A DNA stretch of 64,000 bases from Symmetrospora coprosmae. Taxonomy: Eukaryota > Basidiomycota > Cystobasidiomycetes > Symmetrosporaceae. Location: the NCBI GenBank assembly GCA_008802785.1, contig VUYT01000020.1, positions 248,001 through 312,000 of the forward strand. Reading direction: 5' to 3'. The stretch's first letter is position 1, and the number at the start of each line of letters is the position of its first letter. This document shows positions 1 to 64,000 of this stretch, in pieces. The translations under genes and the position numbers were made by a program. Below the pieces are notes generated by a model that had not been told where the DNA came from, did not search any database, and was given only the letters and a program-made list of their open reading frames with translations.

Positions 1-80
1 GCCGTCGTTGGATCTCTTACTACACTGCGCTCACATCCACATTACACACTGCTGCTAAAACTGCAGTCGCGACAAACTCA

Positions 81-1242
81 ATGGCCTGGCGCAACTTTCT
101 CAATCGTAGCATAGAGCAATTCAGGGAGGAGAGCATCAGGGGTGGGTCGGTCCGCTACCTGCCAGCACAGTACAGCACCACGATGCTGATTGATATCTTG
201 GCCATCGCAGTCCTCCGTGCAACACCAATCCAGTCGGCAGAGGCGAGCAACACTCTGCCCATCCTCTCCATCCGCAATGGCCCCGCAGACCTCTCGAATT
301 GGGCAATCGGGTCCGACAGCGACATCGGCGGTGCATCATGGTGCAAGCTCGAGAGCTATCCTCTGTCGGCACAGCAAGCGTCGACGAGTGTGGGGACCAG
401 TGCCAGTGCCAAATCCGACAGCGATTCAACGGGCACGTCGGTTGCTCTGAAGAGCCCAGGACCGAACGAGGACGGTGGCAAGGGCCGCTTCTATGGCGCC
501 CTCAGCTCAAAGGTGCGGCAAGGCATGAAGCTTGGAGGGAACAAGGTCGATAGGTCGGGCTATGCGGGGATCCGGAGCAAGGTGCGTGCAGTGTTTTAGG
601 AAGCGGACAAGCCGATCTGCTGGGAAGAAGCAGGCACCTGACTATGTCCATCGCTTTCGACACTGTCACAGTCACGCCCTTCCTTGTTCGGTCATCAGAT
701 GTGGGACACATCCCAGTACACGTTCCTCAAGATCAGGGTCAAGCCGTCACCAGACGAGGGGATGCGGTATTTTGTCAACATCCAGACGGATGGACCAGGT
801 AAGCGCTCCTGCCCCTCTCAGGCGACCTGTCTCGTCTCGGCTTGTATGGATGGACTTCTGATTGACAAAGACAAACTGCAATCACACGTATCCCGTCCCC
901 TCACCCACAGTTCGCTCCGACCTCTTTCAACATCGTCTCTGGCTCGGCCAGCCAGGCGTCTGGCAGGATGTCCTCGTCCCCTTCTCGGACTTTGCGCTCA
1001 CAAACACGGGGACAATGAGCGAGACGCAGATTGAAATGTACCGCGAGAAGGTGCGCACGGTCGGGATATCCGTTCTAGGTCCGGGCGAAGGGCCGTTCGA
1101 GCTCGGGATCGAGAGCTTCGACTGCGTCAACGTCGAAGGCAGGGAGGAGGCGGATTACCTGCTCGATGAGAATAGGAAGAAGCAGCTCGCGGCGGCTGAC
1201 ATGGCGTACGTCATGAGCAAGGAGGGCAAGTCTGATCTATGA
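81..1242 (+). CDS. CIA30: CIA30-family mitochondrial complex I assembly factor (NDUFAF1-like)
   Basis: Predicted exons 81-581, 699-798 and 911-1242 join in phase to 310 residues. The product resembles CIA30/NDUFAF1, a matrix protein that helps assemble the membrane arm of respiratory complex I. Seen: an N-terminal stretch beginning MAWRNFLNRSIEQF, a block with DLSNWAIGSDSDIGG, then RSGYAGIRSK, MWDTSQYTFLKIRVKP and, in the last exon, WQDVLVPFSDFALTNTG followed by ELGIESFD, which is the order of the CIA30 fold. The start is the first in-frame ATG and lies only 80 bp from the window edge, so an upstream exon cannot be excluded. A 40-nt internal intron near 140-180 is also conceivable. Family assignment is firm; the exact N-terminus is not. 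Confidence 0.88.
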
Positions 1243-1524
1243 GAAGCATCATCAGCCCACTCCCGCACGTGTAGCATAGCCCTGACCCAAGGTGAAAGAA
1301 GTCAAAGCCCAGCTCTCGCTCAAGTAGAGGTAAGAGCAACCAGAACGGCGGCAAACTACGAGATGCACCTCCTTTCCCCTTCTGCCGTACTGTCCTGCTG
1401 TGAGCTGTCATAATGGATCATCAAACGGAAGCTCTTTGCCCCTCGTTGCGGTCCCCGTCTCGTGCTCGTGCTTGTGCTCGTTATCGTCTGTCCGACTCGC
1501 TCGGCGTTGCATTATCACAACACC

Positions 1525-2529
1525 ATGGGCTTCCGCACAGGCGCAGTCATCACGTCGACATGCTTCCTCCTGGGTGGGGCATCAGCTTATAGCATTGAGG
1601 AATCTGGAGGGGCAGCAGCTGACAAGCGCGTGAACTGCTGCTCGCTCGGGGGTCCCTCGACATGTGCAGGCATCCTCCTCAGCGGGCTCGGGAAGGTCGA
1701 CTGGCCAATCCTCTACGCTTCGTCCTACACGACTGAGGATCTCGACAGAGCAGAACGTGAGCTGATGCGCACACGCGCGCCTCCGCCTCTGCCCTCCTCT
1801 GGCGACTGACCGAGTTGCTGACTTGTTTGCCCTGCTTCCTCCATCCGCGTGACACACCGGCGCATCACCGCGGACGCCGTTCGTTCGCTTGGTGTGATAC
1901 AGGCTACTACCTCACCCTCTTCAACGCGCCCGGGGCAGTGCCAGCGTTGATACACGCCATGGTAGGTGGCCCCTCGCCAGTGACATGCACAATGAAAAGC
2001 CGAAAGCTGATGCAACAATCTCTCGACAGATTGGCATCTGCCTGCTCGCCCTGTGTACCAAGATTGCACAGTGGGAAGAGACGAATCTCTTCTTCGACGG
2101 CTCCTCATGTGGTGGGCGCGCCTCGTTCCGATGCCGAACCCACGCGCTGCTTGGTACTGACTAGCCTCTTGCACTCACACAGCTCTCGTCATCCTGGCCG
2201 TCGCGCTCTACGCGAGCGTCAGCGTGCCCAATCTCCGTGTGCTCGCCCTTCAGCCCATCGACGTGGCGCAGTCGACGCTCTACGGCCGCTTCCGCGCGTG
2301 GCTGCACCAGCCCATGGCCGCCCCGGCAGAAGCGCTCGCGATCCCAGAGCCTCTTGACGAGCAGCTGCGCTTCGACGTGCTGAGCCTGCTATGCGCCTCC
2401 AACAACCTCATCATCGGCGCGCTTGTAGGCGTCCTCCTCTTCCAGGGCGCGCAGGCCTACGCGCATCGCCAGGCTGCAAACGAGTTGAAGAGGATCGAGG
2501 CAGCTGAGAAGGCGGCAAAGTCGCAGTGA
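1525..2529 (+). CDS. SHR3: SHR3-type ER packaging chaperone for amino acid permeases
   Basis: Exons 1525-1573, 1670-1756, 1903-1961, 2030-2108 and 2183-2529 keep phase and give 206 residues. Shr3 proteins are four-helix ER membrane proteins that stop amino acid permeases aggregating and help load them into COPII vesicles. Seen: a hydrophobic N-terminal helix ending FLLGGILLSGLGKVDWPILY, then YYLTLFNAPGAVPALIHAM, the conserved QWEETNLFFDGSS segment followed by a helix, and a final helix NNLIIGALVGVLLFQGAQAY with a charged coiled tail. These blocks match Shr3 order and spacing. Donors after exons 1 and 4 are GTGGGG and GTGGTG, weaker than the usual GTGAGT. It has the same strand as CIA30, 282 bp downstream. 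Confidence 0.88.
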
Positions 2530-2801
2530 GCGTGTGGAGGAACTGTCATATAGACATAGTGTTGCCGTGAAAATAATAAAAGCTGTAATACCCTTTCAAG
2601 AGGGCAGACTATCTACACTGAATAGCCGAACCTCGGTAAACAGGCCCGTCTCCTTCGCATCCCCCTAAAACTTCCCCTCTATTGGATGTCCTTCCCCCTG
2701 ATGCTCTGATGATACGCAACAACAAATGAAGACTGACTGACGCTGGTCCTTCTGACTGATGCCGGAACTGATCCCTGGAATGACCGCAGATCTACTCACG
2801 G

Positions 2802-4632
2802 CTACTGCGCGGGGTGGCAGACCTGGTCCATCCTGACCGTCTGGACCGTACTGAACGAGCTCGCGGTGCCGTACTCCGAGTATGGCCTATCAGGGCTGGG
2901 CCGTGGAGTCGGCGGGGCAGGGGCAACCGCAGGGGCTGTCATCGCCTCAATAGCGGTGGTCGTCGTCGTAGCGGTCGTGTCGACCGAACCGGCGCCTGCC
3001 AGAGGCGCAAGGGGCCGCTTCGACCAGTCGACAGGGCCGCTGTACGGCGGGAGCGTGGCGTGATTGACCGGAAGCGAGATGGTGCGGGTGTGGTTGAACT
3101 TGGGTCTGCTGGGCACCGCCGCCGCGGGCTGACGAGCGGGGGCGGCATGCTGCGGGTAGCCGTATGGGTAATAGACGGTCGGCTGCTGGTGAGCGCCGTA
3201 AGGCGCAGGTGCGTGGTACGGGTAGGCGTGGTGGCCCTGCTGGTGCTGGCTATGCATCCATGGCTGTCCCGGCTGCCAGTGTGGGTGGTACACATGAGAG
3301 TAGAAGTGGCCCGGTGGGGGCGGTCCATACGCGTGCGACGGTGGGTGAGCGGAGCCCGAGCACTGGCACTGGCACGAGTGGTGCGGTGCAGGTGAGTGTG
3401 CATGGGCCGGAGCTGGGGCCGACTGCGCCTGCGCCTGCGGCTGAGGCGGAGGGGTAGCCTGGTGCTGCGCATCCGGCTGTGGGTTGTGCTCGGCTGCGGT
3501 AGTGCCTGGCAGAAACATGCAGAGTCCAGCCGGTTGGCTGCCTGGACCTGCAAGACCGCTGGTCTCGGCAGGGAAAGGCACCGCCTGGTGAAGCTGAGGG
3601 GTAGACTGGCTCCGCGAGAGGCCAGGCATGGTGTGCGAAGCGTGTTGCTCCTCTTCGTAAGAGGTGTAGTGCGCAGCTGCAATGGGGCTGAAGCCGGGCG
3701 AGTTCGAGTCCAGGTCGGTCATCGGCGAGCTATACATGGCATCCATGGCCGGCGTCGCCGAGCTCGGAGTTGGAGGGCACGAGGAGTCATAGTGCGACGA
3801 GATGGCGTAACCGTCAATGGTAGTGCAAAGAGTGTTGATGGATGTTGCCGACTCGCAAGTGTTAAACTCGGCAAAATAGCCCGAAGCGTGCTGTGCCAAC
3901 TCTTCCGGCCCGTGTGGAGATGCGGGATAGTCGTATACCAATTGATACTGGTATGGCTGCTGCTGCCCTTCGGCACCCATCATTGTGTAGTCTGGCGAAT
4001 AGACCAGGTCGTGGCCTTCAGGGAGGGATGGCGAGGAGAGCGGCATGCTGTGCACGCCATTGAAGGAGGGCGTGCATGGCTGGCTGCCTGCTTCACCCTC
4101 GACCTTCTCGCAGATGGTCGGCTGAGGCACCCTCTTGGCCAGTCGTCTCCGGGCGAGCTTGCTTGCAGCTTCGTGGATAGACTCTTTGCCAACTTCGACG
4201 AGCCTGACCATCCTGTGGGCTTTGGCTCTCGCCTTCTTCTCACGAGCATAATCGTTTTCCTCCCTGTGCGATAGGCAGTCAAGCTGGTCAGCAGCTAGTC
4301 ATACATGCAACGTCTGCAAAGGCATCCCACTCACTTCGTGATGCGCTGGTACTCGCACGGCACGCCAGATGCCACGCACTTGCTGCAGCTGGTCTGCCCG
4401 TCGCATCGGATTTTTCTGTGCAGCCATGAGAATCAGGTCGGCATCAGCCAGGTGTCGGGACTGTATGACGATACGACGCTGGAAGGCATCCTTACCTGTT
4501 GCGGCATCGGATGCAGGCAATGCTGATTCGCCTCCGTGGGTCCGAGCCGTCGAAGGTGCCGTCCGCCTGGAGAAGCGCATTCTCCTCGTGCAGGCACAGG
4601 ACGCCGGTATTCTGGATGATGGCCTTGGGCAT
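2802..4632 (-). CDS. Fungal Zn(II)2Cys6 transcription factor
   Basis: Exons on the minus strand at 4632-4496, 4415-4335 and 4263-2802 give 559 residues. The zinc cluster is split by intron 1: Cys40, Cys43, Cys50, Cys56, Cys59 and Cys66 form an exact C-x2-C-x6-C-x5-C-x2-C-x6-C pattern, followed by a basic linker (EENDYAREKKARAKAHR). This family binds CGG-containing DNA sites. The remaining roughly 460 residues are low complexity, rich in Pro, Gln, His and Ala, with no middle-homology region that I can see, so this looks like a short-domain regulator with a disordered activation region. The target pathway is not evident from sequence or neighbours. The first ATG after the upstream stops was chosen as start. 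Confidence 0.85.
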
Positions 4633-6553
4633 TGTTGCTTGCGTGTGTGTGACGCAACTGCCTGCTTACTTGGATAGATTGCGGGTTTGCAACTGATTCG
4701 GCAGCTGGTTCCGAAGTCCAGAGGTGGCGAGGATAGGGGGTGGGGGTCTGGAGCGGGGCCAGAATTCGGCGCACGTGTCGAGGAGACCCGCAAGAAGGTC
4801 GAAAGAGGCAGGGCCCAGCGGAAGCGCTCGAACGACTTTGGAAGGTGCGTCGAGTGCTGTCTCTACCAGAAGGAGTGCAACCGAAAAGCTGTCTAACTGG
4901 CGTGGCAGATGCGTCTGGACTTTGCGCCGAGGGTATGCAGGCGAAGCGCGGTAGAGGGAGAGGGAGAGTGTCTGGAGGGGCGCGGAGCACCGAAGGGATG
5001 AAGAGGAGACCGTCGGATTATTCGCGAGCACTTCTGCGGAAGAAGGTGGTTGTGCGCAGGTGCAGGTTGCCTTCGTGTCAGATGTAGCGATGAAGAGGAG
5101 AGCAAGGAGGGGAACGGGGATGCAAGACCACAACAAGGCTGCGCCAACTTGACGAGCTCCCCTCTGATCTGCCGCTGCGCTGTTCTTGGGTGCGCCTCTT
5201 CCCCCGCTCACCTGTCAGTACACACACACTTGCCCCTCTGTCCCTCTGCCACCGTACCCCTTTTTCAGCTGTTAGTCTCCTGCCGGTGCGGAGAGCGGCA
5301 TCTCGCGGGTCTGCCTTTCGCATCAGCAGGCACACCATGGTCGTAGAGCTCAGGCTCCCCGTGGCCTGTACCTGCGATAGAACAGCTGTATGCGATCTCT
5401 CCGTCTTGATATGTAGGTAAGCCCCGTCAACGATTAGCTGAGAGCGATCCCAGGTTCTGGTCCCGAGAAGGCGGGGTTGGCCTCGTCTGGAGTCAGGTAC
5501 ACGGCACGGGACGCACACGGGACGGTTGCCGTCAACACGGGACGCGTCTCGGTTCTTATCGAACGACCACACGGGAACACGGCTAACGGATGGACTCAAA
5601 ACCCATCCTTCATTGTCAGCATAGAGTCACCATGTGAAACAGCGGTGATGCTGTGGGTTCGGCATCGATGTGCTGCATTGGCCGTCAAACCACCGTCATG
5701 CGTAACAGAGCTACCGGTAAAGGATAAGGGCCCGCTGCATCCAGCGTCAACGCACGCAGGCGCAAGCGGCGCCCTGCCCTTGTCGAAGGCTGGTCACCTC
5801 ACTCTCTGTGATGGTACCGCAATACCGATAGGCGTGTCATGCATTTGAATCCGCTGTCCCTGTTCGTGGCCGTACCTGGCAGGCGATCAGCGCTATATGA
5901 GAAGTGGGTCGAGACGCTCGCGCGTGGAGTGTCGTGCCTTAAGCGATAAGGCTTGTATGGTGTATCTTGTGTGTCAGCCGGGTGTTTCTCGGGAGCAAAT
6001 GAGGACGTCGATCGGTGGGTCGGAATACCGCCGAAGTCCTGACCCTGCACTGTGGGACCAAACTGACAGCTCGTTATATGTAGGGTGCATGAAGTACGGG
6101 TCAGCATATCGGTGAGCACATTCGCATTGTATTACCAGTACAGCGAAAGGATACTGCGCGCCTCCAAGCAACGAGCGGCTATGGATCCATGTCGAAAATA
6201 TTGGCACGGAGGCGTGCGAGCTGAATGCAGAGTCAGCCCTTCTGCTGCATGCATGCGCACATGTGGTAAGATTGTCGCGCAGGCAGAACATTGGTGCATA
6301 TTGTTGCTCCATGGATGTAGGCTTCGCAAGTCCCCGTGCATCGTACGCTTGCGGCTCCGACTGTTCAGCCGGCTTTCGGTGCCAAAAGGCTTTCATCGCG
6401 CTTGCCCACGCCCTGGGCAAGGAGGCTTCAGCTAGTGAGGACTTGCACGCGGAGAGCTCATCGTGCAATCAATCGGTGTGGTTTGAGGTAGCCAGGGTCG
6501 AGAGTTCCGTTATACTTCCGCAACCGCAGCGGAATAGCTATAGCGAATGGACT
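4633..6553. other. 1.9 kb gene-free interval
   Basis: It lies between the zinc-cluster gene start and the NPR3 3' end. Open frames here are short, change composition and show no family motif. The first part should hold the promoter of the minus-strand regulator. Three copies of CACGGGACG occur at 5505-5513, 5516-5524 and 5536-5544. Confidence 0.6.
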
Positions 6554-9500
6554 TCAGGTGACAAAGGTGACGATGTACTGGTCAAAGTCCGCGAGCACAT
6601 TCTTCACTAGCTTCCTGGCTAGGTTGGCCTTGTAGAGAATCTCATCGAGATGGTGCGTCCCGTCGAGATAGGGTAGCATCCTGGAGGCGGAAAATCAGTT
6701 GGCCCGCTCACATTGCCAAGGCAAGGCAGAGCAATCCCGAGCAGCTGAGGCTACTCACCTTGTAAAAGCGGCCGTCGTGCCCTTGCGTTTCTGTCCTGAC
6801 CTCTTTTCTCCGCTGGTCTCGAGTATCTCGCGGATCCAGAGATCCTCTTCCGAGGACGGCTCCGCCGGGTTGGCAATAATGCTGGGCGCGTTGAGCGCTG
6901 CCAGAAAGACTTTTCTCGCACGGCTGGTGGCCTCTGACTCGCCTGGTGTGACATCCCTTCGCATGTCCTCGAACACTCCGCCATCGCCCCTTCCGCTATG
7001 TGCAGCGGAACGAGGGCTCTTCTCGTCGGCCATGTTACGGTGTAGGCCCGATGTTCGAGGGCGAGCTGCAGCGGAGGCAGACGCGGCAGACATGTAGGGA
7101 TAATTAGTTGGGAAGCTTGCCGGGAGCGGTGAGCGAGTCAGGCGGGCCTCGTCGCGCTCGAAGGATGACGAGGAAGGGGCATCGCTTCGGCTACGCTCTC
7201 CGCGCGAGTCGGAAGCCGAGGCGGATGAGATGGTAATGCTGGACAAGCCTTGCTTGGCTGACCCAAACCCGCTGCTGCCGCCTTCATCCCGGCTAGTCTT
7301 GCCGTCTCCGCGCACAGTGCCTTTAGTGCTGCGCCGGCGAGGCTTGCGCCGACCAGTTGAAGCATCGCGTCCCTGCGTACTGTCGCTGCGCCGCCTCTCC
7401 GACTTCCTCCCGCCGGAATGGCCTTCTCCCTCGTCCTCCTCTGGATAGTCGTCTTCTTCGTCGTACTCGTCCCCTTCTTGCGAGAAGTCACTCTGCCGGG
7501 ACGTGCGACGGCGCCTTTGACGTTCTTCGGCCTTCTCGTAAGCGGCACGCTTGATCTCTGGCGTCGCTATAAGTGTCATATATACGCGCAGCTGCGTTAC
7601 CAAGCCCCTTTGCAGGAGCCAAGTGACGGCTTCCAGGTAGTGAGAGCGACGCCGTCCACCCGTTGGTATGAGCGACTCAAAGGGCTGGGGCGAAGACAGC
7701 ATGGCAAGAAGAGATGGGAGGGGCGGTAGATCGGGGAACGCAAGGCTGAACTCGACACTCCATTCGGCCAGTCTACAAGGCAGAGCAAAGCACACGTCCG
7801 CTCAGCAGCGCATCTTGTCCGGCGAAAGGCAAGCCCGGCTCACAGTCTGTTGGCACCCGGTTGACTAGGCCGAATGGGGCCATAGATAGATTTGAGACTA
7901 ATTGTGTCAATGAGCTTGGCTTTCCTCCAGTAGATGAGATGCTCGGCAATCTCCATGATGCTTTGCGAGTCCGTGTCGAGAAGGGTCTCGTACTCGGTGA
8001 ACGTGAGGCTGAGCGCAATAGCACCTGGCAGCTTGTCAGCTTCAGGTCCCTCCTGTGAGACGGGACCGCAAAGCGATATTGCCCACCTCGGACTCATGAT
8101 TTCCAAGAAGCGCGATAGCAAGCCATCGTCATCAATATCTTCGAGGAATTCCTCCGGGTCCTTCATCGGCAGCAACGATTGCCATGGCATGATGGACAAG
8201 CTGAGGCTGGGTCCCTCGAGCAGGCCATCCGTCAGGCGGTTCGTGAGGCGATTGAGACCTGTTCCGGAGCTGTACTGCTCGTACGGGTTGTACGCCTGTC
8301 GGCTGCTCTTATGCAGGCGCATGCGCGAATGATACCGCGTGTCCGACGGCGAGTCGAAGAACATCGAGCCGTTTCGGCTGTTCTGCGCGAGTGGGGCGGA
8401 TAAGGACGAGGCCTGAAACAGCTCGCTGTGCAGCATCACGGCCATGTCAATGTCGTCGTTGATGGTCAGATTCGCCATGCCTGCCTCTTTCAAGCCGCGG
8501 TAGACTTCGGCGAGCTGTGCGCATAGCCCAGATTGATGGCGAAGCTCCTCTGTGTGCGTGGACAAAGGGACACCTGCAGACCAGCGCATGTCAGCCTTAT
8601 CTGTGCCTGGTCCCGCTGATCAGGTTGGAAGGGATGGGGACTCACGGTTCTCCTCCGCTCGCTCACGCAGCAGTGCAATCTTTTCAATCTCGCGTGACAT
8701 GTAGCGGTCGCGTCTCTCCTCGTACTTGAGTCCAGCCATGAGCGGCACGATCACATCTCGGTAGTACACGCCAAGATGGTAGCTCAGATGCTGATCGGGC
8801 GGAGAGTCGATGACGAGCACGATGGACCACGTCTGGAGATCTGACTCGGGCAGAGAAGACAGGTTCGACGAGGGAGGAAGAGGTGCGCTTTGCGCAGACG
8901 GCGTGACCCTGGATGATGCGGCCGATGCTGGCGTCTGGACTTGGTTCGGGGGACTGGGTTGTTGTTGTGAAGAAGCGGTAGATGATGTCGGAAGAGGCGC
9001 TGTTCCCGCAGACGGCGATGGAGTCGAGACTGTCGCGCTCGAACTGCCGGCGTTGGACGACATCTGCAGGTGCGCGGTCTGCAGTGAGCGCACTTTTGAA
9101 TGGGCACCTTTCCCGCTCAGGGTGCTGATGTGGCTGCCACCCGAAGGGAGACCGCTGCCTGCGCTTGCAGTCGAGCTCGTTGGCAAGTCGGTAGCCGTGT
9201 TCGGCGCCGATCCCGATGCATGAGCGGCTGTCGACGCGCTCCCTGCAGGCTGTCGGGTCAGAGAGCTCTCCCTCGAGGTTCGAATGGCGGCGGGCAGCGT
9301 AGCTCCTGCTTGCGAGTGTGATGTGCGCCGTGAGTTGAACCCAGATGCTGGATTTGAGCCGCTGCCACCACCGCCTCCTGTACTCTCCATGCCAGAGTAA
9401 TTGCCGTGACTACCTCTGAAGTTGCGAGATCGCCTTCGGCTCCTCCGGCTGTCAATCACCGAGGCAGACAGGATGGCCTCCTCCTCGTGCTCCTCGTCAG

Positions 9501-10341
9501 AATAGAAGGGCGTGCTGCTGCTGTTGCCATTGTGGGTGTGAGCGGGGCCGTCCCTTGAGAAGCCCCGCCTTGAAGCGCTGTTGGCGTTGCTGGAGGATCT
9601 GCGGCCTCTGCTGGCTGTGATGCCGGTACCTGCAGCAGAAGCCCCTCCTGGTGCCGATCCCGCATAGTCTGCACGGTGTACAGGCGGATGATAGCTGCTC
9701 TGCTCGCGGGCGCGCTTGCTCGTGGGGTGCGATATGAAGGCGAGGTGGTTGATGACCATCTCGAAGCGTTTATTGCAGAGGTCCTTGGACGGGCACAGCA
9801 GCGTGCCAAGAACGGATGTATCGAGGCCGAGGTGGATCTTGTAGCTCTCCTTCTCCCGCTGAGCCTTTGTGGAGTACTGGTCCTTGCGGAACCTCCCTGG
9901 GTGGTCGTGCAGCCTGCGTCCCTCGTTGTCGGACGAGCTCGAGGAGGACGAGCTGCTGCTGCTGGACGAAGACGAGGACGACTCGCCGCGGATGAAGCGC
10001 GAGCCGAGCATGTCCATCCCGCCCTGACTGTGGCTGTTGCCTCCAGCAGCAGCAGCAGCGCCGCGTGAGCTGCTGCCCGCGTACCTGTTAACGTTGCCGC
10101 CATCATCGGAGGAGGACGAGCTCGAGGAGGACGACGACGAGTCTCCGTCGTGGAATGCGACCTTGTCTAGGTGCGATGTGTGGCGCGGAGAGCGGGCCTG
10201 CACCTCTTTGATGGCGGCAGACTTGCCGTAGAGGGGCCGCTGGACCCGAGGTGTCGCGGTGGCATCGGGAGGGTAGGCGAAGAGGAGACGGGGGCCGCTC
10301 GAGTTGGACGAGACGAGGAGGATGGAGAGAAGGGAGGCCAT
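6554..10341 (-). CDS. NPR3: Npr3, SEACIT/GATOR1 subunit (nitrogen permease regulator 3)
   Basis: Exons 10341-8646, 8573-7844, 7772-6759 and 6680-6554 join in phase to 1188 residues. Npr3 with Npr2 and Iml1 forms the GAP complex that inactivates Rag GTPases and so TORC1 when amino acids are short. Seen: an N-terminal longin-like start MASLLSILLVSSNSSGPRLL, then the block with YKIHLGLDTSVLGTLLCP, a WSIVLVIDSPPDQHLSYHLG segment, FSLAFPDLPPLPSLLAML with the HYLEAVTWLLQRGLVTQL helix, and the terminal MLPYLDGTHHLDEILYKANL winged-helix-like motif. The protein is longer than usual because of Ser-rich insertions (runs of 8-15 Ser near 9930-10140) and a Ser/Pro/Gly-rich middle. The start is the longin Met; the frame is open further upstream but loses similarity. 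Confidence 0.93.
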
Positions 10342-10754
10342 GCTGGTGCTGGGATACTGCGCAAGCTGGCAATCGCGTTGCTGCTGTTCTGTGGCACCGT
10401 CCCCAACTTGAGTCGTCACCGGAGCTTCATCGGCGCTGGATGTCACTGAGCAGGCATGGCTGCAGGACTGTGCGCACTCGAACCCTCGACCAGAAAGGGC
10501 GTATACGCGTCCTTCCCTGTACGACGCTGTACACTTGCAACCAGACAGTGGCAATGGCAATGGAACGCGATGGAAGGCTGCTCTGCTGTCCTCTACCTGT
10601 CCGGTCTTCCGGCGTGGACCCCTCGCCCCGTTGCCACCAGAGCGGGCCTGCTCGCTGGCTCGCTCTCCCTCAGCGCTGCCCCCTTGGACGAGCACCCATC
10701 CATCCATCCATCCAACCGACCACACACACACACACATCCATCACCGCATCCACC
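10342..10754. promoter_or_regulatory. Divergent NPR3/CDC48 promoter with simple repeats
   Basis: This 413 bp interval separates two divergent start codons. It contains a (CCAT)n tract at about 10696-10713 and a (CA)n tract at about 10721-10736, both within 60 bp of the CDC48 ATG and probably in its leader. I see no clear TATA box. Confidence 0.5.
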
Positions 10755-14120
<3,366 letters not shown>

Positions 14121-14399
14121 GCTGGGCGTCGTTGCGTCGGACAAAAGGGGAAGGAGATCTGCAAGAAAGACGAGTAGAAGCGAGCCAACTGCACACATGT
14201 AACCCAGCTTCAGCGTGACTACCGCAATCGATGCAGTGCTTTGTCAGGGTGTGTTCCCAAGTGGTGCAGTGTGCTGCCTTGACTTGAACAAGCGACGGTG
14301 CCCTTTGAGCCGGCCGGGCGGAGCCGCTTCCCGTCGGAGGGCAATACGAATCTGAACTGCTTCTCTCGTTCAATCGCACCGCACTCACCGCTCCGACGC

Positions 14400-15354
14400 A
14401 TGCTTACTGATAAGAGTGAGGGAAGTACGGCTTTCGACATCCGACCTGTCCGTTCCCTGGCAGATGCGCGTCTGCTCGGCTCAACCTTCGCAAGGGCGTT
14501 CAACCGCGACCCCTGGTACCGCTACGTAAGCTCCGAACAGCTAGGCTATTGCGGAGCTCCCAACGCCTCCACTATCTAAGTTTTCGCTTGCACTGTCTCA
14601 GCTTTATCTGCCCAACCTTCCGTTATCCGAGACGGGACAAGGCGGGACCGCTTCCCGACAGGATGGCGAGCCAACATCCCGGCAACGTGCGATAATTCAG
14701 GACGAAGCCGTCCGGGAGAGCCAGTCGTCCATGCAGAGCTTCATTCAGGATCCTCGCAACCATGCTTTCCTCGTTTATGACCGCGCGTCCGAGCAGGTTG
14801 CAGGCTTTTCGGCCTGGACCGCGCCGAGCGGCTCTCGGTATGCCCGCGACATTTCAGTCTGGACGCGCGTTCGCTTCAACATCAATCGATGGCTCGCCGC
14901 TCTCATCCCGAGCAGTATTGTCGGGCTTTGCGAGCGCCTCATCTACGGGGCCGAGCGCGCCCGAGCACGCCAAGCCGTCCGCGACCGCAAGCGGGCGTGG
15001 GCCGTCTTCGTTGAGGACGCCAATCGCCGCTTTATCCGGCCAGAGCATCGGCAGCAGGGCTACTGGCACCTGTCACTTCTGGGCGTGTTGCCTGAGTTCG
15101 GCAGACAAGGGTTTGCTCAGCGGCTTCTGGCCTGGGGCATGGAGCGTGCCGATGAAGAGGACGGGCCAATCTATCTGAGCGCAAGTGCGCAGGGACTCGG
15201 GGCCTATCAGAAGTCGGGATTTGTCGAGGTCGGAAGGGACATCTGCTATCCGGAAGACCCGCTCGGCGGCTGGCCGGAGATTGTGTGTATGAGGGAGCGC
15301 CTGAGTGAGAGGGCCGTAGCAAGCCCAGAGGGTCTTCAGAGCACTACTACGTAG
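14400..15354 (+). CDS. GNAT-family N-acetyltransferase
   Basis: Exons 14400-14525 and 14602-15354 encode 292 residues. GNAT enzymes move an acetyl group from acetyl-CoA to an amine; the substrate here is unknown. Seen: an N-terminal FDIRPVRSLADARLLGS strand-helix, and in the C-terminal half the acetyl-CoA loop LGVLPEFGRQGFAQRLL followed by GPIYLSASAQGLGAYQKSGF, the typical motif A and B arrangement with the Q/R-x-x-G-x-A type pyrophosphate loop. An upstream in-frame ATG at 14298 would add 34 unconserved residues and was not used. The gene follows CDC48 by 279 bp on the same strand. Confidence 0.82.
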
Positions 15355-15427
15355 CAACAAATGACTACACGCTGTCCATCTCAACTCCTCAACGCGTGTC
15401 GCGGCGGGCTGCCTGCCGCTACAGCCG

Positions 15428-15484
15428 CCCGGTCGCTCCGCCCGGACCGATGACGACATGTCCGATGCGACGGCTTTGTTTGGG
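15428..15484 (+). promoter_or_regulatory. Shared upstream boxes of MYND copy 1
   Basis: CCCGGTCGCTCCGC at 15428-15441 and GCGACGGCTTTGTTTGGG at 15467-15484, ending 80 bp before the ATG. The first box recurs upstream of copy 5 with one difference. The second recurs upstream of copy 4 with one difference and upstream of copy 5 with four. Function is inferred from position and conservation only. Confidence 0.5.
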
Positions 15485-15564
15485 CCTCCGCGACTCTGGC
15501 TTGACCTTGCAGTCTGGGCGACCCTGTTCTTGGCTCATGCCAACTACCTGACGCTTCACAAACA

Positions 15565-16459
15565 ATGTTTTGTCAACCGGAGCTGCTAGACGAGGAGGTC
15601 GCCCTCTTCATCCGCATGGCGAAAGAGGACTTTAGCCCCGGTAAGTCATTCCAACAACGTCGAGCGCGAACGATCTGACCCATTGATCTATGTTTCTTCC
15701 CCGGATCAGGCGAGGCAAACAACCTCATCCTCAAGTACGACAACCTGCGCAAAGCGTACAAAGCTGGCGATATCCCGCTGGACGACCTCGCATTTCAGGA
15801 TCTCCTGTACTCAATCCGTTGTCGGAGCTGCAAGGACAGCACTGGACCTTCTGGATACGAGGGCTGGCTTCATGCGGCCGTCGTGCAGAACACCCTCGAC
15901 TGGTGCGGTCTCTCCAGGCGGGACCGAGAAGGCTTCAGCGAGTTTCTCGAGTCCGAGAGGAAGCGCTACCAGGAGCGATCTGCGGGCGATCCAAAGGGGA
16001 CTCAAGAGGCTTTCAAAACCATGGAATCCCGGAGAACAGACGACGATTTCCTCGGCTATCGGGCCAAGAAGATCATCAAGTCGCCCGAATACCTCGCTCT
16101 CTTCTGGAGCAAAATGAGCGTGAGTTTTGCGCGAGTTCGGGAGTCCAGCATGATTCGTGAACGTCAACGGTCGTAACTCCCGTAGTCCGGCTTCAAAGCC
16201 GACGCTCTTACGAAATCGCCGGCAAATGGATGTGAGAGATGCGGAAGCAAGAGCGACGTTGCCAAGCTCAAGCGCTGCACCAGGTCAGCGTTCTCACAAC
16301 TCTCATTACGTCCACTTGAGGCGGCTTATTCTGAACGGAAGCTGTATCTGCAGATGCAAGCGCGCTTTTTACTGCGACGAGCATTGCCAGCTGGCGGATT
16401 GGAAAGCCAAACACAAGGTCCAGTGCAAGTTCTTCGCCCTCCTACCGCCATCGAATTGA
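15565..16459 (+). CDS. MYND zinc-finger protein, tandem copy 1
   Basis: Exons 15565-15640, 15710-16119, 16186-16283 and 16354-16459 give 229 residues. The N-terminal 165 residues form a domain I do not recognise, starting MFCQPELLDEEV and containing STGPSGYEGWLHAA and TMESRRTDDDF. The C-terminus is a complete MYND finger (CERC, CTRC, YCDEHC, then HKVQC), a zinc fold that usually binds proline-rich partners. Intron phases are 1, 0 and 2, the last splitting the finger between the third and fourth Cys. The other four copies use the same positions. There is no SET domain, so it is not a Smyd-type methyltransferase. Function unknown. Confidence 0.8.
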
Positions 16460-16987
16460 ACTTCGAGACAGGGCTTCCGATTTGGTGCGTTACAGGTGCA
16501 CTAGTATGGAATAGCGAACCGCTAACGCATATTTCCACGTTGGACGGCAAGACTTGTAGAAGTCGGCCTTCGGTGTAGGCGGATGCAAACAGTGCGGAAG
16601 GAAGAGCGATTCCGACAAAGTCGAGCGTTGGACAAGAAGCTCTGCAGTGGACTTGCCAGCTTCCATTACATGCCCGTCCTCGTAGGATGTGGATCGTGCT
16701 TTTGTCTGTACGTAGGCCGAGATACGAGAAAGGGGAGGGACGTACGGCACCTGCAGGCGGCAATGCTTGCAGAGGGATGCTCTGGCGCACACCGCGTGTT
16801 GCCATGCGTGAAGGAGTCGCGCGACTGCTGCGCGAAGGGTGCCACAATTGGCCGGCCGGACTGACCCCTGGGGGCCTGTGTTTGGCGCTCCGAAACTCCG
16901 TGTCCGTCCTGACGTTCTCGTCTCCTGTCTCCTGGGCGCATCCTCCTTTCTTTCTGCCCAAGACGCAATCAGAAGCATTGACCGCTC
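16460..16987. other. Intergenic spacer between MYND copies 1 and 2
   Basis: The spacer is 528 bp with no supported gene. It holds the copy 2 promoter; a weaker relative of the shared box (CTGTGTTTGG) sits at about 16876-16885, some 102 bp before the ATG. Confidence 0.45.
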
Positions 16988-17910
16988 ATGTTCTACCAGC
17001 CAGAGCTTATCAGCGACGAGGTCAACTGCTTCAAGCAGCTCGTCAGAAGAAGACATGATGTCGGTCAGTGCGCGTCTGCTTCGTGCACGCCGTAGAGCGC
17101 GGCGATCGTGAGACCCGCGTATGATACTAAATAGGTCTTTGCACGCGACAGAGGCTGCCACAATCATCCGAAACCTCGATTCGCAGCTGGGAGGCTACGC
17201 TGCTCGACTTCTCAAGCTGGAGGATCTCAGCTTCCAGATTGTCATTATCCGGGTCCGAGCAGCAATCATGAGAGAGACCACGGGCCCCCGCGGCAAAGAA
17301 GGCCTCATCTTCGCTGCAGTACTGCAGCGCGCTCTCGACTGGGATACACTGTCCGAGAAGGACCGCGAGGCGTTCAGCAACTTCCTCGAGGCTGAAAGGC
17401 AGCGATACCAGGAGCGAGCCGATCCCGATCCGGCAAAGTGGGCGAATGCCTGGAACACAATGGAGTCTCGAAGTGCAGACGACGACTACATCCTGACTCG
17501 GGCAGAGAAGACCATCAAGTCGCCCGAGCACCGGGTATTTCTGATGAACAAGCTGTTCGTGAGTTGTGAAGGTCAGGTAGGTCAGAAGGCTCGCCATTCG
17601 CGGTAAGCTAACACTACTATGCGCAGTCGAACTTTTCGCAAGACGCAGCGTCTGTCGATCCTGGGCATGGTTGCGCGAAGTGCCACACCACCGCCGACGT
17701 GTCCAAGCTGAAGCGTTGCGGAAGGTGCTCAAGGATCTTCGGCCTTGTGGCTACCGGACTGATGTCACTGCTGATACACCTTTCTCTCTTCTTGAATTCA
17801 GCTGCAAGCGCGTCTTCTACTGCAGCAAAGAGTGCCAGGCAGCGGACTGGAAGGCGAAGCACAAGTACCTTTGCAAGGTCATCGCTGAAGTGCCAAAGGA
17901 TGCCAAGTAA
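16988..17910 (+). CDS. MYND zinc-finger protein, tandem copy 2
   Basis: Exons 16988-17063, 17152-17558, 17627-17724 and 17802-17910 give 229 residues. It starts MFYQPELISDEVNCF and keeps the family blocks RETTGPRGKEGLIFAA, LDWDTLSEKDREAFSNFLE and TMESRSADDDYILTRAEKTI. The MYND finger is intact: CAKC, CGRC, YCSKEC and HKYLC. Exon 1 is 76 nt in every copy and intron phases are the same as in copy 1. Function unknown; the intact finger and clean frame suggest that it is expressed. Confidence 0.82.
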
Positions 17911-18336
17911 ATTGCGCAAGTGGCGAGCTGTGCTCCGCGGTGGACGTCGCGTCACAGCGAGGGCAGCGTGTGCACAGGCGGTGTGGACGGCTGAAGACAG
18001 CGCTGACCTCCAGCTGGAGCGGCGCTTTCCATGGTAGAATATCGATTGGCAGCCATTCGACGGAGGGCTCGCGCTCGTGTTCTGCACACGTCGGCAAAGC
18101 CTATCATTTTTTTTGGTTGCCGAACTCGGCAGGGGCGTGTTGTCCTGAATCTCCGCTTTCGGACGAGACCCTTTCTCCGATCGCGTCCTCCATTCCTTTC
18201 CAGTCCATGTTCCTGGTTGTTTTGCCTTTCTTCCTCGTCCTGATCTCTCCTCGCCTCGCCTTCGTGCCAATCCCCTTCACTCTGCTTCCTCCGCCCTTCC
18301 TATGCAATACCTGCAGGTTCCGCAGCTCGCAAAGCC
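17911..18336. other. Intergenic spacer between MYND copies 2 and 3
   Basis: The spacer is 426 bp, with no gene seen. A T-run followed by TTGG at about 18107-18116 is the nearest thing to the shared upstream box, but it lies about 220 bp from the ATG and is not convincing. Confidence 0.4.
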
Positions 18337-19189
18337 ATGTTCTATCAAGCCGAGCTTCTGGACGAAGAACTGAGCATTTACAGGCGTGCTGCCACGCAAC
18401 TATACGGCAATGGTGAGGATGCTTCGCCCGGTGTGACCCTACCTGGTCTTTTTGACATGCTGTTTCGCGTATCCTACTAGTCACAGCAAGTCGGCTAGTT
18501 CGTATCGCGGAGAAGGGACTAGAGCCGTATAAAGCTGGAAAGCTCAAGCTGCAGGACGATCGTGTCCAGAGTCTCATCAGGACCGTCCGCGTCATTAACC
18601 GCAAGGAGGGGTTTGGACCTCCCGGATATGCAGGCTGGATACATGCTGCCTCAATGCAGGATCTGCTGGGCTGGAAGAACCTCACAGTAGCGGACCGAGA
18701 AGCTTTCAGCGAGTACATCGAAGCGGAGAGGACTTGCCTCCAGACCATGTCGGATCCAGATCCCGAGCAAGCGCTCCAGGCACTGGATCTCAACCCGGAG
18801 CACAATGATCCGGTCTACCGTGCCGCTAGGCACATCAAGTCACCTGCGCATTTGCAATTGTTTTACGAAAAGTCAGCGGTAGGTAGTCAAAGTACTGCAC
18901 GCGCGAGGATTACAGCCGACGCCGAAATCCTGACCTCCAGGCGTCTCTGCACGCCCAGGGAAGGTCCCGAGAAGCCGGTTGCGAGTGGTGCAGAGATCGG
19001 AGCAATGTCGCAAGGCATCAGGTCAGCACGGCTAGGGGTGTGCGATCAGCTCGCCAGTACTAAATCTTCGGGCTTTCACGTAGGTGCAAGCACGTCTACT
19101 ACTGCAATGAGGAATGTCAGACGTCAGAATGGACGGCAAAGCACAAGCACATCTGCAAGCTCCTCGCTGCTCTCAACGTCTCACGTTAA
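18337..19189 (+). CDS. MYND-family tandem copy 3 with damaged zinc finger
   Basis: Exons 1 and 2 (18337-18412, 18481-18878) are intact, 158 codons, starting MFYQAELLDEELSIY and including GPPGYAGWIHAASMQDLLGW. The 3' part is degenerate. Exon 3 (about 18941-19021) carries GCEWCRDRSNVARHQ, where the other copies have about 11 more nucleotides encoding Leu-Lys-Arg-Cys. The usual acceptor at 19083 then throws the finger out of frame. A non-standard AAG acceptor at 19090 restores a frame (19091-19189, HVYYCNEECQTSEW to HKHIC) but omits the middle Cys pair. Either way, a normal eight-ligand MYND fold cannot form. It is the most divergent copy, probably decaying or reduced to the N-terminal domain. 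Confidence 0.6.
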
Positions 19190-19490
19190 GAGCCTAGACT
19201 TTAGCCTACAGGAGGAGCGTAATCTGCTAGATAGCGCGGGCTGTCGGTACTGCCCAGATATTATGTCACGGTCCCACTCCCAGAACAGCAGAGCAGAGCA
19301 GCCTGACGATCTATCGCTTTCGGGCCGTTCCAAACGCGAAGCACCGTGGCAAGGGGAAATTGACGCGACGCCTTTGTTTGGGCGCGAGGTCGAGATCCGC
19401 ACCCGCGCGTCTTGACCTCCGCGTTCCGACGTCCGCCCTCCTCTCCTTTTCTCCTTATGCACCCTCATAGACGCAAAGGAGCAGAGGAAG
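19190..19490. promoter_or_regulatory. MYND copy 4 promoter region with shared box
   Basis: It contains GCGACGCCTTTGTTTGGG at 19365-19382, 108 bp before the copy 4 ATG. It matches the box upstream of copy 1 at 17 of 18 positions. No gene seen in this interval. Confidence 0.5.
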
Positions 19491-20411
19491 ATGTTCCAAC
19501 AACCCGAACTCAGGCACGATGAGGTAGCTTTCTACAAGCATATCATCACCGAGAGGCACGGTCTGGGTGAGCCTGTCGATGATTCAGAGTACACGCGCAC
19601 GAGCCTCGCATGACGCGGCTGACACGGAACTGCCGTCTCTTACCGATGCTGATTCGAGGAGCTGAGGCGTCGCAGATCAAGCGGAATCTCGAGAAGGAAC
19701 TGAATCGCTACTCAACCGGCTTCGCACGCCTGGAGGACCTCAGCTATCAGACGGTAATCATCCGAGTCCGGGCGTTCCTCACCCGCGAATCGACTGGCCC
19801 TCCCGGCTACGAAGGCTTCTACTTCGTCGCATGCTTGCAGCGTGCTCTGCAGTGGGAGACGTTGGCCGAGAGCGACCGCAAGGCTTTTACACATTTCCTC
19901 GAGACAGAGCAGCAGCGATACCGGGCCAAGGCTGCTGGAGATCCGTCGGGATACAGACAGAAGATGATGGACGTAACGACGCGGCCCAGCGACGATGACT
20001 ACATCATTGATCGAGCATCGAAGACCATACCAACGCCGGAGCTGATGTCGCTCTTCGTGGACAGGCTAGCGGTCAGTTTGAGGCGCGCCTATTAACGGTG
20101 GGGCATCTTGAACGACATCCCTGCAGGCTGACGCCGCCACTCAAGCTCGACTCGATGCTACAAGACCCTTCTGCCATTTCTGCGGCAAGGAGGACAACCT
20201 GTCTGCTCTCAAGCGGTGCTCAAAGTACGTGCCTCATTGGAAAACTTACCTTCACGAGAATCATTGTGCCAAGTCGCTAAATCTCCTCCGGGCTGCTCCC
20301 AGATGCCAAAGCGTGTTCTACTGCAATCGGGAGTGTCAGGCCGGGCACTGGAAGGTGGCCCACAAGTACGCTTGCATGTTCATGGCAGCTACGAAGGGAG
20401 GCTCTCCGTAG
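19491..20411 (+). CDS. MYND zinc-finger protein, tandem copy 4
   Basis: Exons 19491-19566, 19662-20071, 20127-20224 and 20303-20411 give 230 residues. It starts MFQQPELRHDEVAFY, keeps RESTGPPGYEGFYFVACLQ, LAESDRKAFTHFLE and RPSDDDYIIDRASKTI, and ends in a complete MYND finger (CHFC, CSKC, YCNREC, HKYAC). It is closest to copy 5: both share the AEASQIK/AEATKIK start of exon 2 and the EGFYF block, so these two probably arose from the latest duplication. Function unknown. Confidence 0.82.
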
Positions 20412-20778
20412 TGATCTACGCGACTCTGTGTCATGTGTGTCGCACCCTGCGCAAATACTGGTTAGGCGTGCCAGATCTTCTGGACAGACATGCTAGAGAA
20501 AGAAGATCAGGCTGTCAACGCGAAAGAGCGCCCACCTCGGCTGCCAGTGACGCAACGAACGCACCGTCTGGGCATCAAGTGGGATGATGTCAGAGCTATG
20601 CCGGCCGGACCTACCGCGTAGCAACACCCGGTCGATCCGCGACGCGGAAGACGCGGACGCGACCAATTTATTTGGGTGCTCGAGTCACCGTTGCTACTGC
20701 TCAGGATGGACTCCCGACGTCGCCTTGTCCTCCTTCTTGCAAGTCGTCCGACACCTGCAAATTTCGACATTGGCGACC
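20412..20778. promoter_or_regulatory. MYND copy 5 promoter region with shared boxes
   Basis: CCCGGTCGATCCGC at 20627-20640 matches the first box of copy 1 at 13 of 14 positions. GCGACCAATTTATTTGGG at 20659-20676 is a diverged version of the second box, 102 bp before the ATG. No gene seen. Confidence 0.5.
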
Positions 20779-21742
20779 ATGTTCTACCAACCTGAGCTGC
20801 TGGAAGAAGAGGTGACCTGCTACAAGCGTATCATCACGAAGACGCACGGATTCGGTGCGTCCCCCTTACTTCCGACGCAGTGTGCCGTGCTCGACATCTT
20901 TTCTCACGTCGCTGTTCCTGCCCATCAAACGTCACGTCGCCAGCGGAAGCCACGAAGATCAAGCAGACCCTCGATAAACACCTCAATCGATATGCGGCAG
21001 GCGAGACGCAGATCGAGCACCTCGAAGTGCAAACGATCATCATCCAGGTCCGCGCACGGCTTGTCCGCGAGACCACGGGACCGAAGGGTCTGGAAGGCTT
21101 CTACTTTACAGCCATGCTGCAGCACGTCCTGGACTGGAATACGCTCGCCGAGGACGATCGCGAGGGCTTCAGCTACTTTCTGGAGTCGGAGGAAACAGAG
21201 ACATTGCGCCGGATCCGACAAGGACGCTATGCAACACAGGCAGAGCTTCCAGACGATGGAATCGCGCCGATCTGACAACGACTACATGGTCGTCCGAGCG
21301 TACAAGACCATCCCTTCGGCTGAGCTGAGGCAGCTCTTCACGCACAAACTCAAGGTCAGCGCGCCATTCTCATACAGTCACTTAAGACGGATTGCTCAAG
21401 GTGCACATGCTGATGTATTCTTTCTGATCTGGCTTCATGACAGTCGGCCGGAGCTGCCAGCATAGCCGAAGCAGGGCGAGAGCAGGGCTGCAGCCACTGC
21501 GGGGACATGGCCAACTATGCAAACCTCAAGACGTGCGCCGGGTAAGCGAAATCCGCTTCCGCAGTGTAGTAATCTCCACGCTAAAACGTAGCGCTTCGAT
21601 TTCCGACAGGTGCAAGACCGCCTTCTACTGCAACGTCAAGTGCCAGTCGGCAGACTGGAAGGCAAAGCACAAACAGATCTGCAGGTACGCTGCGCGAGCC
21701 AAACTGGCGTTGGTCGGCGGACACGGCAGTGCTCTTGCGTGA
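20779..21742 (+). pseudogene. MYND-family tandem copy 5 with one frameshift
   Basis: Exons correspond to 20779-20854, 20944-21354, 21444-21541 and 21610-21742, with the same intron phases as the others. Exon 2 is one nucleotide too long: after the FSYFLESE block (about 21190) an extra G moves the reading frame, and the rest of the conserved domain (QTMESRRSDNDYMVVRAYKT) continues in the next frame. Residue spacing to the other copies is exact if this one base is ignored. The MYND finger (CSHC, CAGC, YCNVKC, HKQIC) is fully preserved, with a short Ala/Gly-rich tail. The loss is therefore recent, or an assembly error in a GGAGGAAA run. No intron could absorb the shift. Confidence 0.65.
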
Positions 21743-21843
21743 CTCAGAGCAAGAGGGCTTCAGACGGGCAGGCAGCCTGTCTGCGTACGGGGTAGAGACA
21801 TTGCAGTATTGCAGCGACTAGCCTATTCGCCTGTTCGCATACT

Positions 21844-24201
21844 TCAGCGGATAGTGCTAGGTCTCTCTGCTCTGGCAACATGGGTCTCTGCTCCTCCTCG
21901 TCCCTTCGCGCGATTGCCGATAAAGTCCGGTACCTCCCATACCCGCAGTACCTCCTCCAGTCCACCTGTAACTAGCGTCTGTCCGTCATTCGAGAGCGCT
22001 GCATGTCTGATGCTCCGAGCGTGTCCGTCGAGCTGCGCGATCTGTCTCATGCTCGGATACGAAAAGAAGACGATCGGATGCGACGGGGCAGGAGTCGCTC
22101 TCGATGAGCCTGAGACCGGGCTACCAGGGTCTACATTACTACGAGGTGGAGATACTCCGTCTGCTCGTGCAGGGGCTGAGTTGTAGCTTGCGAGATCTTC
22201 AGGTGATGTGCACGCGATGAGTACGGGCGAGCTGCGGGCAAGAGCAGACAAATGAGTCAAAGGGAGGCCAGATTTACGTGGCAGGTGACGATGCGCACTC
22301 TCTCGCCCAGAGGAGCCTGTCGATGCGCGTTGGCGACGTATCGAGGTATTCCACCTGCGCCGCCCGAGACAGCTTCTCGAGCTTGAGGAAGCCAGTACAC
22401 TCTGGTACGCCTCCAGCGCTCATGCTCATTCCTCTTCCGTGCGCGGTGCTGGACTGCGTTGTCGGTCCGGTGAAGGCCAGCAGACCGCTAGCGCTTGGCG
22501 ACCAGGCGAGCGAGCGGATTTCGGCAAAGCGCGTCCGTTGCGATACAACCGGACGATCGCCCTTGCGAATGTCCCAGATCCTCACGAGACCGGTGTCACT
22601 GCCAGCAGCGAGCTGAATACCGTTCGAGCACGGGTCCCACTCCACAACGCTCAGGCCGCCCGCACCTCGCCTGGCTTCCTGGCCAGGACATCCGCTCCAG
22701 GATGCTGGTTCGGCAATGAGCCTGGTGTCTGTTGGACATCGTATATCGGAGATGAGGAGATGGCCGCTACTGAAAGCGCTTGCTAGCAGATCGGTTCCGG
22801 ACCAGCTGAGCGAGGAGACGTGAAAGCGAGACGTGCTTGGCGGGTGTGGGCGGAGGTGGACCCCGCACGCACCCTTGCCCATGTCGAAGAGCGAGACGAC
22901 GCCTGCCTTTGAGCCTGTCGCAATCTGAAGTGTGCGCCGGCATGACGTTGGCACAGGCTTGCACCACCGTAGGTCCGGAGAAGTGGCAACGACCTACCTC
23001 GCTACCTCCGGCGCGCCAGGAGATGGCCGTCAGCATTGCATCAGAGCCGCTGGCGGGGACATGGCACGCTGGTCTGATAGTTTCGACGGCCTGACTTTGC
23101 GGGTCCCACGTGTGGAAGGCGCCCCCGGGGCTGGACAGAAGCGTTGCTAGAAGAGGTCGTGCAGCACCAGACGGCGTCGACCACGAAAGCGAGTTGATGG
23201 TGTGGATGCGCTAATAAGGGGAAGCAAGGTGGAGAGGTCAGCTCGCATGACGGCGCAGCTGACGGGAGGTATCACTTACGCTAAGACCCCGCGCGTTCAA
23301 AGCGACGATGGCGAGCTTCGAGTAGCTGCCGCTTTTTCTGCGTGCGATCAGACCATCCACCGGACTCTTGAACTGTTCTAGCAGATCCAGTGTACCGCTG
23401 ATGTCACGTTGAGCCTCTGAGTTGGACCCGATGGGCAGTGATCTCCCGCAGAACGCCTTGATATGCTGTGCAGCCTTCCATGCGTGTGATTCAGGCAGGA
23501 GGTACGGCTTCGCACTGAAGAGCATGGCAGATGCTTGGCGTGTGGCGTGCTGCACATAGGCGCAGCTGCGAAGAGTAGGAAGGAACACAGAGGATAGTGC
23601 TGTCCTGTATGGGCCATCTGTGCGTACGATTGCGTGTCAGCTGAGACAGGAGCAGCGGGAGATGGAGGGAAAGGCAGATGATTGTAGAGAGAACGATCGA
23701 ATGCTACCGGGAGGAATGGAATACAAGGACAGGAGGAGAGGGAAAGAGGAGAAGAGGAGAAGGAGAAGAGGAGAAGGAGAAGGAGAAGAGGAGGAAGGCA
23801 GGGAGATGGAAGGTGGGACGGCAGGTCGAGCGTACCTGAGGTAGGCGAGGGAAGAAACCGGCTCCTCATAATCACTCTCTCGCTGTCCCTCTTCCGGGCC
23901 GGTATAGGTGCATCGTTGTCGTTCTCGTCGCCCTCAAAGGTGTGATCCAGGCTTCGCAGCTTGTCTCGGTATGTCAGGCTCGCCCGCGGACTGTTGGCCG
24001 GCGTACGAGCAGAGGAAGGGAAGAGCAGGCCCGCATCGGGAGAACGTCGCACTGGGATGAATCTGAGCAAAGCAGAGAGTAGAGAGGCAATGAATCAGGC
24101 ACCGTCAATTCACTCGCTAGAACTGAAGGGCTGAACGCGTCTCACCTATCATATTGCTGTCGAACGAGATATGTCCGTGTTTCGTGCCTGACGGGTGGCA
24201 T
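21844..24201 (-). CDS. Divergent Cdc20/Fizzy-family APC/C activator (Ama1-like)
   Basis: Exons 24201-24146, 24062-23836, 23617-23280, 23210-22998, 22924-22278 and 22231-21844 join in phase to 622 residues. Fizzy proteins recruit substrates to, and activate, the anaphase-promoting complex. Diagnostic marks: a C-box DRFIPVR at residues 18-24, created exactly across intron 1; a WD40 propeller with SLSWSTPSG, IATGSKAGVVSLFDMGKG, LSVVEWDP and DTGLVRIWDIRKGD; the last blade SYPSMRQIAQLDGHARSIRH with DGQTLVTGGLEEVLRVWEV; and a C-terminal Ile-Arg tail. The propeller is more diverged than Cdc20 or Cdh1, which favours an Ama1/Mfr1-type meiotic or specialised activator, but I cannot separate these by eye. 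It is convergent with MYND copy 5, 101 bp apart. Confidence 0.85.
23731..23798. repeat. Pure polypurine/polypyrimidine tract in an intron
   Basis: Sixty-eight consecutive purines on the plus strand, mostly GGAGAA/GGAGAAG units, lie inside intron 2 of the Fizzy-family gene. On the coding strand this is a long pyrimidine tract ahead of the exon 3 acceptor, though 110 bp upstream of it. Confidence 0.85.
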
Positions 24202-25621
24202 GATGAAGTGCAGCGTACCATATCCCAGCGCATTCTCCAAGCAGGTGTGACGAGCTGCTTGGTGTGTGGTTGCTGTGGGCGATGTGGAGTAGAGGAAAGA
24301 GGGAAAGAGCGGGAGGAAGGACGAACAGAAGAGGTGAGGGGAAGAAAAGGGGAGGGAGGGTAGGAGGGAGAACCCGATGCAGGCCTCGACAAGGGAATGC
24401 GTGTGTGCACGGACGGGGTCAAAGCGGGCAAGCACGGAATGGAATCAGGTCCAACATCGTCTGCCACAACGAGAAGGAAGGAAGGAAGGGGAGGTCAGGC
24501 CCAAGACTGTCCTGATCAAGCGCAGGGAAGAAGGCTGGTGTACAGCGTCCACAACCTCCGATGAAGGCGTCCGCATCTGGCTGTACGTGCTTTCAGCTAC
24601 CACACCAGACGTCGCGCGCGCTTCTAAACAGGCAAGAGACACGACACTCGGAGACCGCCAATCTTGCAACAGACAACCATGTAGCCGGCAACGCAGCGCG
24701 TGTATAGTCGCGCTTTGGGAGTTAGCGATGTCGACGTCGCGCTCCGGCCTGCAGGCTAGGTTGCCCATCCGGGCTTATATAGTGTGTGACGCGTTCGGAG
24801 GTGACGAATCTGGACAGTGTTCCACTCTGTGTCGATGTCGCAAGCAGGAGAAGCGTGCGGAAGTGCCTACTACTGTATATGGATGTCAACGCTGCCCCAA
24901 CAGCCTGAGGCTTGTGGGCGGTCCGCCTCAGGCTGCTGGCACCGACGACGCCGCTGCGGGTTTCTCCCTTTGGCCGACCTAACCTGGGACAGCGCAGAAT
25001 CGTGCAGAGAGGGAGAGAGAGGCGAGGAAGGAGCAGGAAGGAATCGTAGAGCGCGCATATCCCTCTTCCAGTGCACAGTGGATATCGCTGCTGCTGCTGC
25101 TGCCGTTGCTGCTGCGGCATCACAGCCCGCCCATCGCGTGAGTGCTCTCGGTCATCCATCCCTGCGCGTCCTCCTGCGTGCGACGCACCACACGCCCCCA
25201 TCCTGCGCAACGATGATACCCTATTCGATAGAGAATCACACAAAGACATGCAAGGCTTGCATAGGGAGGCTGACCCCTCCCGTAGATGAGAATCCTCTTT
25301 AAACGTCTGAGCGCTCTCCCCCCTCATCCTCTCCCTGCCCTCTCTGCCTCCGTGTTCGCGGGATCCTCCGTCGTTGCTGTATTTGGGCTGACACGAGCGG
25401 AGATTGCGCATCAATGCAGGCGCACCCATCGCAGACTGCTACACTGTATTGTCGCTGTGTGGATCCGCTCATCGAGGAGTACAGCACTTCACCACTGCAC
25501 GCGTGCTTGCAAGCGACCTCGGCAGGCCTGCCAGATCGGCCCGAAGGAGAGGGATTTACGCACGGCGATCTCCGGGCAACACAGCAACCGGCGGACAACT
25601 AGGGGCTTCTCCACGCCCAAC
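24202..25621. other. 1.4 kb divergent intergenic region
   Basis: It lies between the divergent start codons of the Fizzy-family gene and the SH3 gene. Purine-rich stretches occur at about 24288-24362 and 24470-24495. An open frame continues upstream of the SH3 start from about 25286, but its composition does not look coding. No RNA gene recognised. Confidence 0.5.
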
Positions 25622-27820
25622 ATGCAGCAATCCTCGTCATCTCACTTTCCAAGTCCCAGCTCTGGCTTCATCCCAACCCAAGACGAGGAGACGTTTCAGA
25701 GCGTCCTCGAGTCCCGCGTCAAGGCGCAGAAGCAGAAGCCGAGGCGCGCTTCAGCTGCTCTTGCGACAGCAGCTTCTTCCTCCTACAACGGGCAGACTAT
25801 GGATATGGCATTCTCAGGTGCCGACGGAGCGCCATACGCTGCTCTTATGGGAAGAAGCGACGACAAGGAGAACAGCGTCCCGCTCTCTCGCACATCGAGC
25901 ACGGCCAGCCTGAACAAGCCCGCAGCGTCACGCCGCCGCTCATCCGCTGCACACCCACTATCACCGTCCACCTCAAACAGGCGGTCCCGCCCAAGCAGCA
26001 TCAGCAATGCTCCCAGCCAGTACAAGTCATCCTCGCTGTCTGGCAGCAGGCGCAACTCGAGCTCGTACTCGCTCTCCGGCGCCAACAACGCAGCCACAGA
26101 TCGCTCGCCCTCGTTCTCCTCCCTACGTGCGAGCAGTAATAGCAGCAGCAGCGCAGAGTGCGTGCCTGCCTTCGCTAGAATGGCTCTTCCCTCCTCCGCC
26201 GAAGACTCTGCCCTCGAGGTGGACGACGGGGCAGATGGTGAGGAGGGCGACTCGTATGTCAGCAGCAAACAGCGGCGAACAGACTCTTCAGGGAGCGGCA
26301 ATGGGCAGAAGCGGAGCTCGAGGGAAGCGCATGCCATCAGCTGGCACAGCCGCGATCAGACGAACGACAACGCCTCGACTAGCCAATCCCGCAGCCGCAC
26401 TTCGAGCAAACGGAGTTCCCGCACAACGGAACGCCAAGCTCCTACTGCATCCGCAAGCCTCGGTTGGGACGACGAGGAGGAGGACGAATTCGAGCTCCAG
26501 ATAGATGACGATAACGACTGCTATCGGCGTCAAGACGGCGAGCACTTCAACCTGCCTCCAGTCACCATCCGCGACTTCGCTTTTCCGTCTACGGACCCGC
26601 GGCATGTCGGGGAGCAGCCACAGCCAGATCCGATCCAATTGCCAACCGCTGTCGGAGATGGCAATGGCGGCTGGCTTGGGCACGATCTCTCGGCCTCGGT
26701 GCTGAGCAGCTCGAGCTCGTCTTCCCTCTCTTCCTGTTTCACTCCCCCACCTTTCGGCTCCTTCGGCTTTGGCAACCCATATCACCAGCCTCAGCAGGGC
26801 AGTACCAGTAGTAGCGGGAACGGAGGCGGGCAAGACTGGTCACACTGGGGACAGACGGACCGCAGGCGTGGCAGCTCAGATGCCAACGATGACGACGACA
26901 TCACGCCGAGCTCGACGTCTCCTGCCAATGCACCACCTGCTGGGTCGTCCAAGTACTCCTGGAACTTTGTTACGAATCACACCGACTCGGCGGCCGAATC
27001 ATCGTCGTCTGGCCGGAGACGGCACAGCGGGCACCCAAGCCACGACGAGTCCATCTCGTCCTCGTCGGCAGCAACGACAATGCCGTCTGCGCTCATCGGC
27101 TCGGGCCTGCACATTGACGAGTTCGAGGAAGACTTCAGGGATGATGACGATGATGACAACGATGGTAGCTTTGACGAGGAGACGTCGCACTCCCGGGAGC
27201 GCCTAGATCAGGTGTCGCCGAGTCATCGGGGGCTGCTGTACCGCGCAGCGTACCCGTTCTCTGCAGAGGCAGCGCAGGAAATGACCTTGTGTGAAGGCGG
27301 TGCGTCTATTTCGCCGCCGCCACGATGAGCGCACATGTGTAGCTGAACATCTGGCTCCTCCCCATTCCATTGGTCCTGACCAGATCTCGTCCGAGTATGG
27401 GAACGGCTGAACGACGGCTGGGTCGTCGGCGGCAAGATCACGCTGTACGGCAACGGAGAGGAGCAAGAGACGGGCGAGAGCGGCCTCATTCCCGAGAACT
27501 ACCTCGTCCTTGCCGAGGACATGAAGGAAGCTGCGCTCGCTGCCGATGACGACGGTGCGGGCGACGTTGTCCCAGATGCCATTGGAGAGGTCCAGGCTGG
27601 GTCATCCTCCTCTCTTCGCTTTGAGAATGAGGATGACGACGACACGCAGACTATCCGGCCCCCCGCTGTGAATGCGGAAGAGATTGTCCCGCTCAAAGGC
27701 GGCGGAATCTCCGAGGAGAAGCGGGCAAGCGCTATCGAGCCGAGTATGCTGCTCACAGCCGGCAGCAATGACGGTTCATCAAGCCCAATCACCGTGCCCG
27801 CTGCAGCTGCAGTGGCGTGA
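25622..27820 (+). CDS. SH3-domain protein with long disordered N-terminus (Nbp2/Skb5-like SH3)
   Basis: Exons 25622-27299 and 27384-27820 give 704 residues. Residues 1 to about 540 are Ser-, Arg- and Asp-rich and disordered. The SH3 domain straddles the intron: RGLLYRAAYPFSAEAAQEMT, then LCEGDLVRVWERLNDGWVVG and the closing SGLIPENYLVLAE. The ALYDY-equivalent strand is AAYPF, and the conserved Trp and the Pro of the binding face are present. Nbp2 and Skb5 are adaptors that bring phosphatases or kinases to MAPK modules through a similar SH3, but the length and N-terminus differ, so the name is tentative. The C-terminal 110 residues are acidic. The Met at 25622 was chosen for its A at -3 and because similarity ends there. 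Confidence 0.7.
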
Positions 27821-28326
27821 CGACTCTCCTCTCGTCCGGCAGTCCTTCATTTGGCAGCTGCGCAGGATAGATCCTCTCTACATCCCTGGTTTCGATAGTT
27901 TCTTGAAAGTTTTGTGGGACAGGCGCGAGCGCCATCCCTGCTTGTCTGGCGCAAGCAGGCTTTAGTAATGTATATACAGGACAGAACTGCAAAGGAAAGC
28001 AGCGCCGCAGTGCGGTTGTTGGAAACTGAATATGCGGGCAGGCAGGCTGGATGTGTGTACATTGACGACGTTGCTGCTGCCGGATTGGCTCGTATGACGT
28101 ACAACAATGCCTTGATCGTGACGGAGGGAGGATATCTACAAGCGGTATGCGAGGGGAGATGCAGCAGGACGACAAGAACACCAAGTCTATGTGCTGATGC
28201 AATCGGATCGTGACTGGACAGTGGCTCGGGAAGGCGAGGCGATGGGCTCTGAACGAGGGAGCTGCCTGGCTGCTATACTGCCGATCCGCGCTTATCGGCA
28301 AGAAGGCACGTGCGAGGCTGGAATGC
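27821..28326. other. Convergent 3' intergenic region
   Basis: The region is 506 bp between two 3' ends, with no gene or repeat seen; it presumably holds both terminators. Confidence 0.5.
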
Positions 28327-29984
28327 TCACTTCGCGTCGCCAGCCGTCTCCTCCTCTCGTGTTTGCGGAGGGTAGTCTTGCGGGTGCGTGAGCTGGTTGA
28401 GATTGCGCATAAGCACCTCGTACCTAACGGTCGATCAGGGAGGGAGATATGGAGGGGCAGACGTCAGTTCGACGAGAACCCCCTTGGTGAGAATCATCGT
28501 CGACTCACGTGAGGATCGTCATTGCAGAGCTCGGCACCGTGCGCGTCAGGTTGACAGCGAGACCCCTGTAGAACCCTCTGAAGCCGTCGGTGCGCGCAAT
28601 GAGGCGGATTATGTCCATGATGCCCATGACTGTGCGTGGCTGCTTGCCGAATCCAGGCGATGTACCCTTTTGGCTGCCCCGCTGGATTTGCAGGCGCGTG
28701 CGGACGACCTCGTGCGGGTACGTCGTAATGCTCGCGCAGGCTTTGCTCAGCGAGGAGCATATGAGGATCTGGTGAGATGGAAGATTCTCCGTATCGCTCT
28801 CTGCCAGCGGGAGAGCGACGGAATGTGTGAGTACAGCTCTGTCTCCGCAAAGTCAGTCGATGCGAACGACCCGGCGCTGCCAACCCACGGTAGAGCGACT
28901 TGAGCTTTTCGTAGAGCGGGAACTGCACGGCGACGTGGATGACGCCAAACAGGGACGGGACGAGGCCCTTGTAGAAGGCGCGCCCGCCTTCTTCGCGGTA
29001 TATCTGCTTGATGGCGTCGTACGTATGCCGATAGCGCGGTCTATCCGGTTCTAGCGCTTGCGTCTGTGGGGGTATATTGACAGGCACACATCAGCCCACG
29101 GGGCAGAGGTGCAGCACAGCAGCGATAGCGATTTGTTGACGGGGCAACGGTTCCTCTCGCGACAAAGCGAAGAAAGCCGCCTCTGCGTCGCACTCACCAT
29201 GAAGCGCGTCTTTATCACCCAGAGCGGGTTGGTAATGATTGTCCCCGTTGCGCCGCCGGACATTGCTGCGATGACGTGCGCCGCCGGATCTTGTTGGCCT
29301 GTAGTCATTGCACAAGAGGGGTGCTCAGGGAACGTAGGGACTGGCAGCTTATTGGGATCCTTGCCGACTTACGCCCGCGCTTCTTTGCCAGCTCTGCCTT
29401 GACCCGGTCGTAGACTGTGAAATAGATTGCCCACGTTGGCAGGTAGCCGTATATTGTTGGTGCGAGACCTCTATAGAATCCTCGTGCGCCTTCAGTATGC
29501 CATATTGTCCGTATCGTGCCTGCAAGAGGGGGCAAATGCAGGCAGCATGTTAGGGTCAGCAGGCGCAGGTGACAGCCTGCCCGACTAGAAGAGTGCAAGC
29601 CAGCGCTATGGAGGACGCACCCATCATCCCTTCTGCCTGCGTGATGCTCCGTCCTGCCGCGCTCTCTGCCGCGCTGAAACCACCATGTGCCTGCAACCGC
29701 GTCTTTACGACGTCGAGCGGGCAGGTAAAGACGCTACTGATCAACCCGGCGCCTGCACCTGCAATCATGGATTCCGAGCCGGCGAGCAGGGTCCATCCTC
29801 TTCTGTTGTCGAGGTCAGAGAGCAGGCCTGCAGGTGCCCGCGCGGGCATAAGGTAGATAGCGAAAGAGCCGAGGCCGGCGGAAACAGGCAATCAGTCAGC
29901 CAGCATGTCAGAGCGCGCAAGGATGCCCCAGATGGACGCCGCTCTGCACGCACCTCGCATCGGGCCATGCGAGAATGAAGCCAT
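28327..29984 (-). CDS. Mitochondrial carrier, NAD+/pyrimidine-nucleotide type (Yia6/Ndt1-like)
   Basis: Seven exons (29984-29954, 29827-29621, 29519-29373, 29298-29198, 29063-28889, 28800-28509, 28423-28327) give 349 residues. Three carrier repeats are seen, with signatures PLDVVKTRLQ, PLWVIKTRFM and PHEVVRTRLQ. The Trp in the second signature is typical of the branch carrying NAD+, folate or pyrimidine nucleotides, and the order of blocks (IYGYLPTWAIYFTVYDRVKA, GLVPSLFGVIHVAVQFPLYE, YRGLAVNLTRTVPSSAMTIL) follows yeast Ndt1/Yia6. The role would be cofactor import across the inner membrane. Exon 1 is short and the frame is open up to an ATG at 30293, so an N-terminal extension of about 100 Ser/Pro-rich residues is possible. 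The exon 5 donor is GTGGGT. Confidence 0.87.
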
Positions 29985-30456
29985 CCCGGACGCGCCTCGG
30001 CTGCTATCGCCTGTGCTATCACTGCTATCCGGGTGGAGTGAGGGAGCGGGTTCCGGGCTTTCCTGCGCCTTCCTGGCGTGCTGCTGCGAGCAAGGCGGAT
30101 GGACGGGAGGCGTCGTCGGTGTGCAAAGCGAGCGACTGTGCTGCTCTGTATCCGGTGTTGGCGTCGTATATGTGTGCTGGATTCCGAGAGAGGCTCTGCA
30201 GGACGGAGACGGCGAGCGAGCGAGCGAGCAGACGGGAGAAGCGTGACTGACTGACGAGAGGGCTAGGGGATGCCTTCTCGACATTACATTCATCGCAAAG
30301 AGAACATTGCAGACTTGTATACATCACACCTCGGCCGTACCACAAGGCTGCGCTCTGTGCTCATCAGCCAGTCCAAGTCAGACGGCCCCGTCGGAGCTGC
30401 TGTGACAGCCTGCGGAGTCCGGCGGTGGCTGCTGCTGCTGCTGCTGCAAGAGCAGG
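29985..30456. promoter_or_regulatory. Divergent promoter between carrier and RPD3
   Basis: The interval is 472 bp between divergent starts. It includes the possible N-terminal extension of the carrier and a short (GCT)n run at about 30429-30446 just before the RPD3 ATG. Confidence 0.45.
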
Positions 30457-32889
30457 ATGGAGCCTGCCGGAGAGACGGCGCCCACAGGAGGAGCACGGCG
30501 GCGCGTCTCATACTACTATGATCCAGATATCGGGACATATGTGAGTGTCGTCGTGGCAGTGGAGGTGCTGCTGCCCTGTCTATCGCTGGCGTGCTGGCTG
30601 GCTCCGAGCTCCGAGCTGATGCCGGTGACTGCAGGCGTACACGATGTAAGGGCCATCCCGGGGCAAGGTCACTCTCCCTGCCTGATCCGCACACTGACGC
30701 TCTATCCTCCATGCTCTCCTGAACCAGGGTCCACCCCATGAAGGTGAGGGGAGAGCCGCCTCAGGGAAAGCAGGCTACCTGGACACGTCCCATCTCACCA
30801 ACGCGTTCTGCTCGTCCTGCACCCGCTTCTCCCGATTCTTCATCCCCCTACAGCCACATAGAATCAAGATGGCGCACAACCTCATCGTCAACTACGGCCT
30901 CGACAAAAAGATGGAGGTCTTGGTGCGTCGGCCGTCTGTCTTGTGGCAAACCCCTATCCAAAGTCAGGGACGACGAAGAGAGAGAAGCTCACGCGCGTTC
31001 CTGTACTGTACGCAGCGCCCCAAGCGGTCCACCCCTTTTGACATGACGTCCTTCCACACGGACGAGTATATCGACTTCCTCCAGCGAGTCTCGCCCGAAT
31101 CAGTTGACGAGCTCACGGGCAAGGGCACGCGATGTGAGCTAGTGCTCGGCGATGCATGCATGCCACCCTGTCACAAACTAATGCAGTTTGAATTGTTCCT
31201 TGCATCCCAGTCCTCATCGGAGAAGACTGCCCGGCATTCGACGGCCTCTTTGAATTCTGTTCCATCTCTGCCGGCGGATCCACGTCCGCCGCAAAGCGCA
31301 TCAACTCGGGCCACACCGACATTGCCGTCAACTGGGCAGGTGGCCTGCATCACGCAAAGAAGAGAGAGGCGTCAGGATTCTGCTATGTGAACGACATTGT
31401 TCTCGGCATCCTCGAGCTCCTAAGGTGCGGACTTGCCCAGCGACACGCTGCGCATTGCCTGTCGGGAGGAGACGCTTGACGTCCGTAGTTCTTGCTCCGC
31501 AGATGTCACGCGCGGGTTCTCTACATTGACATCGATATCCACCACGGCGATGGAGTGGAAGAGGCATTCTACAGCACAGACAGAGTCATGACGTGCTCGT
31601 TCCACAAGTTCGGAGACTACTTGTGAGCACTACAGTTTGCTCAGAGTTTCAGCGCCATTAGAGCAGGCGCTAATGTTCCATGTCGATTGTCCGTTCGGTA
31701 GCCCCGGCACTGGCGACCTGCACGATGTTGGCATTGGCAAAGGCAAGAACTACGCCGTGAACGTGCCGCTGAAGGATGGGATAGACGACGAAACATACAA
31801 GAGCATATTCCGGCCTGTGCGTCGACATGTCCAGTGATGGCAAGCCTGATGTCCAACATGCTCACACCGCGTCTTTTTCGCGTCTGACTCAACAGATCAT
31901 CCAGAAGATCATGGACTGGTATCGGCCAGGAGCGGTCATTCTGCAGTGTGGAGCCGACTCGTTGGCGGAAGACAAGCTGGGCTGCTTCAACCTCTCCATG
32001 CGAGGTGCGACTGGTCTTCCTTCACCCAGTGTCGGGTGTTGTAAGGACTGACGGTTGATATGTCCTGTACACTTCAGGACACGCGGACTGTGTCCGCTTT
32101 GTGCGAACATTCGACGTCCCCGTCATTGTCCTTGGAGGGGGCGGCTACACGATACGCAATGTCGCTCGGACCTGGACGTACGAAACGGGTGTCTTGCTAG
32201 GCGAGGAGCTGCCACCGTATCTCCCATTCAACGAATACTTTGAGTACTACGGCCCCGAGTTCAAGCTCGACGTGCCCAACAACAACATGGACAATCAGAA
32301 CTCGAAAAAGTACCTCGACGGCATCCTGTGAGCGTCCCTTCCCTGCCCAGACTACGCCTGCCAGCCCGCTGATCATCAATTTTGTGCAACCCGCAGCGAA
32401 TCCGTCACGCGGCAACTTGGCAGCATGCCCTTTGCGCCGAGCGCGCAGCACCACCAGGTCCCGCACGACATTTCCGACGACGACATGGGTGAATCGGACG
32501 AGGAGCTCGAGACGCGCATCACGCAGCGGCAGCGGGATCTGTTTGTTGGGCGGTACGGCGACACGCTGAGCGACTCGGAGGACGAAGAGCCCATCATGCT
32601 CAAGCGGCCGCCCCCGCCCCCGCTGATGCCCTTGCCCGGCGGCACGGCGGCATGGTCGGGCGCAGCGCCTGGCATCGGCGCGGGCCAGGCGGGGGCCGGG
32701 CAGTCACAGCCGAATGGGAATGGCAAGCGGCCACGGAGGATACTGCCGGAGGAACGGCTGTCGCAACAGCAGCTCGTCGCGCAAATGCGGGCGAGGCAGG
32801 AGGAAGAAGCGGCGGCGGCTGCTCATCACAATGGCGGGCACCTGAACGGCAGAGGTGGCAAGCCAGTCCGCTCGTTCTTCCCTCCTTAG
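30457..32889 (+). CDS. RPD3: Class I histone deacetylase (Rpd3/HDAC1 type)
   Basis: Eleven exons (30457-30540, 30635-30645, 30728-30743, 30854-30922, 31016-31133, 31211-31424, 31503-31622, 31702-31816, 31896-32004, 32078-32327, 32397-32889) give 532 residues. Rpd3 is the zinc-dependent catalytic subunit of Sin3 corepressor complexes. Seen: [33 protein letters not shown], the catalytic AGGLHHAKK His pair, [17 protein letters not shown] with the zinc ligands, [23 protein letters not shown] and [14 protein letters not shown] with the catalytic Tyr. Exons 2 and 3 are only 11 and 16 nt. They produce YAYTMVHPM where the family normally has YxYGxGHPM. The C-terminal 120 residues are an acidic, then Gln/Ala-rich tail. 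Confidence 0.97.
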
Positions 32890-33393
32890 GACCCGCTCAT
32901 ATGTATTTGCGCATTTGTAGTACGGGTGTGCTAGCAAAGTGCTTGTATTGTATCTAGAAATGTACCTTAGCAGACAGATACGACGCAGATCCGGCGTAAG
33001 AAGGTGGGGAGCGGGCTGCATCCCTCTAGCGACGCAAGTAGACCCACCTCAAGCGCAAACACAGGCGGAACAGGCGCACAGCATCCCATGCCTGCTCAAC
33101 GCTCGCTGACCTAAGTTATGAAAGCGGTGCGCCCTGCCCCTGTCCCTGTGCCTGGGACTGGCGATCCCGCTCTGTCGATCGCTTCTCCGCTCGGGTTTGT
33201 GCCTGGGTACGTCACTCGCTTCTCTGGAGCAGAGAAAAGGGGGAACTGAAGCTTCGGGAGCCACGCAGAGATGCGCTTGCCTTCGCGCCGACCGTTCATC
33301 TTTGCCCAATCTCGAAGACTGACGCATATCCCACGCAGCTGCAGCGTACTGCCCCCTCCCTCCGGATCCTCCAGCTTCACGACCACATCCAAG
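32890..33393. other. Intergenic region RPD3 to SDR
   Basis: The region is 504 bp. The SDR frame is open from about 33271, giving 41 extra residues if an earlier ATG were used, but these look like leader sequence. Nothing else seen. Confidence 0.45.
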
Positions 33394-34803
33394 ATGGGAG
33401 ACAAGCCGGTCACCGCGTACCCCAACTATGAGCCCAAGCAGCAGCAGCAGACGCTGCCTGGGAGTGAGCGTTCACTTGAGCCCAACGCGGAGCCAACCAA
33501 GCTCGAGCGATGGGACGAGGAGGGCAAGCCCTACCTGGCCGAGTACGTTGGCTCTGGCAAGCTGAAGAACAAGAAGATCATCATTACCGGTGGAGACTCT
33601 GGAATCGGCAAGAGCGTGGCCAGTGAGGCAGAATCGGAACACACGGACAGGGATGCGTACCGAGAAGGAATGCTGATACTCAATCGCTGCACTCGCAGTC
33701 TTTGCTGCACGAGAGGGCGCCGACTTGACTATCTCGTACCTCCCGGAGGAGCAGGAGGAGTGAGCTGCCTACGCCTTGAACGCGCAAGCGTGAGGACGAG
33801 CCCAGACTGACAGATGTCGCCAACGACAGCGCCGAGGATGTCAAGAAGGCCATCGAGAAGGAGGGCCGCCAGTGCCTCCTCGTCCCAGGCGATCTCCGCG
33901 AGGACGCCAACTGCAAGGCTGTCGTCGACAAGCACCTCGAGAAGTACAAGACACTCGACGTCCTCATCAACAACGCGTCCAAGCAGATCCAGGTCCCGGA
34001 CATTGCCGACATTGAGCCGGACAACGTTCGCTCGACGTTCCACTCGAATATTGTCGCAATGATCGTCCTCACCAAGTACGCAATCCCGCACATGAAGCGC
34101 GGCTCGAGCATCGTCAACTCGACCTCTGTCACGGCTTACAAGGGTGTGTGGGAGCTCACGAAGAATGGTGCGGTCGGGTTGAGCTAATCTCTTTCGGCTT
34201 TTTAGGAAGCGCTGCTATGCTCGACTACTCTGCGACCAGTGCGTTTCTCCGATAACCTGCGCTTGTGCAGGCCTTACGGGTCTCTTTTCGCTGATGCGTG
34301 TACACTTATCGTAGAGGGAGCCATCTGCACCTTCACGTAGGTCCTCCCTTCCAGCGACACCGGGTCGTGCTTTGAGGCTGACTGCTTTCCTTGATTCGCA
34401 GCCGCTCTCTCGCTGTCCAGGTCATGCCCAAGGGCATCCGAGTCAACGCTGTGCGTATAGTTATCGTGCAGCTCGTCTGTGGGTTGCGACTGACCTGATC
34501 CGGCTTGTAATCACAGGTCGCGCCCGGACCCGTCTACACGCCGCTGCAGCCGGCATCGAGGTCTGGCGAGCAGATGGACGGCTGGGGTGTTGGGGATATT
34601 CCTCTCCACGGCCGTGTCGCGCAGCCGGCCGAGCTCGGGTCCGCCTACATCTTCCTGGCCAGTGCAGACTCCAACGTGTGAGTGGTCGACAGGTGTGACA
34701 CACGCCAGGCGATATTACGTACGGCTAATGCTGCTACTCAACGCGCTCTAGGATGACTGGCAACACGGTGAATATCAACAGCGGACAGTGGGTCGGTTCG
34801 TAA
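33394..34803 (+). CDS. Short-chain dehydrogenase/reductase (glucose/ribitol dehydrogenase-like)
   Basis: Eight exons (33394-33622, 33699-33759, 33806-34143, 34206-34238, 34315-34336, 34402-34450, 34517-34677, 34752-34803) give 314 residues. It is a classical SDR with an N-terminal extension of about 50 residues: cofactor loop ITGGDSGIGKSVA, then FAAREGADLTISYLPEE, the NNAS strand (DVLINNASKQIQVPD), catalytic Ser in SIVNSTSVTAYKG, YSATK active-site motif split by an intron, and VAPGPVYTPL. The YLPEE segment and the extension match the subgroup that includes bacterial YghA/GsiB-linked and plant seed-maturation glucose/ribitol dehydrogenases; the substrate is not known. Several exons are very short (22-61 nt). 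Confidence 0.9.
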
Positions 34804-34933
34804 GGTTTGTCTGTCTCCAGAACAGCCCAGCCGTCGATATCACAAGCGAGGCCGATCAAAGCGCCATAAATACTTGTATCTTTAGACGAGACGCGACGGT
34901 TGCTAGCAACAACAAGCAGACTTAGACGCACAG

Positions 34934-36662
34934 CTAGACATGATACAACGGCAGGATCTTGCTCAACTTGACGCGCGACCTGCACAGCGGACATTCTGGC
35001 TTCTCTCTGGTCCACGCCACGATACACGTATAGCAGAAGCAGTGCCCGCACTCGGTGGCCGCAGGATCCTTCCGCGGTCCCAAGCACAATGTGCACCTCC
35101 TTGCCTCAACAGGCTCGAACTCCTCTTCGGCCTCTCCGGCAGCTCCGGAAGACGGGTCTTCCGGGTCAAACAGAAGCGCCGAGATGGGTTCCCCATCGAC
35201 GAGAGCGGGCTGTCGCTGTTTGTGCTCGTGCCCAGCTCCTTCTAGCTTCTCCTTCACTTCCTTCTCTGCCTGGCGCGCCGCTTCCTTCGCCTGTTTCCGC
35301 CGCCGATACGCGTATGCAAGCAGCCGCACGCCCAGTTGCACCGTCATGAGGACGCCGAGCACCTCATACGACGGGGGCTTGGCTCCTTCGGCCTTGTTCT
35401 GCATCGAAAGGTAGCGCACACCCAGGAGACGCTTCGAGACCTGGTAGTACCGGCCGACGAGGTAGAAGACAGCCAGGTGGATGGCGCGCAGGTGCTCGTC
35501 GAGCAGCGACTCGAGGTGCGGCAGCTCGATGCTCGAGAAGAGCGACGCGAGGGGCAGGCGAGAGGTGACTGGCTGGACTGATGAAATCGGTGCGGGCGCG
35601 GGCTGTGCAGCGACCGCTCGAGCAGGTTCGTCGGAGAAGAGATTGTCCTCGTCTGCCGTTGTCGTCGAGTCAAAGAGGACCTGCGCATCCGTAGGCACTC
35701 GTTCACGCAGGGCATCAGAAGCACGAGATGCAGCTATCCGGCGCTTGATCTGGCCGTATGCTTTTGCGAGAAAGTAAGGCGCGAGGATGTGCGAGAAGAG
35801 GAGGAGTGAACGCGTCTGACATCGGAGGCGCCAGTCAGCTGTGACGCCCCGGGAATGGCATTGACCCTTTGCAGCTCGACACGCACCAAGAGAGTCGGTA
35901 TCTTTCGCGTGCGGGAGCTGTACTGGAGGATGTCGACGTATTCCTCCCCGAGCGTCTGACTGCCTGAGAGACCCGATAGCAATGCTCGCCACCGTCAGTT
36001 TCATATTTCCGCGCAGGAGGGCAGAGGAACCCTTACCCACCGAGCAGCGTTGTGAGACCATAGTACGCAATCTGGCTGGCCAGCCCGACCTCTGTGCTGA
36101 ATGTCTGCAGCCACCGCGTGCCTGGGGACGCATGTGGTAGCCGGAACAGCCGGAAGTCAGCGCCCATCCAGCACACCTCATGATACTCAACGCATAGCCA
36201 GCAGGCAGCGCACCGAATAGTCCTCTGACGACTTCTTCTAGCTGATCCGTGAGCTGCAGCAGGTAGTACAGGTCCTTCTGGTTGGCCCGGACTGGCCAAA
36301 GGGTGCACATACGGCGTGATCAGCTTGCGGCTCTCCCTGGTCGCTGCAAACGCAGGTCAGCCGACAACCGACTCACTGATTTCTGGCTGAGCAGCCTGCG
36401 CAAAGAAGGGCGCAACATAGCGAGGTGGAGCTGCGATGGACGCCGCTGGTCGACCTTGCCGCTGCTGCTGCTGCTGGGGGTGGTCCAGCGCCGTCGAGCC
36501 GAGGTTCCCTCTGACCTGTTCCGCGTCTCGAGCGGGAGGGCGAGCAGCTGTCACGCTGGCATTTGGTACGCTGGATGCGCCATTCTCTGTCACTCCTGCA
36601 GACGCAGGCGCAGGCGCAGGTATTGGCAGAGCAGTGCTATGCCGTCCACCGTCTTCACCCAT
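34934..36662 (-). CDS. PEX10: Peroxisomal RING-finger E3 ligase Pex10
   Basis: Exons 36662-36377, 36343-36309, 36277-36214, 36121-36037, 35959-35887 and 35815-34934 give 474 residues. Pex10 with Pex2 and Pex12 ubiquitinates the import receptor Pex5 at the peroxisome membrane. Seen: a Pro/Ala/Gln-rich N-terminus, PRYVAPFFAQAAQPEI, KDLYYLLQLTDQLEEVVRGL, LASQIAYYGLTTLLGG, QTLGEEYVDILQYS and two later membrane segments. The C-terminus is a C3HC4 RING: CTLC, CGHCFCYTC and CPLCR, ending LPLYHV. The donor before TLGEEYVDI can be read two ways that differ by one codon. All residues expected for zinc binding are present. Confidence 0.94.
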
Positions 36663-36932
36663 CTTGTGACACGGTCGTCCTGCAAGAAAGAGCCTCGCGG
36701 TCAAGACAAGCAATGAAGTAACATCAACCAAGCAAGGATGAGCAACGACGATTGAAAGTGACGATCGCACTAATGGTGTGTAGGAATTGCTACAATGAGC
36801 ATCGTCTCGCATTTCGTTAAAAGCTTCGCACCTCATACTGCCCGCCTTTACAAACTTGCACTGACGCCCTGCCTCAGGCTGGCGAGGCCTGACCTCCGAA
36901 ACTCTTGATCGCTTACAGCCTTGGCCTTCTTG

Positions 36933-37933
36933 TTACTGCGACTTCTCCTGCATCTGCTTAATCTTGACGCTTTCTCCCTGGCGCATGACACCAACAGCGT
37001 ACTCGTAAACGAGGCTGCCTCCGAGGTACGCCGAGTACAGGAAGAGCGGGAGGACGGCCGCCGAAGCGTAGGCGTTCAGCTTGGGCAGAGCCAGGTCGGG
37101 CGACATTGCTCGCTTGTAGAAGTTCCAAGAAGCGATACCGACTGCGGAACACCACGAGTCTCGGTCAGCCCTGTTTCCCTGGAACAGCCGCACCCTCCCG
37201 ACCGCGGCAGAAAGGGTTAGAGACCCACCCGTAATGTCATTCATGCTGGCATGCGTGATGGTCGTCTTGAGCTTGGTCGCTGCTATGTCGTCCTTGTCGC
37301 CTGCATAAGCGTCCTTGAGCGCGACCATCCATCCGCCCTTCTGCTTTGCCTGCCCCTCCCACATCCCGTAAAGCTCGGACAGCCCGGTCGCGATAGACAC
37401 GACGGATAGCGCAATGCCGGCGGCGTTCATGTAGTGCGACATGGGCGAGATCATGCTTGCCGTCGGAATAACACGCGAGAGCAGACCCTTGGCTGGGTTG
37501 GCATTTTGCGGAAAGACGCCCGGCGTAAAGCGCTGCAGGGTGTCGAGCGTGAAGGCGCCGGTGAGGAAGGCGATGGGGAAGTGCACGGTAGATGGGTGGA
37601 TAGGCTGCGTGGTCATGTAGAGCGTATTAGTATTGCGGGCCAGATTGTGGCGGCCGGCAAGACGCAGCGAGCCGGGCGACCTACATGGCTGAGCTCGATA
37701 GGCGTTTGGCCCATGCCAGCGGCGCTCTGTCAAGCGGGAAGTAAGGTGTGGTCAGCCTGCTGTTCGCCTTTGCGCACTCTGCCTGCCTGTCGAGCCCAGC
37801 ACACAGCGCGGTGGGCCATGGTTGCCCCTGTCGATCCCCCTGGCACGCCTACGAGCGGGGCAGTGGAGGGATCCCGAGGTGGAGGAGAATCCCCACTCAC
37901 AACGGTGTCTGCAGTCTTCTTGATGGTATCCAT
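36933..37933 (-). CDS. DUF2231-like integral membrane protein
   Basis: Exons 37933-37901, 37726-37685, 37604-37229 and 37141-36933 give 219 residues. The core begins HPIHPSTVHFPIAFLTGAF, which matches the opening His-Pro motif of DUF2231 membrane proteins, and is followed by three further hydrophobic segments (around ISPMSHYMNAAGIALSVVSI, SWNFYKRAM and VLPLFLYSAYLGGSLVYEYA). The C-terminus is short and Lys/Gln-rich. No enzymatic role is known for the family; a membrane-bound redox or transport accessory role has been suggested for bacterial members, but nothing here decides it. The gene is in tandem with PEX10, 270 bp upstream of its start. Confidence 0.75.
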
Positions 37934-38295
37934 GGCGGTGTATTATATGCTCGAGTACACGATTAAATGCGATGCGAGCAGAGCAGACACACGCACAGGG
38001 ACGCAGCGAATCGGGAACTGCCAAAAAGCCCACAATCTCCGTGCGCGCGTCATGCGGGAACAAGGGGGATCGTCCAGGCACGCGCAAGGCAAACGCCACT
38101 GCGCATCGCAAGCGGGCAGCATGGAAGGCCTTGGACTACTCAGGCTTGTCACAAGGCTATGCAGAGTACGCAATCTGTTGCCATTGTCCTGGCCTACAGT
38201 CGTCTCGTGAAGCATGCTCAGACAACATGCCTGGATGGCTTCTTCCGCTCGACCTTGCAAAGACATCTACAGTCGCTGAAGCCACAGCATCGCTT
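37934..38295. other. Intergenic region upstream of DUF2231-like gene
   Basis: The region is 362 bp between two minus-strand genes; it should contain the DUF2231-like promoter and the aldo-keto reductase terminator. No other feature seen. Confidence 0.45.
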
Positions 38296-39780
38296 CTACA
38301 GCCTAGCTTTCTGCTTCTGGTCCTCAAAGATGTCCAGACCCCAGGCCTCCGCCGGGTCAACGGTCCTGACTGGCGGTCGCGCAGCAGCCGCCCTCTCGAG
38401 AGTGTCGAGGTCTTCCTCTGACAGCTCGATGTCTTCACATTGACGGCAGCTCCCAGATTAGCAGTATTCAGAGTGCCATTCACAGACCACCTCACCCTCA
38501 CCCTTGAAGTTGCTCTCGATTCTAGAGGGCGTAACGGACTTGGGCAGACAAATTGCCTGGGAGAGATTCCCGGCATCAGCCAAGCTTAGGCTCATGCTGT
38601 CCGAGCTGGGTTTTGCCCACCCCTCGACCGATCTGCCAGCTGATGAGGATGTTGGCGGGATCCACGCCGTACTTGTCGGCGAGTTTCTTGATCTGCGTGT
38701 CGGGGGTCCGTCTCAGCTCTGTCAGCCTCGAGCCCGCGAGCACAGGGGCAGCACAACCGTACCTCCGGGTGGTCGCGCTCCTTGGCTCCGGTGCTGCCCA
38801 GCGGAGAGTACGCTTCGAGGAGGATGCCATTCTGTTTGCTCCACTTGAGCAGCTCAGGCTGCGGATTGGAGAAGTTAAGCTCGACCTGGTTGCATGCCGG
38901 CTTGATCTTTGCCCCCTTCAGAAGCTGCTCGCATCGCCGGATGTTGAAGTTCGAGATGCCAATGTGCTTCACTTTGCCCTTGGCCACGAGCTCCTCCATC
39001 GCCTGCCAGGTCGGCAGAGGGTCCTCGGTCAAGGCTCGGTCCAGGAGGACCTTGCCGTTTCCGTCCTTGGGCGTGGGCACAGGCTTGCCATCGGATGGTA
39101 CGCCGAATGCAACCGGCCAATGCATCCTTTGAAGCAACGGTCGACCGTCTTTCGATTAGGGCCTTCGCAACGTGGGAGCGCACAGCGAGCGCAAGTACAA
39201 CCCACAGATACAAATCCAGGTAGTCGAGCTGCAGCGCAGCTAGGGTCTCGTCGAGGATACCTTCCACGTGCTCTGGACGGTGGTAGGAATTCCAGAGCTT
39301 CGAGGTGACGAACGTCTCTGCCCGGGGAACCTTTGTCTCCGCAAGCGCCTGCCCGACCTCTTTCTCGTTGCCGTAGATCCTGCCGGCGCGAGCAGATCAG
39401 CTGCAAGTTCGCGCTCGACAACCGAAGAGGATTCTCAGGATTACCAGGCGCAGTCAATGTGGCGCTACACGATTGCGAGATGGTATTCGCAGCAGCGGGT
39501 CCGGTCAGTCCGCAGCAGGCGAGAATCCAGAAGCTGCGCTTCATCACGGTCTAAGGCGCGGCAGCTCACATAGCCAGCATTGAGAGCGGTCGTTACTGCG
39601 GTCTTGACCTCTCCCGGCTTGGACTTCCTTGACACCAGGAACGCCGCATCGTGTGAGCTTCTCAGCCGGAGACGTCATGCACAACGAGCCAACGAGTTCC
39701 GGAGCTCACCAAGTGCCCAGTCCGAGAGCCGGGATCTTAGCGCCGGTGCTTGCAATAGTGAATGCTCTGCTTAGCGACAT
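38296..39780 (-). CDS. Aldo-keto reductase
   Basis: Eight exons (39780-39710, 39627-39570, 39464-39445, 39379-39206, 39126-38763, 38692-38621, 38556-about 38502, 38432-38296) give about 316 residues. It is an NADPH-dependent carbonyl reductase of the (beta/alpha)8 fold. Seen: [23 protein letters not shown] (catalytic Asp and Tyr), TSKLWN (Lys), LYLMHWPVAF (His), [38 protein letters not shown] and [14 protein letters not shown] for the cofactor phosphate. The full catalytic tetrad Asp-Tyr-Lys-His is present. Exon 3 is only 20 nt and encodes most of HIDCAW. Exon 4 has a GTGGGT donor. Substrate not predictable. Confidence 0.92.
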
Positions 39781-40049
39781 GTTCGAAATTGCGTTGGATT
39801 GGATTGCGAGGGCGATTGAGCAGGATCGCTGAGCAGGAAGATGCGTTTCGCTTCTCGCCACCGGGCGCTCGGAAGTCCCGCCGCACGAACCCGACGAGAC
39901 AGACCGCACCGTGGCAGAAAGCGCATCAAGGCGGGAGGCACAGGTGTAGGTGCGAATGCTTCCACATGAAATCTGGCGGTTCTATCGCTACAACAGCATA
40001 GACAGTCCACTTGCCGGCCCCCAGTCCCTCCCTGTACACAGGCAGCCCC

Positions 40050-41873
40050 TCAATCCATCGTCGCCAGGTTGTCGGCAACCTTGAAGTCAGCCGCCGTTTT
40101 CTCCTTGACTTCCTCGAGCGTCACGCCCGGCGCAAGCTCGGTGAGTGTCATCACGCCCTGTTTCCGGTCGACCTCAAAGACGGCGAGGTCGGTGATGATC
40201 TGGCTGACGCAGCGCGCCCCCGTCAGGGGTAGGGTGCACTGGTTGAGGATCTTGGATTTGCCAGACTTGTCGACATGGTCCATGACGACAATAATCTTTG
40301 TCTCGTCTGGGTTCGAGACGAGATCCATTGCACCGCCCATCCCCTTCACCATCTTGCCCGGCACCATGAAGTTGGCAAGATCGCCGTTCGCGGCAACCTC
40401 GAGCGCACCAAGCATCGACACATCGACGTGCCCACCGCGGATCATGCTGAAGGACTCGGATGAATCGAAAGTCGCAGCACCGGGAAGGAGCGTTACCGTC
40501 TCCTTGCCGGCGTTGATGATGTCCGCATCGACCGTTTCTTCTGTTGGGTATGGGCCCATGCCTGCGTGGTGCCAGAAGGGCAGTTTAGTACGGTGAAGCT
40601 GTGTGCTTTCTCTAGACCCCAGCGCCGCTCACCAAGGATACCGTTCTCGGACTGCATGTGGATTGTCGTGCCAGGCTCAACGAATGATGGCGCAAGCATT
40701 GGCATGCCGATGCCCAAGTTGACTAGATTGACAATCAGGTTGTCAGCTTCGGTCAATAACGCGAGTGCGGGTCGCGCTCGTCTCCACTCACCATACATGC
40801 CATCCTTGAGTTCCTTCGCTGCACGTCGGACAATCCTCTCTCGCCTCTCCTTTGCGGATCCCTTGCCGAGAGAAGAGGTATCCTGACCCTGGCTCGAGAG
40901 TGTCTTAAACTCTATCCTCTTCTCCTCTGTCGATTGCACGATCCTGTTGACGTAAATTCCGGGAAGGTGAATAAAGTTCGGGTCGAGGTCGCCAGCTTTG
41001 ACAATGTGCTCTGCCTCGACGATGGTGATCTTTGCCGAGCGGGCCATGGCGCCGGAGAAGTTCTGCGCCGCGTACCGGAACTGGCAGTTTCCGAACTCGT
41101 CGGCCTTCCACACCTTGACAAAGGCATAGTCGCCTCGGATGGCCTCCTCCATGAGGTATCTGCGCCCGTTGAACTCGCGCACCTCGCGCGGCGTGCCGGG
41201 AATCTCGACCTCGCCGCTTGCGCCGCCGTCGACGTACTTCTCCGCAATGCCGCCCGTCTCTACAGGCGTGCCCACGCCCGAGGGTGTGTAGAAGGCCGGG
41301 ATGCCCGCACCTGCCGCGCGACACCGCTCCGCGATGGTGCCCTGCGGCGAGAGCTCGAGCGCGACTTTGCCGGTGAGGTACAGCTTTTCGAAGTGCTTGT
41401 TGGTGCCGAGGTACGAGGCAATCATCTTGCTGATCTGCCCAGAGTGCAGCAAGGCACCCAGGCCGTACTGCCCGACGCCGGCATTGTTCGACACGCAGGT
41501 CAGATTCTTGACCTCGGGCCGCTTCGACAGCGCCTGAATGAGCGTGTCAGCTGTCCCGCAGAGTCCGAAACCTGTGCGCGTCATGTGAGGCCCTGCTGTC
41601 AGCTCTTGCTCTTCCGGCTGCATCAAGCACTCTCCGGCTCCGCCCATTGCGGCAAGCCCGCACGGAAGGAGCAGACTCACCTCCGGAGAGGATGACAGAC
41701 CCTTCTGGTACATCTGCAACTGCCTCTTCTGCGCTGCCGTAGAGCTTCTTCAGGCCTTGCGTGTCCTTGAACCGCGCGAACGAGGTCGCAAAGCCGCGAC
41801 GCGACTGGGGCGTCGACAGGCGAGCGATGGCGCGCATGCGGAAGGCGGTGGCTGCGTAGGAAGTGGATACCAT
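40050..41873 (-). CDS. Succinyl-CoA:3-ketoacid CoA-transferase, mitochondrial
   Basis: Exons 41873-41681, 41571-40792, 40722-40633 and 40561-40050 give 524 residues, close to the usual 520 of the fused alpha-beta enzyme (SCOT/OXCT1). It moves CoA from succinyl-CoA to acetoacetate or another acid in mitochondria; fungal relatives may use acetate. Seen: a Ser/Arg-rich presequence ([11 protein letters not shown]), alpha half with [43 protein letters not shown] and FYTPSGVGT; a linker; beta half with [15 protein letters not shown] and SENGILGMGPYP, holding the catalytic Glu that forms the CoA thioester; and [15 protein letters not shown]. An in-frame ATG 17 codons upstream exists but the presequence looks complete from 41873. 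Confidence 0.95.
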
Positions 41874-42156
41874 GGTAGAGATGGGTGGGAATGGGTGAAA
41901 ACTCAGGAGAGCAAGAGCGCGCACGACAGACAGGGAAGGAGCAAGAGTGGCCTGGCCTGGCCGGGCTTCGGCTTCGGCCTCCGAAATCTACGGCATCGGT
42001 TTATCCGCAGCCGTGCTGAGGAGGGAAACGTGACCACGGCCGGCGATAAGAGAGCCATACTGTTAGCAGAATGCTCTCCTGCCGAGGGTCCTGATGCTGC
42101 CGCTGTTGTATGCTACATTCATTGCGGCCGTGCCGGATTCTATGCAAAGCAACCCA

Positions 42157-44602
42157 CTACCGCCTGTACTGCCGCATCGGCATGGCTCCACTTCCACTTC
42201 CACCGCCAGCTGCGCCTCTCGCCTTTGACGCTGTCAAGCTCGTGTAAGCCTCATTGACGCGCTTGAATCTCTCTGCGTCACCGCCGACCTTGTCCGGATG
42301 GGAAAGCAGCGACTCCTTCTTGTAAGCTGCGCGGATCTCAGCGAGCGACGCGCTGGCCTTGACCCCGAGTATCTGGTGAAAGACACGCATCAGCTTGGAC
42401 CATCTCGACACTGCCTCCAATGGCGACCAACCTCGTAATGTGACGCGCCCTCTCGCCAGCGGCGCGCATCTCCCTGCGCAGGCGCAGGAGTCCGCAACCT
42501 CTTCAGCTCTACTCGAGCAGCTTGCGCGTCTGGCGCTGGGACGTCCTTGACATCACTGAGAGCAGACTCGAGCGACCCGATAGCAGCAGCGGTATTATCT
42601 CCAGACGCAATATGCAGCTTGGCGAGTAGCGTATGCGCGCGGAAGCGATGCGAGTTTCGAGCTTTTGGGTTGCCCAGCACATCCGAGCTGTCTCGCAGAG
42701 CTGCAGGGAAGTTACGAAGCTGCGCATCGTCGTGTCCTCAGCTGGCCGGCCTGAGGCAGGGCGCGGCGGAGAACGCCCTCACCTGGAGATACGCATCCAT
42801 CCGGCTCAGAAGGACAGACAGTCGGATTTCGGCGTTGATGTCTTGATCTTCGCTTGCGAGGCGCAGGATCTCCGTCAAGGCAGCAATGACCTTATTCCAC
42901 TTGCTGGCCGAGCCGTAGGTCGCGACTTGCGACTGGAGATTTGCGATAGTGTACGCACGGTGGAGGAGCCGGCTGCATTGCGAAGGCGAGATGGATGCTC
43001 CTGATTAGTCTCGCGTAACGATAGCACACCACGATAGGCCGAACAGCGCACCTCGCTTGCGTGTGCAGGTCCGTCTGCAGCCGGAGGGCATCCAACGCAG
43101 ATACGGCCTGCGGCACCTCTGCGCGTGCAAAGCTGAAGATGGCATTGAACCAGAGGACGGCAGGGTCGTTGGGCTGTGACTGCTTCATGTAGCTCGCAAC
43201 CAGCGTCTTCGCCTCCTCTACCCGGCCAAGCATACCGAGAGCTTCGGCACGAAACATGCGCCACTCCTGCGGCGGCGACACTGTCATCCGCGAGAAAGTG
43301 GCTGCGTCCAGCTGGTCCAGACTTCCGAGCACCTGCTGCCATCCGCCATCTTCCCGGGCCTGCTGCACGTTTCCGAGGGCCGTGACTGCGGTCTGCAGTT
43401 CCTGCATTGCCTTGCTCGCCTCTGAACGGGCCCTATCTGCTCCCTTTGAGCGACTGAGTAGGCCTAGCTGGTGCTCTGTGTGCGCGACGGCGTCCTTGAT
43501 CTCCGACCCTTCGAACATGCCCAGGGCCGTGTAGCAGCGCAGGAGCCTTCCCAGCCGCTTCGCATTCCCCTCTGCGTCTGTGCAGGGATAGCCGAGTGCA
43601 GTGCGCATGTCCTGTAGGGCGTCCTCGTACTGCCCGAGGGAGATGTTGGCTGCTGCGCGATTCGTGAGCAGCGCGAGGGGCGGCGGGACCTCTGCGACCG
43701 CGTGCGGGAATTTGGCAAGTGCGTCGGAGTAGCACGCCAGGGCATCCTTGTACATTCCCGAGCGATAGTATGCGTTCCCAGCCGAGCGCAGGGCGTCCAC
43801 CTCGTCGAGCAGCTCGTTCAGGCGGGCCTCCTCGTCCGCAAGCTGTTGCTGGGCCGAAATGCCGATCAGACGAGCGCTGTCATCTGGAACAAAGTTGTAG
43901 CCCAGCGAGATGCGTGGTCGTGCGGCTTTGCGACGCTGTCTATCGCGCTGGGACAGGGAGCCGAGAGCGAAAGTCAGCCAGCTTCCCGACGATGAAGCCG
44001 GAGCCGCGGTGAGGGATGCTCACAGCCTGTCTGACGGCCTTTGACCTCCCACCTGTCGGCGCAGACTGTATTGGCGCATCTGGCTCGCTGTCGGACGAGA
44101 GTGCCGGCTTGTCTTTTGCCTGACGTGAGGTCTCGCCAGTGCCAGTGCCTGTGCCTGCGGCGACAGCGACGGCCTTGCGCTTCTTGCCCGTTGCTAGGGG
44201 AACGGCCTTCCCCGCGGCAGGAGCACTGTCGGCCGCAAGAGGAGCATGCTTTTGCTTGACCTTCTTCTTTGGCCGTTTCATGCGCGCAAAGCTGTCGTCT
44301 TCTTCGGCGTTGCTCTCTTGGGCGAACGTGGTCCCCGACGCGTCCGCACTGACGTCGCCGCGGTCGCCACGGCCAGCTCCAGAAGGACCATCCCTGGCAG
44401 CAGCGACGACCCTTTTCACACCATGCAGGCCGGCTGCCGGCGGTCTGATGCGCGCTGGCTTGCTGGGCTTGCTTCCAGTGTCGACAGTTTGGCGTCCCGC
44501 GCGTTTCGGGGGAAGAGCCGGAGCGTCGTAGAAGGTCTGGCCGGCTTCGTCACTGCTGCTATTGTCGGCAGTGACTTGATGATTGTGTACAGATGCCTTC
44601 AT
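42157..44602 (-). CDS. TPR and J-domain co-chaperone (DNAJC7/Tpr2-like)
   Basis: Exons 44602-44024, 43947-43052, 42903-42783, 42719-42432 and 42372-42157 give 699 residues. The N-terminal 193 residues are disordered and basic, with a likely nuclear-localisation stretch (KRPKKKVKQKH). A TPR region follows: AGNAYYRSGMYKDALACYSD, NRAAANISLGQYEDALQDM, then AVLWFNAIFSFARAEVPQAV and HTLLAKLHIASGDNTAAAIG. The C-terminus is a J domain, SHYEILGVKASASLAEIRAA with HPDKVGGD, which stimulates Hsp70 ATPase. TPR followed by J matches DNAJC7, which links Hsp70 and Hsp90; the long basic N-terminus is unusual. The last intron has a GTTGGT donor. I joined exons 1 and 2 because the frame is clean and no stop separates them. 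Confidence 0.85.
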
Positions 44603-44986
44603 CTACTGTAGTAAGCTAGTCTTTACTCCTCAGCGACCGCAACCAAGGCATTAGTGCTTGTGATAGATCAATTAGGTGTACATCAAGCCAAAGTGTAAGA
44701 CTTCGCCTTACTCGCCTTTACTCGACCCCCTTCAACATCCATCCGCGATCAGCCACCGGCAGGAGTACGGTACGGGACGGGGCTGCAGTCAACAAACAGC
44801 GCGAAGGGGAGGAGCACAGCGAGCTCCTTCGTGCTCCTTCACTCCGTCTCCCGTCACACACACACAACCAAACAGCTTGAACAGGATAGCAGCAGCAGCA
44901 GCAGCAGCAGCAGCATTGACGACCGCACGGGTATAGTCCTAGCTGGGCCAGCAGCGGCGCCCCCCGTCCCCCTCCCCGCCGCCAGA
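44603..44986. promoter_or_regulatory. Divergent promoter with (AGC)9 repeat
   Basis: The interval is 384 bp between divergent starts. It contains nine AGC units at 44888-44914, 72 bp before the sirtuin ATG and so probably in its 5' leader. Confidence 0.55.
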
Positions 44987-47900
44987 ATGGCAATGCGCAC
45001 TATCCAGCTGGATGCGCCGAAGAGTCCCGGCAGCGGCAGCGGCGCGGGCGACGCACCCGGACCCGCATTCGCATCATCGAGCAGCATGGTCGCACTGCCC
45101 GCCAGCTCAGTGGGCGAGTCCGAGCTCCAGAGCCTCGCTCGCCAGGTAGCGCGCAGCAAGAAGGTCGCCTTCATCGTCGGCGCTGGCATCAGTACTGCCT
45201 CGGGCATCCCAGACTTCCGATCCTCGACGACTGGCCTCTTTGCAAGCTTCCGAGAGAAGAACCCAGAGCTCAAGATCGCGAGCGGGAAGGAACTCTTCCA
45301 CTCGAATCTCTTTCAGGTGAGCCATGGGAAAGCAAGGCCGCGCCGGGGGAGCTGGTGTCGCGTCAAGTGGCTGGCTGACTTCGGACTTGCTCGACCGACT
45401 GCCAGCGCGAGGATACGACACGAGCCTTCTACATGATGATTGCCGAGCTCAAGCGCATGGCCGACGAGGCAGAGCCGACAGAAATGCACAAGCTCATGAA
45501 GGATCTCGACGCCGCGGGAAAGCTCTTCCGCATCTACACGCAGAACATTGACGCGCTCGAGGCGAAAGCAGGACTGTCGTATGGGCTGGGAGAGTGGAAG
45601 CAGACTGGGGGAGGTCCAGTCTCGCCCAGCAAGAAGGGCAAAGGGAAGGCCAAAGCAGCCGAGGGCGGAAAGTCTCCCTCCAGGAAGGGAAAGGGAAAGC
45701 AGAGGGCTGTCGCAGACCACAACAACGCTCTTGAGGACCCTGCATCCTCGCAAGAGAGCCGTAGTCAGCAGGAGCGGCAGAACATGGAGCAACCTCAAGG
45801 GGTAGAAGGCGGCGACTACGATGGACAGCCAGTCGCCTCGACTTCCAGGCTCTCGGCGACCGTCGACGATCACTTCTCACCAGCGTCACAGTCTCGGAGC
45901 AATCAAGACTCCTCCCGGCCAGCCACTGCGTACGTGCTCGAGACGTCTGAAGGCGAGCATCTCGCCGACGTGTCGGTCGCGTCGACCCTCTCCTCCTTGT
46001 CATCGCTCGGTGAGGATGAGACCGAAGACGAAGGCGGGATGAGCACGCGGGAGATCCCAGAGACGCCGGAGGATGGCCCGACTCCGCCGGAACCGCCACA
46101 GACCGTCGTGGAGGACGGCATGACGATGGACCTGGACAGCTCCGACGACGAGTCGGCGCTCGACCTCCTCTCGCTTCTTGCCTCGCAAACCGCGAAACAA
46201 GAAGAGCCTAAACCATCCGCTTCTGAGGCAGTGCCCTCCCTCTCACAGCTGTGCTTAGCCGACGAGGCCAGGCAGGCTTCGCCGCAGCCGGACGAGAGCC
46301 TCATGGCGCCCACTGCCTCGCAAGCAGCAAAGACCGCCCCCATCCGTCGCACCCTCACCATCCCGCGGGTCATCCCGCTCCACGGCACCTTGGACGAGAT
46401 GCACTGCCCAAAGTGCACGCACACTACGAGCACGCAGCAGCACCTCGCAATCCTGGCATCAGGGCACTCGGCCTATTGCCCTTCCTGCGTTGCGCTTGAC
46501 AACTCGCGGACAGCACTAGGCGAGCGCTCGCGAGGCATTGGCGTGCTCAAGGTCTCGGTAGTCTTGTACGGCGAGGAGCACAAGCAGGCGTCCCGCGTTG
46601 GCGAGATCACCGAGAAGGATCTGCTCAAGTCGGCCAGGCCGGACTTTCTTATAGTCGCGGGGACGACGCTCAAGATCCCGGGAGTGAAGAAGCTCGTGCG
46701 CGAGCTGAGCCGCCTCGTCAAGCAGCTCAACGAGTTCGAGGAGCAGGAGAAGGACGCAGAGGGCAATGGGACGGGCGTGTGGCACAAGCGCGTCACGCAC
46801 GTACCCCGCGTCATCTTTATGAACATGGAGGCGCCCACGCCGGAGAAGAGCTGGAACGATGTCTTCGACATCCATCTGCAAGGTGATATCCAGACATTCG
46901 CCAGCATGGTCAGGCAGGAGCTGGCCAATCCAACTAGGAAGCCCTCCACGAGCGCGATGGGAGGTGCTCTCGCCCCTCCGCCGGCCTCAGCTCCACCTGC
47001 CTTTCAACAATCGGCTCCCCAGCCTTCTTCTTCGGGCCTGGCGCGCGCAGTTTCCTTCTCCGGTGGATCTGCACAACCGCCCACATCGAAGATCAAACTT
47101 GCCCTGGAGAACAAGCACTGGATCGTCTCTGTGCCGGCTACGAAGCCCGCACCTGCCCAAACAGCCAGCTTGTCGACAGTGGAGGAAGCTGCCGAGTCTC
47201 CATCCGCGCCTTCGTCTTCTGCGCCTGCCGCACGTGAACACCCCAGGCCGACAGCGGTTCCGGTCGAGCGATTCTTCTCGTCAAAGCCCTCGCCCGCGCC
47301 CTCTCCGGCACCCTTCGCGTCTGCACCGCCCAGCCAGGCACTGGACCAGCCCACCACTGCTGCTGCGCCTGCGCTCGCTGCATCATCGAAAGCGCGCAGA
47401 CCCGCTCGACAGCGGCCCCCGACAGCAGCGCAGATCGCAGCTCAGTACCAGTCGCCTCCGAGCGCTGCCATTTCGTCAGCCAGGGGCAAAGGCAGGGCCG
47501 TCTTGCAGCAGCCTCCGCCGGCGCTAGCAAAGGCTAAGTCGGCCGAAGGGCACAGCACTATCTCGGCGCATCTGGCATCTGCGGCAAGTACGGCGGCGGC
47601 TATTCCGATCCCGCATATGGCGCCCTATGCAACCAGCTCTCAGGGGATCTCACCCGCCTCTGAGGGAAAGGGGACCGAGCCCGGGACGGACGGTGGCGCA
47701 TTCGGGGTATTCGAGTCTCGACCTTCAGCAGAGGGCGAGAGCGTGTCCACCGCGAATGCTATAGCCGCAAGGAAGGTCCAGGTCAAAGCCGGAGCTCGAG
47801 CGCGACCGGGCAAGTCAAAGAAGAAGGCCGCGACTAGCCGAGCGGGCCAGCTCAACAAGCAGAAGGTAGCCGGAAAGACGGCAGCAGTGAAGGATCAGGT

Positions 47901-49590
47901 TGTCAAGGCCAAGAAGGGAGCCGCCAAGGGCAAGTCTCGCAAACAGCCGAATGCCGCGCAGGCGACGGACGCCATCATCCACGCGGACGCGCCTGCGGGA
48001 GCTGGCTCTGCTCCTGTCGCGGCTGCCGCGGCGCTTTTGCCCGTAGCGCAGGTCGAGCCTGGCACCATGCTCACACCTCAGCCCGCAATCTCTGTCCCGG
48101 CAAAAGGCTGGAAAGGCTATGTGCTCGCGCCGGAGACAGCACCCAAGAATTTTGACTACTGGAGCGACAGGGTGCCCGAAGGGTCCAAGAGACGAAGGTC
48201 GGGCCTACTACCGAATCCACCAACGCCTGCACGGACAACCCTTGTTTCCCCAGCAGCTGCGGCAGCCGCGGATGCGCCTGCCCTCACCGCGGGAGAGGGA
48301 TCTGCACCCACGCCTGTTCCTGTTGCGGCCCGTATTGCAGCAGTCGTGGAAGCACCTGCGCCACTGCCCTCTGCCGATGTCCCTGCCGACGCTCCTGTCG
48401 GTACAGCAGGGGATAAGCAGAAGGTTCCGAGGGGAAGAAGCAAATCGTCAAAGTCCAGCAAGAATGGTTCGACCAAGAAGAACAAAAAGGGCAAGAGCAA
48501 AGGCAAGGATGCGCAGAAGGCTGGAGCTACTCGCCAGTCACCAGTCCTACCGAAACGTAAGCATACCCAGTCGGAATGGCTCGCTCGAAGGATGCCTGCT
48601 GACGGTGGTATGCATGCTCTCCCGTTAACAGCCGTTCAAGCCGTTCAAGACGCTCTGACTGCAACGACAGCTGCCTCAACGCCGCCATCGCTCACTAGCG
48701 ACGACTCTACAGAGATGGACACTGAGGAAGTGCGATCGGTGACGGAGGCAGCTCTGGCCTCGGGCCCCACGGCAATCTCCGTTCCGGATGCGCCTCTTGA
48801 CAAGGGTAAAGGTCGAGCCGTCGCTGCGCCAACCGCTAAACCTACATGCGAGCGCACAGCACCGCTCGTCATTGGAGACTCGCAGCCGAGCCAGCCCGAA
48901 CCGCGCTACTACACTCCCGTGCCCTCAGAAGCTGGCTCGGTTGGCGAGGAGGTCAGGGCGTTCCAAACATGGTTCAACGAGCTGCAGGAGCTGGACGCCA
49001 TCGTCCACCTAGCGGAACGACGCTCGACCAGGAGCACAGCCCAAGGGCGCGGGACGTCGGATCCTGCCATCGAGCAAGCACGTCTAGTCGCATCCCAAAA
49101 GCGGATTGCTGCAGAACTGGAGAGGTCGACTGCCGAGCAGAAGAAGAGGGCTGCAGAAGAGGAGAAGCTTGCCGAGGAGGTCAGAAGCCTGCAGAACTTC
49201 CTCGAGCTTGACGCATTCATGCGCGAGCGCGAGGAAGCCAGCGAAGAGGCAGAAAGAGCGCGCGCGAGCACGGAACGCACGCCGACGGCCGAACAAGTCG
49301 CTGCACGCGAGAAGGCATGGCGCGAGTTTGTCCATCTCGACAGGCTGGTGAGGCTCGCCGATGGCAGGGATGCGCCAGAGCCTAGGACATGCGTCGAGGC
49401 CGGACCGAGCACCAGTACAAGCGCCGCTGCCGGTCTGCCCGCTATTCAAGTCGGTCCTACTGCCCGTGATTGGGCACCGTCAGAATCTTCAAGTGCGAAG
49501 AGGGTCAAGACGGCAGCACCTGCGCCTCAGGCACCCCCAAAGAAGGCTGCAGCAAAGCGTGGCAAGAAGGCAAGCAGGGCCAGGAGGTAG
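44987..49590 (+). CDS. Very large Hst3/Hst4-like sirtuin (NAD+-dependent deacetylase)
   Basis: Exons 44987-45316 and 45406-49590 give 1504 residues. Hst3/Hst4 remove acetyl from histone H3 Lys56. Core motifs: FIVGAGISTASGIPDFRSS near residue 65-80, TQNIDALE at 154, catalytic His in VIPLHGTLDEMHCPKC at about 436, zinc pairs CPKC and CPSC, VVLYGEEHK, and AGTTLKIPGVKKLVRELSRL. Between TQNID and the catalytic His lie about 240 extra acidic, Ser-rich residues absent from typical sirtuins. After the core ends near 617 comes a tail of about 890 residues: Ala/Pro/Ser-rich, then Lys-rich basic blocks (KSSKSSKNGSTKKNKKGKSK) and a Glu/Ala coiled coil, ending basic. The acceptor at 45405 was chosen; one six bases later also fits. 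Confidence 0.9.
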
Positions 49591-49959
49591 CAGCGATGAC
49601 CGAACATTCTATTCTATACCGTGGGCGTCGTCTTCATCAATTGTTGTTGAGACCTTTTACGCAGGACGCAATGAAGCCGAGGTATCGTACCGGCCTTCCG
49701 ATTTCTGGCCTCTGCCTCGGACTACGAGGCGCTTTCCATCCGAGCGAATGCTCGGCATAGCTTGCAATGAGGAGCTGCGTGCTCGATAGTCTACAATGGC
49801 CCTCTCTGCTGTTGAAGAGAGTATATCATAGTGCGCAGAAGAAGAGCAAACGGTTGAATGTACATGGGAGCTGAGAAGGCATCTGAAGATTGTCCATGTG
49901 TCGAGAAGCAAGCGGCTTGTGGCAGATTGCCAAAGGGTGACGCATACTGGCGAGGCGGC
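49591..49959. other. Convergent 3' intergenic region
   Basis: The region is 369 bp between sirtuin and RhoGAP 3' ends; short frames only, presumably terminators. Confidence 0.45.
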
Positions 49960-52900
49960 TCAAGCTGCGCGTCGTCTGCCCAAGCACTCGACCCACGATG
50001 AGCCGCTCAAACTTTCCATCCTAACGACCCATGTTCGCGACCTGGTTGGGCAGCCATTACTAGAATCAGTGACGCTGCAACTGATACCACAGTAAGAAGG
50101 CATTGAACTCACAGCGTCACGGATAGCATCCGCCTTTTTGGCAGCAAGCTCATCTGCAACCTTTTTCGCTTCACGTTTGCTCATCTTCTCGTCTGGGCCT
50201 TGTGGGCGAGCATTGTGGACAGCAACAAGATGTGAAGGCTCGCGGGGGCTCGACGAGTGTATCGGCGTGTGGCTATGTGAAGTCGGAGGGCTAGTGTGGT
50301 GGCTCGGCGGGCTTCTAGCTAGCTGCCCTGCGTTAGAGACTTTTCGCGGTGCAGGAGCGATACTGATCGGAGTAGAGGAAACGGGAGCTACGGATGATGC
50401 ATCGCTGTTCGAGAAGGTCGCACCAGATGCTGAAGCCGAGGTGCTAGACTGCGGCGAAGACTTGGACGACGACGCTATCGGTATGGAAATAGGTGAGGCA
50501 ATCGTTTTCTTCGTTTCGGCTGGCGCCAATGCACTGGCGGAGCCAAAAGCTGGCGAAGGGACATGCGATTCTCTCAACGGAGTATTCGGCCGCGACGAGT
50601 CGCCTGCCTTCTTTCGATGCATGTCGGAGGAAGATAGCTTTTTCCCGCTAGCCTCGACAGCTAGACCCTTGGCGTGACTGTTGAATGACGCGCGTCTGTG
50701 CCCGCTGTCTGTCTGACCAGCTGGCTGACTGGCAGATGCGCGGCGCTCCCCTTGACGAGACCCAGAAGGCGCCGTCGTGCCTTTCTCCAGCCCGGATGAT
50801 GTTGACGGGCGCCTATCTGCAAGGCTCGTAGAGGTCGAGGCTGAAGGCCGCCTGCTTGCTTCGCGCGGTGCGGGTGCTGCAGCGGTTGCTGCCGCGGCAG
50901 CCGTTGCGTTGGCCGCGGAGGCTTTCCTTGACTGACTCGCCCCAGCAGCTGGCGGCGTGGGCACCACCTCAGCCTGTCCGGATCTTGCCTCAGGTTTGCT
51001 CTTATCCCGCTGGAAGGCACGCTTCCAGCTCTTCCGGGCAGAAGAGGCTTCATCCCCTGAGACTTCGGACGCCTCCGATTCGGCATCCGTAAGCGCTGAC
51101 GTGGCTTGCATGGAGGCCGAGGCGGCTGAAGAGCCCGTGCGGCTTGCGTTGGTCGTGCTGGTTTTGGCTGACTGAACGGAGAGAGACCGCTGTAGTGAAA
51201 GGGAGCTAAAGGCTGCTTCAGAAGTCCCAAGCGGTTGCGGGCTGGCTGCAGTCGTGACTATCGAGATGAAGCTGGTTTCGCCAGTGGGTGTCAAGGGTGG
51301 TGATGACGATGCGCGGGATTCAGATTGGCGGCGGCTGGCTGCAAGAGGGCATAAAGAGCGAGGAAACAGTCAGCTGTCCGCCACGCTTTCGGATCGCTTG
51401 CAAAGGGCACAGATCGGAGGAGAACACACAAACAGAGCGAGGCGATGGTCCTCTTGCGCCGCCTAACGGGAGTGTCCGCGACCGCTTCACTCCTCCTGGA
51501 CTCGTTTCCGGGCTGCCGCCACTGGCAGGCCCGGCTGGCCGGATTGTGTGTGCGGAGAGAGGCACATCGTCGTCATACAGGGGACTTCCGGCTCGTGCAC
51601 CCGTCTGAAGACGCGCCGGGATGGGTCCCGGATCAGCGGGAGAAGACGACATACTAGCCGGCTGTGAGTATGCTTGCTGCGGTTGAGCCGGATCCCAATA
51701 GGCAACTCCGACATTGGAGGCTGGCGGCGAGAGAGGCGTAGCGGTGCCTGACAAAGACTGAGTTGGCGTCCTCCCTTTCTTCAGCTTACGCGGCTGACGA
51801 TGTTCCCTCTCTTCCTTGTCCCGCTCCTTCTCCCTCTCCTTCTCCTTCTTCTCGCGCTCCTTTCTCGCCTCTCGCTCCTTCTCCTTGTCCTGCTTTGACA
51901 GTGGGACTGATTCAGCGGATGGGGCTACTTGAGCCTGCTGTTGCTGCTGATATGTCGGGTGCGACAGCGGGAAAGTAGCGGTCATGGGTCCGGCGGGAGC
52001 TCGAGCAGTCGAGACAGGGGCAGGGGCAGGGGTGGACCGTTCCTGCGAGACAGATTGTGAACGAGTGCTAATCTGCGGTTCGTCCGGATGCCGGGCTGGC
52101 GACGCATGCAAAGTCTGCAATGGCTGGCGAGCTGTGGCTGGCGGCGCTTGCTGGTACTGTGCGTAATGCTGCTGCGATTGCGACGCATGTCCTTGTGAAG
52201 TTGATGACTGCGGCTGGACGGCTGCGTATCCCACTGGCCGACTCTGGATTGGGTACTGCTGCACTGCCGGCTGCTGCTGCTGCAAATGCTGCGGTGGCGC
52301 ATGCTGATGCGCACTGGGTGCCGGCCCTTGCCCGTGTGCAGAGACCTGCGACGAGTTTCTCCCGCGAGAGGGGCCCATGCCTGACGGTGCCGCGCTAGAA
52401 GCCGGGCTGACTGGACTTGGCTCTGCGCTGCTCATCTGGCTTTCTGGCAGTGCGACGAAATGATCCTGATGATCGATCAGGAATTCAAGCACCTCCTGAT
52501 TGATCTTGATCTCGTCCTGCTTCCGCTGCAGCTCGGCAGTCACGAAGTTGGTGTGACTGCTCATAGCCCCGCTCGCTGACGTACTGGCAGACGAAGACGA
52601 AGACTCTGCTGTCGTGGAAGCCGCCATGTGAGGCGCCGAGGGATTTGACGGCGTCCGTGACATGCTGGGAAAGCTAGGCGGCGAGAAGGCCGCTGTTCCA
52701 GGCTCTTGCGAGTTCTCTCGCGTGCCATTGTTGGCGTGCTCTGACATCGGTATGGCGTCCGTTCGCCCGTGATGCGGCGGATTTGGAGCAATGAGAGCAT
52801 CCGGGCCCCGCAGGAGGCCTGGCTGGAAGACGACCGCCAGATTCGAGGCTGGCATGAGGTTCGTATCGCAGTTCCGGGCGAAGACGTTTAGGAGGTCGAG

Positions 52901-54134
52901 CACGTAGCAAAGGAGGTATTTCGATGATGATGGCAAGCTACCGATGAGTCGCTTGTACCGCTCCACGGACGCTAGAATCGCCTCATTATCCGTGACCTTA
53001 TCGAGAGGGGCTGTGAGTCCGCATAATAGCCCTCAGCGAATGGACCGACTAGTCAAGCGTGACTGTACGAGACCACTCACGCAAGGCGTTGCGGAAGTCG
53101 TCGTACAGCTCTGCGGGCACTACTGGCTCTGGCATCTGGTTCAGATACCGCCTGAGCACGCTCGCTGCGTCGTGTACGCTCCACGGACCCCACACGACAT
53201 CTCTGCCATACGATGGCGGGCGATCGAAGATGTCTTGGAGCTCTTTCATCCGCCTCGTCGACCCTGATATCCGGAACACGCCCTCGACGGTTGTGGCTGA
53301 GGTGGATAGCAAGTCGGCGTCAGTTTTGGAGACGGCAGCTGCAGAACAAGGCTTGCAGTTGCCATCACCTTTCTGCTTCAGGAAGAGGCCGCACTTGGCT
53401 ACCACTATCGGGATGTACCTTTGGGCAGATGCGCGGACGTGTCAGCCTAGCCGTCGACCCGTACAAGTTCTGCTGGCGCAGACTTACCCGTAGACCTGGC
53501 TGACCCCATCACTCCCGACCATGCTGATCGCGACGCCGGCGTACTTGAGGCTTTCTGTCAGGGGCACGCCAAAGACGAGGCGCCCTCCACCGAGACCTCC
53601 TGCGGTGAAGGTCGAATTTGTGGGCGATGTCTCGCTCTTTGCGCCGGTACTGCTGCCAGTGCCCCTCTCCTTCTCTTGCTGCTTTGTGAACTTGCCCCAC
53701 CACTCCTTGAGCGACTTCTTGGCTGCTGCCTGTGCTGCAGACGAGGTAGATGGGTCGACGGGGATAGTGGGGAGGCCGCCGTATCCGCTGGGAGACGGCG
53801 CCCCACTCCCACCCGGGGTACCACCGTTGTGGAAGCCTCCAGATGTGGGTGAGAGAATTGGTGGCTCTGGGTGGTTGTAGGCGTTGTAGTGGAACTGCTG
53901 GGACTGTACGTGCTGGTGGTGTGCGCCCGCCCCGGGACCATTGCCGTGGCCGTGCCCGTGGCCGTGCCCGTGGCCATGCTGGCGAGACGGGGACGACGAC
54001 AGCGATGCCGCATCTCGTGCTCCTGGTATGCTCTGAGAGTGTGCCATTGACGCTGTTGGTGCTGTTCCTGCAGCTCCCATTGCCGTCCCATTGCTGCCGC
54101 TGCCGCTGCTGGGAATGGCGGCGGGTGCAGTCAT
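49960..54134 (-). CDS. SAC7: Sac7-type RhoGAP
   Basis: Exons 54134-53488, 53418-53081, 53010-51430 and 51338-49960 give 1314 residues. Sac7-class GAPs stimulate GTP hydrolysis by Rho1 to control the cell wall and actin. Seen: a disordered N-terminus with a His-Gly repeat, KEWWGKFTKQQEKE, then the GAP domain: FGVPLTESLKYAGVAI, YGYIPIVVAKCGLFLK, VEGVFRISGSTRRMKELQ with the arginine finger, LRRYLNQMPEPVVPAELYDD, LLCYVLDLLNVFARN and MPASNLAVVFQPGLL. A second roughly 900-residue half is Ser/Pro/Gln-rich with an acidic-basic KEKEREARKEREKKEKER segment. The 3' end is uncertain: a GTGAGT donor at about 50115 with an acceptor followed immediately by TAA would remove the last 45 residues. Confidence 0.88.
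53944..53979. repeat. 12-bp tandem repeat encoding His-Gly
   Basis: Three imperfect units of about 12 bp (GTGGCCGTGCCC type) within the RhoGAP coding sequence encode alternating His-Gly residues. Confidence 0.7.
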
Positions 54135-55320
54135 TTCTGCGGGGTCGCTTCGTCAACTCCGCGGTCTGGCGAGGACAGCTGGACGAGCAGGAGCAGCTGG
54201 CTCTTGTGTATCCGTCTGCTGGACGATATAATCGCTGTGCTGTGCTCCTGTCCTCTCCTTCACTCTCGCATGTCCCCTTCTCCTGCCGGCGTCTGCGTGC
54301 GCTGTGCGATGGACTCGCTGGGCCTGCGTCGCCTTTCCCCCTTGTTGCAGCCGTGCGAAGACTGGCGAAACAGCACGGGTGCTATCGATGCGCTGCAGGT
54401 GAAGCGTGCTGGCTAGCCTGCTGCACAGTGTTGTCGGTCCCGACCACCTTTCGCTGGCTCTCCCTCCCTCTCGCCCTCTGCCCTACGCCCTTGCCGTTGC
54501 CCCTTGCTTCTGAGACGCCCGTATGGGCGATAGAGCGCTGCAGGACCGAGCAGCGCGGTGCACAGCAGCTGCAGGGCAGTTCAGCAATGATTTGACTGCT
54601 TCTCGCTCCTCCTGCTTTCTGGGCCTGATACGATGTCTATGTGCAGGAGGGCGAACGGCTTCGGCCTGCAAGAGCTTGAGCGCAAAGAGCGTCTACAGTA
54701 TCGGCGGTTGGGCCGCCAAACGAAGTCAACGGAATCCGTACACGCGTGAGGTAGTAACGCTGAGCGGGACAAGTGACATGGTGAGACCAGTCTGAAGTCT
54801 TGCTGCGACGAAGGCGACGCCGCACTAAAAGACCGGGCATGGCACTGTCCGAGGGTCCGCAAGTAAGCACTGTCACGATGAGGCAGCTGTCTAGTATTTC
54901 TGCGCTTCTACACCTGCAGTACAAGTACGCGCGGGTATGTAAGCGCGCGGTCCTGCCGACATGCAGAGTCTGATCTGGGTATTCGCTGCCGGAGGAAAAA
55001 AAGAGAGGGGAGTGTGAAATGATGTTTGCGTAGCTTGCCTGCTTAGTTGTCCCATAAAGGGCATATGATCGAGATCGTCAGTCAGTTGTAGTGCTCGTAT
55101 TGCCGTGAGACGCATGGTGCTTTGATAGTGTTAGATCGGTGCCAGGAGCTCGCTTGAGATCCTCAGAATGTTCGGCTGCCTTGAATCATCTATGTAGGGA
55201 CGGTCTACTCTTGCTACGACGGGTGCAGGGGTGTCGAACCGGCAGGCGCACATCATAGACTTTCCGGTCCAGCCGCGATGTCGTCTGCTATGGCACCTCT
55301 GTTCCACGCTGCTTTGCGTC
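54135..55320. other. 1.2 kb gene-free interval upstream of SAC7
   Basis: No ORF with coding character or known motif on either strand. The first part should hold the RhoGAP promoter and the far end the 3' flank of the orphan gene. I looked for a tRNA near 55200-55260 and found no convincing cloverleaf. Confidence 0.5.
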
Positions 55321-55824
55321 CTAGCGCTTGAAGATTGGGCGCTTGTTTAGGTTCTCAAGTTCGAGGCGATGCGAGAGCCATTCGTCCTTGTTTCCGCGCC
55401 AGGCGCTGAAAGGGAGGGGCTCGATACCTCTGATGTAGATCAACTGGCAACGTTCGTAGGCATATGGGTTCTGCGGACTGCGACACTTGGCCTTGACGCG
55501 AAACTGCGACTGACGGCCGAGCAGGCGTTTTGCCTGCTCCCTGTTCTGTCCGCGCAATACGTAGTTGCCACGATAAACGTGAGCAATGCCGAAATCTGGG
55601 CGGAAAGTGAGTTTGCCATCCCGAACCATGATCCGACCTTCGAGTTCATGATCGATGAACAATTCCATAGGGGCGAGAGGCGGGCCCTGTGGCGGTCCAG
55701 GTGATTCACTGCGCTCGCGCTGTCTCTCTGCGCTGATGCTCGTGCGCTCTCGTGATTGCGATCCGGTGGGTGACCTACCGCGTGATCTCTTGCCACCGAA
55801 TAGGCTCAAGAATGACATATCCAA
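55321..55824 (-). CDS. Orphan family protein A (tandem paralogue)
   Basis: A single exon of 167 residues, not recognised. The N-terminus is Arg/Ser-rich (residues 12-45). The C-terminal 115 residues match the next gene upstream: YRGNYVLRG at 84-92 against YHGKYKLKG, QAKRLLGRQSQFRVKAKC at 97-114 against QALHLLGGRARYRCQAVC, then a Q-x3-I/W-I-x-G stretch and KDEW at 146-149 followed by a RLE helix. No signal peptide or membrane segment. This looks like a small globular, perhaps beta-rich, domain. Paralogy to the neighbour is clear from motif order and spacing; function is unknown. Confidence 0.72.
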   Translation of the reverse strand: MDMSFLSLFGGKRSRGRSPTGSQSRERTSISAERQRERSESPGPPQGPPLAPMELFIDHELEGRIMVRDGKLTFRPDFGIAHVYRGNYVLRGQNREQAKRLLGRQSQFRVKAKCRSPQNPYAYERCQLIYIRGIEPLPFSAWRGNKDEWLSHRLELENLNKRPIFKR

Positions 55825-56342
55825 TGAACGCGTTGCGAAGTCGAAATGACAGTAGGAGCTCGAGCAGGTAACCGTCTAACTGACTGTACTTGGCGATGAG
55901 TGATGACAGGGGAGGGTTTGGGGCTGTCTTGCTATTCTTGAAGAATGAGTTGTTGTGCAGGAAGGAAAGGGAGAGGAGGCGCCGAGCGGCCCATCTTTAA
56001 TATGGAGGACAGCCTGGACCGCTCGACTCGGAGCAGGAGCAGGCGATGCAGGAACCGGGTTGAAAGGGGCGCGTCTTGAAAGGAGTGCTCAGCAGGCAGC
56101 ATCACAGCAGTACGTCAGGTGACTTTGCGAGTGCCTGCATCAGCTGCCTGGCATATAAAAGATTAACACCGCCAGGGCCAACTCAGGCGTCCGACGGAAC
56201 ATTGCAAGTGAGGACTCAGTTTTGCGTCGAGGAGGTACGGAAGAGCGGGCAAGTGGGATGACGGCCAGCATAGCAATCAGTCCAGCTGAAAAACTGTCAT
56301 AGCCTACATAGACGTGCAAATAGATGCGAAGCCGAGCTCCCC
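55825..56342. other. Spacer between orphan paralogues
   Basis: The spacer is 518 bp, with no gene. An AT-rich TTTAATATGG at about 55996 lies about 170 bp upstream of gene A and is a possible core promoter element on the minus strand. Confidence 0.4.
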
Positions 56343-57212
56343 TCAAAGCGTGAAAGTCGGCAGCTTCTCCAGTCTACTTTCGCTCCACTCATCCTTCCGC
56401 AAGCCTGCGAAGAAGTCGCGCTTGAAACCTTCGATCCACATCATCTGGTATGTGCCGGGGGTGTAGTCGGGCATGACTGTCGGAAGAGGTCCCTCGCACA
56501 CGGCCTGACAGCGGTATCTGGCACGCCCGCCCAGCAGATGAAGCGCCTGCCGGAGCAAATCGCCCTTCAGCTTGTACTTGCCGTGGTAAATCATGGCTGT
56601 GCTGCGGTATGGTAGGAAGATGACCTGGGTCTCGCCCGATGGCAGTGGCTCGTTCCGAAGCTCGCCGTTGATGTTGAAATGCAGCAACTGGTCGGGGCGA
56701 TGCGGGCAGACTGCAGGATACAGGGTGCTGCTCCGTGAAGGTCCTAACCTGTGTGGGTACTGGGTCGGGGTGGGCTGAGAACTTTTGGTTTCGACAGTGA
56801 CGTCGAAGCCACGCCGAACAGTCGGTCCGCGACCATCTTCCGGGCCTGAAGATGCTTTAGAGAGACCCCTCCTACCGCGACTGTTAATACTGTCTTTGCT
56901 TGAGGCCCGAGATTTGCTGACAAGTGTCGTAGCTCCACTTGCGCTAGATGGTGAGCGCTTCTCTGCACCGGAAGCGCCTCGAACAACCCTGACCATGGAA
57001 TCAGCGAGATGTCGACGTCCACGAGGTGCTCGCATATCGCTGGCGTCGCGACGTCTGCGCAAGGACGTCCAGGGCCAGAGAGGCATGAGCGTGTTTGAGG
57101 ATCTGGCTGGCGGATCTGGCTGAGGCCTGTGCGGAAGTGGTGCAGCAGGTGAGTGACCGACGTGGGGCAGACGGAGGCGCTCGTACTTGGGCAGCAACTC
57201 TGTGTATCTCAA
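56343..57212 (-). CDS. Orphan family protein B (tandem paralogue)
   Basis: One open frame of 289 residues from the ATG at 57212; a second ATG at 57086 (MPLWPWTSLRRRRD) would give 247 residues and resembles the short N-terminus of paralogue A, so the start is uncertain. Residues up to about 160 are Arg/Ser/Pro-rich and disordered. The conserved domain spans about 175-289: HFNINGELRN, IYHGKYKLKG at 208-217, LLGGRARYRCQAVC at 226-239, YQMMWIEGFKRDFFAGL and RKDEW at 272-276, ending LEKLPTFTL. Function unknown. It sits divergent from LPD1. Confidence 0.7.
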   Translation of the reverse strand: MRYTELLPKYERLRLPHVGHSPAAPLPHRPQPDPPARSSNTLMPLWPWTSLRRRRDASDMRAPRGRRHLADSMVRVVRGASGAEKRSPSSASGATTLVSKSRASSKDSINSRGRRGLSKASSGPEDGRGPTVRRGFDVTVETKSSQPTPTQYPHRLGPSRSSTLYPAVCPHRPDQLLHFNINGELRNEPLPSGETQVIFLPYRSTAMIYHGKYKLKGDLLRQALHLLGGRARYRCQAVCEGPLPTVMPDYTPGTYQMMWIEGFKRDFFAGLRKDEWSESRLEKLPTFTL

Positions 57213-59787
<2,575 letters not shown>

Positions 59788-60166
59788 AGCTCTTGCAGCA
59801 GAATCCCTGCACGAGGAATGGAGTGCGACATGCAGACAACTAGATAGGGTCACCGTTCCGTAATGTATGTAGGATTAGGCTGTGCACCCGCGACCAGTAA
59901 AAGCGTGTCTTCGATGGTGCAGGACAGCTTGACTCGGCCAGTCGCTGGAGGTTCACTATGCTATGCTCAGCGAATGTTGTGACTCTGCGAGCTCGCAACT
60001 CCGGCACTCATGCTGTGCTCGAGAGCGATGTCATCGCAGAGCTTTGGTGACACCGCCCGCCGGCTTCGAGAGCGGAGCGGAGGAGGCCGTCAAGAAAGAC
60101 GCGACCACTTCTTGTCCATCTTGCACCAGCAACAGCCACCCCAATTGAGCAGCAGTATCGCAGACT
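59788..60166. other. Intergenic region LPD1 to MARVEL-type gene
   Basis: The region is 379 bp, with short frames only; presumably the LPD1 terminator and downstream promoter. Confidence 0.4.
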
Positions 60167-61629
60167 ATGGGCATCAAGGACAAGCTCGCCAATATCGACG
60201 TGAGCGGTCTCACGAGCGTTTTCAAGCGCGACGACGACGGCGAGAACGATGGTCTCCGCGGAGGAAAGGGCGGCGGTGCCCACTCTGGGCTGGGCTACAC
60301 GAAGGATGGGGGACTCAGCCGGGGTCCCTGGCAGCGTTTCGACAGCGGCGATGGCTCGTCCAGCGATGGCGGCGTGGGCATGCTGCTGTACCTCACCCGT
60401 GGAAGCCAGGTGAGTGGGGTGATGTGGTCTGCGCTGAGAACGTCTGTCAACCTGCGCGCGTCACGCCCGTTGCTTGGTGCACGGGCCCCTTCCTTTGCCG
60501 GCTACGGTGGACTGACAGACAAGCGAATCCCCCATTCCCAGGTCTTCTGCCTCCTGGTCGCCCTCTTCATTGACGCGCACATGCTCACGGCCCAGAAGAA
60601 GTGGGATGTGGGTCCTAGCAGTCTGGTCGTGTTCTCACGTGAGCCCGCACTGTGCCTGAGTGGCGAACACGCACGTAGAGTACAGGAGGTGGTCTGACAC
60701 ATCGTCTGGACCTTCCCACGCGCAGTCTTTGTCCTCATACTGTCGGTGCTCAGCGCTGCCATGATGCTCCTGCTGCCCATCGTGCACGAGAAGACTGGCA
60801 AGATGCGAGACATCAGCCGCGGACTGCGCCAGCTGCGCCCAAGCTTCCTCATCAACGCCATCAATACCTCGCTGATGCTCATCATGGCGTGCGTGCTACT
60901 GCATCCTCATGTGCTCTCGTGTGCCTCCTCCGCTCACATGCTTAACTTCACTCCTGCTCTTCATACACACTCTACGCATCGCCTGCAGATTCACCCTGAC
61001 CATTTCCGCCAATTCGAAAGGGTGCAAGAATCCCGAGAACGATCCCAACGCCGAGAAGGAAGGCTACCTCGAGAACGGGCTGCCTGGATTCTGCCGGGAT
61101 AAGCGCGCTCTTACCGCCTTCCTCTGGCTTGCCTTCATATCCTGGCTAGTGTCCCTGGTGAGCACACCCGAGTGTCTCTTGTACTAACGACAGGTATACT
61201 AGATCTCCCAGCTGATGAGCAGCTCCGCTACAGTTCTTTACGCTCAAGGCTTGGCGGCGGTCCAGGTCCGCACCGACTATTCCCGCGTTCCGGCCGCCTG
61301 CGGAGGAAGAGGTCAAGGACGGCGGCTCAGACAGCGGTAATCTTGAATCGTCCGCACAGCGCTACGACTCTGTCCCCGAACCGCCAATGTCCATCCCATA
61401 CAACGCTTCGGCCTCGTCGCCCCTGAGTGGCTCGCCGTACGGCGTAGGCGGGTTCCAGGCGCATGCAGCAGCCAGGCAGAGCGGGACGTTCTACGAGGGC
61501 GGACGACCGTTCGATGACCCTACGCCAACAGGGTACGGCTCCTCTCCATACTCGAATCCGTACGAGAGCCAGGCGAGCCCTGCGTACGAGGATCCGTATG
61601 ACCGGATCCGCAGGGAGAGGGGCGCTTGA
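60167..61629 (+). CDS. Four-helix MARVEL-type membrane protein
   Basis: Exons 60167-60409, 60542-60638, 60726-60888, 60989-61157 and 61234-61629 give 355 residues. A Gly/Asp-rich cytosolic N-terminus of about 70 residues is followed by four hydrophobic segments (around MLLYLTRGSQVFCLLVALFI, FVLILSVLSAAMMLLLPIV, FLINAINTSLMLIMAFTLTI and ALTAFLWLAFISWLVSLFF). The loop between helices 3 and 4 has CKNPENDPNAEKEGY and two Cys. The arrangement and the Arg-rich exit (KAWRRSR) are those of fungal MARVEL proteins, which organise plasma-membrane or vesicle domains. The C-terminal 110 residues are Pro/Ser/Tyr-rich and soluble. No specific orthologue is recognised. Confidence 0.72.
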
Positions 61630-62086
61630 CGAACGCACGCCTTCGCCTCAGGAGTGGCAGTCTGCTCAATGTAGCGATAGCGCCAGGAAGTATTGCAGTC
61701 GCCTCGGAGTTGCAGCAGTGCTGAAAGTGCTGGAAGTTTATAAGTATACCTCAGTGTGAAGCCCTCTTGTGTGTATATGTTGCTTGCATCTGTCACATAT
61801 ACGCTGTACCATCGCTTTAGTCGCTGTTCACGGGCGCTCGCGCTCGGCTTCTTGCTCGCAATGTGTGTCGCAGTGGCGGTTCCGCCCGTATACGCGTCGC
61901 GCAGAGTGCGCCTTGCGCTTCACGGCTTTCCCCCGACCACCACCGTCCTCATAGCCCTATTCATTCGAAGCGCTTCACCGAGAGGTGAGATCTCTGATAT
62001 TCGACGTACGAAGTCATTCAGAGCGAGCAAAGTCTTGACGCAGAACCCGGCCCTTTAGGTTGATCCGTTGGCAAGCGGCCGCCAGG
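61630..62086. other. Intergenic region
   Basis: The region is 457 bp between two plus-strand genes. No gene, repeat or RNA recognised. Confidence 0.4.
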
Positions 62087-62404
62087 ATGCCACCCGTCAA
62101 TTCGGCCGCCTCGCAATACGCCAACTCGCGAGGGAGCAAGCTCGCGCTCGAAGACATCCTATGGGATCTAGATCACCTTCCATCCTCCTCCTCCGCTGCA
62201 GCCGTCGCAGCCACGCCGCACAACGATACGCTGCTGCCTGCAGAGCCTGACGATGTCGAGACCAGCCTGGCGGTATCACTGCGCTTGATAGAGGCGAGCA
62301 AGGCATTATTGGCTCAAGCCAATGTTCTGGACGACGTGCAGAAGCGGATGCAAGGATCAGAGGCGGGCCTGAAGGATGTCCGGGAGCGGCTACTGCAGGA
62401 TTGA
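62087..62404 (+). CDS. Small hypothetical coiled-coil protein
   Basis: A single exon of 105 residues starting MPPVNSAASQYANSRGSKLA. The first half is Ser/Ala-rich. The second half is a predicted amphipathic helix (DVETSLAVSLRLIEASKALL, then VLDDVQKRMQGSEAG and VRERLLQD) typical of small coiled-coil subunits of larger complexes such as kinetochore (DASH) or BLOC-type assemblies, but no signature decides this. Coding potential is supported by the clean helix heptads and lack of low-complexity frame drift. It is convergent with URA5. Confidence 0.5.
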   Translation: MPPVNSAASQYANSRGSKLALEDILWDLDHLPSSSSAAAVAATPHNDTLLPAEPDDVETSLAVSLRLIEASKALLAQANVLDDVQKRMQGSEAGLKDVRERLLQD

Positions 62405-62623
62405 CGGGCTAGACCCTGCTGAAGTAACGCCTTTACGATGTACACGGACGACTTGTTGTATGTACAACAGACATCCCAATTTGGGCCAGCGCGACCTCCG
62501 GTCCCACTTCGTGAGTGTCTGCCATCGTCTCTGCTCCCTCCGGTCTCATGCGCTGGCCTGCCAACGCTGATCTGGGCGTCCTGCCTGAACATCCTTGCAT
62601 GTCTGAGTTTCTCTCCCTTACGT

Positions 62624-63397
62624 CTAGACCACACCATACACAGACCGATACTCTTGCATTTGTGCCAGCTCCTTCTCGTAGCCGCCGCGCACTTTTAGGA
62701 ACTCGATGATGTCGAGCATGGTCGCCACGACGATGACGGGGACGCCGACCTCCTTCTCGACCTGCATGACTGCGCTCTCGTCACTTTCTCTGCCCTTTTC
62801 CTGCCTGTCGAGGCTCTCGGTGATGCCGACGAGATTCCCGCCGTTCGCCTTTATGATTTCGACAGCCTCGCGAATGGCGGTGCCCGCGGTGATGACGTCG
62901 TCGATGATGAGGATGCGCTTTCCTTTCAACTCTGCGCCTACGAGGCTGCCTCCTTCGCCGTGGTCTTTCGCCTCTTTGCGGTTGAAGGCGTACCCGACTT
63001 CGCGGCCGTAGGCGCGGCTCAGCTCCATTGCGACAATGGCAGCGAGCGGGATGCCCTTGTACGCCGGGCCGAAGAGGACGTCAAACTCGATCTTGGAGTC
63101 GACGATGGCTGCTGCGAAGGCCGAGCCGAGCGCGTAGAGCAACGAGCCCGTATTGAGCCTGCCCGCATTGAAAAAGTACGGGGAGGTCCGCCCAGACTTG
63201 AGCGTGAAGGAGCCGAAGAGCAGGGCCGAGGAGGATAGCGAGAGCGAGATGAGGGAGGCGGCGTAAGGCTTCAATGTAGATGAGCTCGACGAGGACGGGT
63301 CCGCGAGAGATTTGACGTGGAACGGTTCGGCAGACGCGGAAAGTGTCGAGTCGGAAGCCGGGACGACCTCGTGTGCGTTGGAAGTGGGTGCGGACAT
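62624..63397 (-). CDS. URA5: Orotate phosphoribosyltransferase
   Basis: A single exon of 257 residues. The enzyme joins orotate and PRPP to make OMP in pyrimidine synthesis. Seen: an N-terminal extension of about 40 Ser/Ala-rich residues, LFGSFTLKSGRTSPYFFNAG, FDVLFGPAYKGIPLAAIVAM, FNRKEAKDHGEGG (catalytic loop) and the PRPP-binding ILIIDDVITAGTAIREA, followed by GVPVIVVATMLDIIEFL. All active-site Lys, Asp and the PRPP motif are present. It is one of the few intron-free genes here. It shares a 211-bp divergent promoter with TAH18. Confidence 0.97.
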   Translation of the reverse strand: MSAPTSNAHEVVPASDSTLSASAEPFHVKSLADPSSSSSSTLKPYAASLISLSLSSSALLFGSFTLKSGRTSPYFFNAGRLNTGSLLYALGSAFAAAIVDSKIEFDVLFGPAYKGIPLAAIVAMELSRAYGREVGYAFNRKEAKDHGEGGSLVGAELKGKRILIIDDVITAGTAIREAVEIIKANGGNLVGITESLDRQEKGRESDESAVMQVEKEVGVPVIVVATMLDIIEFLKVRGGYEKELAQMQEYRSVYGVV

Positions 63398-63608
63398 GGT
63401 GCGCGAAGGGGAAGGAAGATTGTCTGCCTACGAATGGCAGATGGAGCTCTGGCTGTGTCGTTCTCTGTATGCAGGACGGTGCAAAAGAGCTGAGCTGAAC
63501 GGAGCGCAACGTGACCAGACTCGATCGAGGAGGGACAGAGGTGGACGCTGAAGGAGGATCACCGACAAGCTCTCTCTCTTCTCTGTACAGCATCTAGTCC
63601 ATCTAGTC

Positions 63609-64000
63609 ATGCACACCGACCATGTTCATGGCGGATCTCCACTAGCGACATCGACGCTGCAGCCATCAGGGCCCTCTGCGCGACTCCGGAGCTCTGCATC
63701 GCGCGACCAGCATGGACCGGAGCAGCGGTCAAACGGAGCTGAAACGCATAAGGATCTCGGAGGAGAGGAAGAAATTGACGACGACGACGATGACGATGAG
63801 AGACGGCTCCTGATCCTGTATGCCTCCCAGACGGGCAGCGCGCAGGACGTGGCAGAGTACATCGGGCGAGAAGCTTGGAGACGCCACTTCAGGGCTCGCG
63901 TCGTCAATATCGCCGAGTTCGACAGGGTGAGTACCACGCACGACGCGCGCTTGCAGTCTTACACGGCGCTGATATGTCTCGCGGCCGTTGCGGATCTCCA
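63609..64000 (+). CDS. TAH18: Tah18-like NADPH-dependent diflavin reductase, N-terminal part
   Basis: Only the first exon (63609-63926, 106 codons) is in the window; a GTGAGT donor follows and the next exon lies outside. The protein starts MHTDHVHGGSP, has a disordered acidic segment (EEEIDDDDDDERR), then the flavodoxin FMN loop LLILYASQTGSAQDVAEYIG and RARVVNIAEFDR. Tah18/NDOR1 passes electrons from NADPH to the Fe-S protein Dre2 in cytosolic iron-sulfur assembly. Other flavodoxin-type diflavin reductases (P450 reductase, MET10-like) have a different spacing after TG, so Tah18 is the best fit, but the FAD and NADPH halves cannot be checked. Confidence 0.7.
   Translation, partial: MHTDHVHGGSPLATSTLQPSGPSARLRSSASRDQHGPEQRSNGAETHKDLGGEEEIDDDDDDDERRLLILYASQTGSAQDVAEYIGREAWRRHFRARVVNIAEFDRVSTTHDARLQSYTALICLAAVADL

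Follow-up and report, generated by a model that had tools for sequence, protein, structure and literature searches.

Array organization and gene models

The window analyzed here, a stretch of 64,000 nt from a Symmetrospora coprosmae contig, contains five related genes arranged head-to-tail on the forward strand (15565-21742), all within the window and located 3' of a CDC48 gene and a GNAT gene (Table 1). The five copies have four exons each, with introns at matching sites, a first exon of 76 nt and a protein start of MF-x-Q, as reported in the first-pass annotation. The 15 introns as modelled are GT-AG; the phases 1, 0 and 2 given there for the whole array are established for copies 1, 2 and 4. 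The donor of intron 3 in copy 2 (GTGCTC) looks weak. The second exon has 410, 407, 398 and 413 nt in copies 1-4, respectively (all 2 mod 3), and 411 nt in copy 5; the third exon has 98 nt in four of the five copies. The second-exon domain comprises 132-137 residues, which agrees with the block of about 135 residues first described, and the motif TMESRxxD[DN]D[YF] is present in three copies (1, 2 and 5), also as described. Among the matches listed in a tblastn search of the window, each of the exon-2 domains of copies 1-4 finds all the other copies, with E values of 8e-13 to 2e-42 for the longest piece per match, so the likeness between copies is not due to chance.

Table 1. Coordinates of the gene copies, the relic and the upstream elements in the window.
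Feature	Position	Strand	Exons or location	Description
Copy 1	15565..16459	+	15565-15640, 15710-16119, 16186-16283, 16354-16459	229 aa, open through MYND finger
Copy 2	16988..17910	+	16988-17063, 17152-17558, 17627-17724, 17802-17910	229 aa, open through MYND finger
Copy 3	18337..19189	+	18337-18412, 18481-18878, 18941-19021	Broken finger; exon-4 finger codons 19084-19189 out of frame
Copy 4	19491..20411	+	19491-19566, 19659-20071, 20127-20224, 20303-20411	231 aa, open through MYND finger
Copy 5	20779..21742	+	20779-20854, 20944-21354, 21444-21541, 21610-21742	Frame break in exon 2
Exon-3 relic	16560..16640	+	Between copies 1 and 2	First half of MYND finger
GAYGCGAC-N7-TTTGG	15464..15483	+	101 nt before copy 1 ATG	
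GAYGCGAC-N7-TTTGG	19362..19381	+	129 nt before copy 4 ATG	
GAYGCGAC-N7-TTTGG	20656..20675	+	123 nt before copy 5 ATG	

C-terminal MYND finger

The reading frame is open through the C-terminal MYND finger only in copies 1, 2 and 4. The finger is divided by intron 3 between Cys 3 and Cys 4, a feature of the original description that the gene models bear out. The Pfam family zf-MYND (PF01753), defined by C4-C2HC zinc ligands and with a cut-off of 22.7 bits, was matched with 39.2, 44.8 and 41.4 bits in copies 1, 2 and 4, respectively. Copy 3, read through the end of exon 3, has no zf-MYND match in the Pfam scan; in a six-frame search of the genome, the exon-4 codons alone exceed the cut-off in copy 3 (31.5 bits) and copy 5 (35.9 bits). 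The zinc ligands are complete in copies 1, 2 and 4, and copy 5 has them as codons.

Both the zinc-ligand pattern and a Tyr-Gln-Trp groove are shared with the zf-MYND fingers of SMYD2, DEAF-1, ETO/CBFA2T1 and BS69/ZMYND11. Unlike these, the array finger sits at the C-terminus, is interrupted by an intron and accompanies a helical domain without matches; no SET match was obtained. To our knowledge, the other partner domains of the SMYD2, DEAF-1, ETO and BS69 proteins are absent from the array proteins. The best PDB sequence match is SMYD2 (E 4.2e-7); membership in the SMYD methyltransferases, in which the SET domain is split by the MYND finger, was rejected, as Pfam gave no SET match in the array proteins and the PDB matches to SMYD proteins are confined to the finger region.

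For the peptide groove of BS69, ETO and DEAF-1, the accessible text of two studies names Tyr, Gln and Trp (PMC4742278, PMC3555993); exon 4 codes for these three residues with identical spacing in all five copies, in copies 3 and 5 as codons beyond the break. According to the same text, the residue after the third Cys is Thr/Ser in DEAF-1 (T516) and ETO, and BS69 lacks this Thr/Ser yet binds PXLXP (PMC4742278, PMC3555993). In the array, copies 1 and 4 have T and S, respectively, at this site, copies 2 and 5 have G and A, and copy 3 has lost it; lacking a Thr/Ser, copies 2 and 5 may differ in peptide preference.

N-terminal (exon-2) domain

The exon-2 domain has no convincing match in Pfam, NCBIfam, PHROGs, PDB sequences or Foldseek, in line with its initial labelling as unrecognised. 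In the array proteins, Pfam found nothing outside the finger, and the PDB sequence search found no match below E 1 clear of the finger region. The best E values for the exon-2 domain were 0.11 in Pfam (one of four members), 0.17 in PHROGs (one of four) and 0.39 in PDB sequences, and in NCBIfam, with the full-length proteins, 0.022 (one of four). Two AlphaFold models with different lead copies have an identical order of seven helices at moderate confidence (pLDDT 73.5 and 68.7), and Foldseek on the predicted models gave best E values of 0.84 and 1.6 in PDB and 0.50 in BFVD. Because of the moderate model confidence and the lack of a fold match, what the N-terminal half does can only be guessed. 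The accessible portions of the open-licence literature on fungal MYND proteins yielded no description of the domain.

Distribution in the genome

Within its own 20-Mb genome, the exon-2 domain was found only in the array, apart from one chance-level match. As queries, the exon-2 domain of copy 2 gave 6 matches and that of copy 1 gave 7, all in the array with one exception. The match on contig C74 (39 residues, E 0.118; E 0.002 in a small local search) was rejected as a second copy of the domain, being at chance level, and the array is thus local in this genome, as first supposed. In viral and prokaryotic contig collections, 82 and 38 pattern matches, respectively, yielded no confirmed relatives, which says little because a fungal domain is not expected there.

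Two other MYND arrays are present in the same genome (C11:931585-936538, with four genes, and C5:345333-346963, with two genes). Like the array studied here, these consist of tandem genes with an N-terminal half and a MYND finger in the C-terminal half; their fingers, however, lie within one exon. When the N-terminal domain was compared by profile with the C11 family, represented by three genes out of four (one of these, the third, ended at its first stop), the single match (35 columns, probability 21.9%, E 0.00098) lay on the tail of the C11 finger; tblastn gave a weak match to C11 (E 0.005-0.006), on or after that finger. Kinship of the N-terminal domain with the C11 MYND family was therefore rejected, as these matches lie on or after the finger and not in the N-terminal half of the C11 genes. 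A tree of 16 fingers was set aside, being poorly supported over some 50 columns and grouping C55 with copy 5 on a long branch.

Upstream element

The best common 20-mer ahead of the five ATGs scored 57, versus 46-52 in 12 shuffles, and is matched at only 13 of 20 positions in copy 2 and 10 of 20 in copy 3. Its form GAYGCGAC-N7-TTTGG (Table 1) occurs exactly at nine places in the genome: three array promoters, one place 5' of a C5 MYND gene and five elsewhere, some of these inside open frames. One of these five, at C11:1462423, is identical to the element of copy 4 over all 20 letters and stands beside an unrelated gene. With one mismatch allowed there are 68 places, versus 28 for the reversed control, and the element is absent from all four C11 MYND genes. 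It was rejected as a mark of the array, given the poor matches in copies 2 and 3 and the five exact places outside MYND promoters, and may be a general promoter element.

Age, selection and broken copies

Exon-2 identity among copies 1-4 is 33-50%, and their synonymous sites are near saturation, so the array is old and not a fresh burst. The third codon position is the most divergent in the six pairs of copies 1-4, and pN/pS is 0.54-0.66 in all six (bootstrap upper bounds no higher than 0.81), a rough measure because of the near-saturated synonymous sites, and not a very low one. This is a signature of purifying selection, and copies 1-4 are constrained; part of the constraint could predate the present function.

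The third exon of copy 3 has 81 nt and is 17 nt short; the third Cys is lost whichever later acceptor is used (alternative splicing being weighed by eye), and the copy is out of frame before exon 4, which keeps clean finger codons. The frame of copy 5 ends after 135 residues, ahead of the finger, with exon 2 out of frame. The first-pass annotation had placed intact fingers in copies 1, 2, 4 and 5 beside decay in copy 3, which holds for copies 1, 2, 4 and 3; copy 5 has clean finger codons and is not an intact gene. It is rather unlikely that the break in copy 5, and perhaps that in copy 3, is an assembly error, in which case more than three genes would be intact: downstream of its break, copy 5 retains clean coding sequence in exons 3 and 4, with the finger codons and GT-AG introns, whereas copy 3 differs by 17 nt, unlike a typical single-base error, and its exon-2 domain is the most divergent on average (33-39% identity with copies 1, 2 and 4). 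The breaks in both copies look younger than the array.

Between copies 1 and 2 there is an exon-3 relic (Table 1) that corresponds to the first half of a MYND finger and reads GCKQCGRKSDSDKVERWT, with Trp in place of the third Cys and a TAG preceding it. Aligned to copy 1, it scores 57, against 44 for the best of 300 mononucleotide shuffles and 28 for the antisense strand. No other exon was recognised around it, and none of the three other intergenic stretches tested for relics scored above its own shuffles. The appearance of birth-and-death evolution, proposed at the outset, is supported, and this relic strengthens it.

Proposed function and alternatives

Here it is proposed, with about even confidence and from sequence evidence, that the array encodes an old, locally confined family of intracellular adaptors of about 230 residues. 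The finger would fold around two zinc ions and dock a short proline-containing (PXLXP-like) peptide of a partner protein, and the helical N-terminal domain would bind a second partner or itself, so that the protein would bridge two partners. The target would differ in each copy through the N-terminal domain and the variable residue after the third Cys, and new copies would arise by unequal crossing-over while others disappear through frame breaks. In favour of this reading are the zf-MYND scores, the zinc ligands and groove residues, the pN/pS values, the agreement of the two models and the confinement of the domain to the array.

It is rather doubtful that these proteins are transcriptional co-regulators, whose finger would recruit a corepressor-like partner and whose helical half would bind a DNA-bound factor or chromatin. 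Corepressor peptides are among the known MYND ligands in the accessible text (PMC4742278, PMC3555993), and a Ganoderma study lists 50 Zf-MYND genes as transcription factors, of which 13 differ between stages (PMC9386254); however, no DNA-binding domain was found in the array proteins in the Pfam searches, and the Ganoderma listing, in the part available, appears to rest on domain family, without a binding test.

A role as substrate adaptors of ubiquitin ligases is quite unlikely; here the ligase would be bound by either the finger or the helical half and the substrate by the remaining half, and changes in the substrates would drive diversification of the family. The yeast MYND protein Mub1 is a substrate adaptor for Ubr2 and Rpn4, and MYND proteins of this adaptor kind occur in fungi, which favours such a role, as do the CDC48 and GNAT genes 5' of the array, neighbourhood being weak evidence in fungi. 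Against it stand the absence of Pfam and PDB matches outside the finger, noted above, and a separate, larger open frame of 939 aa (G000:C34), which is probably the Mub1/SamB/Fuz1 gene of this genome. Like the conserved Mub1/SamB/Fuz1, the array proteins are fungal MYND-finger proteins; Mub1-type proteins, in contrast to those of the array with their approximately 230 aa, are generally large and single copy.

That the array is decaying with little present function, its remaining copies on the way to breakage, is very unlikely: the frame breaks, the relic and the moderate pN/pS would fit, but copies 1, 2 and 4 keep their frames, splice sites and zinc ligands despite near-saturated synonymous divergence, over which neutral decay should have broken these three open copies by now.

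Implications for the MYND family

Zf-MYND counts of 26 in R. glutinis, 11 in S. roseus, 2 in U. maydis and a mean of 41 in seven Agaricomycetes (PMC4469406), and a mean of 24.7 (SD 15.1) in Rhodotorula strains (PMC10662464), indicate that MYND numbers vary widely among basidiomycetes, also between related yeasts, and the array of adaptors proposed here is accordingly a modest, mostly ordinary find. The accessible parts of both papers report counts without function and describe neither this N-terminal domain nor this array.

It would be a long shot for the exon-2 domain to be a helical protein-recognition domain not yet described and for the array to be a fast-turnover recognition locus. If so, each copy would couple its own target, bound by the helical half, to an effector that is the same for all copies and is held by the MYND finger; such a locus might serve self/nonself recognition or the control of foreign proteins, to give two examples, and gene turnover would follow the changing targets. 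With three open members, two recent-looking breaks and an orphan domain in one locus of about 6 kb, this compact array is a deletable unit with which the function of the family may be probed.

Organization of the MYND array

The five-gene MYND-finger array is real, and its anatomy in the exon and intron models is as the first-pass annotation described it, except for copy 5. All copies lie head to tail on the + strand, 3' of the CDC48 and GNAT genes; a 232-residue piece of the former matched Cdc48/p97 chains in PDB (E 6.5e-82 or weaker). Each copy begins with a 76-nt exon 1; exon 2 varies in length (410, 407, 398, 413 and 411 nt, in copy order), and exon 3 has 98 nt (81 nt in copy 3). The modelled introns (55-92 nt) are GT-AG in 15 of 15, with phases 1, 0, 2 in copies 1, 2 and 4, and exon 4 encodes the second half of the finger. 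The intron layout of the window looks fungal. Downstream of the array, two frames resemble, by eye, a WD40-repeat protein.

Features of the array, its surroundings and related places (G000, S. coprosmae genome; C, contig; window, G000:C12:248001-312000; L, handle of a zf-MYND place outside the array)
Feature	Position	Remark
CDC48/p97 gene	window about 11767-14120	extent by eye; upstream of GNAT gene and array
GNAT acetyltransferase gene	window 14731-15354	between CDC48 gene and array
MYND array, copies 1-5	window 15565-21742	+ strand
Exon-3 relic	window 16560-16640	
WD40-like frames	window 21844-22954	- strand
GAYGCGAC-N7-TTTGG	window 15464, 19362, 20656; G000:C5:345744; G000:C11:1462423	promoter-like
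Second MYND array	G000:C11:931585-936538	L009; four tandem genes
Third MYND group	G000:C5:345333-346963; C9; C16	L010; L011; L013

Genome-wide, the promoter-like element has nine exact matches (one for the reversed control); four of these precede MYND genes, three in the array and one of another group. On the other strand, part of it resembles an HMG-box site.

MYND finger and N-terminal domain

In copies 1, 2 and 4, zf-MYND was the sole Pfam match above its cut-off, and among PDB sequences the closest solved structure to the finger was the finger of SMYD2. Exon 4 codes for Tyr, Gln and Trp with unchanged spacing in all five copies, like the fingers of BS69, ETO and DEAF-1, where these residues build the peptide groove, according to portions of PMC4742278 and PMC3555993. 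In DEAF-1 (Thr) and ETO (Ser), the position after the third Cys is important for corepressor binding; here it adjoins intron 3, and copies 1 and 4 have T and S, copies 2 and 5 G and A, respectively.

The N-terminal (exon-2) domain, already unrecognised in the first-pass annotation, had no convincing match in Pfam, PHROGs or PDB sequences, nor in NCBIfam, queried with full-length array proteins. Two AlphaFold models, one with copy 2 as lead sequence (pLDDT 73.5, pTM 0.64) and one with copy 4 (pLDDT 68.7, pTM 0.56), show seven helices in identical order, and Foldseek returned nothing at E <= 0.001 in PDB or BFVD. The lack of a fold match would be weak evidence for a new fold, because the underlying alignments had six rows only, two of them partial.

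Age and decay of the copies

Among copies 1-4, exon-2 identity is 33-50%, and synonymous sites in exon 2 are almost saturated (pS 0.59-0.74; Jukes-Cantor dS 1.17-3.32). In all six pairs, pN/pS is 0.54-0.66 (upper bootstrap bounds <= 0.81) and the third codon position is the most divergent. Together these values show that the array is old and has been under constraint, copy 3 included. Copy 5, previously listed with an intact finger, has an exon 2 whose length differs modulo 3 from that of the others, which ends the reading frame after 135 residues. Only three copies can therefore be read through to the finger; copy 3 has lost the third Cys and goes out of frame. These breaks look younger than the array, because exon 4 in both copies is still clean coding sequence. 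The exon-3 relic scored 57 against a maximum of 44 in 300 shuffles preserving base content only; the same comparison found no relics in the other three intergenic stretches tested.

Other MYND genes

A six-frame search of the assembly (20.05 Mb, 77 contigs) found at least 17 zf-MYND places, five of them in the array; among those outside it are four tandem genes on C11 and two genes on C5. Since the own-genome search found the exon-2 domain in the window array only, this array is one among several small MYND families. MYND number varies widely among basidiomycetes, according to parts of PMC4469406 and PMC10662464.

All four C11 genes start with MSLPx[TS]G, and their N-terminal half differs from that of the window array; two are single open frames (354 and 368 aa) and two have stops within the frame (introns or breaks). 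In the third group, the four members seen have His for the sixth zinc-ligand Cys, in YCxxxHQKxDW or close.

Proposed function

From their sequences, the array proteins are best read as putative adaptors. The finger would be a docking module, because of homology and the conserved groove residues, and the helical N-terminal half might, more speculatively, offer a second binding surface, because no enzyme match was found. Ubiquitin-ligase adaptor and transcriptional co-regulator might each be a special case of the adaptor reading. The array is a MYND family joined to an orphan domain at a single locus within the S. coprosmae genome.
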